Below are positions 1-64,000 of a DNA stretch of 64,000 nt, piece by piece. The DNA is from Boudabousia tangfeifanii. Its GTDB lineage: Bacteria > Actinomycetota > Actinomycetes > Actinomycetales > Actinomycetaceae. Each line of letters starts with the position of its first letter. Position 1 is the stretch's first letter. The notes beneath the pieces were generated by a model, which saw nothing but the letters and a program-made list of their open reading frames with translations, was not told the origin of the DNA and did no database searches. Both the position numbers and the translations under genes were made by a program. The stretch spans positions 1,116,001 through 1,180,000 of the forward strand of contig NZ_CP017812.1 of NCBI RefSeq assembly GCF_001856685.1, written 5' to 3'.

Positions 1-1614
1 CTGCTTACGCATGGCGTTAGCCAGCTCTGACTTGCCAGATTCGATTGCTTCTTCACGACGTTCACGCGAGAACCATTGCTTGATCTTATTGCGTGCCCTA
101 GGGGAAGCAACAATCTTAATCCAGTCTTGACTTGGTCCAGCTTTGGGCGATGGCGAAGTCAAGATTTCCACCTTGTCGCCGTTTTCAAGACGATGGTCTA
201 ACGGGACGAGCTTGCCATTAACCTTAGCGCCAATTGTTTTGTGGCCTACCTCGGTGTGGACCGCGTAGGCAAAATCCAAAGGCGTAGCTCGTTCTGGTAA
301 GGCAATAATCGATCCCTTAGGAGTGAACACGTAAACTTGAGAACCTGAGATCTCATAACGAAGCGAATCGAGGAACTCTTCGGGGTCAGTAGTTTCAGAC
401 TGCCAGTCTACTAGTTGGCGGAGCCAACCCATCTGGCTAGAATCTTCTGCCACCTTCCCATCCGATTTCTTCCCGGTCGCGTTGGGATTTTCCTTGTATT
501 TCCAGTGTGCTGCCACGCCATATTCAGCACGACGGTGCATATCAAAGGTACGGATCTGAACTTCAATCGGTTTGCCCCCGGGGCCCACCACCGTGGTGTG
601 GAGAGACTGGTACATATTGAACTTGGGCATTGCGATATAGTCTTTAAAACGTCCAGCTAGCGGGTGCCACTTAGCGTGCAAAGCACCGAGTACGGCGTAA
701 CAGTCACGCACGTTTTCAACCAGCACTCGAACTGCCACCAAGTCGTAGATTTCGTTGAACTCGCGTCCCCGAACAATCATCTTTTGATAAATCGAATAAT
801 GGTGCTTTGGACGTCCAGTGACCACACCTTTAATCGCACACTGCCGGAGTTCTTCTTCGATCTCGTGGATAATTTCTTTCAAATACTTTTCGCGCTCGGG
901 AGCGCGTTCTGCTACCAAGTGATCAATTTCTTCGTAACGCTTTGGGTAGAGCGTTTTGAAAGCAAGTTCTTCTAGCTCGTACTTGATGGTATTCATGCCC
1001 AGTCGGTGGGCCAAAGGGGCATAAATTTCTAGCGTTTCACGCGCTTTGTTTTTAGCCGATTCTGGCGATACGTACTTCCAAGTGCGAGCATTGTGCAGCC
1101 GATCTCCCAATTTAATGACCAATACTCTAATATCACGAGACATGGCCACAATCATTTTACGAACAGTTTCTGATTGGGCAGCTTCACCATACTTAACTTT
1201 GTCAAGCTTGGTGACACCATCGACTAGAAGGGCAATCTCTTCACCGAAATCACGAGTGAGTTCTTCAAGTGTGTAGTCGGTATCTTCCACGGTATCGTGC
1301 AACAAGGCTGCCGCTAGCGTCGTGGAGGTCATACCGATTTCGGCCAAAATGGTAGCAACTGCCACCGGGTGAGTGATATATGGTTCGCCCGATTTACGTT
1401 TCTGAGGGGCGTGAAGTTTGGCAGCGGTTTCGTATGCCCGTTCGATTAACGCGACATCCGCCTTTGGATGGTGCGCTTTTAGCGCGCGCACTAATGGTTC
1501 AATTTGTGGTGCGGTCGTACGCTTTCGGGAGCTAAAGCGAAGTAGGGATGAACGCACACGGGATCCTGGCACAACACTGCCAGGATCCCGAATAGTACTT
1601 GTTGAATCACTCAT
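1..1614 (-). CDS. rsh: RelA/SpoT family bifunctional (p)ppGpp synthetase/hydrolase, 3' end outside window
   Basis: Makes and degrades the alarmone (p)ppGpp in the cytoplasm. The first 538 codons are present; the family is about 740-790 residues, so the C-terminal helical and ACT regions lie beyond base 1. Visible in order: an HD hydrolase domain with HDTVED at residues 106-111, a synthetase domain (coding around 590-870, with GREFNEIYD and YQSLHTT), and a TGS domain near bases 150-260. The intact HDxxED argues for a bifunctional Rel enzyme. The ATG at 1614 has TATTAT exactly 6 nt upstream and fits a leaderless mRNA. A GTG at 1557 is an alternative start, because homology to other Rel proteins only begins there. 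A strong hairpin is encoded in codons 9-19. It follows apt by 69 bp. Confidence 0.96.
1559..1590 (-). repeat. perfect inverted repeat inside the rsh 5' coding region
   Basis: Arms 1559-1571 and 1578-1590 are 13-bp perfect complements (CGGGATCCTGGCA and its reverse complement) with a 6-nt loop. In a leaderless rsh mRNA it would fold at about nt 25-56. If translation instead starts at GTG 1557, it sits directly in front of the start codon. No T-tract follows, so it is not a terminator. Confidence 0.8.
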
Positions 1615-1620
1615 TACTCC

Positions 1621-1626
1621 ATAATA
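1621..1626 (-). promoter_or_regulatory. putative leaderless -10 box of rsh (TATTAT)
   Basis: TATTAT on the minus strand lies 6 nt before the ATG at 1614, placing the predicted transcription start on the A of ATG. No convincing -35 is visible at 17 bp. GGAG lies only 2 nt from the ATG, too close to act as a normal Shine-Dalgarno. Confidence 0.5.
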
Positions 1627-1683
1627 AAACGCAATGAATGAAACTGCTGGTTTTTATGCCAGCTTTTCGATATTTAGTTAGAG

Positions 1684-2217
1684 TCAGAAAGAAACCAAGG
1701 CATCAATCTGGGTATCAGGAAGCTTGGCTCGACCACCCAGGTCAAGTAGTTCCATCAAAACGCAGATAGCGACTGGCTTGGCGCCCGCTTCTTCAATCAA
1801 CTGCATGGCAGCATTGGCGGTACCACCGGTTGCCAAGACGTCGTCGATGATCAATACTCGATCATCTTTTTTCACTGAGTCTGGTCGCAATTCCATACGG
1901 GCTGTGCCGTATTCCAGTTCGTAGTCGACGCCAATCACTGGTCCCGGTAACTTGCCGCCCTTACGGACGGTTAGCATCCCAACGCCCAAAGAAATTGCTA
2001 GGGGCGCGGCAAGAATGAAACCACGTGATTCCAATCCTGCGACCGCGTCTACCTTACCGCGATACTTATCAGCAAGCAGTTGAATTAGTTCAGCGAAGGC
2101 TGGACCATTTGCAAGTAGCGGGGTGATATCGCGGAAAAGAACACCAGGTTCGGGGAAATCAGGAATTTCGCGAAGCTTTTCAGTGATTAGTTTTGCCAAC
2201 TCTTGATCGGTATTCAC
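1684..2217 (-). CDS. apt: adenine phosphoribosyltransferase
   Basis: Salvages adenine with PRPP to AMP in the cytosol. It has 177 residues, normal for the family. The type I PRTase signature VLIIDDVLATGGTA starts at residue 121, and FRDITPLL near residue 28 is typical of Apt. The start is GTG at 2217, which overlaps the secF stop as GTGA, so the two are probably translationally coupled. The order secD-secF-apt-rsh is common in actinobacteria. Only a short weak hairpin (1646-1663) separates it from rsh, so readthrough into rsh is plausible. Confidence 0.97.
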   Translation of the reverse strand: MNTDQELAKLITEKLREIPDFPEPGVLFRDITPLLANGPAFAELIQLLADKYRGKVDAVAGLESRGFILAAPLAISLGVGMLTVRKGGKLPGPVIGVDYELEYGTARMELRPDSVKKDDRVLIIDDVLATGGTANAAMQLIEEAGAKPVAICVLMELLDLGGRAKLPDTQIDALVSF

Positions 2218-3317
2218 CGTTTACTCCTTGGCTTACGCTTTGGCTGTGCTAGCTGACCACGGTGCCCACCAGCTTGAAGTGGAGCTACCTTGACCGGGGC
2301 TCCGGTCTTGCCTTCTGCCCCGTCTTCGTCAGCCTCATTCGAGTTACCGTTGCGACGCTTGAGGACAGCCTCGTTGTGCGCCTTTCCGGCCTCGGTACGG
2401 TCATTCATCACAGTCAGGATTGGGGATGCGATGAACAACGAAGAGAACGCACCTGCAATCATACCAACAAATAGTGCTAGAGAAATATCTAGCAAGGTAC
2501 CTGCACCCAACAACCAAGTACCAATCACTAGGATAGAGCCTACTGGAAGTAGTGCCACGATTGAGGTGTTGATTGAACGAACGAAGGTCTGGTTAACTGC
2601 CAAGTTAACCAACTCGCCATAGGTGTAACGGTACTGGCCGTCATAGTTCTTAGTTAGTTCACGAACCTTATCGAAGACCACGACGGTGTCGTATAGCGAG
2701 TAGGCCAAAATGGTCAAGAACCCAATCACAGTTGCAGGTGAAATCTCAACGCGGGTAATCGCGAAAAAGCCGGCCAACAAGGCCATGTCATTTAGCAACG
2801 CAACTAGGGCTGAAAGTGCCATACGCCAGTTACGGAAGTAGAAGGTCATCAACAAGGAGACGAAAACCAAGAAGATCGCCAATGAAGTCAAGGCTTTCTT
2901 CGTCACGCCTGCGCCCCAAGTTGGGCCCACGAAAGTGGATGTGATCTTGTCTTTGTCTACGTTGTATGCCTTAGCCAAGTCACTTGCGACTTTAGTGGTT
3001 TCTTCACTTGAAAGTGAGTGTGTCTGGACCCGAATACCATCAAGACCCACGTTTGAAACACGTGCACCTTCGTCCAACTTATCAGCTTTCAATGCATCAT
3101 AGGCGGGCTGCTGGCTGGTGTTCTGAACCTGGGAGATGGTGAATTCGGAACCACCACGGAACTCAATTGCTGGGTTCAATCCAAGGATCGAAACAGCTAG
3201 AACCGAGATGATAATGCAGGCGGCAGAAATCGAAATGAAGACTTTTCGCAGCCCGATTACGTTAAATGACCGTTCGCCAGAGTGTAGCTGACGTCCTAGA
3301 GTTGATAGGCTAAGCAT
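2214..3317 (-). CDS. secF: protein translocase subunit SecF
   Basis: Membrane partner of SecD in the Sec accessory complex, which uses proton motive force to assist late steps of export through SecYEG. It has 367 residues: an N-terminal transmembrane helix near residues 25-47, an extracytoplasmic P1-like domain, then five closely spaced helices from about residue 130 to 310. The conserved FRGGSEFTI segment and the SLYDTVVVFDKVRE motif are visible. The C-terminus is a basic, Lys/Arg-rich cytoplasmic tail. The ATG at 3317 overlaps the secD TGA (ATGA). Confidence 0.97.
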   Translation of the reverse strand: MLSLSTLGRQLHSGERSFNVIGLRKVFISISAACIIISVLAVSILGLNPAIEFRGGSEFTISQVQNTSQQPAYDALKADKLDEGARVSNVGLDGIRVQTHSLSSEETTKVASDLAKAYNVDKDKITSTFVGPTWGAGVTKKALTSLAIFLVFVSLLMTFYFRNWRMALSALVALLNDMALLAGFFAITRVEISPATVIGFLTILAYSLYDTVVVFDKVRELTKNYDGQYRYTYGELVNLAVNQTFVRSINTSIVALLPVGSILVIGTWLLGAGTLLDISLALFVGMIAGAFSSLFIASPILTVMNDRTEAGKAHNEAVLKRRNGNSNEADEDGAEGKTGAPVKVAPLQAGGHRGQLAQPKRKPRSKR

Positions 3318-5215
3318 CAGTTTTCCTCCTGCTGGTTAGTTTCGGTGTCTACGGCTACGGAAACCTCTTCCTTAGCAGCGGCTTTCTTTTCTTCCAAAGC
3401 GGCTTTACGGGCAGCTCGACGTTCAGCAATCGAGGTCGGAGCGGACTCACCATCAGTGCGTACTCGGCCTCGACCAGCGTAAACCACACGAGTGGTAGCA
3501 CCCAAGGTTTCTGGATCGAATCCGGACCACTTCTTGCCTTCACCGAAGAACGGAATATTAAGAAGCAAGGACATCACTGGGTGAGTAAACATAAAGATGA
3601 CGGCCAAGTCGATCAGGGTGGTTAGGCCCAAGGTAAAGGCGAAGCCCTGAACGCCGCCGACAGCCAAGACATAAAGAATGACTGCAGCCAAAATGTTGAC
3701 GGCGTCAGAAATCAAAATAGTGCTCTTGGCGTGTTCCCAACCAACCTCAACGGCGTTACGCAAGGAGGCACCTTCACGAACTTCATCTCGAATACGTTCG
3801 AAGTAAACGATGAAGGAGTCAGCGGTAATACCGATCGAAATAATCAAACCGGTTACGCCTGGCAAGGATAGGCGGTACCCCATCTGCCAAGACAAAAGCG
3901 CTACCGCTAGGTAGGTAGCCAAGGCGGCCATCGAGAGCGAACCGAGGGCTACCAACGACAAGCCGTGGTAGGCCCAAGCAAGGTACAAGACCACAAGAAC
4001 CAGACCAATCAAGCCTGCCCAGAGGCCCTTTTCCAAGTGTTCAGAACCGAGAGTTGCGGAGATTTGCTGTTCTGATTCGACCTTGAAGCTCAAGGGCAAG
4101 GAACCGAACTGCAACTGGTTAGCCAAGCTGGTGGCGCTAGCGAGGGTGAAGTTACCAGAAATCTGTGCGTTACCACTTGGGATCACGTTTTCGATGCCAG
4201 GGGCGCTAACTACGTTACCGTCGAGGACAATCGCAAAACGGTTCTTGGTCGGATTGTCTTGACGGAAGGCCAATAGACGCTTGGAGACGGCTTCGAAGAT
4301 CGTCGCACCCTTAGAGTTAAAGGAGAGGTCGACGCCCCAGCGGCCGGTATTGCCACCTGCCTGGTTGGGAATCTGACCAGCAGCAGCATGAGAAATCATC
4401 GAGCCAGGAAGATCGACAGGGCTCAAAATGTACTTTTCGTGACCGTCGGTCGAACAAGCTGCCACCGCCTGATCCGCCGGCTTAGCGGTAGCGTTGGCAC
4501 GACTCTTAGCATCGAGACAGTTCAATAGGTAGAAGTCGTAATAAGTTTTCTCGGTGATCCAAGCATCATCCGAGTTGTCCTTTGGCTTGGTAGCAGGCTT
4601 ATCTTCGATCTTGCCATCTTTATTCGCATCAGCCATGCGAGTAGCAATTTGCTCAGCAGTAAGTTTTGAAAACTCTTCTGCCTGCTTGAGCTGTTCTTCT
4701 CGAGCTTGCTTTTGCTCTGGCTTCTCCCCTGGTTCTGGGGTGATCGCCTTGAGCTGTGCAGCTGCCTGAGCATAAAGCTCGGGATTTACTGCTCCCAGAT
4801 TTTGGGGGTCGGCAACCAGTACCGAACGGAAGACCATAAGCGCAGACTTACGAACTAGGTTCAAGGTTTCTTCCGAGGGTTTACCTGGAAGCGAGACCAC
4901 GATATTCTGACCGCCCTGTGAGGTGATTTCTGCTTCCGCCACACCTGATGCGTCTACACGCTGACGAATAATGTCGATCGCTTGGTTCAGATCCTCGGTG
5001 GTTACTTCCGTACGACCCTTATTATCTTTATCGTCCGAAATTGCCTGTGGGGTCAGCACCAGCTGAGTACCACCTTCAAGGTCAAGGGCAAGTTTAGGAG
5101 CCCAAGACGCTTTGTTTAAAAAGTTACCAATTCCGAGCGATACTGCAGCAATTACGAGAATCACAATAAATGTGATTAAAGGCCGCAGTGCCTTCTTTTT
5201 TCGGTTATCTGCCAC
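3317..5215 (-). CDS. secD: protein translocase subunit SecD
   Basis: Larger subunit of the SecDF complex in the cytoplasmic membrane. Visible are an N-terminal helix, LDLEGGTQLVL, a long periplasmic-side P1 domain carrying an Ala/Lys/Gln-rich insert (around residues 155-220), then five C-terminal helices with GLIISIGITADSFIVYFERI. The cytoplasmic tail is charged and Ala/Lys/Glu-rich. An in-frame ATG at 5257 would add 14 residues but has no ribosome site. The GTG at 5215 is preceded by GGAAG with a 6-nt spacer, so I chose it. It is coupled to secF by ATGA. Confidence 0.95.
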   Translation of the reverse strand: MADNRKKKALRPLITFIVILVIAAVSLGIGNFLNKASWAPKLALDLEGGTQLVLTPQAISDDKDNKGRTEVTTEDLNQAIDIIRQRVDASGVAEAEITSQGGQNIVVSLPGKPSEETLNLVRKSALMVFRSVLVADPQNLGAVNPELYAQAAAQLKAITPEPGEKPEQKQAREEQLKQAEEFSKLTAEQIATRMADANKDGKIEDKPATKPKDNSDDAWITEKTYYDFYLLNCLDAKSRANATAKPADQAVAACSTDGHEKYILSPVDLPGSMISHAAAGQIPNQAGGNTGRWGVDLSFNSKGATIFEAVSKRLLAFRQDNPTKNRFAIVLDGNVVSAPGIENVIPSGNAQISGNFTLASATSLANQLQFGSLPLSFKVESEQQISATLGSEHLEKGLWAGLIGLVLVVLYLAWAYHGLSLVALGSLSMAALATYLAVALLSWQMGYRLSLPGVTGLIISIGITADSFIVYFERIRDEVREGASLRNAVEVGWEHAKSTILISDAVNILAAVILYVLAVGGVQGFAFTLGLTTLIDLAVIFMFTHPVMSLLLNIPFFGEGKKWSGFDPETLGATTRVVYAGRGRVRTDGESAPTSIAERRAARKAALEEKKAAAKEEVSVAVDTETNQQEEN

Positions 5216-5354
5216 TTTTATCTTCCGTTGTTTGGGCACTATGACATAAATCGGCATAGTGCGATGATTTACCGCCTAGATTCTACCCTAAAGCAAGCAT
5301 TATTCCCGCCTCTAAATAGATTTAGGATAGATTAAGGCGCCGAATGGACTATTT

Positions 5355-5738
5355 TTACAAGTCTTCCTTGGATTCTTTGGGGCTTTCTTCCTCATTTGTG
5401 AGCACCACAGCGCTGGGTTCAATATCGCTTGATACTTCATTCGAAACCGACGAATCTTCAGTTTCTACCCCAAGGTATTCAGCTAGGTTTGGTTCCTTAG
5501 CCATCATGATTGCGCTCTTATCCCAGACACTTTCATCGCCTAAAGCGGTTTCGAGGATTACCACCTCATCGTGGATTTCAACGATGCGTCCGTAGAAACC
5601 TGCGCGAGTCAACACCCAGTTCCCTGGAACGAGGGCTTGCTGACGCATTTCTTCGCGTTGCTGGTTTTGTTTCTTTGCAGATCGATTGATAACAAAGAAA
5701 AAGATCAGGATCGGAACTAGAAAAATCAAAAATTCCAA
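5355..5738 (-). CDS. yajC: preprotein translocase subunit YajC
   Basis: Small membrane accessory of SecDF. It has 127 residues: one N-terminal transmembrane helix (residues about 2-20), a short basic segment, the YajC core with a conserved pattern around GNWVLTRAGFYGRI, and an acidic Ser/Glu-rich tail. The start is TTG at 5738, chosen because GGAGG lies 7 nt upstream and no ATG precedes the membrane helix. It sits 60 bp after ruvB in the leftward run and 139 bp before the chosen secD start. Confidence 0.92.
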   Translation of the reverse strand: MEFLIFLVPILIFFFVINRSAKKQNQQREEMRQQALVPGNWVLTRAGFYGRIVEIHDEVVILETALGDESVWDKSAIMMAKEPNLAEYLGVETEDSSVSNEVSSDIEPSAVVLTNEEESPKESKEDL

Positions 5739-5798
5739 AGGAAAACCTCCAAGTTGTAGATTGAGCTAAGTCTAAGTTTTTCTTACCCTTAGTGCCAC

Positions 5799-6821
5799 TC
5801 AGTTATCTAATAGATTAAACAAGTCACTTGCGGGTGGTGTCAGGCCCAAGTGGCGCCAAGCTTGTGCCGTGGCCATTCGACCGCGCGGGGTGCGTACCAA
5901 AAATCCCTCTCTTACTAAGTAGGGTTCGGAGACAGTTTCAACTGTTTCCGGTTCTTCCCCGATCGACATTGCCAATGTAGAAATGCCGACTGGTCCCCCA
6001 CCGAAACGCTCACAAAGACCTTCTAAAACCAAGCGGTCTAAACGATCGAGACCCAAGGGATCCACTTCGAAAAGTTTCAACGCTTCCTTGGCAGCTTGGG
6101 CATCAATTTCACCATTACCGTGTACTTGTGAATAGTCATAGACTCGGCGTAATAGTCGGTTTGCAATACGAGGAGTTCCCCGAGAACGCTTCGCTAGTTC
6201 TTTTGCCGCCTCCCCAGATATTTCGGCGCCTAGCAAGTTGGCCGAACGACGCACGATGCTTTCTAGCTCATCATGCTGGTAATACTCGAGGTGCCCGGTA
6301 TACCCAAAACGATCGCGCAAAGGAGCGGGTAATAACCCGGCTCTAGTAGTTGCACCAGTTACGGTAAATGGTGGCAGGGTCAAGGGAATCGAGGTCGCCC
6401 CAGGACCTTTACCAACAATCACATCTACTCGGAAGTCTTCCATCGCGAGGTAGAGCATTTCTTCGGCAGGCCTTGAGAGTCGGTGAATTTCGTCGATGAA
6501 AAGCACGTCCCCTTCTTGCAAACTGGACAAGATAGAGGCCAAGTCACCAGCATGCTGAATCGCCGGACCACTAGTTAATCGTAAAGAGGTTCCCATTTCA
6601 GCCGCAACAATCATTGCTAACGTGGTTTTACCGAGTCCTGGAGGACCGGAAAGCAAAATATGATCGGCAGCATCTCCTCGTCGACGAGCTGCTTCTAACA
6701 CCAAAGAAAGCTGCTGGCGCAAAGTTTTTTGACCAACAAACTCATCTAAGTTTTTAGGGCGTAAAGCACTTTCTGCTGCCCGCTCGAGGTCGTTTGCTCC
6801 TGGCTCAACTACTGATTCCAT
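5799..6821 (-). CDS. ruvB: Holliday junction branch migration DNA helicase RuvB
   Basis: Hexameric AAA+ motor that drives branch migration with RuvA. It has 340 residues, the usual length. The Walker A GPPGLGKT is at 59-66, Walker B FIDEIH at about 108-113, and the GATTRAG sensor 1 segment is visible. The C-terminal winged-helix domain ends with the [14 protein letters not shown] pattern. It starts 6 bp downstream of the ruvA stop, in the order ruvC-ruvA-ruvB. Confidence 0.98.
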
Positions 6822-6827
6822 CTTTTA

Positions 6828-7430
6828 TCACCCACCAAGTTCTTGCAATGCTCGTTTGAGCAAGTCCCCAGCGCTTAAATCGCCCTCGGTCTGCAAAATC
6901 GATTCCACTGCGCTCTCCGCTTGCAATTTAGTCCATCCCAAACCTTGCAAGCCTATAATGACTGTTTGGGCAGTAGGCGAAACCACAGCGGCCATGGACT
7001 CAGCATTTTCTTTTGGTGGTAGCACCATTAACTTCGATAGCTTGGATTCAAGATCTAGCAGCATTCTGGCGGCAACCTTCGCACCAATACCAGGCACCTT
7101 AGTTAGCGCCTTCTCGTCTTTGTTTGCAACCAGCTGAGCTAACTGCGTGGCACTATAGGTGTTCAGTACTGCTAATGCTAGCTTTGGCCCAATTTTCGGC
7201 AAGGTCAATAAAACCTCAAAAGTGTCACGATCCTCGGATGCTAAGAAACCGAAAACGGTTAACGAATCTTCACGCACTACTAAAGTGGTTGAAAGAAAAC
7301 ACTCATTGCCGATCCGCAACTCGTTCATCGTGCTTAGAGTGGTGAACACCTTGTAGCCGATTCCGTTAACTTCCAATAGCACAAAGTCAAGCCCAAAGGC
7401 CTGTACACTTCCCCGTAAAGATGCAATCAT
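6828..7430 (-). CDS. ruvA: Holliday junction branch migration protein RuvA
   Basis: Binds the four-way junction as a tetramer and loads RuvB. It has 200 residues. The N-terminal OB-fold starts MIASLRGSVQ, two helix-hairpin-helix motifs are present (LPKIGPKLA and VPGIGAKVAAR), and a C-terminal domain III contacts RuvB (GLQGLGW, then the RALQELGG end). The ATG at 7430 is preceded by GAGGG with 5-nt spacing. There is a 22-bp gap after ruvC. Confidence 0.97.
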   Translation of the reverse strand: MIASLRGSVQAFGLDFVLLEVNGIGYKVFTTLSTMNELRIGNECFLSTTLVVREDSLTVFGFLASEDRDTFEVLLTLPKIGPKLALAVLNTYSATQLAQLVANKDEKALTKVPGIGAKVAARMLLDLESKLSKLMVLPPKENAESMAAVVSPTAQTVIIGLQGLGWTKLQAESAVESILQTEGDLSAGDLLKRALQELGG

Positions 7431-7452
7431 TTATTCCCTCTGACTTACTCGT

Positions 7453-8094
7453 TTACTTGCTTTGCTTCGCTTGCCGTCTACGGGGATCAACCGCACCGGT
7501 TCTTCGGGTCTTAGCTTGTGCCGCCGCCCATTGTTGTTGAGCTGGAGTCAGCTCCCGCCGAGAGGTGACTTTGCCAGAAAGAGAAACGGAGAAATCTTCA
7601 TCACTTCCGCTACCGAGCAAGCCGCTTCCTCGCCATGCTTGACATATTGCAATCGCCAAGGCGTCTGCCGCATCAGCTGGTTTTGGTGGCGCGTCCAAAC
7701 CTAGGATTCGTTGCACCATTGCTTGGACTTGAGGCTTTTGGGCTTTACCATTTCCCGTGACCGCAGCTTTAACTTCCGAGGGCGTATGTACCGCCATCGG
7801 CAAGTTGGCTCGACCAGTTTCAGCCATCGCTACCCCCATTACCATCATGGTGGTAGTTACCGATTGCAGGTTATCTTGAACGAAAACTCGTTCAATTGCT
7901 ACCAACTCCGGAGAGTAAGTAGCGATGGCATCACGAATACCATCAGCGATTTGCTTCAATCGAAAGTGGGTAGCCATCCCTGGTTTGCCACGAACTACCC
8001 CAACATGCACTAACCGGGCTGACCGCCGAGAATCAACATCAATGATGCCGATTCCGCAGCGGGTCAAGCCCGGGTCAATGCCAAGAATGCGCAA
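7453..8094 (-). CDS. ruvC: crossover junction endodeoxyribonuclease RuvC
   Basis: Resolves Holliday junctions by paired nicks. It has 213 residues with a longer basic C-terminal tail than E. coli RuvC. All four acidic metal-binding residues are visible: D7 (GIDPG), E68 (IERV), D141 and D144 (DAADALA). The start is TTG at 8094, one base after the yebC stop, with homology beginning at the first residue (MRILGIDPG). It is probably coupled to yebC translation. Confidence 0.97.
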   Translation of the reverse strand: MRILGIDPGLTRCGIGIIDVDSRRSARLVHVGVVRGKPGMATHFRLKQIADGIRDAIATYSPELVAIERVFVQDNLQSVTTTMMVMGVAMAETGRANLPMAVHTPSEVKAAVTGNGKAQKPQVQAMVQRILGLDAPPKPADAADALAIAICQAWRGSGLLGSGSDEDFSVSLSGKVTSRRELTPAQQQWAAAQAKTRRTGAVDPRRRQAKQSK

Positions 8095-8095
8095 A

Positions 8096-8854
8096 TCAGT
8101 CTTCTTCTAGCTCAGCTAAAACCTCATCAGAGACTGAAAGGTTGGTGAAGACGTTCTGTACATCGTCAGAGTCTTCCAAGGCATCAATCAGTTTGCCTAC
8201 CTTGCGCATGCCTTCTGCGTCTAGTTCCACCTTGGTGGATGGTAGCCACTGAACTTCAGCGGAGTCGTAATCGATTTCAGCTGCCTGGAGTGCCTTACGT
8301 ACCTCAACCACGTCAGTCGCAGCCGAGATAATTTCGAAGCTATCGCCTTCTTCGTTTACTTCTTCAGCACCAGCATCGAGGACGACCTCGAGTAGAGATT
8401 CTTCATCGAGATCGCCGGACTTAGCAAGCTGAACAACGCCGTATCGGCTGAATAGGTACGCCACCGATCCTGGGTCAGCTAGCGAACCGCCGTTACGCGA
8501 GAAAGCAACGCGTACATCGGAAGCTGCACGGTTACGGTTATCGGTCAAACATTCCACCAAGAAAGCCACGCCATTCGGACCGTAGCCTTCATACATGATG
8601 GTCTGCCAGTCAGCACCGCCTGCTTCGGCACCAGAGCCACGCTTGACTGCGCGATCGATGTTGTCGGCAGGAACCGAGTTCTTCTTTGCCTTCTGGATGG
8701 CATCGTAAAGAGTTGGGTTACCAGCTGGATCGCCACCGCCTGTACGAGCAGCAACTTCAATGTTCTTGATCAGACGAGCAAATAGCTTGCCTCGCTTCGC
8801 GTCAATCGCGGCTTTTTTGTGTTTAGTGGTCGCCCACTTAGAGTGTCCCGACAT
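8096..8854 (-). CDS. yebC: YebC/PmpR family transcriptional regulator/translation factor
   Basis: It has 252 residues with the family start [27 protein letters not shown] and full-length three-domain architecture. Members bind DNA as regulators or help ribosomes through proline stretches; which applies here cannot be read from sequence. The ATG at 8854 is preceded by GGGGAG with 7-nt spacing. It heads the yebC-ruvCAB group and is separated from the upstream NUDIX gene by 92 bp. TTGACT lies in that gap but I see no well-spaced -10. Confidence 0.95.
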
Positions 8855-8946
8855 AGGTTATCTCCCCTCGAAAGTTTTAACATGGAGTATTTTAACGAAT
8901 TTTCAGTCAAAAGGAATTTGAGCGCGCGCAAAGGAAAATTTTATGC

Positions 8947-9429
8947 TTAACGAGTAGTTATTTTTGCAATATGTTGCAGGATTTGTTGCCAGCTAGTTGG
9001 AAACACTTCACGCCCTCGACCAGCAAACTCACGTAGGTCCATTTCACTTAGCCAATTAATCTCCACCAACTCGCTAGGAGTAGTTAAATGGAAATTAGGG
9101 TCATTCACTAGTTTTTCGTAGTCCACATAAAAATGCTTTTCAGCCACGTAATATGGATTTATCCGAAAGTCACGATAAGCCAAACGCCACCAAATTGGCA
9201 TTACCTGATGACCTAGTGGAACGCACCATCCTACTTCTTCACGCAACTCCCGAGACAATGCAGCTAGATGGTCCTCTCCTGGCTCTAAACGACCCCCAAG
9301 AGTATAGAGCCAGCTAGGTCGACCTCGATCTAAGCTATCGGCACCACTAAGAAAAAGCCAACGATTATTTTGATCTTTGACCCATAGCCGCACTGCATTT
9401 TGAATCGGCTGCTCGTTTAAGCATTCCAA
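8947..9429 (-). CDS. NUDIX hydrolase of the PIM gene block
   Basis: Cytosolic pyrophosphohydrolase of unknown substrate. It has 160 residues. The Nudix box GX5EX7REUXEEXGU is intact at residues 46-68 (G46, E52, R60, E61, E64, E65, G67). The TTG start at 9429 overlaps the end of pimA by 13 bp. The position directly after pimA matches Rv2609c of M. tuberculosis, so a role tied to PIM or nucleotide-sugar housekeeping is possible but is inference only. Confidence 0.85.
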   Translation of the reverse strand: MECLNEQPIQNAVRLWVKDQNNRWLFLSGADSLDRGRPSWLYTLGGRLEPGEDHLAALSRELREEVGWCVPLGHQVMPIWWRLAYRDFRINPYYVAEKHFYVDYEKLVNDPNFHLTTPSELVEINWLSEMDLREFAGRGREVFPTSWQQILQHIAKITTR

Positions 9430-10589
9430 GGCTTGATACCGGTATAGAAGTTAGTAATGATCTCTAGCATTCTTGGATTCTTCGCTTGTGCCTTGCGAAG
9501 TGCAGCTTGATAAACCTCCATAATTTGGGCAGTGACAACCTGCCAATCATATTGTTTAGCCCATTCTTGCCCAGCTAAGGCAAGTTGTTTAACCTTTTGC
9601 GGATGCTCGCTAGCATCAAGTATTGCATCTGCTAGAGCTTGCGAATCATTTGCAGGGAACAGCATTGCTACTTTACCTTGAGCTAATACTGGGACAAATG
9701 GATCAATATCAGCACCAATGACTAGTGTTTGTGCCGCCATCGCTTCGACTAGCACGATTCCGAATGACTCTCCTCCGGTGTGCGGAGCCACATAGGCGGT
9801 GATGGAGCGATAGAAACTAGCCTTTTCTTCGCCATAAAGCGGTCCGAGAAATTCAACCTGTGGATATGATGCCAAGTCCTCTCGAATTTCTTTGGCTTGG
9901 CCAGGACCAACTATTAAAAATCTCATCTTAGGATTTTGAGCTAAGGCCTGCTTAATCGCCGCAGACATTACCTTGAGACCTTTCCGTTGGTCATCTAAAC
10001 GGCCCAAAAAACCAAAGACTGGCAAATCTTCAGTGCCCTGCCAAGACTGGTTAATCGTCGCTGTCTCGTATTCTTTGGTCCAGACCCCGTTTGGAACAAT
10101 TACCGATGGTAGTCCTTCATGAATTTGCAGGGTTTTTTGTGCCTCGACGCTGACTGCGATCCGCTGATCAAACTTTCGTGCCCAGCTACGCAAAAACGGC
10201 CGAAACATTCGTCGAATCGGGTTTAACGACATACCCGCATGAAAAGTACCAACAATAGGGCACCTAGCCAGTTGCAAGGCAAATAAACCGACCGAGGGCG
10301 AGAAAGGTTCATGAATATGAACGAGGTCGAATTTCCCCTTTTTTAACCAATCTCGCGTGCGTTTAACTGCTGTCGGACTAAAAGCAATGGGAGCAACAGA
10401 ACCATTGAATTCTATTTTTCGTGAGTGTCCCGCACTGTAAACATAATTTGGTACTGCCGCTCCGTCAGTAGGTGCCAAAACACTGACAAGATGTCCTTCG
10501 GCTCGCAATGAATCTGCCAGATCAAGCACATGAGCTTGTACTCCACCAGCAGCTGCCAACGTGTACGGGCAGACGATTCCGATTCTCAA
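9417..10589 (-). CDS. pimA: phosphatidyl-myo-inositol mannosyltransferase PimA (GT4)
   Basis: Transfers mannose from GDP-mannose to phosphatidylinositol, the first committed step of PIM synthesis at the inner face of the membrane. It has 390 residues with two Rossmann domains: an N-terminal Gly-rich loop (AAAGGVQAH, residues 12-20), HEPF at 93-96, GRLDDQRKG at 196-204 and the EX7E donor-site motif E274/E282. The TTG start at 10589 overlaps the upstream stop as TTGA. Neighbours acyltransferase-pgsA-HIT-thrS reproduce the mycobacterial locus, which raises confidence above a generic GT4 call. Confidence 0.93.
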   Translation of the reverse strand: MRIGIVCPYTLAAAGGVQAHVLDLADSLRAEGHLVSVLAPTDGAAVPNYVYSAGHSRKIEFNGSVAPIAFSPTAVKRTRDWLKKGKFDLVHIHEPFSPSVGLFALQLARCPIVGTFHAGMSLNPIRRMFRPFLRSWARKFDQRIAVSVEAQKTLQIHEGLPSVIVPNGVWTKEYETATINQSWQGTEDLPVFGFLGRLDDQRKGLKVMSAAIKQALAQNPKMRFLIVGPGQAKEIREDLASYPQVEFLGPLYGEEKASFYRSITAYVAPHTGGESFGIVLVEAMAAQTLVIGADIDPFVPVLAQGKVAMLFPANDSQALADAILDASEHPQKVKQLALAGQEWAKQYDWQVVTAQIMEVYQAALRKAQAKNPRMLEIITNFYTGIKPWNA

Positions 10590-11542
10590 TTTTCACCTAC
10601 ATTTTGTTGATATCTTTTTCTGGCTTTCGCCAAACGTACAGGATCAAGATCTGGTAAAAATACTGCCTGAGTCATGTGCCAGTCAGTTGGCGCCAGTTTG
10701 ATTCCTGCTTCCCAAGTTTTCACCCAAGACTTAGTCCATTCTACAACGAGGTCATTGTCGGTAACTCGAGGACGTTCAATAGGACCATTTACTATGAGTT
10801 TGATTCCGTATTTGGTTTTAGCAATTTTTCTTCGCTCTGGCGGTAGTTCAAGCAACTGCATGTTAACAACGTATAAAGAAGTATCTAGTCTTTTGGCTAA
10901 AGCTGCTGGGCCGGGAGCAAAAAGTGCTTCGGTACCACAAAATGGGACCACAATACCTCCCCCAGAAAGATCGCGATCTGCCAGCAGGGGAACTAGTCGA
11001 GGGGCTTTTCTAGCTTTGTCTACCAAAGTAGAAAAAACTGATTTTCCTTTCTCCAACAAGATGATTTCCATCCCGATATCTCGCCGTAAATCAGTAAACT
11101 TTTTGGCAAGGGATGGTGGATTTAAGTTTTCTGCCACCGTTAGTACCGGCGCATATTTAGCGGCAAAAAAGGCTCCTGCTAAGTCCCAGTCTCCTTGATG
11201 CCCCATCGCAACCACTACTGATTTTGTTTTTATTTCCTCAAGAAGTTGTGCTGGAATAGAGGCAAATACCCGATTTTCTATCTGTACTTTTGTCGCTCTA
11301 CCAAGAGTGAAGGCTGAGGCAAAATACTGCCAGTAACTTTTCAGTGCGGTGATTTCTTCGTCTCGGCTAGGTGCTCTGCCCATTACTATGGTCAGATTAC
11401 GCCTCAGTTGTCTCATAGTTTGACTATTGAGAAGCCGATAGCATGGGGCACTAATAGAAATAACAAATGTAGCTACCCAACTTGGAATTCGAGAGGCTAC
11501 GAAAAAAAGTAAAAGTGTTAAGGTATTTTTTAATCGGTTCAC
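10586..11542 (-). CDS. PatA-like phosphatidylinositol mannoside acyltransferase (LpxL/HtrB superfamily)
   Basis: Predicted to acylate the mannose of PIM at the membrane. It has 318 residues: one N-terminal membrane segment (about residues 7-32), then the lysophospholipid acyltransferase fold with the HX4D catalytic motif H115-D120 (GHQGDWD) and LLADRDLSGGG for substrate binding. The GTG start at 11542 overlaps the pgsA TGA (GTGA), and its own TGA overlaps the pimA TTG. Its place between pgsA and pimA corresponds to Rv2611c (PatA). Confidence 0.92.
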   Translation of the reverse strand: MNRLKNTLTLLLFFVASRIPSWVATFVISISAPCYRLLNSQTMRQLRRNLTIVMGRAPSRDEEITALKSYWQYFASAFTLGRATKVQIENRVFASIPAQLLEEIKTKSVVVAMGHQGDWDLAGAFFAAKYAPVLTVAENLNPPSLAKKFTDLRRDIGMEIILLEKGKSVFSTLVDKARKAPRLVPLLADRDLSGGGIVVPFCGTEALFAPGPAALAKRLDTSLYVVNMQLLELPPERRKIAKTKYGIKLIVNGPIERPRVTDNDLVVEWTKSWVKTWEAGIKLAPTDWHMTQAVFLPDLDPVRLAKARKRYQQNVGEN

Positions 11543-12162
11543 GACTTTTTCGCAAGCATACGTTTAACCGCTAGGATTCTTTGGATGACAGTAACCGTGC
11601 TAGCTAGGAACACAATCCCTAATCCGATAGTTAACCAGAGAGGTTGAGCAGTCAGGCCAACTAAGAAAAAAGATAGTAGCCCAACAATCAAACGATCAGT
11701 ACGCTCCGCAATTCCTTGTTTCGGATCTACTCCGGCTACTCGTCCGGCACTTCGAGCGTAACTGACGCTAAAAGCCGCGATCGTACAGCCCAGACTCAAC
11801 CAAAGGATCGCACTTTGATTTGCACTCATGGGAAGCTGATAGAAACTGTAGAGTGCGAAAGAAGCGAACACTACCCCATCAGTGATTCGATCGAGGGTAG
11901 AATCATAAAATCCACCAAATTTTGTCGGTCCGGTTGTAAGTCTTGCTAAGGTGCCGTCCATTGCATCACCGACCAAAAAGATGGTCAACATAATCGGCGC
12001 AAGAATAGTATGCCCTGTCGGGATCAAGCTAATGGCTAAGCCCCAAGTGATTACAGCACTAGCTAAAGTTACCTGATTTGGGGTGATTCCCAGCTTAGCT
12101 AGCACCTTTGCCGGTGGAGTAAAGATTATCCGTTCAAGATTACGACCGTAGTTCCCAATCAT
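11539..12162 (-). CDS. pgsA: phosphatidylinositol phosphate synthase (CDP-alcohol phosphatidyltransferase)
   Basis: Integral membrane enzyme joining CDP-diacylglycerol and inositol phosphate. The CDP-alcohol signature is complete: D66, D69-G70, A73-R74, G83, D87, D91 (numbered from the ATG). About six hydrophobic helices follow. I chose the ATG at 12162 because it overlaps the HIT stop (ATGA) and GGAAGAG precedes it; an upstream TTG at 12177 is less likely. Its place in the PIM block argues for PI-phosphate rather than phosphatidylglycerol-phosphate synthase. Confidence 0.94.
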   Translation of the reverse strand: MIGNYGRNLERIIFTPPAKVLAKLGITPNQVTLASAVITWGLAISLIPTGHTILAPIMLTIFLVGDAMDGTLARLTTGPTKFGGFYDSTLDRITDGVVFASFALYSFYQLPMSANQSAILWLSLGCTIAAFSVSYARSAGRVAGVDPKQGIAERTDRLIVGLLSFFLVGLTAQPLWLTIGLGIVFLASTVTVIQRILAVKRMLAKKS

Positions 12163-12713
12163 GCGTACTCTTCCCAAGCAGCGGAAAGTTGCTCACGTTG
12201 AGTTTCAAGCAACTGTGGAAGTGCCTTAGTCTGTGCAATGATAGGGAAAAAGTTGGCATCTCCTTGCCACCTAGGAACTAGGTGCTGGTGTAAATGGGCG
12301 GCAATACCGGCACCAGCTACTTCCCCTTGATTCATCCCTAGATTGACACCTTGACACTTAGTGACACCCTGTAAAACTCGCATCGCACTAGCTGTGACCT
12401 CACCGAATTCTGCTCTTACCTCGGTGGAGAGATCGGTATACAGCGAAAGATGTTCATAAGGCATTACCAGTAGGTGCCCAGAGTTATATGGGAATAGATT
12501 CATTACTACGAAGACGTTCGCGCCTCGGTAGACAATTAAGCCCTCAGCATCCGAAAACTTTGGTGCCTGGCAAAAGGGGCACTGATTACTCGACGCGTCA
12601 GTTGGTTTCTTCTCCCCGTTGATATACGCCATGCGGTGTGGTGTCCACAAACGCGTGAATCCATCTGGAGTACCACAAAAACTACGAGCGTCTTCAGTAG
12701 GTAATGATTCCAT
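12159..12713 (-). CDS. HIT domain protein, probable AP4A phosphorylase
   Basis: It has 184 residues. The histidine triad H140-L-H142-Q-H144 is followed by LVPRW, and a Cys pair CPFC at 45-48 suggests zinc binding. The same gene lies between thrS and pgsA1 in mycobacteria (Rv2613c), where the protein phosphorolyses diadenosine tetraphosphate, a side product of aminoacyl-tRNA synthetases such as ThrRS. It starts 13 bp after thrS, so co-expression with its likely AP4A source is probable. Confidence 0.92.
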   Translation of the reverse strand: MESLPTEDARSFCGTPDGFTRLWTPHRMAYINGEKKPTDASSNQCPFCQAPKFSDAEGLIVYRGANVFVVMNLFPYNSGHLLVMPYEHLSLYTDLSTEVRAEFGEVTASAMRVLQGVTKCQGVNLGMNQGEVAGAGIAAHLHQHLVPRWQGDANFFPIIAQTKALPQLLETQREQLSAAWEEYA

Positions 12714-12726
12714 TCTGTCTTAACTC

Positions 12727-14715
12727 TTATTCCGATTTAGCGGTCGGGTTCTCGTTATTGCGCGAGGCGATAAAAGCTTCAATTTGGTCGAGAGCTTGTG
12801 CCACCGGTACCTGGTTTTCTTGGCTACCATCGCGGTAACGGAAGGAAACTGCGCCAGCGTCGACATCGTCACCACCAACGATCAAAGTGAAAGGCACTTT
12901 GTCTTTAGAAGCGTTACGAATCTTTTTGCCGAAGCGATCATCGGAGTAGTCTACTTCCACGCGAATATCGCGAGTACGAAGTTGGTTAGCGACCTCGGTA
13001 GCGTAGTCATAGAAGGCTTCAGCTACTGGAACAAGTCGAACTTGTTCAGGTGCTAGCCAAGCAGGGAATGCTCCCGCGTAATGCTCGACCAGAATGCCAA
13101 AGAATCGTTCAATCGAGCCAAACTTTGCTGCGTGAATCATCACTGGGCGTTGATGAGAACCATCTGGTGCAGTGTATTCAAGCTGGAAGCGTTCAGGCTG
13201 ATTAAAGTCGTACTGGATGGTTGACATTTGCCAAGTGCGTCCCAATGCGTCCTTCGCTTGGATGGAGATCTTGGGACCATAGAATGCAGCACCACCTGGA
13301 TCTGGTACCCATTTCATGCCCGATTCTTCTGCGCATTGACGCAACACATTGGTTGCATTTTCCCACTGTTCATCAGTGCCGATGAACTTATCTTTTTTCT
13401 TTCCGTCTTCATCTCGAGTCGAAAGTTCAAGATAGTAATCATGTAGGCCAAAATCAGAGAGCAATGTCGTAATGAAATTCAAGAGATGCTTGATTTCATC
13501 CGGAGCCTGTTCTGCCATCACGTAGGAGTGCGAATCATCCTGAGTGATCATTCGAACACGGGTTAGGCCCTGGAGAACACCTGATTTTTCATTGCGATAG
13601 ACTGTTCCAAATTCAAAGAGACGCAACGGTAGCTCACGATAAGAACGCCCACGTGAACGGAAAATCAGATTGTGCATGGGGCAGTTCATGGCCTTGAGAT
13701 AATAGTTCTGACCGTCATCATCCATCGGAGGGAACATGCCATCTGCATAGTATGGCAAGTGACCTGAAGTATGGAACAAATCTTCCTTAGAAATATGTGG
13801 GGTCGATACATACTGGAAGCCATTCTTGATGTGGGCTTGGCGAACATAATCTTCCATCACGCGGCGAACAATGCCACCCCTAGGATGGAAAACAGGTAGA
13901 CCCGCACCAAGTTCTTCGGGGAAGCTAAAGAGATCTAGCTCAGTGCCAAGCTTACGGTGGTCACGTTTGGCTGCTTCGGCCAAACGAGTTTGATATGCCA
14001 CGAGGTCGTCCTTCGAGGCCCAGGCAGTACCATAAATGCGTTGCAACTGGTCGTTTGCCTGATCACCCTTCCAATAAGCAGAAGAGAATTTAGTTAGAGC
14101 AAAACCGTTACCAATCAGCTTAGTTGAAGGCAAGTGTGGGCCGCGGCAAAGATCGGTCCAGATGCATTCGCCGTTACGATCAACGTTGTCGTACATGGTC
14201 AAACCACCAGTTCCGACCTCGACGCTGGCACCTTCTGCGCCCGCACCCTTGGTGGTAACAAGCTCTAGCTTATATGGTTGATTCGCAAGTTCTTCCCGAG
14301 CCTGTTCTTCGGTAATATCGCGGCGCACAAAACGCTGATTGGACTTAACAATGCGCTTCATGCGCTTTTCAATGTCCTTGAGTAATTCAGGAGTTACGGC
14401 CTCGATATTGCCGAAATCATAGTAGAAGCCATCAGTAATGAACGGACCAATACCCAAATTTACGTCTGGGAAGATTTCCTGCACTGCCTGTGCCATGACG
14501 TGAGTGCAAGAGTGGCGCAAAATATTAAGCCCATCTTCACTATCGATCAATACTGGAGTTAAAGTTTCGCCTGCGCTAACCGAACGCGAGAGATCTAGCA
14601 GTTCCTCGCCTTTTTTCATCGCTACAACTTTTGGCTGCTTACCAAATAAATCAAAGCCAGTGCAATCCTCAGTGGCAGTTACTGACTGAGGAATTTCTAG
14701 TTCAGGGTTAGACAC
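12727..14715 (-). CDS. thrS: threonine--tRNA ligase
   Basis: Class II aminoacyl-tRNA synthetase, 662 residues. Order: TGS domain, alanyl-type editing domain ([11 protein letters not shown] and HxxxH region), catalytic core with zinc-site MNCPMHN, motif 2 [20 protein letters not shown], and a C-terminal anticodon-binding domain. The GTG start at 14715 is preceded by AAGGAG with 6-nt spacing. It leads the PIM-block operon. The upstream region has a palindrome overlapping a possible promoter (14754-14789); I found no T-box. Confidence 0.98.
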
Positions 14716-14753
14716 GAAAGTCTCCTTGTATTTAACAGTATTTGCTGGGAAAG

Positions 14754-14789
14754 ATTCTATCTCGCATGCTTAGGGATTGCGAGATAGAA
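14754..14789 (-). promoter_or_regulatory. palindrome over a candidate thrS promoter
   Basis: Perfect 12-bp arms at 14755-14766 and 14778-14789 with an 11-nt loop. On the minus strand, TCGCAA (14777-14782) and TAGAAT (14754-14759) are 17 bp apart and both fall within or at the edge of the palindrome. It could be an operator-promoter, or a second terminator for the tRNA cluster, since TCTTTCCC follows. Confidence 0.4.
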
Positions 14790-14823
14790 ACACTACGATG
14801 AAATCTGAGCAGATAAAAAGAAA

Positions 14824-14842
14824 TCGCCGCCTCAAGCGACGA
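14824..14842 (-). terminator. rho-independent terminator of the leftward tRNA cluster
   Basis: Read on the minus strand: a 7-bp stem TCGTCGC/GCGGCGA (one G-U pair), a 5-nt loop, then TTTCTTTTT. It begins 13 nt after the CCA end of tRNA-Cys. Confidence 0.8.
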
Positions 14843-14854
14843 CGAAATACTGTT

Positions 14855-14928
14855 TGGAGGTGGGTACGGGATTCGAACCCGTGTATACGGCTTTGCAGGC
14901 CGCTGCCTCGCCTCTCGGCCAACCCACC
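14855..14928 (-). tRNA. tRNA-Cys (GCA)
   Basis: 5' end at 14928. The cloverleaf is visible: acceptor GGTGGGT/ACCCACC, T arm GGGTTCGAATCCC, anticodon loop CTGCAAA with anticodon GCA. CCA is encoded (14855-14857) after discriminator U. It is last in the leftward cluster. Confidence 0.97.
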
Positions 14929-14946
14929 AAACGGGTTTTACCCCTG

Positions 14947-15019
14947 AGCGGATGACGGGACTCGAACCCGCGACCCTCACCTTGGCAAGGTGATGCTCTA
15001 CCAACTGAGCCACATCCGC
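14947..15019 (-). tRNA. tRNA-Gly (GCC), copy 1
   Basis: 73 nt from 15019 down to 14947. Acceptor GCGGATG/CATCCGC, anticodon loop TTGCCAA with GCC, T arm GGGTTCGAGTCCC. No encoded CCA. Identical to the other two Gly copies in the window. Confidence 0.97.
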
Positions 15020-15030
15020 ATGTGTGTCTG

Positions 15031-15048
15031 TTTAAGATAGCTCTTAAA
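15031..15048. repeat. short inverted repeat between tRNA-Gly and tRNA-Val
   Basis: TTTAAGA and TCTTAAA are perfect 7-bp arms around TAGC. It lies in the tRNA precursor spacer and may serve processing; function unknown. Confidence 0.5.
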
Positions 15049-15051
15049 CCG

Positions 15052-15123
15052 TGGGCGATACTGGGATCGAACCAGTGACCTCTTCCGTGTCAGGGAAGCG
15101 CGCTCCCGCTGCGCCAATCGCCC
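15052..15123 (-). tRNA. tRNA-Val (GAC), copy 1
   Basis: 72 nt, 5' end at 15123. Acceptor GGGCGAT pairs with ATCGCCC. The anticodon loop CTGACAC carries GAC. Only one base separates it from the upstream tRNA-Gly (15125). It is part of the 147-bp inverted duplicate also present at 16016-16162. Confidence 0.97.
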
Positions 15124-15124
15124 G

Positions 15125-15197
15125 AGCGGATGACGGGACTCGAACCCGCGACCCTCACCTTGGCAAGGTGATGCTCTACCAACTGAGCCACATCCGC
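15125..15197 (-). tRNA. tRNA-Gly (GCC), copy 2
   Basis: 73 nt, 5' end at 15197, identical to copies 1 and 3. It precedes tRNA-Val(GAC) by one nucleotide, so the two must be cut apart from one precursor with virtually no spacer. Confidence 0.97.
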
Positions 15198-15236
15198 ACA
15201 CATTACTGTGTTGCTAGGTTGCAATATGTCTTTCCA

Positions 15237-15271
15237 ACCCACTCTGAGAGATTATAACCTATCAGAGTGGG
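15237..15271 (-). repeat. inverted repeat overlapping the tRNA-Val(CAC) 3' end
   Basis: CCCACTCTGA (15237-15246) and TCAGAGTGGG (15262-15271) are perfect 10-bp arms; the second includes the last bases of the tRNA acceptor strand. It could compete with acceptor-stem folding or protect the precursor. There is no clear T-tract, so it is not a typical terminator. Confidence 0.5.
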
Positions 15272-15339
15272 CGATACTGGGATCGAACCAGTGACCTCTT
15301 CCGTGTGAAGGAAGCGCGCTACCCCTGCGCCAATCGCCC
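15268..15339 (-). tRNA. tRNA-Val (CAC)
   Basis: 72 nt, 5' end at 15339. Its body closely resembles tRNA-Val(GAC), but the anticodon loop is TTCACAC, giving CAC, and the D loop differs. It is first in the leftward cluster Val(CAC)-Gly-Val(GAC)-Gly-Cys. Confidence 0.97.
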
Positions 15340-16015
15340 TAGCAGGTAGACAGTTTAAACAGAAAAACTCCAGATAGCAAATCAAAAACAGTTCTAGCGT
15401 GTTTTTAACTCAAAGAATATTGATTTTACAGGCAAAATTCAGTTAACCAACCCAACTTTTCTCCGCAATCCCATTACGTTAAACACTAAACCTAAGGCCG
15501 CAATAAACCATTTGATTACTAGTTAGAACTATCAAAAAGGTCAGCAACACGAAAGGAGTAGTCGATAAAGACACCAGATTAGTTGGCCGAAAGAACGCCT
15601 TAAGAATCGTTTCGAAAGAATACGACGGAATGCCATCGACGCATAATCCCCACCTTCACACCTACAGCTAGATACCCAACCTCAGCTAATGGGGAAAAAT
15701 TTTATGACCACAAAGCGATCAACCAAAAACTACTAGGAGCATCACAATCGACAGCCTCCAAAAACCACATGGAAACAAACATAGGTCAAACAAAACCAGA
15801 CATTCTGATTCCAAAAGCTGCATATTAGAAAACAAAAGAGTCTTAGTTGACCCGAAAATTCAAATAACCCCTCCAAGCGCTATCGGCAGCCCACTCCCCC
15901 AAAAATTGCACTATTTGCAACACAAACTTAAAACGTTGCTTGGTTCACATTTTATGACTTGCGTCGGAAATAATTTTTCGCTATTCTTTTACGCATTGTT
16001 GCGATGCGACAAAAC
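15340..16015. other. gene-free A-rich spacer between the divergent tRNA clusters
   Basis: About 676 bp with no supported gene. The + strand is visibly rich in A and poor in G, unlike the flanking genes. It contains only tiny ORFs (for example a 10-codon ORF at 15704-15736), no tRNA or known ncRNA that I recognise, and a promoter at its right end (15959-15987). It may be decayed DNA between duplicated tRNA pairs. Confidence 0.7.
15959..15987 (+). promoter_or_regulatory. promoter of the rightward tRNA-Gly/tRNA-Val pair
   Basis: TTGCGT (15959-15964), a 17-bp spacer and TATTCT (15982-15987). The predicted start near 15994 gives about 22 nt of 5' leader before tRNA-Gly at 16016. Confidence 0.65.
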
Positions 16016-16088
16016 GCGGATGTGGCTCAGTTGGTAGAGCATCACCTTGCCAAGGTGAGGGTCGCGGGTTCGAGTCCCGTCATCCGCT
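16016..16088 (+). tRNA. tRNA-Gly (GCC), copy 3
   Basis: 73 nt, same sequence as the two minus-strand copies, anticodon GCC. It has its own promoter upstream and is followed after one base by tRNA-Val(GAC). Confidence 0.97.
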
Positions 16089-16089
16089 C

Positions 16090-16161
16090 GGGCGATTGGC
16101 GCAGCGGGAGCGCGCTTCCCTGACACGGAAGAGGTCACTGGTTCGATCCCAGTATCGCCCA
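16090..16161 (+). tRNA. tRNA-Val (GAC), copy 2
   Basis: 72 nt, identical to 15052-15123. Here CCA follows the discriminator in the genome (16162-16164), unlike the other Val copies. It ends the rightward pair upstream of glgX. Confidence 0.97.
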
Positions 16162-16245
16162 CCATCAAATTTATTCCCACTTTTTCTAGTTTATTTTTCA
16201 CACTATTCGGTGGCATTTTTCCTAGTTTATTAATCCTTGATATGG

Positions 16246-16251
16246 GATAAT
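16246..16251 (+). promoter_or_regulatory. putative leaderless -10 box of glgX (GATAAT)
   Basis: GATAAT lies exactly 6 nt before the ATG at 16258. There is no Shine-Dalgarno at normal spacing. The -35 region at 17 bp (TAGTTT) is poor. Confidence 0.5.
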
Positions 16252-16257
16252 AGGCCT

Positions 16258-18387
16258 ATGGAAATTTGGCCAGGAAAACCCTATCCCCTTGGTGCTAGCT
16301 ATGATGGCTCAGGCACCAACTTCGCACTATATTCATCTGTCGCCGACAAAGTCGAGCTATGTTTACTAGATGATGAACTCAACGAAACTCGGGTAGAACT
16401 TCGAGAAGTTGATGCTGCTGTATGGCACGCTTACATTCCCAATATCGCACCAGGTCAACGATATGGTTATCGTGTCTATGGCCCTTACGAACCAGAAAAT
16501 GGTCATCGCTGCGATCCCACAAAATTGCTGTTAGACCCATACGCAAAAGCTATTTCAGGCCAAGCAGGGCCTGATGAGTCTCTCTATTCGTATTCTTTCA
16601 GCGATCCAAGCCAGCTAAACCAGCTCGATTCGTTGCCTCACACGATGCATGCAGTTGTAGTTAACCCTTATTTCGACTGGGGTCATGATCGTCCACCTGC
16701 ACATAAGTATCACGAAAGTGTCATCTATGAAGCTCATGTACGTGGATTAACCCAGACGAATCCTAATCTGCCTGAAGAGCTCCGCGGCACCTACGCAGGC
16801 ATTGCACATCCAAGTACTATTGAGTACCTAAAGAAATTAGGCATTACCGCCATCGAACTAATGCCTTGTCATCAGTTCGTGAACGATGATCACCTCATCG
16901 AAAAGGGACTTAGTAATTACTGGGGTTACAACACCATTGGTTTCTTTGCACCACAAAATACCTATGCGGCAAATAAAACTCCAGGATCCGAAGTAGCTGA
17001 GTTTAAGTCAATGGTTAAAGCCCTCCACGATGCTGATATCGAAGTCATCATGGACGTGGTGTACAACCACACGGCTGAAGGTAACCACCTTGGTCCCACC
17101 ATCTCTTTCCGTGGGATTGACAATGCCTCCTACTATCGCTTAGTCGATCAGGACAAAGCTCATTACTTTGATACCACCGGTACTGGTAACTCACTTCTGA
17201 TGCGTTCGCCAGCGGTTCTACAGCTAATCATGGATTCTTTGCGTTACTGGGCGGCAGAGATGCATGTTGACGGCTTCCGTTTCGATCTTGCCTCTACCTT
17301 GGCTCGACAGTTCCATGAAGTTGACAAGCTTTCAGCCTTCTTCGATCTAATTCACCAAGACCCAATTGTCAGCCAAGTCAAGTTAATCGCAGAACCTTGG
17401 GATATTGGCGACGGCGGCTACCAGGTTGGTGGCTTCCCTCCCCTTTGGACCGAATGGAACGGCAAGTACCGTGATACCGTACGAGACTTTTGGCGTGGCG
17501 AGTTTTCCACACTCCCCGAATTTGCTTCCCGCTTCACCGGTTCCTCTGACCTTTATCAGTCAAGTGGTCGTCTGCCAGTGGCTTCAATTAACTTTGTGAC
17601 CGCCCACGACGGCTTCACCATGCGTGACCTCGTATCCTTCAACGAAAAGCATAATGAAGCCAATCTAGAAGGTAATGCCGACGGCGAATCTCACAATCGT
17701 TCTTGGAACTGTGGAGCAGAAGGTAAAACCGAGGATCGTGACATTATCGAACTGCGTAATCAGCAACAACGCAATTTCCTTGTCACTCTAATGCTGTCTC
17801 AAGGCGTCCCTATGCTACTGCACGGTGACGAATATGGACGCAGCCAAAACGGCAATAACAATGTGTATTGCCAAGATAACGAACTATCGTGGATGAACTG
17901 GGACTGGAACGAAGACCAAGCAGAAATGTTCAAGTTCACCTGTAAGGTTATTGCCCTACGACGTTCACACCCGGTATTCCGTCGTCGTCGTTTCTTCAAA
18001 GGCGCTTCCGCCCGCGGTGGCGAATCTGAGTGGCGCGAGATTGAGTGGTTTACTCCTGCAGGTCAGCACATGACTGAGAATGAGTGGCGTCAAGATTACG
18101 CCCGAGCATTAACCATCTTCTTGAACGGTCATGCCATTTCAGAGCCTGACGATTATGGTCGTCCAATTGATGACGCGAACTTCTTGGTGATGATCAATGC
18201 CGCTGCTGAACCGGTTTTGTTCACTTTGCCTGATCGTTCTACCTCGGACGAATGGGTAACAGTAATTAACACTGTTAATCCAGACGATGTATCGGTACAT
18301 GCCGAAGGAGCTACTATTGAGCTTCCTCCGCATTCAACCTTCGTCTTGAAGGAACTAACTTCACCGCTACAAACAGTGGCCGAATAA
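16258..18387 (+). CDS. glgX: glycogen debranching enzyme GlgX (GH13 isoamylase type)
   Basis: Hydrolyses alpha-1,6 branch linkages of glycogen or limit dextrin in the cytosol. It has 709 residues: an N-terminal CBM48 domain (about 8-150), a GH13 barrel with MDVVYNHTAEG, nucleophile D343 (FRFDLAS), acid/base E379 (AEPWD) and D451 (TAHDGF), and a C-terminal beta domain. The ATG at 16258 matches the usual start MEIWPGKPYPLG; an upstream in-frame TTG at 16237 is unlikely. It is a single gene ending in a strong palindromic terminator, facing the FemX-like gene. Confidence 0.96.
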   Translation: MEIWPGKPYPLGASYDGSGTNFALYSSVADKVELCLLDDELNETRVELREVDAAVWHAYIPNIAPGQRYGYRVYGPYEPENGHRCDPTKLLLDPYAKAISGQAGPDESLYSYSFSDPSQLNQLDSLPHTMHAVVVNPYFDWGHDRPPAHKYHESVIYEAHVRGLTQTNPNLPEELRGTYAGIAHPSTIEYLKKLGITAIELMPCHQFVNDDHLIEKGLSNYWGYNTIGFFAPQNTYAANKTPGSEVAEFKSMVKALHDADIEVIMDVVYNHTAEGNHLGPTISFRGIDNASYYRLVDQDKAHYFDTTGTGNSLLMRSPAVLQLIMDSLRYWAAEMHVDGFRFDLASTLARQFHEVDKLSAFFDLIHQDPIVSQVKLIAEPWDIGDGGYQVGGFPPLWTEWNGKYRDTVRDFWRGEFSTLPEFASRFTGSSDLYQSSGRLPVASINFVTAHDGFTMRDLVSFNEKHNEANLEGNADGESHNRSWNCGAEGKTEDRDIIELRNQQQRNFLVTLMLSQGVPMLLHGDEYGRSQNGNNNVYCQDNELSWMNWDWNEDQAEMFKFTCKVIALRRSHPVFRRRRFFKGASARGGESEWREIEWFTPAGQHMTENEWRQDYARALTIFLNGHAISEPDDYGRPIDDANFLVMINAAAEPVLFTLPDRSTSDEWVTVINTVNPDDVSVHAEGATIELPPHSTFVLKELTSPLQTVAE

Positions 18388-18432
18388 TTGTTTTGGGGCT
18401 GGCAAATCGTTGCCAGCCCCAAAACAATTATT
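18383..18432. terminator. bidirectional terminator, 23-bp perfect stem
   Basis: Arms 18383-18405 and 18410-18432 are perfect complements around a 4-nt loop. The left arm overlaps the glgX stop codon. The G/C core is flanked by A-rich and T-rich ends on both strands, serving glgX and the convergent gene at 18450. Confidence 0.85.
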
Positions 18433-18449
18433 AAAAGTTTTTAAGCTGA

Positions 18450-19538
18450 TTAAGCTTCTTCTACTTCATTCTTACGCTTTTTCAAGCTAAGGGAACGCAA
18501 GCGCTCCAAAGCAGTAGCTTTAACCTCAACCAAAGTTCGCTTCGTATTCATAGCAGAAACTAACATCGCGTACCTTGTTGGAAAGATCGGGAAATCCCAG
18601 GCACCAGGTACTTCAGTAATCTCTCGAGCAAACTTAGTCTTATAAGTTGTTACTCCAGAAAGCTGTGGTGCCCGATCTGATTCGACTCCCATGAAGTCGT
18701 AGCTTTCAACGCCCTCCGCTTTGAGTTTCTGCATGATTCGCCATTCCAAAAGCTCTGTAGCGTTACGGCTACGCCCATGCGCAGAGGAAGCACCATAATA
18801 GGCCTCGGCTTGATTAGCGTAAACCAACATCAGGTTCCAGCTCAGCGGTTCTCCATCACACTCAGTGACAAAAAGTCGCGCATGCTCTGGGCCTAGACTC
18901 TGAAGCATTTGCCAATAAACTTCGTCATCGAGCAAACGGAACCCATCTCGTTGGGCGGTCTCTTCCAAAACCTTGAAGATCTCATCAAACTCTTCGCGGC
19001 TTAGCCCAGTACGCTCGACTACCTCTAGGTCTGGTTGCTTTTCTCCAGCACGAATACAGCGACGACCTCGCTTCTTCATTTGTGCCAAGATCTCATCTTC
19101 GCTAGGACGCAGATCCACCTTAACCGTACGGTCATAGGTCAGAGTTTGTAGCAGTTCAAAGACATCGTCACGAGGATGTTCTAAATGCAGCCGCACAAAA
19201 GTAATATTCTTGTCACGTTTAGCAATGTAGGCCTGTAACGTCTTTAAGAAAGCGTATTCCAACCCGGGGCTTGGCTTGTGAGCCCAAAGCGGCCCCTTCT
19301 TAGCCCAAAGGTAGGTAAATCCCCTTCCTTTGAACTTAGTCAAAGAAATAACAGCTAGTACCTGGCGTCGATCCTCGCCCAAAGACTCAAAGACGAAACG
19401 CCCATAAGGCTGGCGCCCACCAACTGCCAAATCAAACTTATCCCACAGCGGAGATTGCTCTATTTGGGGCTGAATCTTAGCCGCCGCAATTAGATTTTCA
19501 TACTCAATGTCATCTACTCGTCGAAGTGCATATTTCAT
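18450..19538 (-). CDS. FemX/FemAB-like peptidoglycan interpeptide-bridge aminoacyltransferase
   Basis: Predicted to transfer an amino acid from aminoacyl-tRNA to the lysine or ornithine side chain of lipid II at the cytoplasmic membrane face. It has 362 residues; the tandem GNAT-like fold is suggested by FRLLDDEVYWQMLQSLGPEHARLFV and YYGASSAHGRSRNATELLEWRIMQ-type segments, plus GVESYDFMGV. The basic stretch MKKRGRRCIRAGEK is typical of FemX. I chose the ATG at 19538 because GGAAGGA precedes it by 6 nt; a GTG at 19553 is weaker. It starts 15 bp after an ATP-grasp gene, forming a likely two-gene operon. The transferred amino acid is not readable. Confidence 0.82.
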   Translation of the reverse strand: MKYALRRVDDIEYENLIAAAKIQPQIEQSPLWDKFDLAVGGRQPYGRFVFESLGEDRRQVLAVISLTKFKGRGFTYLWAKKGPLWAHKPSPGLEYAFLKTLQAYIAKRDKNITFVRLHLEHPRDDVFELLQTLTYDRTVKVDLRPSEDEILAQMKKRGRRCIRAGEKQPDLEVVERTGLSREEFDEIFKVLEETAQRDGFRLLDDEVYWQMLQSLGPEHARLFVTECDGEPLSWNLMLVYANQAEAYYGASSAHGRSRNATELLEWRIMQKLKAEGVESYDFMGVESDRAPQLSGVTTYKTKFAREITEVPGAWDFPIFPTRYAMLVSAMNTKRTLVEVKATALERLRSLSLKKRKNEVEEA

Positions 19539-19553
19539 TGTTTTTCCTTCCAC

Positions 19554-20819
19554 TCAGATGGCATCAGCATTACGCTTGGGGTAATACTTTCTAAATTTTA
19601 AGAACTGTTTCGCGGTAGAACCAATCACGTAGTACCAGCGGGCAAAGGACTTCTCTTGGCGGTACGCCAAGGGATGTACCACAGCCTTCTGCTTCTTTAG
19701 GCGCTTGACTAAAGCCACGTCATCGGGATCTAAATAGCGGACTAACAACGGTAGCGGCACCAAACGATATAGTACAGTTCGAGCCACTCCCATCGGTTCG
19801 GCTACCTCAAGTCCTAACAAATCACGCATTACCGCCACTGCTGGATTAGCGCCGCCAGCGCAAGCGTAATAAGCATTTCGACCAATCCGTGGATTCACTT
19901 CCAAGAAGAAAGGCTCGCCCGTATTTGCATCTACTTTGACGTCAAAGTTGGCAAAGCCGCGGTAGTCGACCTCGGCTAATAAACGCTTCGCACCCTCGGC
20001 TAGATCTGGGAATGTTTCGGTTACCATAGCCAAAGGGACCCCGATTAGTCCAGGGGCATGATCTTCAAGCAGCACCCGAGCAGAAGAAAGCAAGGTAACC
20101 TGTCCGCTACCATCCACGTAGGCGGTGAGCGAACGCATCGTGGTGTCATCACCAACTACCTTGTGTTGGAAGACAAACTCTCCTTCAAAACCTGCCTGCT
20201 CAAGAGTAGCAATCAACTGGTCAACTTCTGCTTGGGAAGAAAGCTGATAGACCTTATGCTGACCTGCAAACTTTACTTTCTCATAATCAGCAGAAAGTGC
20301 CGGCTTAGCAATCACCGGAAAATCAAGGTCAGTCTCAGCAACATTTAGCTTCGGCTTGTCACCTTTACCGAAGGAAAGCGACATAGTCAATGGAGTTTTG
20401 ACTCCAGTGGCTTGGCACAGTTCAAAAAAGGACTGCTTTTCACTGATTTTTTCGTAGGTCTCTAGTGGCAAAAGGGGCAAGAAAAAATGTTGGTCTAGTT
20501 CGTCCTTACGACGACACAATGCCTCAACTAGGTGATCCGTATTTGTTAACAAGATTGCGGTTTGATTTGCGCCTTTGAGCTGATCAAGATGAGCTAAAAC
20601 GTAATCAACGTAGTCATTTGGCTGCACATCAAGACCGATTTCATGAACCGTTAGGATATTCGAGTTCGCAATCGGCCCAAATTCGCCACGAGTTACCACA
20701 TGAGACTTTATCCCGTAGGCTTCGTGAAAGGAACGAGCTAGAGCATAGATTCCAGTGTCTGAGCCCAGAAATACTACTGAAACTTCCCGACTCGGTGATG
20801 AGACTTTTGAGTTAGCCAA
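19554..20819 (-). CDS. ATP-grasp carboxylate-amine ligase, possible cross-bridge amino acid ligase
   Basis: It has 421 residues: an N-terminal Rossmann-like domain (GSDTGIYALARSFHEAYG), a central domain with FPVIAKPALS for ATP binding, and an ATP-grasp core with FANFDVKVD and FFLEVNPRIG supplying metal-binding Glu and Asn. ATP-grasp ligases of this type include the D-aspartate ligase of Enterococcus faecium, which activates an amino acid and attaches it to the peptidoglycan stem. Together with the adjacent FemX-like gene, that role is a reasonable inference, but the substrate is unknown. The TTG start at 20819 is preceded by GGGAG with 7-nt spacing. Confidence 0.75.
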   Translation of the reverse strand: MANSKVSSPSREVSVVFLGSDTGIYALARSFHEAYGIKSHVVTRGEFGPIANSNILTVHEIGLDVQPNDYVDYVLAHLDQLKGANQTAILLTNTDHLVEALCRRKDELDQHFFLPLLPLETYEKISEKQSFFELCQATGVKTPLTMSLSFGKGDKPKLNVAETDLDFPVIAKPALSADYEKVKFAGQHKVYQLSSQAEVDQLIATLEQAGFEGEFVFQHKVVGDDTTMRSLTAYVDGSGQVTLLSSARVLLEDHAPGLIGVPLAMVTETFPDLAEGAKRLLAEVDYRGFANFDVKVDANTGEPFFLEVNPRIGRNAYYACAGGANPAVAVMRDLLGLEVAEPMGVARTVLYRLVPLPLLVRYLDPDDVALVKRLKKQKAVVHPLAYRQEKSFARWYYVIGSTAKQFLKFRKYYPKRNADAI

Positions 20820-20932
20820 GATAAAACTCCCTAAACTAATAATTACTGCCTGAATTGTATCGCTTTGGCCTAAAAACTTGATGAATCTATGGTCTACCGG
20901 CGCGCCTGATAAGCATTTGGGGAGATTAGTTT

Positions 20933-20938
20933 TAAAGT
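20933..20938 (+). promoter_or_regulatory. putative leaderless -10 box of the DUF3000 gene (TAAAGT)
   Basis: TAAAGT lies 6 nt before the GTG at 20945. No Shine-Dalgarno is visible. The promoter faces away from the ATP-grasp gene. Confidence 0.45.
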
Positions 20939-20944
20939 TCCAAC

Positions 20945-21517
20945 GTGGAATCAGTCCAAGTTACACCACCTATTTTCATTTCAGCTCTGCAGTCAATCCG
21001 AGACGCAAGAGCTGCTTCTGATTTCGTGTTCACGGAAGTTCCAGCCCCAAAAACTTTGGCTCCCTATGCCGCAGCCTTGTCGCTAGCTTCCAAGCAAACG
21101 GAGGACGAAAACCCTTTAATCCATGGACGCTTAGTCATCCTTTACGATCCACAAGGACAAGAAGCATGGCAGGGCGATTTTAGATTAGTCATGATGCTCC
21201 ATGCCCAAACTGATCAAGAAATGGCTTCTGATCCCGTGATTAAACGGGTTGCTTGGGATTGGTTACACGAAGCCTTGGACGCCACCGGAGCTGATGCTAG
21301 CCTCTTAACCGGTACTGTCACCGTAGAGTCTTCTGAATCTTTTGGCTCATTACGTTCTATGGGCGAACAAGCTTATTTAGAAGTACGAGCTTCCTGGAGT
21401 CCGGGTAGCGCGAATCTCGGTCCACAAATCGAGGCATGGGCTCAGCTCGCACAACTCTGTAGTGGCAAAGAGCCAACTAGTCAGCTAGTTCCCATCCGGG
21501 ATCTTTCACATTCCTAA
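20945..21517 (+). CDS. DUF3000 family protein
   Basis: It has 190 residues, soluble, with no recognisable catalytic motif. The pattern RPPIF-like start, ALSLASK, a central GRLVILYDP segment and VAWDWLHEAL matches the actinobacterial DUF3000 family as I know it. The family is almost always directly upstream of an RNase D-like gene and near dxs, as here (Rv2680-Rv2681-Rv2682c). Function unknown. The gap to the next gene is 4 bp, so the pair is co-translated. Confidence 0.85.
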   Translation: MESVQVTPPIFISALQSIRDARAASDFVFTEVPAPKTLAPYAAALSLASKQTEDENPLIHGRLVILYDPQGQEAWQGDFRLVMMLHAQTDQEMASDPVIKRVAWDWLHEALDATGADASLLTGTVTVESSESFGSLRSMGEQAYLEVRASWSPGSANLGPQIEAWAQLAQLCSGKEPTSQLVPIRDLSHS

Positions 21518-21521
21518 TATC

Positions 21522-22778
21522 ATGTCTGAATCATCATTAGCCGCGAACGACGAACAATCATACGAGACTATTTATTATCCCAAAGGTGGGGTACCCGATT
21601 TATTGACCGAGGGCGACAATCTGCAAGAGCTTCTGATGGAATTGGCTCAAGACCGCCTGCCTGTAGCGGTAGATGCTGAACGCGCATCTGGTTTTCGCTA
21701 TGGCCATCCGAACTCATTATTGCAGTTGAAAACCGCTTCTGGAAAAATTTTTCTAATTGACACTTTCGCGTTTCACGATTTGAGCGAGCTGCAGGATTCT
21801 TTAGCTCAGCATCAGTGGATTTTGCATGATGGACATCAGGATATTGCTGGACTGAAAGAACTCGGGATTTTTCCTAACGACTTTTTCGATACCCAAATAG
21901 CAGCAAGGCTTTGTGGCTTTAAACGCTTTTCCTTAGCCGCTATTTGCGAACAAATCTTGGGTGTTACTCTCGAAAAAGACCATCAAGCCGAGGACTGGTC
22001 GATTCGTCCTCTCCCCCATGATTGGTTGCGTTACGCCGCATTAGACGTGGAACTTCTGGCCAAGCTCCAAGATGCGCTCGCAGCCCAGCTTTCTGAACTA
22101 GGTCGTAGTGATTGGCTGAAGCAGGAATGCGTTTATCTGCTGCAGAAACCACACCGGAAGGATAAGCCTAATCGCTGGCGCCGTGGTGCTGCTAAAGTGC
22201 TCAAAACGAGTCGCCAATATGAATATTTGCGTCAGCTATACCAAACTAGAGATCTATGCGCCCAGAAAATTGACCTAGCTCCAGGACGCTTAGTGGCCAA
22301 TCAAGCGTTGGTAGAAGCTGCGGCCCGGCAACCTCGAACTAGGCGCCAGCTTAATTCCATTACTGCTTTCCGCTCGCCTATCGCCCGTAAGTTTGAGAGT
22401 GAATGGCTTGCCGCATGTGAACAGGCACGTTGGACTCCAGAAAAAGATCTGCCACCGGTTGTCATCGTGGCCGGACCTAGCTACCAACCAATTTTTGGCA
22501 CTATTTCACGCCTTCGTAATCTGGCTGGTAGTTACACTGATGAGCTAAAGCGTGTGGTTCATGAAAAGGCTCGACAACTCGATATAGATCCGGCATTAAT
22601 CGCTAATATGCAGACTCTGCGACATTTAGGTTGGCTTCTTGCTGATTATTCGTTGGCTCCTAAAGAGGATCCGCAGTTAGCCATTGAGCTTGAAGAACTT
22701 GAGGCTCGCCAGTGGCAACAGGATTTAATTCTTCCTTTAGCGACCGAAATTCGCGAAAAGCACTTAGGCAAAGCATAG
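21522..22778 (+). CDS. RNase D-like 3'-5' exonuclease with HRDC domain
   Basis: It has 418 residues. The N-terminal DEDD exonuclease domain shows VAVDAERA (Exo I DxE), LHDGHQDIAGL (Exo II) and YAALDVELL (Exo III with Y and D). An HRDC domain follows around residues 220-300. Members trim tRNA and other structured RNA 3' ends. It is paired with DUF3000, the usual actinobacterial arrangement. A long palindrome starts right after its stop. Confidence 0.9.
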   Translation: MSESSLAANDEQSYETIYYPKGGVPDLLTEGDNLQELLMELAQDRLPVAVDAERASGFRYGHPNSLLQLKTASGKIFLIDTFAFHDLSELQDSLAQHQWILHDGHQDIAGLKELGIFPNDFFDTQIAARLCGFKRFSLAAICEQILGVTLEKDHQAEDWSIRPLPHDWLRYAALDVELLAKLQDALAAQLSELGRSDWLKQECVYLLQKPHRKDKPNRWRRGAAKVLKTSRQYEYLRQLYQTRDLCAQKIDLAPGRLVANQALVEAAARQPRTRRQLNSITAFRSPIARKFESEWLAACEQARWTPEKDLPPVVIVAGPSYQPIFGTISRLRNLAGSYTDELKRVVHEKARQLDIDPALIANMQTLRHLGWLLADYSLAPKEDPQLAIELEELEARQWQQDLILPLATEIREKHLGKA

Positions 22779-22831
22779 AAATACGGCTTGAGTTTTTTTG
22801 CCGCATGGCCTTATCAACTCAAGCCGTATTT
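22779..22831. terminator. bidirectional terminator between the RNase D-like gene and pflA
   Basis: Perfect 16-bp arms at 22779-22794 and 22816-22831. T-runs follow on the + strand. On the minus strand it starts 1 bp after the pflA stop. Confidence 0.85.
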
Positions 22832-22832
22832 T

Positions 22833-23732
22833 TTAGTAAGTCTCAATCCCTTTGGCTCGGAAGACTTCGCGAATTTCTTCCACCGATTCTTTACTTGGTG
22901 GTGTCACATCTTCTAGCTGGTAATCCAGATTAAGTTCTTTCCACTTATCCCGCCCCATTTGGTGGAATGGTAGAACTTCGACTCGCTCGACGGTTTTCCA
23001 GCGTGAAACGATCTGAGCGACTGCTTGCACATTTTCGGGATCATCAGTTAGCCCTGGAACTACCACGAAACGAATCCAGATTTTCTTTCCAGCTGCGGCC
23101 AAACGATCACCAAATTCAATTGTCGGCTGTAAATCGCGACCGGTGGTGCGCTTGTAGGTCTCTGGGATACCTGACTTAACGTCTAGCAGAACGAGGTCGA
23201 GGTCGTTCATCATATCGTCGGTCAAGTTGCGTCCAAGGAAACCGGAAGTATCAATACAGGTGTGCACCCCCATATCTTTCGCTCCACGCAATAGCCAAGC
23301 TACGAACTGGGGCTGCATTAAGGGTTCACCACCGGAGATAGTTATGCCACCACCAGATGAGCGGAAAATCGGGACGTAACGGGAAATACGTGATAGTAAG
23401 TCTTCTGCCCGTACCGGTTCGCCATCCTTCATTTTGAAGGTGTCAGGATTATGGCAATATAGACAACGTAGTGGGCAGCCTGCTAGGAAGATTGTCATGC
23501 GGGTACCAGGACCGTCAACAGCAGTTACTAGCTCCCATGAGTGCATTGAGCCGATTTCGCCACGGCGAACTGCTTCTAGATGCTCACGACGATCCATTAG
23601 AGGGGCGCCTTCGATACCAGCAGTTCCTGCGCCTTTTAATCTGGGTACTTCGTAATCCAATGGTGCTGGAGCATATTCTCCAGTTGAGCCATCGTGCGAA
23701 TATTTCGTCGCATCAAAGCGAGCGTCAACCAT
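22833..23732 (-). CDS. pflA: pyruvate formate-lyase activating enzyme
   Basis: Radical SAM enzyme that installs the glycyl radical on pyruvate formate-lyase. It has 299 residues. The 4Fe-4S motif CX3CX2C is C86, C90, C93 (GCPLRCLYCHNPDT). GGGITISGGEPLMQP and the downstream SAM-binding segments are present. Compared with E. coli PflA, where the cluster motif is near residue 30, there is an extension of about 55 residues of unknown role at the N-terminus; the ATG at 23732 has GAGG 7 nt upstream, so the extension seems real. The gene is separated from the radical-domain gene by a terminator and has its own candidate promoter. Confidence 0.95.
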   Translation of the reverse strand: MVDARFDATKYSHDGSTGEYAPAPLDYEVPRLKGAGTAGIEGAPLMDRREHLEAVRRGEIGSMHSWELVTAVDGPGTRMTIFLAGCPLRCLYCHNPDTFKMKDGEPVRAEDLLSRISRYVPIFRSSGGGITISGGEPLMQPQFVAWLLRGAKDMGVHTCIDTSGFLGRNLTDDMMNDLDLVLLDVKSGIPETYKRTTGRDLQPTIEFGDRLAAAGKKIWIRFVVVPGLTDDPENVQAVAQIVSRWKTVERVEVLPFHQMGRDKWKELNLDYQLEDVTPPSKESVEEIREVFRAKGIETY

Positions 23733-23771
23733 ATCTTTTCCTCTAATGTCTATCTGGGTTTTTAGACTTTA

Positions 23772-23799
23772 ATAATAGCTTAAAAGCCGGTGGGCTCAA
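23772..23799 (-). promoter_or_regulatory. candidate pflA promoter with -35 inside a terminator hairpin
   Basis: On the minus strand: TTGAGC (23794-23799), a 16-bp spacer and TATTAT (23772-23777), about 40 nt upstream of the pflA ATG. The -35 lies in the left arm (plus-strand view) of the hairpin at 23788-23821. Confidence 0.5.
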
Positions 23800-23821
23800 G
23801 GTTAAAACCTTGAGCCCACCG
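23788..23821 (-). terminator. terminator downstream of the pflB/glycyl-radical gene pair
   Basis: Perfect 16-bp arms (23788-23803, 23806-23821) with a 2-nt centre. On the minus strand GGCTTTTAAG follows. It lies 21 bp after the stop of the radical-domain gene and before pflA, so pflA should receive less transcript than pflB. Confidence 0.8.
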
Positions 23822-23842
23822 AAAGTCACTAACGACTGTGGA

Positions 23843-24094
23843 TCACAGATCGCCGTGGAAGGTACGCGAGATAACGTCTAGCTGCTGTTCGCGGGTCAAG
23901 CGAACGAAGTTAACAGCGTAGCCGGAAACGCGGATGGTTAGCTGTGGGTACTTCTCTGGGTTTTCCATCGCATCGTACAAGGTGTCGCGGTTCAACACGT
24001 TGATGTTTGCGTGGTAAAGGCCTTTGACCCCACCGTTGTCGTCACGCGAGGCTTTCATGCTGGCCATGCGCTCTTCGAAGGTTTTAGTTGCCAT
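23843..24094 (-). CDS. grcA: stand-alone glycyl-radical domain of pyruvate formate-lyase (GrcA/YfiD-like)
   Basis: It has 83 residues. Residues about 31-83 match the C-terminal domain of [24 protein letters not shown] and RVSGYAVNF, with G58 as the radical glycine, then [14 protein letters not shown]. Residues 1-25 are a charged lead not found in full-length PFL. The ATG at 24094 has AAAGGAG 7 nt upstream, a strong initiation site; a longer in-frame reading from 24181 has no homology. The adjacent pflB lacks this domain, so this protein probably supplies the radical in trans as an obligate part of the enzyme rather than a spare as in E. coli. Confidence 0.93.
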
Positions 24095-24140
24095 TTTGGG
24101 CTCCTTTGATTTTGTTTGTTTGATAATTCTTCTATGAGGC

Positions 24141-26243
24141 TCAGGCCTGGGGAATGAATCCCGCGTCCATGATGCCAACAAGATTCTTGATCTGCTCGTC
24201 TAGAGTACGTCCTAGACCTGATGGGGTGATGGTGTTCGTCAAAGAGATGCCGTCTAGGGCATCGTCGTAGTCGAGCTTACCAACCGACATCATAGAAGCG
24301 AGCATGCCGTGGGTGTCCATACCGTTTTCTGGGTTTGCCCCAGGAGCGAATGGAGTACCGGCCTTGTGACCCGATGGGAAGGCACCAGTTGCCTTACCGT
24401 AGACCACGTTCGAGGTGATGGTTAGCACCGACTGAGTCGGGATAGCATCACGGTACATCGGAATAGCCTTGATCTTAGACATGATGGTGTGTACCACGGT
24501 AGCAGCGATATCGTCTGCACGGTCATCGTCGTTACCGTAAACCGGGAAGTCACCTTCGGTCTTGTAGTCAACGATCAATCCAGTTTCATCGCGGATTGGG
24601 GTGACCTTGGCGTAACGGATCGCAGAAAGCGAGTCAGCTACGATGGACAAACCGGCGATGCCACAGCCCATGGTACGCACGATTTCAGAATCGTGGAGTG
24701 CCATTTCGACTGATTCGTAGGCGTAGCGATCGTGGCAGAAGTGAATAATGTTCAAGGCTTCTACGTAAGTGCCGACTACCCAGTCAAGCATTTCTTCGTA
24801 CTTGGCCCAAACGTCATCGAAGTTCAAAGGTTCATCACCCTGAACAGCTTCGTAACCATTTACGACCTGCTTGCCAGAAACTTCGTCACGGCCACCGTTG
24901 ATAGCGTAAAGCAGTGCCTTAGCGGCGTTCACGCGTGCACCGAAGAACTGCATCTGCTTGCCGACCTTCATTGGGGACACACAGCAAGCAATGGCTGCGT
25001 CATCGCCCCAGTGGTCACGAATCTGATCGTCAGCTTCGTACTGAACCGAGGAGGTCTCAATGGAGATCAAAGCACAGAAGTCTTTGTATCCCTGTGGGAG
25101 ACGCTTGTTCCAGAACAAGGTGATGTTTGGTTCTGGAGCTGGGCCAAGGTTACGTAGAGTCTGGAGTAGGCGGAAGGAGGTCTTGGTAACCAAGGTACGT
25201 CCGTCTTCACCCATGCCGCCATCCGACCAAGTTGCCCAGTATGGGTCACCGGAGAAGATGGCGTCGTAGTCAATGGTGCGCAAGAAGCGCACGATACGAA
25301 GCTTGATTACTAGCGCATCGATGATTTCCTGTGCGTCGGATTCGTTGATAATGCCGGCCTTGAGATCGCGCTCAAAGTAGATATCGAAGAAGCCGGAGAG
25401 ACGACCAATCGACATTGCGGCGCCATCCTGAGACTTGACCGAGGCCAAGTAGCCGAAGTAGGTCCATTGGACAGCTTCCTTAGCAGTCTTTGCTGGACCG
25501 GAGATATCGAAGCCATAGGATTCTGCCATTACCTTGAGCTTCTTTAGAGCCTTAATCTGCTCCGAGTGCTCTTCGCGGTAACGTGCCCAGTGCTCGCTGA
25601 ACGGCTTGTCAGCAACTAGGTCCTTATCCTTCATCTTTTCTTCGATGAGCTTATCAACACCGTATAGGGCCACACGACGGTAGTCACCAATAATACGGCC
25701 ACGACCGTACGCATCCGGCAAACCGGTAATGATGTGGGAGGAACGAGCCGCACGGATACGAGGAGTGTAAATATCGAACACTGCATCGTTGTGGGTCTTG
25801 CGGTAACGAGTAAAGATCTTCTTTACTTCTGGATCTGGTTCCTTGCCAGCTTCCTTAATAGCGGTTTCGACCATGCGCCAACCGCCATTAGGCATCATTG
25901 CCCGCTTGAGGGGAACATCGGTCTGCAAGCCAACTACTACATCATCGTCTTCCGAGATGTAACCAGCTGGGAATGCATCAATGTCGGCTGGAACCTTGGT
26001 GTCAACGTCGTAAACACGCTTCTTACGTTCTACCGACAAATAGTCTTTTTCAAGGGTCTTCCAAACACGCTCGGTCTTTTCAGTAGGACCGGCTAGGAAG
26101 GAAGCATCACCTTCGTATGGGGTGTAGTTCAACTGAATGAAGTCACGAACGTCGATCTCTTCATTCCAGTTACCCGTTACAAAGCCTTCCCATGCGTCTT
26201 CGCGCACAGAAGAGGTGGTGTTTGCAGCATCAATTTCTGCCAT
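24141..26243 (-). CDS. pflB: pyruvate formate-lyase catalytic protein lacking its glycyl-radical domain
   Basis: Converts pyruvate and CoA to formate and acetyl-CoA. It has 700 residues. The catalytic Cys pair C420-C421 (IACCVSPM) aligns with C418-C419 of E. coli PFL. Homology runs to residue about 695 ([10 protein letters not shown]), then a stop occurs exactly where the radical domain would begin. The missing domain is encoded 46 bp downstream in a different frame with its own ribosome site. The ATG at 26243 has AGGAG upstream. The candidate promoter is at 26345-26374. This looks like a natural split enzyme, not a recent frameshift. Confidence 0.95.
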
Positions 26244-26300
26244 TAGAAACTCCTATGTGTAGGGACTGTTTCGTCCTGATCCAAGCTTAGACCCGATCAT

Positions 26301-26311
26301 GAAGTCACTTC
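26301..26311. repeat. short palindrome in the pflB 5' leader
   Basis: GAAGT-C-ACTTC, an 11-bp perfect palindrome about 60 bp upstream of pflB. It is a candidate regulator site only. A full Rex- or FNR-type site was not found. Confidence 0.3.
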
Positions 26312-26344
26312 CCGCTCCGAAGCGCGTTAGTCACCTCACAATGA

Positions 26345-26374
26345 AGTTTACACACCTTTTTCTAGTGACGGCAA
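26345..26374 (-). promoter_or_regulatory. candidate pflB promoter
   Basis: Minus strand: TTGCCG (26369-26374), an 18-bp spacer and TAAACT (26345-26350). This predicts a leader of about 95 nt before pflB, unlike the leaderless promoters elsewhere in the window. Confidence 0.5.
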
Positions 26375-26414
26375 CCACAAAAATTAAAATCTTTCGGGAC
26401 TTTTGACCCATAGA

Positions 26415-26438
26415 GAGCTGGGCCATAGGACCCAGCTC
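26415..26438. repeat. inverted repeat upstream of the pflB promoter
   Basis: GAGCTGGG and CCCAGCTC are 8-bp arms with an 8-nt loop. It lies between the dxs terminator and the pflB promoter. It could be a second dxs terminator element or a regulator site; no T-tract follows. Confidence 0.4.
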
Positions 26439-26468
26439 ACCCGATCGTGGGACAAATAACTATAAATT

Positions 26469-26485
26469 GTGACCGATTCGGTCAC
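26469..26485 (-). terminator. dxs terminator
   Basis: GTGACCG/CGGTCAC, 7-bp perfect arms with a 3-nt loop, 5 bp after the dxs stop. On the minus strand AATTTATAGTTATTTG follows, a weak T-rich tail. Confidence 0.6.
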
Positions 26486-26490
26486 TGACC

Positions 26491-28446
26491 CTACTTAAGG
26501 AGATCGATAGCTTCAAGAGTGATATATCTTGAGTTTAGATGGCTTGAGTCCCAGATTTCTGTGCGCGTTTGATGAGGCAAAAATTCGTCGGGAATACCAA
26601 GCGACTTGACTTTAATCTCCGGTTTGGTCTTCCGCAGCTCAGTTGCCAGCGCTTCGCCGTAACCGCCACTAACTACCCCGTCTTCTAGAGTCATTACCGC
26701 ATCTGCTGCCTGCAAACTAAGCACGAACTCATCTCGAATCGGATAAAGCCAACCAGGATCGACTACTCTGACCTGCCAGCCAGTAGCATCCTTGATCTCT
26801 TCAACCGCCGCAACAGCCTGATGCGCGGTTGGCCCAACAGCGATAATGACAAGTTGTTTTTCCTTATCAGAAAGAAGCCAAGGATTTTCTTTCTGAGCAA
26901 CAGCTTTAGACTCATTTGTAGCTGTAGTAGTGGCGATCAGTTCTGCCCCAAAACCAGAAGCTAGAGCCGGCAAGCTAGTAGGCAGCGCTCCCTTTGGATA
27001 GCGCACTAAGGTTGGTTGCTGTTCATTAGCAAATGCTTCACGCAGTACGGCCCTCAGGGTTTCCTCGTCCCGAGGAGCGGCTACTGCTAGATTTGGAACC
27101 AATCTAAATAAAGCTAAATCCCACATACCGTTATGAGAAGCTCCATCATCACCGGTTGCGCCAGCTCTATCTAAGACGATGGTAACTGATTCACCATGTA
27201 AGGCGATATCGAATAGGACCTGATCAAAGGCGCGATTTAGGAAGGTAGCGTATACCGCAAAGACGGGATGGTAACCCGCATACGAAAGACCGGCACACAT
27301 TGTGGCAGCATGCTGTTCAGCAATTCCCACGTCATATACTCGATCTGGGAATTCTTTCAGCATAGGGGCTAAACCTACAGGGGCAATCATGGCGGCACTG
27401 ACACCAACCAGTTTTGGATTAACTCTGGCGGCTTTGACAATTTCATCAGCAAACACTGCCGTCCACCCAAATCTTGAGGGCGCCACTGGCAGCCCAGTTT
27501 CTGGGTGAATTTTTCCAACGGCATGGAAGCGATCGGCAACATCTTCTTCTGCCGGCACGTATCCGCGACCCTTCTGGGTGCTTACGTGAACGATGACTGG
27601 TTCCCCCAAGGTCTTTGCTTGATTAAAAGCGGTCTCGAGGACGTTAAGATCGTGTCCGTCGAATGGCCCTAGATATTTCAGCCCTAAATCCTCAAACATA
27701 GCTTGCGGGGCAACCAAGTCTTTGAGCCCCTTCTTCATGGAGTGTAAAGCGTCGTAGGCGAGTTCTCCCCCACGTCCGGCGGATAGCAGCATACTTTTTA
27801 TCTGCGCCAAGGTACGTTCATATTTGGGGTTAGTGCGCATCGTATTCAAGTGATGCGATAGTCCGCCTACAGTGGGCGCGTAGGAGCGCCCGTTATCGTT
27901 TACCACGATAATGAGCTTGCTCTTTTTCAATGCTGAAATGTTGTTTAAGGCTTCCCACGCCATCCCACCGGTCATGGCACCATCCCCGATGACCGCAACT
28001 GTATAGGAGTCGTCGTGGTTTAGCTTTTTCCCCAGTGCCACTCCATTTGCCCAAGAAAGCGCAGTCGAAGCATGGGAGTTCTCGATAACATCATGCTTCG
28101 ATTCGGCACGAGAAGGATAGCCAGAGATACCTCCAGTTTGTCGCAAACTAGAGAAATCATGCCGACCGGTCAGAAGCTTGTGCACATAGGCTTGGTGACC
28201 AGTGTCGAAAAGTAAGGTGTCCTTGGGGCTTTCGAAAGCCGCATGAAGCGCCATAGTTAGTTCAACTACTCCAAGGTTTGGCCCCATATGACCGCCAGTT
28301 TGTGAGACTGCGGCGATTAGATAGTCCCTGATTTCTTGGGCAAGTTGAGCCTTCTTGGCAGCGTCTAGATCTTTGACTTTAAGGGTATCTCCCATCTGGC
28401 ACAACAGCTTTCCCGGCTGTGGGAATGAGGCAGTTTCATCAGCCAA
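26491..28446 (-). CDS. dxs: 1-deoxy-D-xylulose-5-phosphate synthase
   Basis: First enzyme of the MEP isoprenoid pathway: joins pyruvate and glyceraldehyde 3-phosphate using thiamine diphosphate. About 651 residues. Visible: GHMGPNLGVVELTMALH, the ThDP motif GDGAMTGGMAWEALNN through VVNDN, and the transketolase central domain with DRAGATGDDGASHNGMWD. I chose the TTG at 28446 because GGGAG precedes it by 7 nt; an in-frame TTG at 28467 has no ribosome site. It shares an intergenic region with the divergent S9 peptidase gene. Confidence 0.96.
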   Translation of the reverse strand: MADETASFPQPGKLLCQMGDTLKVKDLDAAKKAQLAQEIRDYLIAAVSQTGGHMGPNLGVVELTMALHAAFESPKDTLLFDTGHQAYVHKLLTGRHDFSSLRQTGGISGYPSRAESKHDVIENSHASTALSWANGVALGKKLNHDDSYTVAVIGDGAMTGGMAWEALNNISALKKSKLIIVVNDNGRSYAPTVGGLSHHLNTMRTNPKYERTLAQIKSMLLSAGRGGELAYDALHSMKKGLKDLVAPQAMFEDLGLKYLGPFDGHDLNVLETAFNQAKTLGEPVIVHVSTQKGRGYVPAEEDVADRFHAVGKIHPETGLPVAPSRFGWTAVFADEIVKAARVNPKLVGVSAAMIAPVGLAPMLKEFPDRVYDVGIAEQHAATMCAGLSYAGYHPVFAVYATFLNRAFDQVLFDIALHGESVTIVLDRAGATGDDGASHNGMWDLALFRLVPNLAVAAPRDEETLRAVLREAFANEQQPTLVRYPKGALPTSLPALASGFGAELIATTTATNESKAVAQKENPWLLSDKEKQLVIIAVGPTAHQAVAAVEEIKDATGWQVRVVDPGWLYPIRDEFVLSLQAADAVMTLEDGVVSGGYGEALATELRKTKPEIKVKSLGIPDEFLPHQTRTEIWDSSHLNSRYITLEAIDLLK

Positions 28447-28494
28447 AATAGTTCTCCCATGGTTCAAAGTTTAAGTTTGAGGTCTAAAGTCATG

Positions 28495-28500
28495 ATTGTA
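28495..28500 (-). promoter_or_regulatory. candidate dxs -10 box (TACAAT)
   Basis: TACAAT on the minus strand, about 48 nt upstream of the chosen dxs start. No good -35 is visible at 16-18 bp. Confidence 0.35.
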
Positions 28501-28551
28501 CCTAAATCACTTCAGTTTCGTGGAGTCTTTGCCTAGATTGTCGCAAATGAA

Positions 28552-28565
28552 GTAATATTTATTAC
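28552..28565. promoter_or_regulatory. palindrome in the dxs/S9 peptidase divergent region
   Basis: GTAATA-TT-TATTAC, 14 bp and perfectly symmetric, 31 bp upstream of the S9 peptidase ATG. It could be an operator; no regulator is identified. Confidence 0.35.
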
Positions 28566-28595
28566 ATTATTGTTAGCGATAGAAAGGGCTTAGCA

Positions 28596-30557
28596 ATGCA
28601 TACGCTCACTTCCGCCCCTTATGGAAAATGGGAATCCTCCCTCACTCCTACTACTTTAACTTCGCGTCGTGTTCAGATCTCAGGGTTGAGAATCGATGGA
28701 GCACAAACGTATTGGTTAGAACAGCGCATGAACGAGGGCGGTCGCCACGTTCTATTGAGCCGCTCTCCCGACGGAGTGATTGGGGAAGTCCTGCCGATGA
28801 CCCCCGACTATCAGCTGATGGATGTGCGGACCAACGTTAACGAGTATGGTGGCCGAGCCTACGCAGTCAGCGAGGGCGTAGTTGTCGCTAATCAGCTCAG
28901 CGATGGCAGAGTTTACAAGTTTGATCTTAATGATCCATTGCGCACGATGGTGCCACTTACTGTGCCTTATATCAACCGATATGGTGACTTCGAGCTCGAC
29001 CTTACTCGTGGCTTAGTCTACGCCGTTGAAGAAACCCACCGTCATGGTCATGACCATGAAAAAGTTGGCAACCGCTTAGTAGCAATCCCTCTTGATGGCT
29101 CTGGCGCGCGAGATGAAGACGCTATTATTGAGATCTTCTCTGAGGCAGACTTTGTCGCTGCCCCTGCCCTCAGCCCTGATGGTCTAGGCTTGGCTTGGAT
29201 TACTTGGTATCACCCCCATATGCCTTGGACGACTTCACAGCTACATGTGGGACGGCTCGATTTTTCGGGTGCCTTAGCTGAAGAAATCACCTTGGTTGAT
29301 CGCCCAGAGGTTTGTGTTTATGAGCCGCGCTGGTCATTAGCTGGCGATTTGTTGCATATCGATGATGCTTCAGGCTGGGCAAATTTCTATCGCACTGAGG
29401 GATTTGACTTTACTGCTGACGAAGCGGGCAGTTTTGCCAAACACCTTAAGACTAGAGTTTTGCATCCGTCTGCTAAGGCGTTCTCAACTCCGCATTGGCG
29501 TTTAGGTTTGCATACTTACGACAATCTTTCCATGCAGGAAGTCTTCTGTTCATGGACTCAAGGTGGTTCCAAGCGTTTGGGTGTTTTGAATCTTGCTCAC
29601 GGGCAGTTGGAGGAAGCGAACACTAAGTGGAATCCTTTCGGCAATGTAGCTTGTGATGGTGGCCGTCTGGTCTTCTTGGGCGATTCGCCGACAAATCTAC
29701 CAGCCATCATTGAGATGCAAGGTTCTAAGCAGGTAGTTATCCGTAATAGTGCTGATTTACAGCTAGACGAACGTGATATTTCTAAGGCTCAAGAAGTCAG
29801 CTGGCTATCAACCGACGGTGAGCGGGTGTTTGGATACTTCTACGCTCCCCAAAACTTCCGGTATTTGCCACCACAGAACGAGCTACCTCCGGTAATCGTC
29901 AACGTCCACCCCGGCCCTACCACCGCAGCTAAGACGGGCTTGTCATGGGAAGTACAGTTCTGGACTTCCCGGGGCTTTGCTTATTTTGATGTGGATTTCC
30001 GTGGTTCTACCGGTCATGGTCGTGAGTATCGTGAGATGCTAAACGGCCGTTGGGGTGTAATGGACTCTGCTGATGTGATTGAAGGCGTTGATCACTTGGT
30101 TAAGCAAGGTTTGGTTGATCCCGATCGGGTAGTCGTTCGTGGTTTCTCTTCTGGCGCCTTTACTGCCATGAATTGTGCTTGGCAGTCTGATATTTTCAAA
30201 GCAGTTAGTGCAGTTTCCGGTTTCTGGGATCTCCAAGGAGTGGAATCGCGTACTTCCAAGTTTGAGTCCTATCTAATCAAACGTTTGGTTGGCCCTTCAC
30301 CAGAAACTATGGTGGAGTGCTCCCCGATTTCTCATGCCGAAGATATTAAGGCTGAGGTGTTGCTGTTCCAGGCCGAGGACGAGGGCCTTTCTAGTTTGGT
30401 CGAGACCCAAGAGTTCGCTCAGAAGCTGGAAGCTGCCAAGGTGCCGGTCACTTTGGAATTGGTTTCAGACGACACGCATTCTATGCAGCAAAAGTCCACG
30501 GTTGAACGTATCTTCGCCAAGGAGCTTGAATTCTTTAGTCGAGTTCTAGACCTCTGA
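28596..30557 (+). CDS. S9 family prolyl oligopeptidase-type serine peptidase
   Basis: Predicted cytosolic peptidase of the dipeptidyl-aminopeptidase/acylaminoacyl-peptidase group. It has 653 residues: an N-terminal beta-propeller-like region (about 20-390) with repeats such as APALSPDGLGLAWITW, then an alpha/beta hydrolase with catalytic S518 (GFSSGAF), D595 (AEDEG) and H628 (DTHSM). No signal peptide. The ATG has AAAGG 8-9 nt upstream. The substrate cannot be told from sequence. Confidence 0.9.
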   Translation: MHTLTSAPYGKWESSLTPTTLTSRRVQISGLRIDGAQTYWLEQRMNEGGRHVLLSRSPDGVIGEVLPMTPDYQLMDVRTNVNEYGGRAYAVSEGVVVANQLSDGRVYKFDLNDPLRTMVPLTVPYINRYGDFELDLTRGLVYAVEETHRHGHDHEKVGNRLVAIPLDGSGARDEDAIIEIFSEADFVAAPALSPDGLGLAWITWYHPHMPWTTSQLHVGRLDFSGALAEEITLVDRPEVCVYEPRWSLAGDLLHIDDASGWANFYRTEGFDFTADEAGSFAKHLKTRVLHPSAKAFSTPHWRLGLHTYDNLSMQEVFCSWTQGGSKRLGVLNLAHGQLEEANTKWNPFGNVACDGGRLVFLGDSPTNLPAIIEMQGSKQVVIRNSADLQLDERDISKAQEVSWLSTDGERVFGYFYAPQNFRYLPPQNELPPVIVNVHPGPTTAAKTGLSWEVQFWTSRGFAYFDVDFRGSTGHGREYREMLNGRWGVMDSADVIEGVDHLVKQGLVDPDRVVVRGFSSGAFTAMNCAWQSDIFKAVSAVSGFWDLQGVESRTSKFESYLIKRLVGPSPETMVECSPISHAEDIKAEVLLFQAEDEGLSSLVETQEFAQKLEAAKVPVTLELVSDDTHSMQQKSTVERIFAKELEFFSRVLDL

Positions 30558-30579
30558 GTCTAAACTAGCTGATCCACTC

Positions 30580-30616
30580 AGTCGGGTATCAATGGTTTCA
30601 CTATTGATACCCGACT
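30580..30616. terminator. bidirectional terminator after the S9 peptidase gene
   Basis: Perfect 14-bp arms 30580-30593 and 30603-30616, followed on + by TTTGTTTTAG. It also sits just beyond the stop of the convergent methyltransferase gene. Confidence 0.85.
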
Positions 30617-30621
30617 TTGTT

Positions 30622-31962
30622 TTAGCGAAAAAGCCCGATAGTTTCGAAGTGGTAGGTACCTGGGAACATGTCGAGACCGATAAGCTGCTTTAGCTCTTTA
30701 CCATGTTCGCAAAGTGCCGCTGCGTCTCGTGCAAAAGCCGCGGGATCGCAGCTGATTAACAGTACCGGTCCAGGGTGTCGGGCAAGTTCTGCTTGTAAGC
30801 CTTGCTCTAGCCCTTGTCTGGGAGGGTCTGCCAAGATCAAAGTATTTTTAAGCTCTGCTGGCGGAAATTCAGCTAGCAGTTTTGCGACCGCTGCCCCGTC
30901 TATGTATCCGCCCTCGATCCGGTAGGAACGTTTTGGTAGATTTTTTTCGGCGATATAGTCGGCGAGATTTTTGCGCGCCATGTTGGTGGCAGTAGGATCG
31001 CCCTCGACGGTAGTGAAACTAGCTATTGCACCATCTTGTAGCCATATTGTGCTCAGTAGCCCAGAACCGCTAAAAAGCTCTAGCACATGCTTTCTCTCAA
31101 CACCGCGAAGGAGTTGCTTTACTGTTTTAGTGAGTAGCTTCGGAGCCTCAATATGTGCTTGCCAAAAACCGTCTGGACTCGCTTTTAAACCCACCCCGTC
31201 CTCGGTGGGATAGGTGACTTCGGTCAATTCGATTGCTTCACCTAAGTGGTTATGCCACTGAGTTCCGATTCTGACAAAAACACCATCTAAGGTATCGATT
31301 ACGCGAATTCGATCTTGCGGTTTCCAAAGTTTTTGCCATCGGCTTTGCGCAGAAAAAAAGTCGAGGGCGCGGATCGCCTCGGTGGCAAGGGGAAACTGGG
31401 TAACTGGTTGCAAAGTTTGACTGGCAACTTGGTACATGGCTGGTCGTAGGTTAGAGGAAATCATGAACTCTACTCGACTACGCCCACTGGGGAAGGTTTC
31501 TACCTGAAGAAAATGCGGCCGCTCATCGATAAAGGTCTTTTCCGCGTTGAGGTAGGTTTGGCTCCCACCAACACGTCGAAGAGTATCTTTGAGTACTTCT
31601 TGTTTCCAAGCAAGACTGCCTGCGGGCGTGAGATGGCATAGTTCTCCCCCGCCGATTGGCAAGAGAGTGCCAGCTGGAGCTTCCTCGGGCAAATATGCAT
31701 CTGCCCAATAAGAGGCGGTTCGCTGGGAACTAGATTTGAGGATTTTGGTTGCCCAAGCGAAAAGAATCTTGCCTTTTTTGGCGTATGGTCGAGCCAAAAC
31801 TTTTTCCCCTTGAAGGGCATTGCGGACAAACACCACTTGCCCTTCATGGTGCGCAACTCCCATCCCTTTATGGGCAACTCCAGTTATCTCTAGGGTCAGG
31901 AGTTCCTCTCCTAGTTTTAGCGGACTAGGTTTTTTGCCCCGAGGGCGTCGATACTTGCTCAA
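30622..31962 (-). CDS. TrmA/RumA-family class I SAM-dependent RNA methyltransferase with TRAM domain
   Basis: Predicted uracil-C5 methyltransferase on tRNA or rRNA. It has 446 residues. The N-terminal TRAM domain includes LEITGVAHKGMGVAHHEGQVVFV. The Rossmann core has ELFSGSGLLS for SAM and LILADPPRQGLEQG. LLISCDPAAFARDAAAL contains the conserved Cys. The TTG start at 31962 overlaps the permease stop (TTGA) with AAGGA upstream. It corresponds in position to Rv2689c. The modified base is unknown. Confidence 0.9.
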   Translation of the reverse strand: MSKYRRPRGKKPSPLKLGEELLTLEITGVAHKGMGVAHHEGQVVFVRNALQGEKVLARPYAKKGKILFAWATKILKSSSQRTASYWADAYLPEEAPAGTLLPIGGGELCHLTPAGSLAWKQEVLKDTLRRVGGSQTYLNAEKTFIDERPHFLQVETFPSGRSRVEFMISSNLRPAMYQVASQTLQPVTQFPLATEAIRALDFFSAQSRWQKLWKPQDRIRVIDTLDGVFVRIGTQWHNHLGEAIELTEVTYPTEDGVGLKASPDGFWQAHIEAPKLLTKTVKQLLRGVERKHVLELFSGSGLLSTIWLQDGAIASFTTVEGDPTATNMARKNLADYIAEKNLPKRSYRIEGGYIDGAAVAKLLAEFPPAELKNTLILADPPRQGLEQGLQAELARHPGPVLLISCDPAAFARDAAALCEHGKELKQLIGLDMFPGTYHFETIGLFR

Positions 31963-33974
31963 GCTTGTTCCTTCTTACCAGCAGTGTCCTGGTCATTGTT
32001 AACGATACGCACTAGCGAGGTCTTCCGGCTTTCATGTCCTAGTCGCCAAGGCACGGCGCAGACTACGACACCTGGGGTAAATAGCAAACGAGTTTTGAGT
32101 CGTAGTGCGGTTTGGTTGTGCAAAATGTTTTGCCACCAATGCTCAACTAAGTATTCGGGAATATACACAACGACCAGATCTCTTGGGTTACGTCGACGCC
32201 AGGTACGAATGTATTGCAAGACAGGCCCAGTAATGTCACGATACGGTGAATCGATGAAGGTCAATGGCATCGGCAGCGCGGCTTCTTCCCATTGCGCCTT
32301 TAAGGCGGGAAGATCTTGCGGTTCCATTAGCACCGAAAGCAATTCGCTTGAAGTTGGGGTGGCTGCACGAGCATAAGCAATGGCACGCATAGCAGGCTTG
32401 TTCAGACTCGATACTAGAACCACGGCGTGAATCCTGGTGGGTAGTACTCGTGCTGCAGATAGGTTGGTTACTTTGAGTTCGTTCGAGGTTCTTGTGTAGT
32501 GCTTATAGATGCCGAGCATCATCAGGTAAAGCAGAGCCATCAGCAATAATGCCAGCCAAGCACCGTGGGCGAATTTGGTGAACAAAACAACTACCAGCAC
32601 TAGCGCGGTTAGGACTAGGCCAATTTGGTTTATCAACCTAGCCCGCAGATACTTTTGCCGACTACGAGCATCGATCACTTCATTTAGTTCGCGGTTCCAG
32701 TGACGAATCATGCCCAACTGCGACATGGTGATCGAAATAAATACCCCCACAATGTACATTTGTACGAGGCTGGTAACTTGCGCATTAAATGCCACAATCA
32801 GGACAATCGCGCCGCCGCCGAGTGCCAAAATGCCGTTCGAGTAGGAAAGGCGGTCACCTCGTTTATAGAGCTGGCGAGGCAAGAACGAGTCTCTGGAAAG
32901 CACTGAAGCTAATACGGGGAATGAAGTAAATGCAGTATTGGCAGCTAGCAAAAGGATTAGCCCAGCAGCTGCTGAGATTAGGAATACAGCTAGTGGGTGA
33001 CCATCGAAGACTACCCCAGCAAGCTGGCCGATCACAGGATCGAGAACGGTTCCTTCCGGTACCGGCTGTCCATGTAGAAGGAGCTGCGTGGCAGGATCTG
33101 AAACGAAACGAACCTGCGTAATTCTAGCAAGGTGCAGGACAGCCAACAGCATGCCGGTTGAGATCAGGCCCAAAAGCGCTAGTGTCGTGGCAGCATTTTT
33201 TGACTTAGGACGTTCGAAAGATGGCACACCATTAGAAACGGCCTCTACCCCAGTAACCATTACGCAGCCTGAGGTAAATGCACGCATTACTAAGAAAGCG
33301 CCTAAGATACCAGTCAGCCCGGTGGTGAAATCTGAGGTCGCAATAACTTCATATTTCGCCGAGTCTGCCACCCCAAGGGTGCCATCCATTTCCTTCCATA
33401 AACCTACCGCAGCCAAACTAGCTAGGGAGAAAAGGTAAAGGTAGGTTGGGATCGCAAATCCGGTTCCAGATTCCCTAACGCCTCTGAGGTGGGCCAGCAC
33501 CATCAAGAGCACAACCAGAATCGCAATTTCGGTGCGGTAGGCATCTAGGCTGGGGAATACGGTAGTCAAGTAGGCCGCACCCGAAGAGATTGATACGGCT
33601 ACGGTCAGCACGTAGTCAATTAGGAGGGCTGAGGCGACGATTAGGCCGGGTTTTCTTCCTAGGTTCTTAGTGACAACTTGGTAGTCGCCGCCCCCAGAAG
33701 GATAAGCATGCACTGTTTGACGGTATGACAAGATGACGACGGCAAGCACAATCGCTACCATCAGGCCGATCCAAGGCGAAACCATGGTGGCCGAGGCACC
33801 TGCCAACGCTAGGGTCAGCAAAATCTCGTCAGGCGCGTAGGCTACTGACGAAAGTGCGTCAGCTGCGAAGGTCGGAAACGCAATACGTTTCGGCATTAGT
33901 GTTTTGGCGAGGGCGGTACTTCGACGCGGACGCCCTACCAACACTCGTTTCACTGAAGTCAAAAGTTCATGCAC
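31959..33974 (-). CDS. APC-superfamily amino acid permease with long C-terminal cytosolic domain
   Basis: Membrane transporter with 671 residues from the chosen start. The conserved MPKRIAFPTFAADALSSVAYAPDEIL segment leads into about 12 helices (to about residue 480), then a cytosolic tail of about 190 residues. I chose the GTG at 33974 because homologues begin just before VKRVLVGR and because a 17-bp-spaced promoter lies immediately upstream. A farther ATG at 34055 would overlap the divergent trkA gene. The position matches Rv2690c next to the TrkA genes. The substrate is unknown, although co-location with TrkA proteins suggests a cation or amino-acid link. Confidence 0.88.
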   Translation of the reverse strand: MHELLTSVKRVLVGRPRRSTALAKTLMPKRIAFPTFAADALSSVAYAPDEILLTLALAGASATMVSPWIGLMVAIVLAVVILSYRQTVHAYPSGGGDYQVVTKNLGRKPGLIVASALLIDYVLTVAVSISSGAAYLTTVFPSLDAYRTEIAILVVLLMVLAHLRGVRESGTGFAIPTYLYLFSLASLAAVGLWKEMDGTLGVADSAKYEVIATSDFTTGLTGILGAFLVMRAFTSGCVMVTGVEAVSNGVPSFERPKSKNAATTLALLGLISTGMLLAVLHLARITQVRFVSDPATQLLLHGQPVPEGTVLDPVIGQLAGVVFDGHPLAVFLISAAAGLILLLAANTAFTSFPVLASVLSRDSFLPRQLYKRGDRLSYSNGILALGGGAIVLIVAFNAQVTSLVQMYIVGVFISITMSQLGMIRHWNRELNEVIDARSRQKYLRARLINQIGLVLTALVLVVVLFTKFAHGAWLALLLMALLYLMMLGIYKHYTRTSNELKVTNLSAARVLPTRIHAVVLVSSLNKPAMRAIAYARAATPTSSELLSVLMEPQDLPALKAQWEEAALPMPLTFIDSPYRDITGPVLQYIRTWRRRNPRDLVVVYIPEYLVEHWWQNILHNQTALRLKTRLLFTPGVVVCAVPWRLGHESRKTSLVRIVNNDQDTAGKKEQA

Positions 33975-33982
33975 AGTGTCTA

Positions 33983-34011
33983 ACTCTAGTCTGCTTCGCG
34001 CAGTTTCGAAA
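33983..34011 (-). promoter_or_regulatory. permease promoter overlapping region
   Basis: Minus strand: TTTCGA (34006-34011), a 17-bp spacer and TAGAGT (33983-33988), 8 nt before the GTG at 33974. Its -35 is only 3 bp from the -35 of the divergent trkA promoter. Confidence 0.5.
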
Positions 34012-34014
34012 CTG

Positions 34015-34043
34015 TTGTGCTTACGGTGAGTCTCAGGTAGGCT
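34015..34043 (+). promoter_or_regulatory. leaderless promoter of the first trkA gene
   Basis: TTGTGC (34015-34020), a 17-bp spacer and TAGGCT (34038-34043), then exactly 6 nt to the GTG at 34050. It is the best-formed leaderless promoter in the window. Confidence 0.6.
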
Positions 34044-34049
34044 CTTTTT

Positions 34050-34715
34050 GTGCATTTTGTCATTATGGGAGCAGGACGTGTTGGGTCCTCTTTAGCTTCA
34101 CAGTTAGATCAGATGGGTCATTCGGTTGCGGTCATCGATCGCGACTCGGATGCGTTTCGTCGTTTGCCCGCCAACTTCAATGGCAGACGAGTCACTGGCT
34201 TAGGTTTCGATCGTGATTCTCTGCGCCAAGCTGGAATCGAAGAGGCTTACGCTTTTGCGGCAGTTTCAAACGGCGACAATTCAAATATTATTGCGGCACG
34301 CGTAGTGCGCGAGACTTTTGGGGTAGAACGCGTTGTGGCTCGTATTTATGATCCACAACGAGCAGTTTTATACCAACGTTTGGGGATCCCGACCGTCGGC
34401 ACAGTCAAGTACACAACCTCTGAAATGCTGCAACGGATGATTCCCTCTGAATCAGACGTAATTTTTAATGATGCCCCATCTGATATGCAGATTGTGCATG
34501 AAGAAGTTAACGAGGAATGGACTGGCATCAGGATCACCGAGTTCGAACGTGAGTTTGGGACCAAGGTTGCTTTCCTACGTCGTCTTTCCGAGGGCGTTAT
34601 CCCTGATGAGCTAACGGTTTTCCAAGAAGGCGATGAAGTCTTTTTTGCGGTACATGAATCGGCCCGAGTTGCGGCCGTACGTGGCTTACAACGAACCCCA
34701 CAAAAGGAAGACTAG
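34050..34715 (+). CDS. trkA: TrkA-type potassium uptake regulatory protein (CeoB-like)
   Basis: Cytosolic NAD-binding gating subunit of Trk/Ktr potassium systems. It has 221 residues: an RCK_N Rossmann domain with GAGRVGSSLASQL and acidic VIDRD after strand beta 2, then a TrkA_C domain. The GTG start aligns with the conserved MHFVIMGAGRVG. Paired with a second TrkA gene 5 bp downstream, as Rv2691-Rv2692 (ceoB-ceoC). No TrkH/TrkG membrane subunit is in the window; the adjacent APC permease may be the partner. Confidence 0.92.
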   Translation: MHFVIMGAGRVGSSLASQLDQMGHSVAVIDRDSDAFRRLPANFNGRRVTGLGFDRDSLRQAGIEEAYAFAAVSNGDNSNIIAARVVRETFGVERVVARIYDPQRAVLYQRLGIPTVGTVKYTTSEMLQRMIPSESDVIFNDAPSDMQIVHEEVNEEWTGIRITEFEREFGTKVAFLRRLSEGVIPDELTVFQEGDEVFFAVHESARVAAVRGLQRTPQKED

Positions 34716-34720
34716 AAATT

Positions 34721-35410
34721 ATGCAAATCGTAATCGCTGGTGCAGGTTCAGTTGGGCGTTCGATTGCTCGTGAACTTTTAGCGCATAACCACGAAGTTAC
34801 TCTCATCGACAAGCAGCCAAGTAAGTTACGCGTAGCTTCGGTGGCTGCGGCAGACTGGATTTTGGCTGATGCATGTTCACCTGAGGCCTTGGAGCAAGCT
34901 GGGGCTGGCCAGTGCGACGTGATTGTGGCTGCGACCGGTGACGATAAGGCAAACCTAGTAATCTCCTTGCTAGCTAAAACCGAATTTGGGGTACCGAGAG
35001 TGGTAGCCCGAGTCAATAACTATGTAAACGAATGGATGTTTGATGCTACTTGGGGCGTTGATGTCCCAGTTTCAACACCTCGTCTGATGACCGCATTGGT
35101 GGAAGAAGCAGTTTCTACCGGTGCCCCAGTTCGTATCTTCACGTTCAATGCGGCACGAGTTGATCTTTACGCGGTGGTCATTCCGCAAGGATCAATCCTT
35201 GCCGATCAGCGAATTGGTGATTTGGCCTTGCCTCCGGGGATTGTCCTTTCTTCGCTGCTTCGTGATGGTCGTCCGATTGCCCCACAAGCTGATGCGGTTT
35301 TGGTAGAACAAGATGAAATGCTCTTCTTGGTTCCTAGAGATCAGCCAGATTCGATTGACGCTATCGCACAAATGGTGACTACGAAGAGAAATAACGAGGA
35401 AAAAGCGTAA
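34721..35410 (+). CDS. second TrkA-type potassium uptake regulatory protein (CeoC-like)
   Basis: It has 229 residues. RCK_N with GAGSVGRSIARELL and LIDKQ, then TrkA_C with the PQGSILADQRIGDLALPPG pattern. It is a paralogue of the preceding gene, and the two probably form one hetero-oligomeric ring. Spacing of 5 bp indicates co-translation. A hairpin starting 2 bp after its stop ends the unit. Confidence 0.92.
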   Translation: MQIVIAGAGSVGRSIARELLAHNHEVTLIDKQPSKLRVASVAAADWILADACSPEALEQAGAGQCDVIVAATGDDKANLVISLLAKTEFGVPRVVARVNNYVNEWMFDATWGVDVPVSTPRLMTALVEEAVSTGAPVRIFTFNAARVDLYAVVIPQGSILADQRIGDLALPPGIVLSSLLRDGRPIAPQADAVLVEQDEMLFLVPRDQPDSIDAIAQMVTTKRNNEEKA

Positions 35411-35412
35411 AG

Positions 35413-35440
35413 ATTTGGGAGTGCTTTTCCACTCCTAAAT
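35413..35440 (+). terminator. terminator after the trkA pair
   Basis: Arms 35413-35423 and 35430-35440, 11 bp with one G-U pair in RNA, and a 6-nt loop. A weak T-containing tail follows. Confidence 0.65.
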
Positions 35441-35479
35441 TATTAGTTAGACTTAGCTAGCCTGTTTTAGCTGAGCTTC

Positions 35480-36196
35480 TTAGCGTAGTCCCAAGCGCTT
35501 TAGGCTGTTGGTAACGATACTCCACATAAGCCAGATAACGAGGGCGAAGAACGGCAATCCTAGAATGAGTTTGGCGGTTCCCAAAGCGACCACATAGTCA
35601 AACCACCACAAGGGCAGTTCAATCGCTAACCGAATCGCTCCCATGCCAGCTAGTAGCCAGCTAGCCTGCCGGCAGGCTTTCAAAAGTGGTTGGTACTTTT
35701 CTACTTTTTTCCAACCTGATGGTAGGTCTAGACCGGCGTAGCTAAGACCCCAAGAAACTGGATCGTAACCGATTAGGGTAGCTCCACCGACGACCAAGGC
35801 TTCTACCGCATTAGTGATGAGCCCAAAAGTATAGAAATGTACCCCGTCACCACTTTTCCATGCCCAGATGGCACCAATTAAAATGCCAAAAAAGCCTGAT
35901 AAAACCGAATTGATGGGGCTCTTTTGAATCAACCGGACGACTAGGAATAGGGCTACTAGACCTAGTGCTACGGCCAATGCCAGATTCAGGTTCTGTGCCA
36001 CTACGTAGACGAAGATAAAGCCGACCCCTGGCAAGGTGGTTTCGAGCAGACCTCTAGTTCCGCCAACAGCACTTTGCCAAGAAAACTCTTCTTGGGTTAC
36101 TTGTTGGCCAAGTTTTCCTGCCGGTAAGATACCTTCCACTTCATCATTAGTCTCCAAGTTAGAGCTGTCTTCTAAGGGCATACCAGCTTCACTCAT
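35480..36196 (-). CDS. DUF3159 family membrane protein
   Basis: It has 238 residues: an acidic N-terminus, then about six hydrophobic helices from residue 45 onward (TLPGVGFIFVYVVAQNLNLA and the FFGILIGAIWAWKSGDGV region). It matches the actinobacterial DUF3159 family as I know it; function unknown. The ATG overlaps the upstream stop as TAATG. In M. tuberculosis (Rv2693c) the family also follows the ceoB-ceoC genes in convergent orientation. Confidence 0.85.
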   Translation of the reverse strand: MSEAGMPLEDSSNLETNDEVEGILPAGKLGQQVTQEEFSWQSAVGGTRGLLETTLPGVGFIFVYVVAQNLNLALAVALGLVALFLVVRLIQKSPINSVLSGFFGILIGAIWAWKSGDGVHFYTFGLITNAVEALVVGGATLIGYDPVSWGLSYAGLDLPSGWKKVEKYQPLLKACRQASWLLAGMGAIRLAIELPLWWFDYVVALGTAKLILGLPFFALVIWLMWSIVTNSLKRLGLR

Positions 36197-36597
36197 TAAT
36201 ATTCCTCAATCGGTAGCAGCGTGTACTTGGGATTAACTATGGTTGCTAGACCGTTTACATTAGCCAACATCCCTTGAGCAACAAGTTTTGCTCCGGGGAT
36301 CACGCCAGGAATCTCTTTTCGCCCCATCCATAGCAACTGTACGCTTGCGGTCTTATCTGTTAGCACGGCGCTGAGCCCGTAGGATTGCTCTTTCGAGTTA
36401 AAGGTCACTGATTGAATTACCCCAGCTACTTTTACTGGGGTCCGATTCTTCGCCTCACGCATCGGAATCGCGCCCACACGATCTTGTAACTTGGCTAGCT
36501 GTCTTTCTTCCGAGTCATTGCTGGCACGGCGATCTTCACGGTGTTTATTCCAACGATGACGTAGCCTTGCTGTGCTTTGATTTAGATATTCAAACAT
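36196..36597 (-). CDS. OB-fold nucleic-acid-binding domain protein
   Basis: It has 133 residues. A charged helix leads (residues 1-40), then an OB fold starting KNRTPVKVAGVIQSVTF and ending GLATIVNPKYTLLP. Similar domains occur in RecG-type and tRNA-binding proteins. The position matches Rv2694c. It is co-translated with DUF3159 (TAATG) and lies 6 bp after DUF3710. The ligand is unknown. Confidence 0.82.
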   Translation of the reverse strand: MFEYLNQSTARLRHRWNKHREDRRASNDSEERQLAKLQDRVGAIPMREAKNRTPVKVAGVIQSVTFNSKEQSYGLSAVLTDKTASVQLLWMGRKEIPGVIPGAKLVAQGMLANVNGLATIVNPKYTLLPIEEY

Positions 36598-36603
36598 GTT
36601 AAA

Positions 36604-37281
36604 TCAAGCATTTAACAACTGTGGCGGCGTCAAGGCGATTGGTCGGTATGGTGGCATCGGTGTATTGCCTCGACTAATCAACATTTCATCAAGGAACTCA
36701 TCGAGTTTCTGAGCCGATTCACTCTCGGGATCTACGGCTGGCCCGTAAACGGTGAATTGACATGCCCAACGTTCACCGGTCACCCCGGCAACTCGCATCT
36801 GAGTTACTCCGAGGCGGCCGTCGGGAGTTCTGACCTCGGCCTCGACGAATAATTCTTGACCGTATCGAGTCTCTCGTTCTTTGACCAAGTAGTTACGATC
36901 TGCAAACATTTCTGCCAACTGGCTCTTAATTTTCTGCCAGCCATCTTCGCCTTTGGGAATTGCGAAAACGGTTACTTGCACTGCCGAATTCTGAATCAGG
37001 AAAGTTGCCTGATGGAAAGGAGGTTGAGTTTCGTCCTCGGAACCCAAATTTACTTGCATTCCGGGTACTGCCTTGATTTTTAAAATACCGAGGTCGCCAT
37101 ACCCATCAGGAATCTCTTCGCCGAGGCCTAAGCTCTTAGGCCCGACTGTATTATCTGGCACAAAAGGAGTTTCTAGCTTGGGCCTCTCGTCTTCTTCAGG
37201 CAACTTTCCAGCTACCGTCTCAGCGGTTTCGGGCTCATTTGGCTCGGTTTTTGCTTTAGATTTACGAGAAAAAAGTCCCAT
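36604..37281 (-). CDS. DUF3710 family protein
   Basis: It has 225 residues, soluble. A basic and acidic low-complexity head (residues 1-45) precedes the family core, with LGILKIKAVPGMQVNLG and QLAEMFADRNYLVKERETRYGQELF. Function unknown. In mycobacteria and Streptomyces the family is beside dut; here no dut gene is present between it and DUF4193, a small loss or relocation. Confidence 0.85.
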   Translation of the reverse strand: MGLFSRKSKAKTEPNEPETAETVAGKLPEEDERPKLETPFVPDNTVGPKSLGLGEEIPDGYGDLGILKIKAVPGMQVNLGSEDETQPPFHQATFLIQNSAVQVTVFAIPKGEDGWQKIKSQLAEMFADRNYLVKERETRYGQELFVEAEVRTPDGRLGVTQMRVAGVTGERWACQFTVYGPAVDPESESAQKLDEFLDEMLISRGNTPMPPYRPIALTPPQLLNA

Positions 37282-37319
37282 GGTTAGCTCCTCATCTTTG
37301 GCGACCAGAAAATAGCTTA

Positions 37320-37619
37320 CTATTCAGCGCACTCAGCACAAACTGGGAGACCGTCGACGACCTGCGCTAGTTGCGAACGGTGGTGTACCAAGAAGCATTC
37401 TGAGCAAGTAAATTCATCTTCTTGACGTGGAATTACTTCTACAGCTAGCTCTTCAGTAGAAAGATCCGCGCCAGGAAGTTCAAAGCCTTCTGCTGCTTCC
37501 GCTTCGTCTTCATCGACGGCGTTCGAACCGGCATCGCTCCGTCGCGACTTCAGTTCTTCAATCGAATCTGTCGATTCTTCATCTTCGTTCTTGCGGGGGG
37601 CATCGTAATCTGTTGCCAT
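37320..37619 (-). CDS. DUF4193 family small zinc-ribbon-like protein
   Basis: It has 99 residues. It begins MATDYDAPRK, has an acidic middle (ELPGADLSTEEL) and two Cys pairs, C72-C75 (CSEC) and C94-C97 (CAEC), that could bind one zinc. It is very close to Rv2699c as I remember it. I chose the ATG at 37619 from the conserved MATDYDAPR start; longer readings upstream are not conserved. Function unknown, possibly transcription-related because it sits near sigA in many actinobacteria. Confidence 0.92.
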   Translation of the reverse strand: MATDYDAPRKNEDEESTDSIEELKSRRSDAGSNAVDEDEAEAAEGFELPGADLSTEELAVEVIPRQEDEFTCSECFLVHHRSQLAQVVDGLPVCAECAE

Positions 37620-37796
37620 TGTTCGAATGTCCTTCCGAATCAGTTGTTCTGTTTGCAAACGTGATTCGCATAATAGCCACCTGCGGCCAAGATTGCAATG
37701 TCAAATGAAAATTAGCCGATTTTCCGACACTCCGTGCGATTCATTTTTCCTCTCGCTAAATCGTGACACTCTATTCCTAACAACAATGGAGGAATC

Positions 37797-38858
37797 ATGC
37801 GTGAACTCGAACTTTTAGGTTTGCACAGCGATGAGCAGCATTTGGTATTTACTGATGAAGAGGGTGTACGTTACACCGTCACGATTGATGATCAGCTTCG
37901 TCAGCTAGTTCGCACAGAACGTCGTGCCCTGGCTTCGTTAACTAATAAGCAGAGTGAACTCACCCCTCGAGATATGCAGCGTTTGATGCGCGCAGGGATG
38001 ACTCCGGCAGAAATCGCTGTTTCTTACCAGGTGGATCAGGCAACTGTCGCACAGTTCGAACACGTCATTTTGGGTGAACGCGCCTATATTGCGAATCTAG
38101 CCAAAGCGACCACCATTGGTTCTGATCGGCAAAGCCCCACCGCTGGTGAATTGGTGCCGAATCGTCTCGCTACGCGTGGTGTCGACCCGACTTCTATCAC
38201 GTGGGATGCCACCCGGACTGGCCACCAACCCTGGATAGTTAAAGTTTCATTCGTTCAAGCTGCAAATCAGTTAGAGGCGACGTGGGAATTTGATCAGCGT
38301 CACCATACTTTAACTGCGTTGGATGACGAAGCTCGCTGGTTAACCGAAACTTCGGTAACTTCCGGTGTACTTCCTCCCGCACCAAACCGGGCCCATCAGG
38401 CCGCTGCGCCACAACCCATCGATGGTCAGACTCTTAGCTTGTTAGATCGGCTAGCAGCCCGCCGAGGACAACGACAATCAGTACTTACTGAAACCTCGGA
38501 AGACACCACAGCTAACTTGATCCCCGTTGACGAGGAGCCCACCCCACTTCCAAAGCCTGAGGTCATGTCCTCTGAACCGTCTGCGCCAGCTCAGGAGGAT
38601 GCTGTGGCTACTACTGAGCTTCCACTCACATCCCCACTCGACTCTGAAGATAGTGCGACTCAATCAGCCGCAAAGGTAGTCGAAGAACTACCACATTCCG
38701 AAGCTGAAGATGACGAACCCAAAACCGGTATTCTCCCTGGCATGGAAGGGTTGTCGGCCTCAGCGCCGGAGACAGAACCTACACCCCCTAAGCGGACTAA
38801 ACGAGGGCGTCCTTCTGTCCCGCAGTGGGACGACATCATTTTCGGGCGCGGCAAGTAG
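37797..38858 (+). CDS. sepH: septation protein SepH (DUF3071)
   Basis: Actinobacterial cell-division protein that binds FtsZ and promotes assembly. It has 353 residues. The N-terminal DUF3071 domain starts MRELELLGLHSDEQHLVF, followed by a helix-turn-helix-like segment MTPAEIAVSYQVDQATVAQFE around residues 68-90. Then comes a long acidic Pro/Glu/Ser-rich disordered tail ending KRGRPSVPQWDDIIFG. The ATG has GGAGG only 4 nt upstream. It is a monocistronic gene opposite the DUF4193 gene. Confidence 0.92.
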   Translation: MRELELLGLHSDEQHLVFTDEEGVRYTVTIDDQLRQLVRTERRALASLTNKQSELTPRDMQRLMRAGMTPAEIAVSYQVDQATVAQFEHVILGERAYIANLAKATTIGSDRQSPTAGELVPNRLATRGVDPTSITWDATRTGHQPWIVKVSFVQAANQLEATWEFDQRHHTLTALDDEARWLTETSVTSGVLPPAPNRAHQAAAPQPIDGQTLSLLDRLAARRGQRQSVLTETSEDTTANLIPVDEEPTPLPKPEVMSSEPSAPAQEDAVATTELPLTSPLDSEDSATQSAAKVVEELPHSEAEDDEPKTGILPGMEGLSASAPETEPTPPKRTKRGRPSVPQWDDIIFGRGK

Positions 38859-38891
38859 CAAAACAACTTGACCTAAACAGAGACTGGCCAC

Positions 38892-40013
38892 TTACTCCCA
38901 AGCTAGTGGAATCTGCATCTCTGCTACGGTTAACGACCCATGAACACCTGCTAGAGAGAGCATTTGGGGACTTTGGAAACGGCTGTCACCTAGAGTGTAG
39001 TTTTCTTTAAAATAAACTTGAAAATCACCGTTGTACTCACTCTGGCCACCATGTAATATTCGCGATTCTTCTGGCGATAAAATCCAAGCGTACTCGCCTA
39101 GGTTTTCTTTCCACCGGGCTACTAAATCTGGAACTTCCTTAGTCTCATTGGCAAAGACGTGTACCGCCCTTGGTTCGCCCGCAATCGTTTTCACCCCTTT
39201 TGCAAGGTGTGGCTCCGAAGCTAGATCAAAGGCATGATCAGGCTGTGAATTGACCATACCGTGATCAGCAACCAAGATGAGCCGACAATTTTGATTCATT
39301 TGCCGCCGCAGTTGCGCAAATTCGCTATCGGTCTGTTCCAGGGCGGCGAGCCACTGTGGGGAACCAACTCCGTAGTGGTGTCCGGCATGATCGACTTCTG
39401 GCCAGTACCCATAAGTGAAACCGGGTAAATAGCTAGCTTTTTTTAGCGCAGTTACACGTTGTTCACCATTAGCCGCTGGGATAAAGTCGGCCGCAGAAAA
39501 AAGTGCTTCAGTTAATCCCGACCCTTGGTATTTTGGTGCTAGCACTACTCGATTGGGAATCTCTAGTAAGTTGAGCTCCGCGAAAATAGTTGGACATGCC
39601 TGCCATTCTTTCGCGGGCATGGGCGCATCATTAAAATTCAGAAGATTGAAACGCTTTTCTGCGACGAACAAACTGTAGCCGAGCATCCGATGTTTCGCCG
39701 GTAGCTCTCCGGTAAAAGTGGTTGAGAGAGCAGCAGTGGTAGTCGCGGGAACGCAAGAGAGTCCCATCTGCTCCCCCACAAATTCTGCTAGATTGCGAGC
39801 ATGGGCACGAAATTGCTGCAATTGTTCAAAGCCTAGCCCGTCAATCAAGAGCAACATTACGCTTTGACTAGTGCCCAAGTCTAGGTCTTTTGCCTGCCCT
39901 CCACTAAGACTAGCCATAATCGCTTCACTTAATTGAACAAGTTGCCCACCGCGGTATTCAGTTCCGGTAATTCGCTGCAGGCTGGAGCGCCATTTATCTG
40001 ATGCCAGGGTCAC
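38892..40013 (-). CDS. type I phosphodiesterase/nucleotide pyrophosphatase (alkaline phosphatase superfamily)
   Basis: It has 373 residues, no signal peptide. Metal site LLLIDGLG (D58), Thr nucleophile in the PATTTAALSTTF segment (T91-T93) and VADHGMV are visible. Predicted to hydrolyse phosphodiester or pyrophosphate bonds of an unknown cytosolic substrate. The GTG start at 40013 lies 9 bp after the DUF5998 gene. In Streptomyces the same pair follows sepH. Confidence 0.88.
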   Translation of the reverse strand: MTLASDKWRSSLQRITGTEYRGGQLVQLSEAIMASLSGGQAKDLDLGTSQSVMLLLIDGLGFEQLQQFRAHARNLAEFVGEQMGLSCVPATTTAALSTTFTGELPAKHRMLGYSLFVAEKRFNLLNFNDAPMPAKEWQACPTIFAELNLLEIPNRVVLAPKYQGSGLTEALFSAADFIPAANGEQRVTALKKASYLPGFTYGYWPEVDHAGHHYGVGSPQWLAALEQTDSEFAQLRRQMNQNCRLILVADHGMVNSQPDHAFDLASEPHLAKGVKTIAGEPRAVHVFANETKEVPDLVARWKENLGEYAWILSPEESRILHGGQSEYNGDFQVYFKENYTLGDSRFQSPQMLSLAGVHGSLTVAEMQIPLAWE

Positions 40014-40022
40014 GAGTCAGCC

Positions 40023-40574
40023 TCATTTCGAAGCAGCCAACAAACGCGGCAGCAACTGGGCAATAAAATCTTCCATCTTCGCTATTTCTTCTGGTCCATC
40101 CACGTTCCGCTTCGCAATCAATAACAGATCGTCCGGCGTAGAAACCCCTTGATAACCATGATCTGCATCGCAGCTCGGGTCACTACATTGGTTAGGGTCA
40201 AGCCCAAAACGACGAATACTCCCCCAGTTTAAACGCAGACTGAGCTCAGAAAGCTGCTCACTATCAGGGAGTTTTGTGTCATAAGCATCCGCCACTAGGT
40301 ACGTGTGAATCCGAGGCAAGCTAACGACCTCGACCGAAATCATTGCTTCGGCATCCTCCTCATCAACGTGTGCCCGAAAAAAGTGAGTATCAGAAAAAGC
40401 TGCCACGGTAACGTGACGGAAAATTTCCATCGAATCTAGATCAGTCATCACCTGCACTAACCATCCTCGCAAGGTTTGCGTACCGAGGGCACGTTGCAGG
40501 GAGTGCATCAACTGCTTTGGATGGACACCGGCACGATTAATATCTTGAATTAACGAATCTGGAAGCTCAATCAT
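40023..40574 (-). CDS. DUF5998 family protein
   Basis: It has 183 residues, soluble. Conserved-looking segments are LRGWLVQVMTDLDSMEIF near the start and CSDPSCDADHGYQGV with a Cys/His cluster, typical of the actinobacterial family beside the phosphodiesterase. Function unknown. It probably forms an operon with the downstream phosphodiesterase. A TAGACT box 6 nt before the ATG suggests a leaderless mRNA. Confidence 0.85.
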   Translation of the reverse strand: MIELPDSLIQDINRAGVHPKQLMHSLQRALGTQTLRGWLVQVMTDLDSMEIFRHVTVAAFSDTHFFRAHVDEEDAEAMISVEVVSLPRIHTYLVADAYDTKLPDSEQLSELSLRLNWGSIRRFGLDPNQCSDPSCDADHGYQGVSTPDDLLLIAKRNVDGPEEIAKMEDFIAQLLPRLLAASK

Positions 40575-40580
40575 GCCCCT

Positions 40581-40586
40581 AGTCTA
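40581..40586 (-). promoter_or_regulatory. putative leaderless -10 box of the DUF5998 gene (TAGACT)
   Basis: TAGACT on the minus strand is 6 nt before the ATG at 40574. AGGGG immediately before the ATG is too close for a Shine-Dalgarno. Confidence 0.5.
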
Positions 40587-40644
40587 ACCCCTCTTGCGGC
40601 GTGGTAGGCTGACAAAATCGGGTGGAATAAGGGAAAATGACCAC

Positions 40645-43056
40645 ATGGCAAAGAGCACTAGTAAAGTTGAATCTAAAGTTGTAGATACTGATGTATCGAC
40701 TGAGATGGAAAAATCCTTTCTCGAGTATGCGTATTCAGTAATTTATGCTCGTGCTCTGCCTGATGCCCGTGATGGCATGAAACCGGTACAGCGTCGCATC
40801 GTTTACCAAATGAGTCAGATGGGTTTGCGTCCCGATAAAGGGCATGTAAAATCTCAGCGCGTTGTAGGCGATGTTATGGGTAAATTGCATCCTCATGGTG
40901 ATGCGGCTATCTATGATGCTTTGGTGCGCCTAGCCCAAGACTTTTCGATGCGGGTACCTTTAGTTGATGGTCATGGTAACTTCGGTTCACTCGATGATGG
41001 TCCGGCAGCCCCTCGTTACACTGAAGCGCGTATGGCACAACCAGCCTTGGATCTGGTTGCTGATTTAGATGAAGACGTAGTTGATTTTGTCCCCAACTAC
41101 GATAATCAGTTTATGCAGCCGGAGGTATTACCGGCTGCCTTCCCTAACCTCTTAGTTAATGGGGCTTCGGGGATTGCAGTAGGTATGGCTACCAATATCC
41201 CGCCCCATAACTTAGGTGAGGTCTGCGCTGGAGCCTGCCACCTTTTGGAAAATCCGAAAGCTACCACTGAAGAACTGATGCGTTTTATTCCCGGTCCAGA
41301 TCTGCCCGGTGGTGGCCAGATCGTTGGACTTGATGGCGTCAAAGAAGCTTATGAAAGTGGCCGCGGCGCTTTCAAGACACGAGCCAAAGCCACGATTGAA
41401 CGGGTTTCACCCCGAAAAATGGGCATTATCGTTACTGAATTGCCATACATGGTTGGCCCCGAACGCGTCATTGAAAAGATTAAGGATATGGTCAATAGTG
41501 GCAAGGTCAAAGGTATTTCTGCCGTCACTAACCTGACTGACCGACACCACGGACTTCGCTTGGTAATCGAGGTAAAAAACGGTTTCCATCCTGATGCCGT
41601 CTTGGCCTCCTTGTATAAGCACACTCCGCTAGAAGACTCCTTTTCGATTAATGCGGTCGCGCTGGTCGGCGGTCAGCCGCAAACCCTCGGCTTAAAGCGA
41701 ATGCTGGAGGTCTACTTAGAGCACCGACTTTCAGTCGTTTTGCGACGCACTCAATTCCGCTTGCAAAAACGTCAGGATCGTTTGCACCTAGTCGAAGGCC
41801 TGCTAATCGCGGTGCTGGATATCGATGACGTCATTGCCATTATCCGTTCCTCCGATGACGTGGCCACCGCTAAGGCTCGCTTAATGACAGCCTTTGAGCT
41901 GAGCGAGGTTCAGGCTGAACATATTTTGTCTCTCCAGCTTCGTCGTTTAACTAAGTTGGCAAAACTTGAGCTGGAAACAGAGCGAGATGACTTGCTGGCT
42001 GAAATTGCCCAATTGCAAGAACTGGCTGATTCCGAGCCAAAGCGTCGCGCTCAAGTTGGCATCGAACTACGTGCAGTGGCGAAACGCTTGGCCACTCCAC
42101 GTCGCACTGTTTTGGTTGCTGACGCCGCGACGGTTAAGGCTGGTGACGTACCGCTGGAAGTCCCTGACGAGCCTTGCCAACTGGTTTTGACGCCGCAAGG
42201 AACTATTGCCCGCTTTGCTGGTGAAGAAGAATTACCTACCGAGGGTGATCGTTTGACCGCAGATGCCCGTCGTTCGACTTTGCTCACTTCAAATCGCGCT
42301 ACAGTTGGGGTGCTTTGTGAAGACGGGATGGTTCATAAGCTTGATGTCCTCACTGTGCCTACCTTGCCCAGAGCTACCGGGGCACCTTCTTTTGCTGGTG
42401 GTACGGATGTTAATCTTTTGGTCCCACAGATTAGTGCCAAGCCGCTCTGCCTCTTGGATCTAGATCCCGAGGCGCCCCCATTCGCCCTCGGCACCAAGCA
42501 AGGTGTAGTTAAACGGGTTCGTAGTGAACACCCGATTTCTAAGGATGACTGGGAGGCAATTTCCCTCAACCCTGGTGACCAAGTGATTGGAGCGGCACCG
42601 TGTCCAGATGAGAGCGAATTAGTCTTCGTTACCAAACTGGCACAATTACTGCATTTCCCAGCGTCAGCGGTGCGTCCACAAGGTTTGAATGCGGGCGGTA
42701 TGGGTGGTATCGCCTTGAAATCGGGCGATGAAGTCCTCGCTTTTAGCGTTATCTCCGACCAAGAGGACGCTTACGCCATGACCATGGTGGCAGACGAGGG
42801 CGGTCTCTTTGGTGAGCCGATTGCTGCCGTTAAATGGACGCCCTTGTCGGTCTTCCCAGCAAAGGGACGCAATACTATGGGAGTAAGAGCCATGCGCTTC
42901 CTCAGTGGGCAGAGCGAGCTTAGCCGTGCTTGGGTAACTAATGCCCAGCCACGTCCACTAGATGCACAAGGCGCACCAGTAGCGCTCCCACCAATGAATG
43001 AAAAGCGTGACGGTTCGGGCACCGCAGTTAGTTCTTGGGTGGAATTTGTCAACTAG
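40645..43056 (+). CDS. parC: DNA topoisomerase IV subunit A (ParC type)
   Basis: Breaks and rejoins DNA to decatenate chromosomes with ParE. It has 803 residues from the ATG at 40645; the longer reading from 40594 has no homology. The winged helix region [14 protein letters not shown] leads to the active-site Tyr125 (PRYTEARM). A beta-pinwheel C-terminal domain is present, but I see no GyrA-box (QRRGGKG), which favours ParC over GyrA. parE lies 2.2 kb downstream on the other strand. Confidence 0.92.
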
Positions 43057-43237
43057 CTGCTTTGCGATGGGAAGCTTGTCTTCCTCTCATTGGTAGTGCC
43101 GCCCTATCATCGAGGTCCGGTGTACTTAGTCCAGTGCTAGTTCAAGTCACAGCGAGCTACTGGAAGCAGGAGATTTCCACGGTTATTAGCTCTGCTTATT
43201 TGAACGTCGCCATATTCCCTCTATGAGGGGTAGACCG
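43057..43237. other. gap between convergent parC and GNAT gene
   Basis: 181 bp without a supported gene. It holds only a short hairpin (CCCTC-TAT-GAGGG, 43217-43229) near the GNAT stop, unlike the long palindromes at other convergent junctions. Confidence 0.4.
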
Positions 43238-44230
43238 TTAGACTTCGAGAGTATATTTTCGTTCTTGTGAAACTTCTTCGAATCCTAAGGAGCCAAAGAG
43301 CCTAGTGGCAGCAGCTTCGTGATGGGAAGAGACCCCAGTTGCGACCTTTGCCAACCCTGCCTCGGCACAAGCGTGCATGACGGCAACTACTAGTTCTCGA
43401 CCCACGTTTTCATCTCGCCATTGGGGGCCAACTTCTAGTAGGTCAATATATCCTTCTTGCCATCCTAGGATTTCCCAGTCCTCTTTGTACTTGGCAGTCA
43501 TGATAAAGCCGGCGACTTCTGCCCGGTCGGTACTCCGATCTAAGGCTACAAAAGAAAGGGAAGGATCAAAGTTGTTTCGGTTCGACATCCACTGGCTGAG
43601 GCTACGACCTTGAGAGTGAACAGTTTCGGGCGCAAACTCTAAAGCCGCTAGACGCACTAGGTTTTCCCAATTGGCATTCCAAGGTTCGATTTGAATCAGT
43701 GGACCTGCCACGCCGACTGGCGGAATCGGATCCAGTTCGGCTCGCATTTCATGAAATGATGAGGTCCATTCATAGTTGCGATGCTGTAGTGCCGCTAAAT
43801 AAATATCTAAATCATGATATTGCGCAGAACAGACGATACTGTAGCCAGTGGTAACCCCAACGGTGGACGCTAACTGAGCAGCAGCTTGTTCCTGCCAGTT
43901 AAGCATATTCTCAATCAGTTCCGAAGTTCTAAAATCTGGGTGGGTTCCACTGTTACAAGGAACCTGCATGTTGGCAGCCAGTTTTAACCTGGCGTGCAGA
44001 AATGCCCGTGGGTGGCCGGCCCGATCTACCCCGATAATCCCAAGCCATTTGGAGGTTTGGGTAAATAGCTGATGTACTTCATCAAACGTTGTCCGGAAGA
44101 ACGGTTGCGAGAGCTCTTCGATTTCATTGAATACTTGGTGCACTAGTCTGGCATCGGATTCGGCCATCCATCGCCATTTAATTTGTTCAGTATCTGGCGG
44201 TAGCGTCAGTGCTTTTCTTGGCGGGTTCAT
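43238..44230 (-). CDS. tandem-domain GNAT acetyltransferase (second of a pair)
   Basis: It has 330 residues with two GNAT-like halves. The C-terminal half is better preserved (YIDLLEVGPQWRDENVGRELV as the acetyl-CoA loop, then GLAKVATGVSSHHEAAATRLFGSLGF). The N-terminal half is divergent. The ATG directly follows the stop of the upstream paralogue (TAGATG, no gap). The acyl acceptor is unknown; related actinobacterial double-GNAT proteins include mycothiol synthase, but I see no specific support for that here. Confidence 0.78.
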   Translation of the reverse strand: MNPPRKALTLPPDTEQIKWRWMAESDARLVHQVFNEIEELSQPFFRTTFDEVHQLFTQTSKWLGIIGVDRAGHPRAFLHARLKLAANMQVPCNSGTHPDFRTSELIENMLNWQEQAAAQLASTVGVTTGYSIVCSAQYHDLDIYLAALQHRNYEWTSSFHEMRAELDPIPPVGVAGPLIQIEPWNANWENLVRLAALEFAPETVHSQGRSLSQWMSNRNNFDPSLSFVALDRSTDRAEVAGFIMTAKYKEDWEILGWQEGYIDLLEVGPQWRDENVGRELVVAVMHACAEAGLAKVATGVSSHHEAAATRLFGSLGFEEVSQERKYTLEV

Positions 44231-45259
44231 CTACAACTCCACCGTATAGTAGGTGAAATTTTTTAATGGTTCGAACCCAATTTGAGTATAAATTTGGCCG
44301 GCTCCGGATGGGTTGTCGACGTCAACATCTAAACCAAAACGTTGCATTCCGTCTGCTCGCGCGGTTTCTACCGCATATGAGAGCATCGCCCTAGCCAATC
44401 CTTTACCACGGTGTTTACGGCTGACCCCGACAAGTTCGGCGTACAGTTCCTTGATACCAGTTAGCATCCAACGGGTAACTGGACGAGCCACGACAGCATA
44501 TCCGGCGATTTCCCCGGTAGCTTTTTCTCTAACGATGGTGGACCAGCGCAAATCAAGGCTGGCCATGGCACTTTCCCACCAGTCATTAAAATCGCGTTGG
44601 TCGCCCCAGTGGTCATTGAAAGTTTCTAAATGAAGTTGTCGTACTTTTTCGCGCTCATCGCCTACTGGGAAGGAGGCAAATTCATAGTCGGGTGAGAGTT
44701 GATAGGTGACAATCGGGCGCGCTAAATCAGCGTACATAACATCGAATGTGCGCTCAGGGGTGTAACCGGCAGCGACGAAAAGACTCCTAGCTGAGTCGTT
44801 GTTTCCCTGCACGATTGCTGAGATTTCAACTCCAATAGTTGATTGGTCTCCGTAGGTTTCATGAATAATTTTTCGGGCCGTATGATCTTGCCAGACGAGG
44901 ACGACTCGTCCTATTCCTCTCCCCCGCCAAGTCGGGGCGATGGAAGCTTCGAGCGTAGCATGTACCGATTTCGTAGCGTCAGTAGGAACTCGAACTGCAG
45001 CTAGCGCCTGAGGTTTACGATGGTGATCAAATCCGACAATCGCCTTGATTACTGTCTGGCCACGACCGCCCTCGATCATATCTGCCAACTCGGCATCCGA
45101 AGTGGAGGCGATTGCTCCGTCATATCGCTGACAATCACGCACAAGTTCCGCGACTTCCGGCGCATGGGCAGCCTGTAGTGGCTCCCATTTGAGACCCAGA
45201 TGAGCTGGAGGTAAAGCAATCTCATCAGGGTACGTTAATCGTTCAGCTAAAGTTGGCAT
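44231..45259 (-). CDS. tandem-domain GNAT acetyltransferase (first of a pair)
   Basis: It has 342 residues. Both GNAT halves carry acetyl-CoA-binding loops: IAPTWRGRGIGRVVL and VSRKHRGKGLARAML. Each is followed by GVEI/GLDV strands and NNDSARSLFVAAGY or NPSGAGQIYTQIGF helices. No Shine-Dalgarno; TAGAAT is 6 nt before the ATG. It forms an operon with the following GNAT. The substrate is unknown. Confidence 0.82.
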   Translation of the reverse strand: MPTLAERLTYPDEIALPPAHLGLKWEPLQAAHAPEVAELVRDCQRYDGAIASTSDAELADMIEGGRGQTVIKAIVGFDHHRKPQALAAVRVPTDATKSVHATLEASIAPTWRGRGIGRVVLVWQDHTARKIIHETYGDQSTIGVEISAIVQGNNDSARSLFVAAGYTPERTFDVMYADLARPIVTYQLSPDYEFASFPVGDEREKVRQLHLETFNDHWGDQRDFNDWWESAMASLDLRWSTIVREKATGEIAGYAVVARPVTRWMLTGIKELYAELVGVSRKHRGKGLARAMLSYAVETARADGMQRFGLDVDVDNPSGAGQIYTQIGFEPLKNFTYYTVEL

Positions 45260-45265
45260 ATTCGT

Positions 45266-45271
45266 ATTCTA
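45266..45271 (-). promoter_or_regulatory. putative leaderless -10 box of the GNAT pair (TAGAAT)
   Basis: TAGAAT (5 of 6 consensus) on the minus strand lies 6 nt before the ATG at 45259, in the 49-bp gap after parE. Confidence 0.55.
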
Positions 45272-45308
45272 ACAAGGAAATAGGGTTTAGGACTGACGGC
45301 CCAGCATT

Positions 45309-47411
45309 CTAGACGTCAATATCTGCAAGTTCAAGCTGGTTAGCCCCATTGACAATAAATTCCTTACGAGGGGCCACCACTGATCCCATCAATAGTTCGA
45401 AGGTATCTTCAGCTTTGGCTAAGGCAGCTTCATCAGCCAAGGTAATGCGCCGCAACATTCTTCCTGCGGGATCCATGGTGGTCTCTGCAAGTTGGTCGGC
45501 ATCCATTTCACCTAGACCCTTGTATCGTTGAATTGGCTCCTTGTACTTTCGTCCAGACCGAGCCAGTTTCTTCAACAAGGTGTTAAGTTCTTCTTCCGAA
45601 TAGGTGTAAACGTATTCTTTCTTTTTCCGACCAGTGGCTGAAAGTTCCACGCGGTGTAGTGGAGGTACTGCAGCGTATACGCGGCCAGCTTCTACCAAAG
45701 GACGCATGTAACGGAAGAAAAGCGTCAAGAGCAAAGTTCTAATGTGGGCTCCATCCACGTCAGCATCGGTCATTAGAATCACTTTGCCATAACGTGCCGC
45801 CTCTAGATTAAAGGTACGTCCAGAACCGGCACCGATGACCTGAATAATTGCAGAACATTCAGCATTTGCCAACATATCGGCAGTCGATGCTTTTTGCACA
45901 TTCAAAATCTTTCCTCGAATCGGGAAAAGAGCCTGGAATTCACTTGAACGCGCCAGTTTTGCAGTACCCAGCGCCGAGTCACCTTCCACAATGAAAAGTT
46001 CTGAATCAGCAACTTCGTTAGTGCGACAATCCGCCAATTTAGCCGGCAAAGAAGATGTTTCGAGGGCGTTTTTCCGCCGCGAAATCTCTTTGTGTAAGCG
46101 AGCTGATTGCCGGGCTTTCATTTCACCGACGATCTTTTCCAGCAAGTTTGACGCCTGTTGCTTATCGTCGCGCTTTTTACTGGTTAGTTGTTCTTTTAAG
46201 GCATCTGTGATGACTTTATTTACAACTTGACGAACCTGCGGAGTACCGAGAATTTCCTTGGTCTGGCCTTCAAATTGTGGTTCTGGCAAACGCACCGTTA
46301 CCACGGCAGTAAGACCGGCAAGGATATCGTCCTTTTCAATCCGGCCATCTTTAGCCGTTACTTTCAGCTTTCGAGCGTTTTTATCTACCTGTGCCCGGAG
46401 CACCTTTAGTAGTGCTTGTTCGAAACCTTGGATATGAGTGCCGCCCTTTGGGGTGGCGATAATATTTACGAAGGACTGTACTTTCGTGTCATAGCCGATT
46501 CCCCAACGCAGGGCGCATTCAACTTCGCAGGTTCTAGTTAGTTCTACCGCTTTTAGATGTCCCCCATCATCAAGTTGCTGAACGGTCTCTTGATATTCAC
46601 CTTGTCCTTGGAGTCGCCAAGTATCGGTAACTGGGCCATCTTTAGCTAGGAAATCAACGAAATCGACGACTCCGCCTTCATGCAAAAGTTCTTCTTGCAA
46701 AGCTGGCTCTTGGCGTTCATCGCGAACGATTAGTTTTAGGCCGGGCACCAGGAAGGACGACTGACGGGCTCTAGCCACCAATGTCTCCCAGTCGAATTCT
46801 ACGTCCTTGGAGAAGATCTGGTAATCAGCCCAAAATCGCACTCGGGTACCTGTTTTACCCCGTTTAGCTTTGCCTACAACCTTTAGCTCTGAGCTTTCAG
46901 TAAAGGGAGTGAATGGCGAATTTGGGGTGCGCCCATTGGCGTCATCAAATACTCCTGGCTCACCGCGGCGGAAAGACATGCCGTAGGTTTTGCCCCCACG
47001 ATCTACTTCCACATCAAGACGAGCTGAAAGAGCGTTCACTACCGAGGCGCCAACCCCATGTAGACCACCCGAGGACGAATAGGAGCCCCCACCGAATTTA
47101 CCGCCAGCGTGAAGTTTAGTGAAGACGACTTCGACACCGCTAAGACCAACTGATTTAACGGTATCGATCGGAATACCGCGACCATTATCAGCTACAGAGA
47201 CCGAATGATCTGGGTGTAAAGTAACAAGTATTTCTGAGCAATGTCCTTCTAAGGCTTCATCGATGGCGTTATCGATGATTTCCCAGACACAGTGCATCAA
47301 CCCACGATGATCGGTAGAACCGATATACATCCCAGGACGTTTTCGAACTGCTTCTAGACCTTCTAAGACGGAAAGGTGTCTAGCGGTATATTCTTCACTC
47401 TTTTGCTGCAC
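45309..47411 (-). CDS. parE: DNA topoisomerase IV subunit B (ParE type)
   Basis: ATPase subunit of the type IIA topoisomerase. It has 700 residues: a GHKL ATPase domain with IIDNAIDEAL, DNGRGIP and GGLHGVGASVVNAL, a transducer domain, TOPRIM with EGDSALG and MTDADVDGAHIR, and the C-terminal GYRB-type tail (QRYKGLGEMDADQL). The GTG start at 47411 has no Shine-Dalgarno; TAACCT is 6 nt upstream. The nearby parC and the genomic setting beside sigA support ParE over GyrB. Confidence 0.94.
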   Translation of the reverse strand: MQQKSEEYTARHLSVLEGLEAVRKRPGMYIGSTDHRGLMHCVWEIIDNAIDEALEGHCSEILVTLHPDHSVSVADNGRGIPIDTVKSVGLSGVEVVFTKLHAGGKFGGGSYSSSGGLHGVGASVVNALSARLDVEVDRGGKTYGMSFRRGEPGVFDDANGRTPNSPFTPFTESSELKVVGKAKRGKTGTRVRFWADYQIFSKDVEFDWETLVARARQSSFLVPGLKLIVRDERQEPALQEELLHEGGVVDFVDFLAKDGPVTDTWRLQGQGEYQETVQQLDDGGHLKAVELTRTCEVECALRWGIGYDTKVQSFVNIIATPKGGTHIQGFEQALLKVLRAQVDKNARKLKVTAKDGRIEKDDILAGLTAVVTVRLPEPQFEGQTKEILGTPQVRQVVNKVITDALKEQLTSKKRDDKQQASNLLEKIVGEMKARQSARLHKEISRRKNALETSSLPAKLADCRTNEVADSELFIVEGDSALGTAKLARSSEFQALFPIRGKILNVQKASTADMLANAECSAIIQVIGAGSGRTFNLEAARYGKVILMTDADVDGAHIRTLLLTLFFRYMRPLVEAGRVYAAVPPLHRVELSATGRKKKEYVYTYSEEELNTLLKKLARSGRKYKEPIQRYKGLGEMDADQLAETTMDPAGRMLRRITLADEAALAKAEDTFELLMGSVVAPRKEFIVNGANQLELADIDV

Positions 47412-47417
47412 GTTACT

Positions 47418-47423
47418 AGGTTA
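47418..47423 (-). promoter_or_regulatory. putative leaderless -10 box of parE (TAACCT)
   Basis: TAACCT on the minus strand, 6 nt before the GTG at 47411. Confidence 0.45.
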
Positions 47424-47596
47424 ATGGCTGAAACCAAGTATGCGAAGCTGACTTCCCGACTTCTTTTATTTTTCTATAACCAAGACGCCAAGCTCAGAGC
47501 TAAAAAGGACGTGATTCGTCACTAAAACGTTGTGCTGGAGGCGAAAGGAAGCGTTTTACCGTTTATTTACTAGCTACTCCGTGTTCCAATAGGGTT

Positions 47597-47824
47597 ATGA
47601 CTGAAGAAAAAACTATTGCAACTGCTCCTGAACCAGAGACCACTTTAAGCTCTTTGGATCGTTGCGATGCTTGTGGGGCTCAGGCCTACGTCCGCGTTCA
47701 AGTTGGAGCGACCGGACAGCTTCTCTTTTGCGCTCACCATGCCCGTAAGCACGCTCCGGTTCTTACTGAAGTTGCTCAGATTATTGAAGATCAATCAGAT
47801 TTGTTAACTGCTTCAAACCACTAA
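47597..47824 (+). CDS. DUF7455 small zinc-finger-like protein
   Basis: It has 75 residues. One Cys/His cluster: C23 and C26 (RCDACG), C45 with H47/H48 (FCAHHARKH). It matches the small actinobacterial family usually beside sigA and parE; function unknown. No normal Shine-Dalgarno, and the sequence 6 nt upstream (TCCAAT) is a poor -10, so its start signals are unclear. Confidence 0.88.
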   Translation: MTEEKTIATAPEPETTLSSLDRCDACGAQAYVRVQVGATGQLLFCAHHARKHAPVLTEVAQIIEDQSDLLTASNH

Positions 47825-47831
47825 CTTTTAC

Positions 47832-47874
47832 ATAAGTTTGGGCCGCTACCGTTTCGGTAGCGGCCCAAACTTAT
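47832..47874. terminator. bidirectional terminator between DUF7455 and sigA
   Basis: 20-bp perfect arms (47832-47851, 47855-47874) with a 3-nt loop, located between convergent genes. Confidence 0.85.
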
Positions 47875-47901
47875 TTGTTGTTGATTAACTTCATGAACCT
47901 G

Positions 47902-49470
47902 TTAGTCTAGATAGTCACGCAAAACCTGCGAACGCGAGGGGTGACGTAGCTTTGACATAGTCTTTGATTCAATTTGGCGAATACGTTCACGGGTAACTCC
48001 GTAAACCTTACCAATCTCGTCCAGAGTCTTAGGCTGGCCATCTCCTAGCCCGAAACGCATCTTCACTACCCCAGCTTCACGCTCCGAAAGAGTACCGAGA
48101 ACTACCTGGAGTTGCTCTTGCAATAGGGTGAAAGAAACAGCCTCGGCCGGCACGATTGCCTCAGAGTCTTCAATTAGATCGCCAAACTCGCTATCCCCGT
48201 CTTCACCCAGTGGAGTGTGCAAGGAAATCGGTTCACGACCATATTTCTGAACTTCGACTACCTTATCAGGAGTCATATCGAGTTCTTTAGCCAGCTCTTC
48301 TGGCGTAGGTTCACGACCAAGATCCTGCAGCATTTGACGCTGAACACGAGCCAACTTGTTAATCACTTCGACCATGTGTACCGGGATACGGATGGTTCGA
48401 GCTTGGTCGGCCATGGCGCGAGTAATTGCCTGACGAATCCACCAAGTCGCATAAGTCGAGAACTTAAAGCCCTTATTGTAGTCAAACTTTTCTACAGCGC
48501 GGATCAGACCAAGGTTACCTTCCTGAATAAGATCCAAGAAAAGCATGCCGCGACCGGTGTAGCGCTTAGCCAAGGAAACTACCAAACGCAAGTTCGCTTC
48601 CAGTAGATGGTTCTTAGCATTTTGACCATCTTTAGCAATCCAAGTCAGTTCACGGCGGAGCTTGGAAGGCATGAGATCGCCTTCTCGCTTAAGTTTTTCT
48701 TCCGCAAAGAGACCTGCTTCGATTCGTTTGGCTAAATCGATTTCTTCGTCAGCGGTCAATAGAGCAACTTTACCGATTTGCTTGAGGTAGTCCTTAACCG
48801 GGTCAGCGGTAGCACCGGCTACCGTTACTTGCTGTACCGGAGCATCGGTATCGTCAGACTCGCTGATAACGTAGCTGGCGGCCTTCTTTGAGGCCTGGGC
48901 CATCGCCTTTGCGTCTGCTCGCGCCTGATCCTGCGCATCGTCCTCGTCGTCATCCTCATCATCGTCGAGGTCGTCGTCTAGGTCATCGTCAAGATCATCG
49001 TCGAGGTCGTCGTCGAGATCATCGTCAAGATCGACATCAAGATCGTCTGAATCAGCAAGATCATCAGGCAAATCTAGGTCGTGATCATCTTCAGTCTGAG
49101 CTTCAAGCTTTTCGTCTTTTAGCTCCGGCTCTTCCTTCTTTTTCGCAGCGGATTTACCCTTCGCCCCACTAGCGGTGCTCTTTTTAGCAGGTGCTTTTTT
49201 AGCAGTCTTCTTGCCTTCTTCAGCTTCAACTGCTTGCTTCACACTAGCGGTTTTCGCAGGAGCGCTCTTAGCTTTAGTTGAACGCGACTTAGTAGTTTTT
49301 GCCTTAGTGGCTTTAGCTTCGGTATTAGCTGCCTCTTCAACTTCTGGCGAAGTTTCCTTAGTGGCATTAGCTTTTTTAGTGGCAGTTTTTGCCTGAGTAG
49401 TCTTTTTAGTGGCACCGGCAGCTTTTTTAGCGCTTTTTGTGGTGCTTGTCTTCTTTACAGTTTCGGACAC
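47902..49470 (-). CDS. sigA: RNA polymerase principal sigma factor
   Basis: Directs RNA polymerase to housekeeping promoters. It has 522 residues. Residues 1-128 are Lys/Ala/Thr-rich. Residues 129-178 are almost only Asp, Glu and Leu, with repeated DDDL units. Region 1.2 follows from about 222 ([21 protein letters not shown]), region 2 with [15 protein letters not shown] and [10 protein letters not shown], region 3, and region 4 ending [21 protein letters not shown]. The GTG start has AAAGG 6 nt upstream, so this gene is not leaderless. A perfect TATAAT lies 54 nt upstream. Confidence 0.97.
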
Positions 49471-49524
49471 GGATCACCTTTCGTGATCTAGGCGACATAA
49501 CTCTATACGTTAATAACGCGTTCA

Positions 49525-49530
49525 ATTATA
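49525..49530 (-). promoter_or_regulatory. sigA -10 box (TATAAT)
   Basis: Perfect consensus TATAAT on the minus strand, 54 nt before the sigA GTG. The -35 region 18 bp away reads TTCGGC, a weak match. Confidence 0.5.
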
Positions 49531-49757
49531 ATGCCGCAACCGCGATTTGCCGAAAGATAATCGCTGGTTTTGCGCCATTCATGATTAGCACAACACTTGA
49601 AAAAATAGTTTTATTCCCAAATCTGCTATTTAATCTCTTTTCTTGGTCGGTTAACATAAATTTTTCCTCATAAACCACTACTAACCTGCCGTTTTCCCAC
49701 CCCAGCCTAAGAGAGGCACAACTTAATAATCCGACTCCATCGCCAGTTAGACCATGT

Positions 49758-49763
49758 TAATCT
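49758..49763 (+). promoter_or_regulatory. putative leaderless -10 box of the prenyl synthase gene (TAATCT)
   Basis: TAATCT, 6 nt before the ATG at 49770; TG two bases upstream makes it an extended -10. The rest of the 299-bp gap to sigA holds nothing else I can name. Confidence 0.5.
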
Positions 49764-49769
49764 GACATC

Positions 49770-50855
49770 ATGCACTCGACGGATCATTCACAGTTTCTTA
49801 TTAGTGACGAACAGTTTTTCCTCCAGGCAGTAGAAACTGAACTAGCAGCTAGTTGTCAATGGATCAAAGAGCTTTCTGTTCAATCTGCCGAAATTCTAAT
49901 CGAGGCTTTGACTGAATCCACCCTAGCTGGCAAGAAACTGCGTCCCCTATGTCTACTTGCAGGCTACGCCCTCGGCCATGACAAAACTGACGAACAAGGG
50001 TGGAAACGTTTAGTGAAAATGGGGGCTGCCCTAGAGTTCTTCCAAGCATCCGCTCTCATCCATGACGACTTAATCGACCATTCATTACTACGCCGAGGAC
50101 GCCCAACTACACATATTCGGGGAACTCAAGTAGCTAGTGAACGGAAATACCCAAACCCATCTGACTTCGGCGTAGGCTTAGCCATCCTTGCCGGCGATCT
50201 TGCACTGGGCACTGCCTATCAGCTAGCTGCCGAATCTTTCTTAGATCATCCACAACAAAATGCAGGCAATTTCGCTTTTCATCGCATGTGTACTCGAGTT
50301 AATATTGGGCAATTCTTAGATCTCCAAGCTGAAGCTTTGCCCCTTGACGAACATTTTACGAGCCAGATTCCAGAAGAAGTAATCAGCTATAAAACCGCTG
50401 GTTACTCGGTGATTGACCCCGTAAAGTTGGGAGCATTACTCGCTAATCTTTCCCCCGAAAAGTGCGACAAAATTGCCGACGCCTTGGCTCCGTGGGGATT
50501 GGCCTTCCAACTTCGCGATGATCAGCTCGGTGCTTTCGCCCTCGCAAGCCAAACTGGGAAAACCAGTGGTAGCGATCTACTTGAAGGTAAACGTACCGTC
50601 CTACTTGCAACTGCATTATCGCTTGGTAGTGATGAACAAAAAGCAAAAATCCAGGCACTTTTTGCCCAGTCAAAACGCAGTGAACAAGATATTAAGCTGA
50701 TCCAAGAATTGCTTACCCAAAGTGGGGCAAAGTCCGAACTGGAAAAACGTATTGCCCGTTTGTACTCGCTCGGTCAAGAACAACTCGAAAGCCTAAACCT
50801 TCCAAGCGATCAGCTCAGCAAACTAGGTGACGCGTTAATTAATCGCGAAAAATAG
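49770..50855 (+). CDS. polyprenyl diphosphate synthase (GGPP synthase type)
   Basis: Chain-elongating trans-prenyltransferase of isoprenoid synthesis, downstream of dxs in the pathway. It has 361 residues. The first Asp motif DDLID is at 99-103 (HDDLIDHSLLRRG). The second is DDQLG at 250-254, with Gly in place of the final Asp. KLRPL with its basic residues is also seen. Next to the PASTA kinase, as idsA2-pknL in M. tuberculosis. Product chain length is not certain. Confidence 0.9.
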   Translation: MHSTDHSQFLISDEQFFLQAVETELAASCQWIKELSVQSAEILIEALTESTLAGKKLRPLCLLAGYALGHDKTDEQGWKRLVKMGAALEFFQASALIHDDLIDHSLLRRGRPTTHIRGTQVASERKYPNPSDFGVGLAILAGDLALGTAYQLAAESFLDHPQQNAGNFAFHRMCTRVNIGQFLDLQAEALPLDEHFTSQIPEEVISYKTAGYSVIDPVKLGALLANLSPEKCDKIADALAPWGLAFQLRDDQLGAFALASQTGKTSGSDLLEGKRTVLLATALSLGSDEQKAKIQALFAQSKRSEQDIKLIQELLTQSGAKSELEKRIARLYSLGQEQLESLNLPSDQLSKLGDALINREK

Positions 50856-50906
50856 GCTTTCTCCTAGTAAATCGGCGCGGCATAAGGGAAAGCTAGTAAA
50901 AACCGT

Positions 50907-50912
50907 AATAAT
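50907..50912 (+). promoter_or_regulatory. putative leaderless -10 box of the PASTA kinase gene (AATAAT)
   Basis: AATAAT, 6 nt before the GTG at 50919; 5 of 6 consensus but lacks the first T. No Shine-Dalgarno. Confidence 0.4.
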
Positions 50913-50918
50913 TACACC

Positions 50919-52994
50919 GTGGGAAATGAACAAAAGATGACTCCTAACGAACCGCTAGGATCCGTGCCTTCAGACTTAGAAGGCACCATTTCCTCTGCCC
51001 AAGCTGGCTCAGACTCGAAAACAGGCAATCCCGCAAACAAAGAAGTAGACGCCCTCAACGGAGTTCTATTAGACGGGCGCTATCGCGTCTTAAGCGTACT
51101 AGCACGCGGCGGCATGGCCACCGTCTATCAGGGGCTAGACGAACGCTTGGATCGTCAAGTCGCCATTAAGGTACTTCACCCACACTTGGTTGATACCGGC
51201 ACCTTTTTAACACGTTTTCATCAAGAAGCACGTTCGGTCGCAAAGCTTATTCATCCCCAAATTGTGACCGTCTTCGATCAGGGCGAACTCAACTCAACTG
51301 CCTTCATCGTAATGGAACTGGTTTCGGGACCTTCGCTTCGAGATGTCCTCCTGGCGAAAAAAACCTTAACCATCAAAGAGGCCCTACAGCTGACTTCCCA
51401 GATTTTAACAGGGTTAGCAGCAGCTCATCGTCAAGGCGTAGTTCACCGTGATGTCAAGCCAGAAAATATACTTATTGCCCCAGATGGCACCCCAAAGATA
51501 GCGGATTTTGGCTTAGCAAAAACCGTTTCAGAAGCTTCCGCGGCAAACACCCAAACTGTCTTAGGCACGGTTAACTATGTTCCCCCCGAGGTAGTCCTTC
51601 GAGGTGAGGCTAATGCGAGCGCAGACTTATATTCCTTAGGCATAATGCTTTATGAGATGCTCTGCGGGTCACTCCCCTTTTCCTCTCAAACACCCATTAA
51701 TGTCGCCTTCGCTCACGCAAATCAGGACGTCCCTCCGCCCTCGGCTAAGCTTCCATGGCTACCTACCGAAATTGATGACTTAGTCAGCGCATTATGTGCT
51801 CGGGACCCAGAAGATCGCTTTGAAACAGCACTTTCTGCCAAGCAGGTAGTAGACCAGTTATTGCGAACTCTTCCGCCCTCGATCCAGCATCGACGGGAAA
51901 CTGAAGTGGATGCAATTAGCGAGGCAAGCTCAGCAAATCAAACTCAGGTTCAGTCAGCACCGATTCCATTACTGGCTGATAAAACCACTCGTCTCAATAT
52001 TCCGAGCGAAACTAACCCCTTACCATTTGCGCCAGTTACCGCTTCTAATCTTCCCCAAAACGCTAGCCCAACAGAAGAAAATGCATCTAAGGAAACCAAA
52101 TCCAAGAAGAAGTTTTGGTGGATAGCACTCGTACTATTATTACTCCTTGCTGGAAGTGGAGCTGGAGGCGCCTGGTGGTACTACGAAACTGGTCCAGGTT
52201 CTTTGCGGACAATCCCTGCATTAGTCAAAATGCCATTAGCCAAAGCCACCAGCATACTCGAAGCCAATAATCTAAAGGTTGAAACCAAAGAAGTCTTTTC
52301 TGACGATATTCCTGCCGGTGAAGTCGTAAACTCCAGTCCGAAGGTTGGCAGTGAAGTGAAGAAAGGCAGTGCCGTTTCACTCGAGATTTCCAAAGGCGTA
52401 CAAACCTTTAAAGTTCCTGAAGTCCTTAAAACTGACGTTGAAAAAGCTAAAGCAGAAATAACCAAGGCTGGCTTGAACGTTGGCGAGGTTAACTCAGAGT
52501 GGTCTGAGGAAATCCCCGCAAATCATGTTATCTCCCTTGATCCAGCGCCAGGTACAAGCATTAAACACGATTCTGCCGTCAATCTAGTAGTCTCTAAAGG
52601 ACGTCAACCCTTTAAAGTTCCTAATCTGATTGGCCTTGAAAAGCCCGAAGCAGTCAAAATCCTTGACGAATCGGTATTTAAGTACACCACAAGTGAAGAG
52701 TTTAATGACGAAGTACCGGCAGGAAAGGTCATTTCGCAGTCAATCGACCCAGATAAGGACGCATTCCGAGCCGATGAAATTAATCTAGTAATTTCGAAAG
52801 GTCCAGATTTAGTTGAAGTACCACAGACTTTTGGGATGCAACTCGATAGGGCAACTCAAAAACTTGAAGATGCCGGTTTTAAAGTGCGAGTAGAAAAGCT
52901 CTACGGCGGCTTATTCGGAACAGTTCGAACTAGTGACCCAGCCGGAGGTCAAAAAGCTAAACGTGGCGCCACGATTACGCTAAAGATCGTCTAG
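50919..52994 (+). CDS. Ser/Thr protein kinase with four PASTA domains (PknL/PknB family)
   Basis: Membrane kinase sensing peptidoglycan or lipid II. It has 691 residues. The cytosolic kinase domain (about 50-310) has LDGRYRVLSVLARGGMATVYQG, Lys in VAIKVL, catalytic D178 (HRDVKPEN) and DFG. A linker leads to one transmembrane helix at about 399-422, then four extracellular PASTA repeats. Its position between a prenyl synthase and DAHP synthase matches pknL (Rv2176). An acidic spacer precedes the kinase domain. Confidence 0.95.
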   Translation: MGNEQKMTPNEPLGSVPSDLEGTISSAQAGSDSKTGNPANKEVDALNGVLLDGRYRVLSVLARGGMATVYQGLDERLDRQVAIKVLHPHLVDTGTFLTRFHQEARSVAKLIHPQIVTVFDQGELNSTAFIVMELVSGPSLRDVLLAKKTLTIKEALQLTSQILTGLAAAHRQGVVHRDVKPENILIAPDGTPKIADFGLAKTVSEASAANTQTVLGTVNYVPPEVVLRGEANASADLYSLGIMLYEMLCGSLPFSSQTPINVAFAHANQDVPPPSAKLPWLPTEIDDLVSALCARDPEDRFETALSAKQVVDQLLRTLPPSIQHRRETEVDAISEASSANQTQVQSAPIPLLADKTTRLNIPSETNPLPFAPVTASNLPQNASPTEENASKETKSKKKFWWIALVLLLLLAGSGAGGAWWYYETGPGSLRTIPALVKMPLAKATSILEANNLKVETKEVFSDDIPAGEVVNSSPKVGSEVKKGSAVSLEISKGVQTFKVPEVLKTDVEKAKAEITKAGLNVGEVNSEWSEEIPANHVISLDPAPGTSIKHDSAVNLVVSKGRQPFKVPNLIGLEKPEAVKILDESVFKYTTSEEFNDEVPAGKVISQSIDPDKDAFRADEINLVISKGPDLVEVPQTFGMQLDRATQKLEDAGFKVRVEKLYGGLFGTVRTSDPAGGQKAKRGATITLKIV

Positions 52995-53011
52995 GCAGAA
53001 AATACCTGAAC

Positions 53012-53051
53012 ATATTTTGGGGTGGTACCGTCTGGTACCACCCCAAAATAT
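53012..53051. terminator. bidirectional terminator between the kinase and DAHP synthase genes
   Basis: 18-bp perfect arms (53012-53029, 53034-53051) and a 4-nt loop, A/T-rich outer ends on both strands. Confidence 0.85.
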
Positions 53052-53062
53052 TTAGACTATTT

Positions 53063-54409
53063 TCAGCGTTTAACCGACTCGCGAAGAATCTGAGCAGTGG
53101 CAAAAGCTAACTCGAGCGACTGTTGGTGATTCAATCGAGGGTCAACCAAGGTCTCATAGCGGTTCGCCAACGCTTCCTCAGATAGTTCCTCGGCACCGCC
53201 TACTACCTCGGTCACATCGTCACCGGTAAGTTCGACGTGGACCCCACCAGGGATAGCGCCCTCGGCCTGCAAGACCCCAAAGAAATCATGTACCTCTTGC
53301 ATGATGTCACCGAAGTTACGAGTCTTGTAGCCAGACGAAGAAGTAATGGTATTGCCATGCATGGGATCGGTAATCCAAAGTACTGGAATACCTTCCGACT
53401 GTACTGCAGCTACCAAGGCAGGCAGTTTGTCTGCTAGTTTCGAGGCGCCCATCCGAGTAATCAATGACAGGCGACCTGGAATTGCCTCTGGGTTCAAAAT
53501 CGAGGCCAATTCCTTAATCTGATCAACTGTGGTAGTCGGACCAATCTTTACCCCAATGGGGTTTTGTACACTAGCGGCTTGTTGCACATGAGCTCCCTGC
53601 GGATCTCGGGTTCGTTCACCAATCCAGAGGTAATGTGCTGAGGTGTTGTAAAGCTTGCCAGAACCAGAATCAGTTCTGGTCATAGCAGTTTCGTATTCCA
53701 AAAGCAAAGATTCATGCGCAGAATAAAAATCAACGAAACGCATGTTCTCACCATCGACGCCCACAGCTTCCATAAAACGCAGAGCACGGTCAAGCTCAAC
53801 CGCCATGGCTTCATACTGCTTGTATGCTGGGTTATCGGTAAAACCTTGATTCCAATGGTGGACCTGTCTCAAGTCTGCGTAGCCACCCCGAGTAAATGCG
53901 CGAATCAGGTTTAGCGACGAGGCCGAACGTTGGTAGAGTTCAAGCAAACGCTGAGGATCTGGCGTGCGGCCTTCTAGCGTAAATTCGAAGCTATTTACCC
54001 CATCACCACGGTATGACGGAAGGACTTCATCGCCTCGAGTCTCAAGATCAGCAGATCGTGGCTTGGCGTATTGGCCAGCGATACGACCAATTTTCACAAT
54101 CGGAGTTGAGGCGCCGTAGCTCATTACAATTGCCATCTGCAAAATGGTTTGAACTTTTGCTCGGATCCGATCAGCGTTCGACTGGGCAAAAGTCTCGGCA
54201 CAATCGCCCCCAGTCAATACGAAGGCCTCTCCGCGACTTGCAGCTGCCAGATCTTTAGTCAGACGATCAACTTCGCCAGCAAAAACCAGTGGTGGCCGAG
54301 TACGCAAATCTGCTGCTACCGACGCCAAGGCATCCAAGTCCGGATAGGTAGGTTGTTGCAAGGCAGGGTACTTGCGCCATGCGTTTAAAAGTTCTTCGTT
54401 ATTTTCCAC
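53063..54409 (-). CDS. aroG: class II 3-deoxy-7-phosphoheptulonate synthase
   Basis: First enzyme of the shikimate pathway: phosphoenolpyruvate plus erythrose 4-phosphate gives DAHP. It has 448 residues, plant/mycobacterial class II. Visible: GGDCAETF with the metal-binding Cys, VKIGRIAGQYAKPRS, and WITDPMHGNTITSSSGYKTRNF. The GTG start at 54409 has TATTCT 7 nt upstream, overlapping the tail of the PFK terminator. Same neighbour as in M. tuberculosis (pknL next to aroG, Rv2178c). Confidence 0.97.
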   Translation of the reverse strand: MENNEELLNAWRKYPALQQPTYPDLDALASVAADLRTRPPLVFAGEVDRLTKDLAAASRGEAFVLTGGDCAETFAQSNADRIRAKVQTILQMAIVMSYGASTPIVKIGRIAGQYAKPRSADLETRGDEVLPSYRGDGVNSFEFTLEGRTPDPQRLLELYQRSASSLNLIRAFTRGGYADLRQVHHWNQGFTDNPAYKQYEAMAVELDRALRFMEAVGVDGENMRFVDFYSAHESLLLEYETAMTRTDSGSGKLYNTSAHYLWIGERTRDPQGAHVQQAASVQNPIGVKIGPTTTVDQIKELASILNPEAIPGRLSLITRMGASKLADKLPALVAAVQSEGIPVLWITDPMHGNTITSSSGYKTRNFGDIMQEVHDFFGVLQAEGAIPGGVHVELTGDDVTEVVGGAEELSEEALANRYETLVDPRLNHQQSLELAFATAQILRESVKR

Positions 54410-54416
54410 GCGGATA

Positions 54417-54422
54417 AGAATA
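54417..54422 (-). promoter_or_regulatory. putative near-leaderless -10 box of the DAHP synthase gene (TATTCT)
   Basis: TATTCT on the minus strand, 7 nt before the GTG at 54409, directly following the T-tract of the upstream terminator. Confidence 0.45.
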
Positions 54423-54428
54423 CCAAAA

Positions 54429-54482
54429 AATCGGCGTTACTGTACTAATGCCACGTTGGACTATTGTACTGTAACGCCGATT
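54429..54482 (-). terminator. terminator of the phosphofructokinase gene
   Basis: 17-bp arms (54429-54445, 54466-54482) with one mismatch and a 20-nt loop. On the minus strand GATTTTTTGG follows, a proper U-tract. Confidence 0.85.
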
Positions 54483-54499
54483 CAGGTATGAGTTATGAC

Positions 54500-55729
54500 T
54501 CAGTGGCCTGCTGGAGCATCAGCAGGAACGACCGGCTGGCCGATTTCCTTCATCATTTCCTGGAACCATTCCTGGTTAATATCGAATGGCTTGCCGCCAG
54601 CGATACGTGGGAACGGAATGGCCTTGAGGGTATCGTTATCATCTTCGTCATGACCAATCACGCCAGCAGTGCCTGCCAAAGCGCAATCAACTGCCATGTC
54701 AGTCATGCTCTTGATCAAGTCAAGGTCACGCTGGTTAGCACGCGAGGAACGGGAGAAGTAACCCGACTTCTGAACCATTACCTTTTCTGCGCCAATCTTT
54801 TCAGCAAACTGCTTCGCGAACCAGTTACCTGGGTTAATGGTGTCCAACTTGACGTGACCGAATGGATCGCGCTGAACCTCAACACCATTTGCTTCCATCT
54901 CAGCGATGATTTCAGGAACGCCAGCACCTTCGGAGAGGAAGATGTTTACGTTACCTAGTTCGTCCATAATGGCGCGCAAACGATTTGCTTCTTCATCCAG
55001 ATCGATCTTCATTTCTGGCACGAATACAGCGTGAACGTCCCAGCGCTCCTTCGAAAGACCAATGGAAGGAACCCATTCTTGGGTTTCTAGCCACTTACGG
55101 TAGTCAGCAGCGGCAGCAGCAGTTAGCCAACCACAGTTACGACCCATAACTTCGTGGACAATGAGCATGCGTGGGTTCGAACGGTGTTCACCAATCACGT
55201 TTTGAGCAAACTCAGCTGCTTCTTCGGCAGCAGTGTATGCGCCCAATGATTGACGAATTGGGAAAACATCGTTGTCGATGGTCTTGGGCAACCCAACTAC
55301 GGTCAACTGGTAGTCATTTTCCGCCAAGTAAGCAGCTAGATCAGCCGCAGTGGTGTTAGTGTCATCGCCACCAATGGTGTGAAGAACGTCCACACCATCC
55401 TTCTTTAGCTGGTTAGCAGCAAATTCAAGCGGATCAACGCCTTCTTCCACCAATCCACGCTTGACTAGGTCCTTGGCGTTGGTTAGCTTCACACGGGAGT
55501 TACCAATTGGCGAGCCACCAAAACGGTGTAGCACGCCGGCCTTGGCGCGAGCTTCATCGTCGATAACCACGTAGTTACCGGTAAGAAGACCGTGGTAACC
55601 ATTCTGGTAAGCAATAATTTCTACGCTAGGATCAATCTCGTTGTAGCGTTCAATCAATCCGCCAACTGCGGATGAGAGACAAGGGGCGAAACCGCCCGCA
55701 GTTAGTAGGGCAACACGACGTACCGTCAT
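54500..55729 (-). CDS. pfp: pyrophosphate-dependent 6-phosphofructokinase
   Basis: Phosphorylates fructose 6-phosphate, probably with PPi rather than ATP, a reversible glycolytic step. It has 409 residues. GGDD at 120-123 has Asp where ATP-dependent PFKs have Gly, and PKTIDND at 148-154 has Lys where ATP enzymes have Gly; both are PPi-type signatures. GRNCGW and MVQKSGYFSRS are also seen. PPi-PFK activity is established for Actinomyces naeslundii. A strong terminator follows. Confidence 0.93.
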   Translation of the reverse strand: MTVRRVALLTAGGFAPCLSSAVGGLIERYNEIDPSVEIIAYQNGYHGLLTGNYVVIDDEARAKAGVLHRFGGSPIGNSRVKLTNAKDLVKRGLVEEGVDPLEFAANQLKKDGVDVLHTIGGDDTNTTAADLAAYLAENDYQLTVVGLPKTIDNDVFPIRQSLGAYTAAEEAAEFAQNVIGEHRSNPRMLIVHEVMGRNCGWLTAAAAADYRKWLETQEWVPSIGLSKERWDVHAVFVPEMKIDLDEEANRLRAIMDELGNVNIFLSEGAGVPEIIAEMEANGVEVQRDPFGHVKLDTINPGNWFAKQFAEKIGAEKVMVQKSGYFSRSSRANQRDLDLIKSMTDMAVDCALAGTAGVIGHDEDDNDTLKAIPFPRIAGGKPFDINQEWFQEMMKEIGQPVVPADAPAGH

Positions 55730-55845
55730 TGTTTCTCTAAGCCTTCCTTATTGATTCAGCGGAGCTCACCGCTGGAGCACACTGCGTGCTCGTTGCTATT
55801 GTACTTGTCACGGGTCAGAATAGATATTCAACCCGCTTTTATCGG

Positions 55846-56634
55846 TTATTTTTCTTCAGTTTTCACAGATTTTTCTGTGGAATTATCGCCCGTAAGCTGC
55901 GGTTTTACGTCCTTGGTCCTAGTCGAACCAGTAGGAACTGGACCTTTAAAGGTACCTTCTGCCGCCATGCGCGCTTTAACTACCGAAGCATATTCATCAC
56001 TATATTCTTGACCAGAAAGATTCATTAGTGCATACATGATCTCGTCGGTTACCGCTCGAAGCACGAATCGATCACGTTCAAGTTCTCGATAGCGAGAGAA
56101 GTCCAAGGGTTCACCGACAATCATGCCGACTCGCTTAGGACGAGGAATCTTCGTTCCAATAGGCTGCGCCACATTGGTATCAATCATGGCAACAGGAATT
56201 ACTGGGGCGCCCGAACGCAACGCCAACTTCGCCACCCCGGTTCGTCCTCGATACAATTTGCCATCTGGGCTACGAGTTCCTTCTGGATAGATTCCAAAAA
56301 GCTCACCTTTAGCTAAACGGGCCAAGCCCGCATTTAGAGCTGCTTCTGCGGCTTTCCCGCCACTTCGATCAACTGGAATAGTCCCCACTAGTCGCATAAA
56401 TTTGGCAACTAGTTTGCCTTTCCAACCTTTACCAGTGAAATAGTCACCTTTGCCCATGAAAACGACTTCACGTTTCAACATTAAGGGCAAAAACACCGAA
56501 TCAAAAACAGCCAAATGATTCGAGGCAATAATCGCCGGACCATCAACTGGAATATTATCCGCGTTCTTAATCCATGGACGATAAATCGCTTTCAGAATCG
56601 GTCCGCCGATAAGTTTAAGTAAACGATAGAACAT
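55846..56634 (-). CDS. PlsC-type 1-acyl-sn-glycerol-3-phosphate acyltransferase
   Basis: Membrane-bound glycerolipid acyltransferase. It has 262 residues. The HX4D catalytic motif is H40-D45 (SNHLAVFD); YPEGTRS around 116-122 binds the substrate phosphate. The basic, acidic and Pro-rich tail of about 40 residues is disordered. I chose the ATG at 56634, which has AGGAAG 4-5 nt upstream; a longer reading from 56733 overlaps the divergent gene. It matches the Rv2182c family near aroG. Confidence 0.9.
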   Translation of the reverse strand: MFYRLLKLIGGPILKAIYRPWIKNADNIPVDGPAIIASNHLAVFDSVFLPLMLKREVVFMGKGDYFTGKGWKGKLVAKFMRLVGTIPVDRSGGKAAEAALNAGLARLAKGELFGIYPEGTRSPDGKLYRGRTGVAKLALRSGAPVIPVAMIDTNVAQPIGTKIPRPKRVGMIVGEPLDFSRYRELERDRFVLRAVTDEIMYALMNLSGQEYSDEYASVVKARMAAEGTFKGPVPTGSTRTKDVKPQLTGDNSTEKSVKTEEK

Positions 56635-56700
56635 GGCACTTCCTGATTGGTCAACACAGTAGGTTCTAATTATAGTTCTAAAACCGTTATTATGGAGGTC

Positions 56701-57063
56701 ATGTTCGGCAAGAAAAAAAGAAAAGCAGAGCAAGCACGCATCGAACGTGATTTTGCCGCTTTAACCCAAGACTTAGACGAAGAACTCGAAGCCCAAGCTT
56801 CCATCTTGTCTGGTCCGCGAGATTACGCCCTCTCAATTCCAGATGATGATGGATTCCTTGCGCCTAATCCCAGCCGCGAAGAAGTGAAAATAAAATTTTC
56901 AATACGCTTGTTGCTGTTAATAATTAGTGCGATCTTGTTAATTACGCTAGTGCTTCTGGGCTGGTGGCGAATTACCCTCCCAGCTTGGGCAGCTACAATC
57001 CTCTATCTAACCTTAGCTATATTCTTTATCGGAAGTTTTTTCGTCACTGGTAAAAAGAAATAG
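56701..57063 (+). CDS. small two-helix membrane protein, function unknown
   Basis: It has 120 residues: a basic N-terminus (MFGKKKRKAEQ), an acidic amphipathic segment to about residue 60, then two transmembrane helices at about 66-88 and 93-115, ending in GKKK. I do not recognise a family. The ATG at 56701 has TATTAT 7 nt upstream, suggesting a leaderless start; an in-frame ATG at 56692 is possible. It is divergent from plsC with a 66-bp shared region. Confidence 0.7.
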   Translation: MFGKKKRKAEQARIERDFAALTQDLDEELEAQASILSGPRDYALSIPDDDGFLAPNPSREEVKIKFSIRLLLLIISAILLITLVLLGWWRITLPAWAATILYLTLAIFFIGSFFVTGKKK

Positions 57064-57096
57064 TTATGGGCGGGAAGCTATTGCCCCGCCCATAAC
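57063..57096. terminator. terminator between convergent membrane-protein and receiver genes
   Basis: 12-bp perfect arms (57063-57074, 57085-57096), 10-nt loop. On the minus strand TATTTCTTTTT follows; the + side has no T-tract. Confidence 0.75.
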
Positions 57097-57105
57097 CACT
57101 TGAAA

Positions 57106-57501
57106 CTATTTCAAAAGCTTAGCTATTTCTTCTTGTAGCTTCAGCGCATTTACTGGTTTTAAAACTACAGATGCAGCTCCAGCGCCACGAGCAAGCCATT
57201 CATCTTGCTGTCGAGCCACTACGAAGATTACTGGCGGAACCTCATCAGGATTGATAGTTTCAGCAATCGTATGAGCTACTGACATAGCTCCGTCTTTTTT
57301 GGTCTCGCCATCAAAGATAGCCAAATCAAAAGAATTGTCTGCAAAAGTATTGATTACACCAGGACCGGTTGCAGCTTCGACAAAACGTACTTCAGGGCTA
57401 CCTGCATATGGATGAAGACCAACCGCTGCTTTAACGTCCTCACGGAAAGTAACATCGTCGCTAAACACCAAAATGTTCAGTTCTTTAGTATTTTCAGCCA
57501 T
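57106..57501 (-). CDS. stand-alone receiver (response-regulator-like) domain protein
   Basis: It has 131 residues with the receiver fold only and no output domain. Acidic pair D15-D16, phosphoacceptor D64 (IFDGE) and K115-P116 (VVLKPVN) are present; the usual Ser/Thr after strand 4 is not clear (VVARQQ). No kinase gene is adjacent. I chose the ATG at 57501 because AAGGG precedes it by 5 nt. It could be an adaptor or a degenerate receiver. Confidence 0.75.
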   Translation of the reverse strand: MAENTKELNILVFSDDVTFREDVKAAVGLHPYAGSPEVRFVEAATGPGVINTFADNSFDLAIFDGETKKDGAMSVAHTIAETINPDEVPPVIFVVARQQDEWLARGAGAASVVLKPVNALKLQEEIAKLLK

Positions 57502-57672
57502 CGGAGCCCTTTGCATAAACTAGTTTGTGGAACATTGAGTTACTACTGTGCATATTTTACGCTTTTGAAGCAAATTTGGGTAGTTAAGACGATTCAATCA
57601 GCTTTTTATTTCGCTAACTGGTTAGAAGAGTATAGAAATGCATCTTATGCACATTAGGTATGTCAGAATAGT

Positions 57673-57684
57673 AGGGACTACAGT
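57673..57684. repeat. short inverted repeat upstream of sodA
   Basis: GGACT-AC-AGTCC sits just upstream of TATAAG and about 22 bp before the sodA ATG. It could be an operator over the promoter; no known regulator motif is assigned. Confidence 0.35.
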
Positions 57685-57706
57685 CCTATAAGTTGAAAGG
57701 ATTTTC

Positions 57707-58330
57707 ATGACTGTCTACACCCTCCCTGAACTCCCATACGATTACACCGCGCTTGAGCCTGCTATCTCGGGCAAGATCATGGAACTACACCATGATAAGC
57801 ATCATGCTGCCTATGTTGCAGGCGCAAATGCTGCGCTTGAAAAGTTGGAAGCTGCACGTGCCAATGATGACTTTGCTGCAGTTAACCTCTTCGAAAAAAA
57901 CCTAGCCTTCAACTTGGGTGGCCACCTAAACCACTCAATTTTCTGGACAAATCTAGGCCCTGCCAATCAGGGTGGCCCAGAAGGCGAACTCGCGGCTGCG
58001 ATCGATGAATACTTTGGCTCCTTCGAAGCCTTCCAAAAGCACTTTGCTGCCTGCGCTACCTCGATCCAGGGTTCTGGCTGGGCTGTCCTAGCTTGGGATA
58101 CAGTCGCTCAGAAGCTGGTTATTTTCCAGTTGTTCGATCAGCAAGCCAACGTCCCTGTAGCCACCGTGCCACTACTCATGCTTGATATGTGGGAACATGC
58201 ATTCTACTTGGATTACCTAAATGTCAAGGCTGATTATGTTAAGGCATTCTGGTCGATCGTGAATTGGGAAAACGTTGGTCAGCGTTTTGCGCAAGCACGT
58301 GACTCATTCGGCAGCTTGGTGAATCTCTGA
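57707..58330 (+). CDS. sodA: superoxide dismutase, Mn/Fe type
   Basis: Cytosolic dismutation of superoxide. It has 207 residues. The metal ligands are H28 (LHHDKHH), H76 (HLNHSIFW), D160 and H164 ([11 protein letters not shown]). Q146 in the QQ pair corresponds to the second-sphere Gln of Mn-type enzymes, so Mn is favoured, but Fe or cambialistic use is possible. The ATG has AAAGGA 5 nt upstream. Confidence 0.96.
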
Positions 58331-58348
58331 TTCTAGACAAACTAAGTT

Positions 58349-58382
58349 ATTGGAGGGGGCTACAAACATAGCCCCCTCCAAT
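58349..58382 (+). terminator. sodA terminator
   Basis: 14-bp perfect arms (58349-58362, 58369-58382), 6-nt loop with a G-rich stem, followed by TTATTACGG. Confidence 0.8.
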
Positions 58383-58395
58383 TTATTACGGTTAG

Positions 58396-58445
58396 TTAAA
58401 TTAGTTTGGGGACCAACCTATAGGTTGGTCCCCAAACTAATTTAA
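58396..58445. terminator. 50-bp perfect palindrome, probable FKBP-gene terminator
   Basis: 25+25 bp with no unpaired centre (58396-58420 and 58421-58445). It lies 11 bp beyond the stop of the minus-strand FKBP gene, next to the sodA hairpin. It is the longest perfect palindrome in the window. Confidence 0.75.
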
Positions 58446-58456
58446 GTCTATTTTGC

Positions 58457-59494
58457 TTACTGAAGCTTCTTAAGCGCTTCAGGAATAGGTGAAATAATGT
58501 CAACAACGCTAACAGTTACGCCACCCTTTTCGTTCTTGTGCAAACGGGCAATACGCGAACCTACGCGAGCATCAACGAACTCAGGACCCATCTGTTCAGC
58601 TGGAGGTGCCTGCTGAATAGTACGCCCATTATTCCCCCAGGTTGTGGTTTGCTCTTGCCCTTCAGCGGCAACGGTAACGTTACAGAGGAAAGGATCTGCT
58701 TTACCGATAACTGGACCAGTACCGTCAAGCATCTTAACTAGCAAGTCGTCCTGATCAAGTTTCGCATCCTTGGAGACAGTGATCTTCGGAGCACCATCTT
58801 GATTATTTTCAATGGTAATACCTTCAGGAAGTTTAAAGTCAACAGGCTTAGCTGCTTTCAAGGCTTCCTGTCCAGCTTTATCAACTTCTGGTAGAAGCTT
58901 TTCGATCGCTTCCTGACGGGCCTTTTCCTTTTCTTCCTGCTGCTTTTGTTCTTCCGCAGCTTGGGCGGCATCCTTGCGTTCTAGAATGTCAACTACGAAC
59001 ACCAAAGTAGCGTTCTCTGGAATGGTGGGAGGACTACCTGCGGCACCATAGCCATCGGCTGCTGGGACAAGTAAGAGGACACGGTCACCAACATGCTTAC
59101 CAGCAAGGCCCTTCTTCCAGCCGGTGATAACTCCGTCGAGGGAGAAAGTGGCAGGCTCACGACCGTACGATTTATCAAAAACAGTACCGTTCCAGAGCTG
59201 GCCAAGGTAATTTACCTTGAGGGTATCGTCTGGCTTGATCTCTTCACCATCGCCCTTTTTAAGAACTTCGGAAACTAGTTCGGTTGGTTCTTTGCCCTTA
59301 GCTGGGTGGATAACAGGTTCTGCCCCGTCGCCACCTTCAACCTTTGGCATATCACCATCAACTGGAGTTGCTACCGCAGTTGCGGCTGCTTCCACGCTGG
59401 ATTCCGATGAACCGGTGGTGGCGCTTTGGCCGCAACCAGATAGTGTTAGCGCTGCAGCTAGCGCAATAATCGATAACGACTTAATCTTTTTCAC
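58457..59494 (-). CDS. FKBP-type peptidyl-prolyl isomerase lipoprotein
   Basis: Predicted extracytoplasmic lipid-anchored foldase. It has 345 residues. The signal peptide ends in the lipobox LTLSGC (C21), followed by a Ser/Ala/Glu-rich linker. An FKBP domain at about 60-155 has VNYLGQLWNGTVFDKSY, GWKKGLAGKHVGDRVLLLVPAADGYG and PENATLVFVVDIL. A Gln/Glu/Lys helical linker (about 155-190) leads to a second region with only loose FKBP resemblance. I chose the GTG at 59494 because AAAGGAG lies 8 nt upstream and the signal peptide starts there. Confidence 0.9.
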   Translation of the reverse strand: MKKIKSLSIIALAAALTLSGCGQSATTGSSESSVEAAATAVATPVDGDMPKVEGGDGAEPVIHPAKGKEPTELVSEVLKKGDGEEIKPDDTLKVNYLGQLWNGTVFDKSYGREPATFSLDGVITGWKKGLAGKHVGDRVLLLVPAADGYGAAGSPPTIPENATLVFVVDILERKDAAQAAEEQKQQEEKEKARQEAIEKLLPEVDKAGQEALKAAKPVDFKLPEGITIENNQDGAPKITVSKDAKLDQDDLLVKMLDGTGPVIGKADPFLCNVTVAAEGQEQTTTWGNNGRTIQQAPPAEQMGPEFVDARVGSRIARLHKNEKGGVTVSVVDIISPIPEALKKLQ

Positions 59495-59514
59495 TGGGGT
59501 GGCTCCTTTGCCTC

Positions 59515-59865
59515 TTAGTTGAATGAATCGCCACAGGCACATGAGCCCTTGGCGTTTGGGTTGTCAATGGTAAAGCCTTGCTTAGAGATAGTGTCGGCGA
59601 AGTCGATAGTAGCTCCTGCCAAGTATGGGACAGACATTGGATCGATGATTACTTCAACCCCATCAAAATCACGAATCGCATCTCCTTCAAGCATACGATC
59701 ATCAAAATAAAGTTCGTAACGAAGACCAGAACATCCACCAGGAGCAACTGCGATTCGAAGTCGAAGGTCAGTATTTCCTTCCTGCTCAAGCAAGGCCTTA
59801 ACCTTGGCAGCAGCTTGGTCGGTTAGTGTTACTTCGTGAGTGGGGTTCTGAGAGCTTTCTACCAT
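59515..59865 (-). CDS. erpA: A-type iron-sulfur cluster carrier (ErpA/IscA/HesB)
   Basis: Carries and inserts Fe-S clusters into target proteins. It has 116 residues. The three cluster cysteines are C45 (GGCSGLRY) and C109/C111 (SCACGDSF). The ATG at 59865 has AAGGA 6 nt upstream. It is followed by the FKBP gene and preceded by the glycerate-kinase-like gene, the same order as Rv2204c-Rv2205c. Confidence 0.95.
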   Translation of the reverse strand: MVESSQNPTHEVTLTDQAAAKVKALLEQEGNTDLRLRIAVAPGGCSGLRYELYFDDRMLEGDAIRDFDGVEVIIDPMSVPYLAGATIDFADTISKQGFTIDNPNAKGSCACGDSFN

Positions 59866-59922
59866 CACAATTCCTTATATTAGACTCTGGCTATCTGTTC
59901 GATTCTAATGCAACTTCTCAGC

Positions 59923-60876
59923 CTATTTCGATAAATTGCCCCATGTTCGCCCTAGGCGCGAAATCATCTGTTTTTGCGCTATTTTTTCGTGGGGCAACTC
60001 ATACGCTTGATCGATTCCTAACGAGGTTTGCTGGTACTTAGAGAGGTTTAGATCGCCAGCAACAATCACGAATGGGAGCCCATAGTTTTCACAAAATGGT
60101 TGTACTTCTAAGTGCGTGCAATCATAAGTATCCCAAGGGTTGAGATTAGGCGTGATTGCCAAACAAAGATCAGCTTTTCCTATAGCCTCTTGGATTTTAT
60201 TATGCGTTAACAATAAATCCGAGTAAGTTACAACTTTATTTCCTTGCATCTGCCAGATGGCGGCAAGCCCTCCCCCCGCTGCCAACAGACCAGTTATCCC
60301 CTGCCGGGAAGTTAGTTCGGTTTGCTTGATGCTTTTTTGCAATGATGAGACTGAAGCGATAATTTCTTGTTGACTTGTCTTCCAGCTATTCTCATCGGCT
60401 GTCAGATCTGGTTGAGAAATTAAACGTTCTGAGGTAGTTGCCAAAGTAACGTAGGACAGCATTTCGTTTAGCGAGCTAATCTCATACTGATCGTCAGCTA
60501 CAAGCTCGACGAGTCTGGAAAAGAAATATTGAGTTGATTCCTTTTCGGTTCGATCAGAACAGATTAAAACTGCAGCCTGCCCGGATTTGATGGCTTGCTT
60601 GATCCCCAGCAGATTTTTATCCAGCTGCTCACTGTCACACAGCTGTGGAAGGAACCAATATCCACCTGGAAAACGTTCATCTGACTCTAACCAAGTTGGA
60701 AGGTATCCAGCAAGCTTCGACTGCCTCGGCAGATCAAAAATTGCAATGCTCTTTGCCTGCTGATTCCAAGCAGAGACTACCTCTTCTTGGGTGAGCCAGC
60801 CCTGTCCTTCTTCACTCGAAAATGGATCGAAGAAGATACAGGTACCGCTCGTTCCGACGTTTAATCGTTGTGACAT
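59923..60876 (-). CDS. divergent glycerate kinase-like protein (Rv2205c family), possibly inactive
   Basis: It has 317 residues. The clearest homology is GITGLLAAGGGLAAIWQ around residues 195-210 and the region after it, where glycerate kinases have a Gly-rich substrate loop. Where they usually have TGEG(S)xDxQT, this protein reads TPNLNPWDTYD, so a key loop is changed. The first 120 residues are poorly conserved. The assignment relies partly on position next to erpA. It may be a pseudoenzyme or have another substrate. Confidence 0.55.
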   Translation of the reverse strand: MSQRLNVGTSGTCIFFDPFSSEEGQGWLTQEEVVSAWNQQAKSIAIFDLPRQSKLAGYLPTWLESDERFPGGYWFLPQLCDSEQLDKNLLGIKQAIKSGQAAVLICSDRTEKESTQYFFSRLVELVADDQYEISSLNEMLSYVTLATTSERLISQPDLTADENSWKTSQQEIIASVSSLQKSIKQTELTSRQGITGLLAAGGGLAAIWQMQGNKVVTYSDLLLTHNKIQEAIGKADLCLAITPNLNPWDTYDCTHLEVQPFCENYGLPFVIVAGDLNLSKYQQTSLGIDQAYELPHEKIAQKQMISRLGRTWGNLSK

Positions 60877-60890
60877 TAAACTGCTAAATA

Positions 60891-62249
60891 CTACTTTTCT
60901 GCTAGACGCTGCAAAAGCAAAGTTTCAGCCAAAATTGCATTCTGTAAGTCAGGCAAACTTTGCGACTCATTTTCTGAATGAGCGTTAGTCATAGGATCTT
61001 CCACCCCAGTAACAAGCACATCAGCTTGCGGGAATACTTCCGCAAAATCCGAGATAAAGGGGATAGATCCCCCCATACCGATTACCACTGGGTCTGTTTC
61101 CCAGGCAGCTGCCAGCGCCCACGAGAGGTTCTCCATGCTCTTGGTATCGAACTTGGCGTTGAAACCAGGCCCGAGATCATACTCACCAAACTCGATTTCA
61201 GCACCAAACGGAACATTTTCGGTCAAATGAGTAAGCAGTGCTTCCCTCGCAGACTCGGGAGTTTGGGTAGGTGCGACTCTCATCGACAAAACAAAGGTGG
61301 CAGAAGGGATAATTGTGTTTGAAGAGTTGGCTACATTAGTAATATCCATCCCAATCAAACTAATTGCTGGTTGCTGCCACAAACGTGAAGCTAATGATCC
61401 CTTTCCAGTTAACTGGTATGAAGGAACGACACCGGCAGTTTCTCGCAATTCATCTTCTGGATAGTCAAGTTCAGTCTCATACGCCTGATCCAAACCAGCA
61501 ACCGCAACTGCCCCGTTATCGTCATGCAAAGTGGCTACTAGGCGAGCGGCACAAGTTGCGGCATCGACAATCGGCCCCCCATACATACCAGAGTGCACGG
61601 CATGATCGAGTACCTTGAGGGTGACTGTCTGAGTTACTACCCCTCGCAAGCTGGCGGTAATTGCCGGGGTCCCAACTTTCCAGTTCTCCGAATCGCAAAC
61701 GATAATCACGTCAGCTGCCAGCTCAGCTTGGTAGGTCTTAACAAAATTCTTAAAGGAAGGGGAACCAGATTCTTCTTCGCCCTCAATAAAAATTTTGATA
61801 TTAACTGGTAAATCCTCAGCAAGTGCTTTTAATGCCCCATAGTGAACCATAATCCCGGCGCCATCATCAGAAGCACCACGACCATAAAGACGATCACCGA
61901 TCACTTCGGGTTCAAAGGGGCCCGAAGTATTCCATGATTCTGCTTCTCCCCCAGGTTGAACATCATGATGGGCGTAAAGGAGAACGGTAGGTGCCGATTC
62001 CGAAACTATCTTGGTCGCTACCACTGCTGGTCGTCCCTGCCAGCCATCAGGACCAGGCACTGAGAGAATCTGAGCTTCGCAGCCCAAATCAAGGAACATA
62101 TCTCTAACCACTTCAGCAGAGTGAGCTAAAGGTGCTGGATCTGCAGATGAGGTGGAAAGAGACGGAATCTTAATAAGTTCACTTAAACGTTCAACAATCT
62201 CAGGAAACTGTTGTGCGACAGTTGCTCGTAACTCTGAAGTGCTTGGCAT
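60891..62249 (-). CDS. M20 family dipeptidase (CNDP/PepV-like)
   Basis: Zinc metallopeptidase or amidohydrolase. It has 452 residues. Metal ligands: H94/D96 (AHHDVQPGG), D128 (GRGASDDGAG) and the Glu pair around 158-160 (IEGEEESGSPS). The dimerisation (lid) domain lies in the middle (DHAVHSGMYGG through LDYPEDELRE). The ATG has AAGGA 8 nt upstream. It precedes the glycerate-kinase-like gene by 14 bp and follows DUF3043. The substrate is not determined. Confidence 0.92.
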   Translation of the reverse strand: MPSTSELRATVAQQFPEIVERLSELIKIPSLSTSSADPAPLAHSAEVVRDMFLDLGCEAQILSVPGPDGWQGRPAVVATKIVSESAPTVLLYAHHDVQPGGEAESWNTSGPFEPEVIGDRLYGRGASDDGAGIMVHYGALKALAEDLPVNIKIFIEGEEESGSPSFKNFVKTYQAELAADVIIVCDSENWKVGTPAITASLRGVVTQTVTLKVLDHAVHSGMYGGPIVDAATCAARLVATLHDDNGAVAVAGLDQAYETELDYPEDELRETAGVVPSYQLTGKGSLASRLWQQPAISLIGMDITNVANSSNTIIPSATFVLSMRVAPTQTPESAREALLTHLTENVPFGAEIEFGEYDLGPGFNAKFDTKSMENLSWALAAAWETDPVVIGMGGSIPFISDFAEVFPQADVLVTGVEDPMTNAHSENESQSLPDLQNAILAETLLLQRLAEK

Positions 62250-62265
62250 AAGGGCAATCCTTTAC

Positions 62266-62886
62266 TTATCGATCTAAATCTTCGCCACGTTTGACCTGAG
62301 GACGTGGATTACGTAGAGGCCGAGGCATAATCATTCGGGACCATAGATACCAACCGGTACGGGGTGGTAGATCCCATTTTGGATGCTTGGTCGCAATATT
62401 TTTGCGCACTGCTCGATTGGCGAAGAATCCTTCTAAGATACAAACCAAAAGGTACACGTAGATAAAAATAGTTAGCATATTTCGCCAGTATGGGTAGTAC
62501 ACCAAAGCGAAACTAGCAATCATACCGATCAAAGCCACTGGCATTACGAACTCAGAAAGGGTCCAACGCGAGTCAGTGTAATCTCGAATGTATCGACGAG
62601 CTGGCCCTTTTTCGCGGGCAGGCATGTAACGCTCATCGCCGTCTCTCATTGCTTGCTGCTGTCGCATGAATTCGGCATCACGACGGGCCCGTTCTTGTGC
62701 TTTTAACTCTTTAGAACGTGCTTTCGCCGCCTTCCGATCAGCAGGGACAATTGGGTTCCGCCGAGCTGCTTCAGCTTCTTTGCGCTTGGGCGTCGGTCGT
62801 CCCTTCTTGCCATGTTTTTGGTTAGCAGGTTGGTTGTTTTCAACGGGATCTGGAGACTCTTGCTCCGATTTGGAAAAAATCGACAT
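62266..62886 (-). CDS. DUF3043 family membrane protein
   Basis: It has 206 residues. A long, highly basic N-terminal half (Lys/Arg/Ala, residues 20-100) precedes two hydrophobic helices (about 110-155, LSEFVMPVALIGMIASFALVYYP and NMLTIFIYVYLLVC segments), then a short Pro/Arg tail. It fits the actinobacterial DUF3043 family (Rv2206). Function unknown. It lies 14 bp after pyrD and 16 bp before the M20 peptidase gene. Confidence 0.88.
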   Translation of the reverse strand: MSIFSKSEQESPDPVENNQPANQKHGKKGRPTPKRKEAEAARRNPIVPADRKAAKARSKELKAQERARRDAEFMRQQQAMRDGDERYMPAREKGPARRYIRDYTDSRWTLSEFVMPVALIGMIASFALVYYPYWRNMLTIFIYVYLLVCILEGFFANRAVRKNIATKHPKWDLPPRTGWYLWSRMIMPRPLRNPRPQVKRGEDLDR

Positions 62887-62900
62887 TACGTGTCCTTAAA

Positions 62901-63938
62901 TTATTTCTGATGTTTCAGTAGCGCTTGGTTCAAACGGGCTAACCAGCCAGGTCCTTGGTAAATAAACGAGGTGTAAACCTCTAAAAGATCAGCGCCCGCT
63001 TCGATCATTCGAAGTGCGTCAACTTCATTCCAGATGCCGCCGACCCCAATAATCTTCTTGTCAGCAGCTAGCTCGTGTCTTACCTGACGAACCACGTTTA
63101 CTGCACGCTGAGTCAAAGGACGTCCCGACAGACCACCCTCACCTAGCTCATGATTAATCGTGGTATTGGTAGCCACAATCCCCCGCAACTTGGTGCGATT
63201 AACTAGCTGACAAATTTCCTTAATATCTTCATCTGCTAGATCTGGGGCAATCTTGACGAATACTGGCAGGTCACGCTTTGCAGCACGATCCGCGGTGGTC
63301 TTAACAGCTTGCAAAATGGGCTCCAATTCCGCCACGGCTTGGAGATCCCTCAATCCGGGGGTATTTGGAGATGAAACGTTAACTACCAAATAGTCCACCC
63401 AAGGTGCCAATTCTTTTGCAGTTTCAGCGTAGTTCTCGGCCGCCAGTGAGGCAGGAACAACCTTATTTTTCCCGATGTTGGCACCGACGACGACTTGACG
63501 GCCTCGAACGGTTGACCGAAGCTTAGCAAGACGTTTTGCAACCTGCTTTGCTCCATCATTATTGAAGCCCATTCGATTTCGAATAGCATCAATCGAAGGA
63601 TGACGCCATAGACGAGGGCCTTCATTCCCCGGCTGTGGCTGGGCGGTAACTGTACCAATCTCCACGAAGCCGAAGCCGAAGGAGTCAAAGGCAATCATCG
63701 CCTCAGCATTTTTGTCGAGACCGGCGGCGAGGCCAATCATAGAAGGAACTGGACGATCGAATACTCCTTCACCATAAGTTGGCTTCGGAACGATTCGAAC
63801 CCGATTGGAGAATCGAGAGCTCAAGAATCGCTCTAGCGGAGCACAAGCAGACACTGCTTTCAAGGACTTAATCGTTAGTCGATGAATCCATTCAGCATCG
63901 GTGTGGACTAATACGTATCGAAAAAACTGGCTATACAC
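62901..63938 (-). CDS. pyrD: dihydroorotate dehydrogenase (quinone), class 2
   Basis: Oxidises dihydroorotate to orotate in pyrimidine synthesis, passing electrons to quinone at the membrane. It has 345 residues. The N-terminal membrane-associating helix (MYSQFFRYVLVHTDAEWIH) is typical of class 2. Visible: GLAAGLDKNAEAM, FGFGFVEIGTVT, the catalytic Ser segment NVSSPNTPGLR and the FMN phosphate loop GVGGI. The GTG start at 63938 has TAAAAT 7 nt upstream. Confidence 0.96.
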   Translation of the reverse strand: MYSQFFRYVLVHTDAEWIHRLTIKSLKAVSACAPLERFLSSRFSNRVRIVPKPTYGEGVFDRPVPSMIGLAAGLDKNAEAMIAFDSFGFGFVEIGTVTAQPQPGNEGPRLWRHPSIDAIRNRMGFNNDGAKQVAKRLAKLRSTVRGRQVVVGANIGKNKVVPASLAAENYAETAKELAPWVDYLVVNVSSPNTPGLRDLQAVAELEPILQAVKTTADRAAKRDLPVFVKIAPDLADEDIKEICQLVNRTKLRGIVATNTTINHELGEGGLSGRPLTQRAVNVVRQVRHELAADKKIIGVGGIWNEVDALRMIEAGADLLEVYTSFIYQGPGWLARLNQALLKHQK

Positions 63939-63945
63939 AGGCTGA

Positions 63946-63951
63946 ATTTTA
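63946..63951 (-). promoter_or_regulatory. putative near-leaderless -10 box of pyrD (TAAAAT)
   Basis: TAAAAT on the minus strand, 7 nt before the GTG at 63938. No Shine-Dalgarno is present. The -35 is not convincing. Confidence 0.45.
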
Positions 63952-64000
63952 CCTTGTGTCGGCTAGTTAGTCCCACCAGAACACCCATTCAGGTTCGCCT

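What the first reader, a model, noticed from the sequence alone, without database searches (positions are those of the whole stretch)
22833..26243. Two-piece pyruvate formate-lyase: catalytic subunit without the glycyl-radical domain, which is a separate 83-residue protein
Seen: pflB (24141-26243) has the catalytic Cys pair C420-C421 but stops just before where E. coli PFL's radical domain starts. A distinct ORF 46 bp downstream (23843-24094), in another frame and with a strong ribosome site, encodes that domain with RVSGYAV and G58. Known: PFL needs a C-terminal glycyl radical, and E. coli YfiD/GrcA and phage T4 Y06I are spare domains that rescue a damaged full-length PFL. Inference: here the split is the normal state, so the enzyme must assemble from two polypeptides, and the small subunit could be replaced after oxygen cleavage without remaking the large one. 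I do not know whether this arrangement has been described.
Basis: partly seen in the sequence, partly recalled or inferred. Interest (0 to 1): 0.75.

Follow-up and report, generated by a model that had tools for sequence, protein, structure and literature searches.

The report
Two-piece pyruvate formate-lyase, normally split
In this bacterium and many relatives a central oxygen-sensitive fermentation enzyme is made as two separate proteins, a big catalytic one and a small one that carries the radical, so the fragile part looks like a standing, exchangeable subunit instead of an emergency spare part.

Summary
pflB (24141-26243, minus) encodes a 700-aa PFL that ends at E. coli residue ~693: catalytic cysteines kept, no radical glycine. 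An 83-aa protein (23843-24094) carries RVSGYAV with Gly58; pflA follows. In the complete genome a radical-domain search finds only these two halves. Of 98 relatives, 41 carry the same adjacent pair and 22 a one-piece PFL; none carries both. The small gene has its own ATG, usually an SD-like site, lies in any frame, and is under purifying selection: a separately translated, probably required subunit. Coriobacteriia have another split ~16 residues upstream, in a separate clade, so probably two origins. NCBI already names the small proteins GrcA2 and GrcA3, "autonomous glycyl radical cofactor", and two PDB entries (38LA, 38LB) are PFL chains without the radical domain. Ten full-text searches listed no paper on a naturally split PFL. 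The chemistry is known; the obligatory, recurrent two-chain organisation is the new part.

The parts
24141..26243 (-). pflB, large catalytic subunit (700 aa, no radical glycine)
24981..24986 (-). codons of the catalytic cysteine pair C420-C421 (E. coli C418-C419)
   Evidence: both Cys in 119 of 119 and 19 of 19 split loci.
24095..24140 (-). 46-nt gap between the two genes, with Shine-Dalgarno AAAGGAG at 24107-24101
   Evidence: across 138 split loci ATG start 138/138, SD-like 133/138.
23843..24094 (-). small radical subunit (83 aa, NCBIfam GrcA2); ~23-residue N-terminal extension, then radical domain with G58
   Evidence: NF008341 160.1 bits, cut-off 145; all 30 small proteins scanned, a subset of the split loci, match it at E <= 1e-40.
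23788..23821 (-). 15-bp perfect hairpin between the small gene and pflA (possible attenuator or processing site)
   Evidence: perfect stems of 9 bp or more within 120 nt of the small gene in 13 of 118 loci (1 of 118 in shuffled sequence), among them L033 and L034, with other sequences; not general. Not scored as a T-tailed terminator by the consensus scan.
22833..23732 (-). pflA, radical-SAM PFL-activating enzyme (299 aa)
   Evidence: TIGR02493 319.8 bits, cut-off 231.75; activase motif downstream of the pair in 114 of 119 actinobacterial split loci and 15 of 19 coriobacterial ones.

Best explanation
This is a pyruvate formate-lyase whose glycyl-radical domain is an obligatory separate subunit. 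SHOWN by sequence: the large chain keeps the PFL barrel and active site but ends before the strand and loop that hold the radical glycine; the small chain supplies exactly that strand, loop and C-terminal helix; the two genes are adjacent, each with its own start, and followed by the activase gene; no one-piece PFL is in the genome. INFERRED: the small protein docks into the open slot of each large protomer, the activase PflA abstracts a hydrogen from Gly58 once it is docked, the loop returns to the barrel, and the Gly58 radical makes the thiyl radical on the Cys420/421 pair that cleaves pyruvate to formate and acetyl-CoA. Oxygen would cut only the small chain at Gly58, so a fresh small protein could restore activity. 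The N-terminal extension (KTFEERLASMKxxR) probably secures docking, the step that is weak in the E. coli equivalent.
Against: No biochemical or expression data exist here for this organism. In E. [quoted passage not shown] The read-through model meant to show the assembled pair failed (pLDDT 49.5). In the window itself the small frame is open upstream across the end of pflB, so a frameshift fusion is not excluded by this one sequence. In 3 of 119 loci (L042, L113, L132) the activase motif was not found downstream despite long flanks; 2 more (L055, L101) end too soon to tell. A ninth active-site candidate, H514, is His in 117 of 119 and Leu in 2.
Confidence: 0.9

Rival explanations
1. The small protein is a spare part like E. 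coli YfiD/GrcA, made to repair an intact PFL after oxygen damage; the short large ORF is an annotation or sequencing accident.
For: NCBIfam names it 'autonomous glycyl radical cofactor GrcA2' and RefSeq names the coriobacterial one GrcA3. Its C-terminal 58 residues align well with YfiD.
Against: There is no intact PFL to repair: none in the complete genome, and none found in the 41 other split genomes. In the domain tree the window-type small proteins lie nearest each other and the C-termini of actinobacterial PFLs, while E. coli GrcA is nearest E. coli PflB (57 columns, few supported branches).
Confidence: 0.05
2. The two ORFs are joined in the cell by programmed frameshifting or stop-codon read-through, giving a one-piece PFL.
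For: In the window the small frame is open for 118 codons and overlaps the end of pflB; the same overlap occurs in 54 of 81 different-frame actinobacterial loci.
Against: 27 of 81 have no such path; 38 of 119 are in the same frame behind one or more stops; all three stop codons are used; the gap length varies (4 to 378 nt); SD-like site in 133 of 138. In the 18 read-through rows of A3 the gap sequence is not conserved while the small ORF is conserved from about its ATG on.
Confidence: 0.03
3. The large protein is a remnant or a radical-free enzyme, and the small protein serves another glycyl radical enzyme.
For: The genome has one other glycyl radical enzyme, class III ribonucleotide reductase NrdD.
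Against: NrdD has its own C-terminal RVMGY glycine; eight PFL active-site residues are kept in every split locus; a PFL activase gene sits beside the pair.
Confidence: 0.02

Closest known systems
Pyruvate formate-lyase PflB of E. coli (TIGR01255; PDB 1H16, 2PFL)
   Same: Fold, active-site residues, activase, 56% identity over 690 structurally aligned residues.
   Different: Radical glycine is in the same chain in E. coli; here it is on a second chain.
YfiD/GrcA of E. coli and Y06I of phage T4 (TIGR04365; PDB 6OWR)
   Same: Small stand-alone glycyl radical domain that completes a PFL lacking its own (PMC8683613 passages).
   Different: YfiD has 127 aa with a 60-residue disordered N-terminus and rescues a damaged full-length enzyme; here 83 aa, a ~23-residue extension, and no full-length enzyme to rescue. 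TIGR04365 score 88.4, below its cut-off of 170.
GrcA2 (NF008341) and GrcA3 (NF038360) of NCBIfam
   Same: The window small protein passes GrcA2 (160.1 > 145); the coriobacterial small protein of L211 passes GrcA3 (167.2 > 158).
   Different: The names say 'autonomous cofactor'; the genomes point to an obligatory subunit of a PFL that lacks the domain.
PDB 38LB and 38LA, 'Formate acetyltransferase' (739 and 687 aa)
   Same: Solved PFL chains without a radical domain; 38LB has the acidic, Cys-containing tail of the coriobacterial large subunit.
   Different: Other split type (break ~16 residues earlier) or a construct; no small-subunit chain was found for either entry; titles and any paper not seen.
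Split PFL of Coriobacteriia
   Same: Large + 83-aa small gene, adjacent; no one-piece PFL1 found in those genomes.
   Different: Break before the DNLVxMIDGY helix, which therefore lies on the small chain; in the window type that helix ([10 protein letters not shown]) ends the large chain.

Membership tests
Pyruvate formate-lyase 1 (TIGR01255) | Adjacent catalytic cysteines in the barrel plus pyruvate-site residues (residue list other than C418/C419/G734 recalled) | tested here: met
   eight positions unchanged in 119/119 and 19/19; a ninth (H514) in 117/119 and 19/19; window C420-C421.
Pyruvate formate-lyase 1 (TIGR01255) | PFL fold | tested here: met
Pyruvate formate-lyase 1 (TIGR01255) | C-terminal glycyl radical domain in the same chain; score above 994.2 | tested here: not met
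   Large chain ends at profile position 681 of 744, 992.2 bits; the domain is on the small chain. The score miss is only 2 bits, and several other split large chains pass.
Pyruvate formate-lyase 1 (TIGR01255) | Own radical-SAM activase | tested here: met
   TIGR02493 319.8 > 231.75; next gene downstream.
Pyruvate formate-lyase 1 (TIGR01255) | Pyruvate + CoA to formate + acetyl-CoA through a glycyl radical | not testable with these tools
   Needs enzyme assay and EPR.
GrcA2 (NF008341) | Score above 145 | tested here: met
   160.1; 30 of 30 small proteins scanned match at E <= 1e-40.
Spare-part GrcA/YfiD (TIGR04365) | Score above 170; ~60-residue N-terminal region | tested here: not met
   88.4 bits; ~23-residue extension.
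Spare-part GrcA/YfiD (function) | Coexists with a full-length PFL that it repairs | tested here: not met
   own genome; 0 of 41 other split genomes has a one-piece PFL1.

The most novel reading that the evidence does not exclude
Splitting PFL is a recurrent adaptation: at least twice, at two neighbouring joints, lineages living near oxygen turned the fragile radical domain into a cheap wear part that is consumed by oxygen and exchanged on a lasting large subunit. Bacterial viruses of hosts with such enzymes carry the exchangeable part, or both parts, to keep fermentation running during infection. The proteins filed as 'autonomous cofactors' GrcA2 and GrcA3 would then be true enzyme subunits.
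Probability: 0.4. Interest if true: 0.8.

Novelty: new variant of a known kind. Interest (0 to 1): 0.62.

Why it matters
PFL is a main fermentation enzyme and a textbook case of an enzyme destroyed by oxygen because radical and active site share one chain. A natural two-chain form in bacteria of mouth, skin and gut genera (Actinomyces, Schaalia, Rothia, Corynebacterium, Collinsella) gives a ready system to test how a glycyl radical domain docks, is activated and is replaced, questions that the papers I saw study with cut-up E. coli proteins. It also changes the reading of database entries: GrcA2/GrcA3 are probably required subunits, and these pflB genes are not truncated.

Tried and rejected
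Tried without use: (1) Read-through alignment A3 of 18 same-frame loci for a model of the assembled pair: pLDDT 49.5, pTM 0.45, not used as evidence; a structure search was run with it only to look for PDB titles. Alignments A1 and A2 misplaced the helix or the small rows. (2) Origin of the small protein's N-terminal extension as a copy of the large protein's last helix: permutation p about 0.04 and better placements elsewhere in the large chain; not claimed. (3) One fission or several, re-fusion or not, within the actinobacterial type: the FastTree run nests 4 one-piece PFLs (Cellulomonas sp., Miniimonas, two Sanguibacter) inside the split clade, and a second model on 40 rows also nests the three one-piece f3 sequences there, but one clade of split sequences is not rejected (AU p 0.232); left open. 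(4) PDB titles of 38LA/38LB: neither is among the 50 entries shown, although close homologues should rank at the top; that library ends 2026-04-08. (5) Survey of other phyla with the genome search: not possible, the centre must be a genome handle. (6) Domain tree of 57 columns: few supported branches, used only as a hint. (7) genome search 'open frame' values near 800 aa suggested fusions in some relatives; reading the DNA showed a stop between the parts in all 41 loci parsed (window and L033-L072) and in G092 (L153).

Literature: ten full-text searches of the open-licence PMC library listed no paper on a naturally split PFL. Lists were capped: one search showed 30 of 54, 15 of 18, 20 of 358 (the rows shown were mostly 'split green'), 15 of 1,686. 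Subscription papers and preprints are not held.
Full report
WHAT IS THERE. On the minus strand the window carries pflB (24141-26243, 700 aa), a 46-nt gap with AAAGGAG, a small gene (23843-24094, 83 aa), a 15-bp perfect hairpin (23788-23821) and pflA (22833-23732). The window is part of a single-contig, 2.2-Mb genome, 99.99% complete. Its genus-mates G001 and G002 have contigs of the same lengths as Boudabousia marimammalium and B. liubingyangii records, so it is probably a Boudabousia (inference).

NO OTHER PFL. PF01228 finds only the two halves in the genome. The one further glycyl radical enzyme found, NrdD, has its own glycine motif RVMGY. One search covered 99 genomes, that is G000 and 98 relatives; 66 have a PF01228 match. 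The 65 matching relatives, plus 5 family members without a match, were searched with TIGR01255. 41 have the split pair, 22 a one-piece PFL1, one (G027) only another glycyl radical enzyme, one (G071) fragments, and 5 nothing. With G000 this makes 42 split and 22 full, and no genome has both. Within the window's GTDB family, 40 of 61 genomes including G000 are split, 15 are full and 6 have neither. Other glycyl radical enzymes in split genomes score at most 159.4 bits against TIGR01255 where listed, far below its cut-off of 994.2. So the small protein has no intact PFL to repair.

THE PARTS ARE TRANSLATED SEPARATELY. In 138 split loci (119 actinobacterial, 19 coriobacterial; the two actinobacterial sets overlap, with 90 distinct small and 108 distinct large proteins) the small gene starts with ATG in 138, has an SD-like site in 133, and lies 4 to 378 nt behind the large gene. 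Frames relative to the large gene are 48/38/33 in the actinobacterial set (chi-square p 0.23) and 7/5/7 in the coriobacterial set. Large-gene stops are TGA 66, TAA 42, TAG 11 in the first and TAG 10, TAA 9 in the second. In 27 of 81 different-frame actinobacterial loci a frameshift could not reach the small frame; in the other 54, the window included, it could. The small gene evolves under purifying selection (window against L034: dN 0.043, dS 0.84).

DISTRIBUTION. Of the 80 best named matches to the window's large protein, 76 are split and 4 one-piece; these were chosen by similarity, so this is not a prevalence. Split loci are labelled Boudabousia, Gleimia, Buchananella, Actinomyces, Schaalia, Trueperella, Arcanobacterium, Mobiluncus, Winkia, Actinotignum, Actinobaculum, Rothia, Corynebacterium, Propionibacterium, Brachybacterium and others. 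In a class-wide sample, 51 of 393 genomes match TIGR01255: 44 one-piece, 3 split (G000, G092, G431) and 4 fragmentary or truncated (G092 and G431 read). So one-piece PFL is the commoner form in the class as a whole. In a phylum-wide sample of 396, strong PFL1 matches are 21 split genomes of the coriobacterial type, 2 split of the window's type, 6 one-piece and 1 truncated. In the two families concerned (f65, f86) no one-piece PFL1 was seen. One search found the second piece in all 21, and I read 19 of the 21 loci. The class name rests on a Collinsella aerofaciens record with the same arrangement, whose small protein equals that of L221.

TWO SPLIT TYPES, PROBABLY INDEPENDENT. In the coriobacterial type the large protein ends after FSI(V/I)PxALGK with an acidic, often Cys-rich tail, and the small protein begins with the helix QxDNLVxMIDGY or close variants. 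In the window type that helix, [10 protein letters not shown], ends the large protein, and the small protein begins with a different stretch, KTFEERLASMKxxR. On a tree of 131 large parts the 15 coriobacterial split sequences form one clade (support 100) apart from the others. Within the window type, history is open: one-piece PFLs nest inside the split clade, but a single split clade is not rejected (AU p 0.232). In a weakly supported domain tree E. coli GrcA lies nearest E. coli PflB, while window-type small proteins lie nearest each other and actinobacterial PFL C-termini. This favours fission within the lineage over capture of an enterobacterial spare part.

HOW IT PROBABLY WORKS. Published work on E. 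coli parts is a close model (passages seen). PFL cut to residues 1-695 plus YfiD 61-127, nearly the cut found here, turns over at 204 per s against 105 for PFL, but activation is poor: radical is 15.9 uM for PFL 1-733 with YfiD, 2.7 uM for PFL 1-695 with YfiD 61-127 and 0.5 uM for PFL 1-695 with full YfiD; the last pair shows no binding by ITC (PMC8683613). YfiD is not activated unless a PFL variant is present. E. coli PflB G734A makes formate with GrcA and none without it (PMC12338860). I infer that the small protein here docks first, is activated by PflA on Gly58 and serves Cys420/421 in trans. The weak step of the E. coli pair, binding, must be better in the natural pair; the conserved N-terminal extension (R9 and R17 invariant, L10 and M13 nearly so among 30 proteins) is the obvious candidate. 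Oxygen would then cut the small chain only. Co-regulation fits: in Fannyhessea vaginae, which I place among the Coriobacteriia from memory, grcA and pflB are listed together as down 17.96- and 14.31-fold (PMC11979175, one passage). The hairpin between small gene and pflA may keep activase levels below enzyme levels; the fold of the window's large-small gap shows no comparable stem. Such hairpins were found in only 13 of 118 loci, and stems in 6 large-small gaps, so this is not a general feature.

PRIOR KNOWLEDGE. NCBIfam has GrcA2 and GrcA3 models that fit the two small types, and RefSeq names Collinsella aerofaciens pflB (683 aa) followed by grcA3. PDB entries 38LB (739 aa, coriobacterial-type tail) and 38LA (687 aa, aligned to the end at ...SLGK) are PFL chains without the domain. 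No small chain was found for them, and neither appears among the entries shown from a fold library that ends on 2026-04-08. So others have handled such proteins, but none of the papers listed by ten searches of open-licence PMC text (several lists capped) describes a natural split PFL as far as titles, abstract starts and passages show. I saw passages of PMC8683613, PMC12338860, PMC11979175 and PMC6325248 and only listings of the rest.

VERDICT. It is a new variant of a known enzyme, not a new kind of chemistry.

Noticed in passing
L272 2992-5297 (IMGVR_UViG_3300028591_000126, 110 kb contig of the viral collection): The contig encodes a complete split PFL: large frame of 685 codons ending ...FSITPASLGKDED, then a 78-codon small frame of the coriobacterial type. 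L255 and L270 have a small gene upstream of a partial large frame. That the contigs are viral was not checked here.
   Followed up: partly
L227-L244 (18 loci of the viral collection): 16 of 18 loci found with the small protein carry stand-alone frames of 77-106 codons of the coriobacterial (GrcA3-like) type, some near-identical to each other; L235 and L237 carry one-piece PFL instead. In addition 1532 phage records match the small protein by tblastn.
   Followed up: partly
L247 1435-4032 (record labelled Subdoligranulum variabile, Bacillota): A coriobacterial-type split PFL under a Bacillota label, so that split type may reach beyond Actinomycetota; the record could be mislabelled.
   Followed up: no
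L138, L145, L146, L150: One-piece PFLs of Cellulomonas, Sanguibacter and Miniimonas nest inside the split clade in one tree, with the tight junction DAGMxEGL(Y/F)HANINVL: possible re-fusions, not resolved.
   Followed up: partly
window 23788-23821: 15-bp perfect hairpin between the small gene and pflA; genus-mates L033 and L034 have other perfect hairpins (16 and 13 bp) behind their small genes.
   Followed up: partly
L154 (G113, 6960300-6963800): A PFL frame that matches TIGR01255 only to position 637 and then runs into unrelated sequence, frameshift-like.
   Followed up: no
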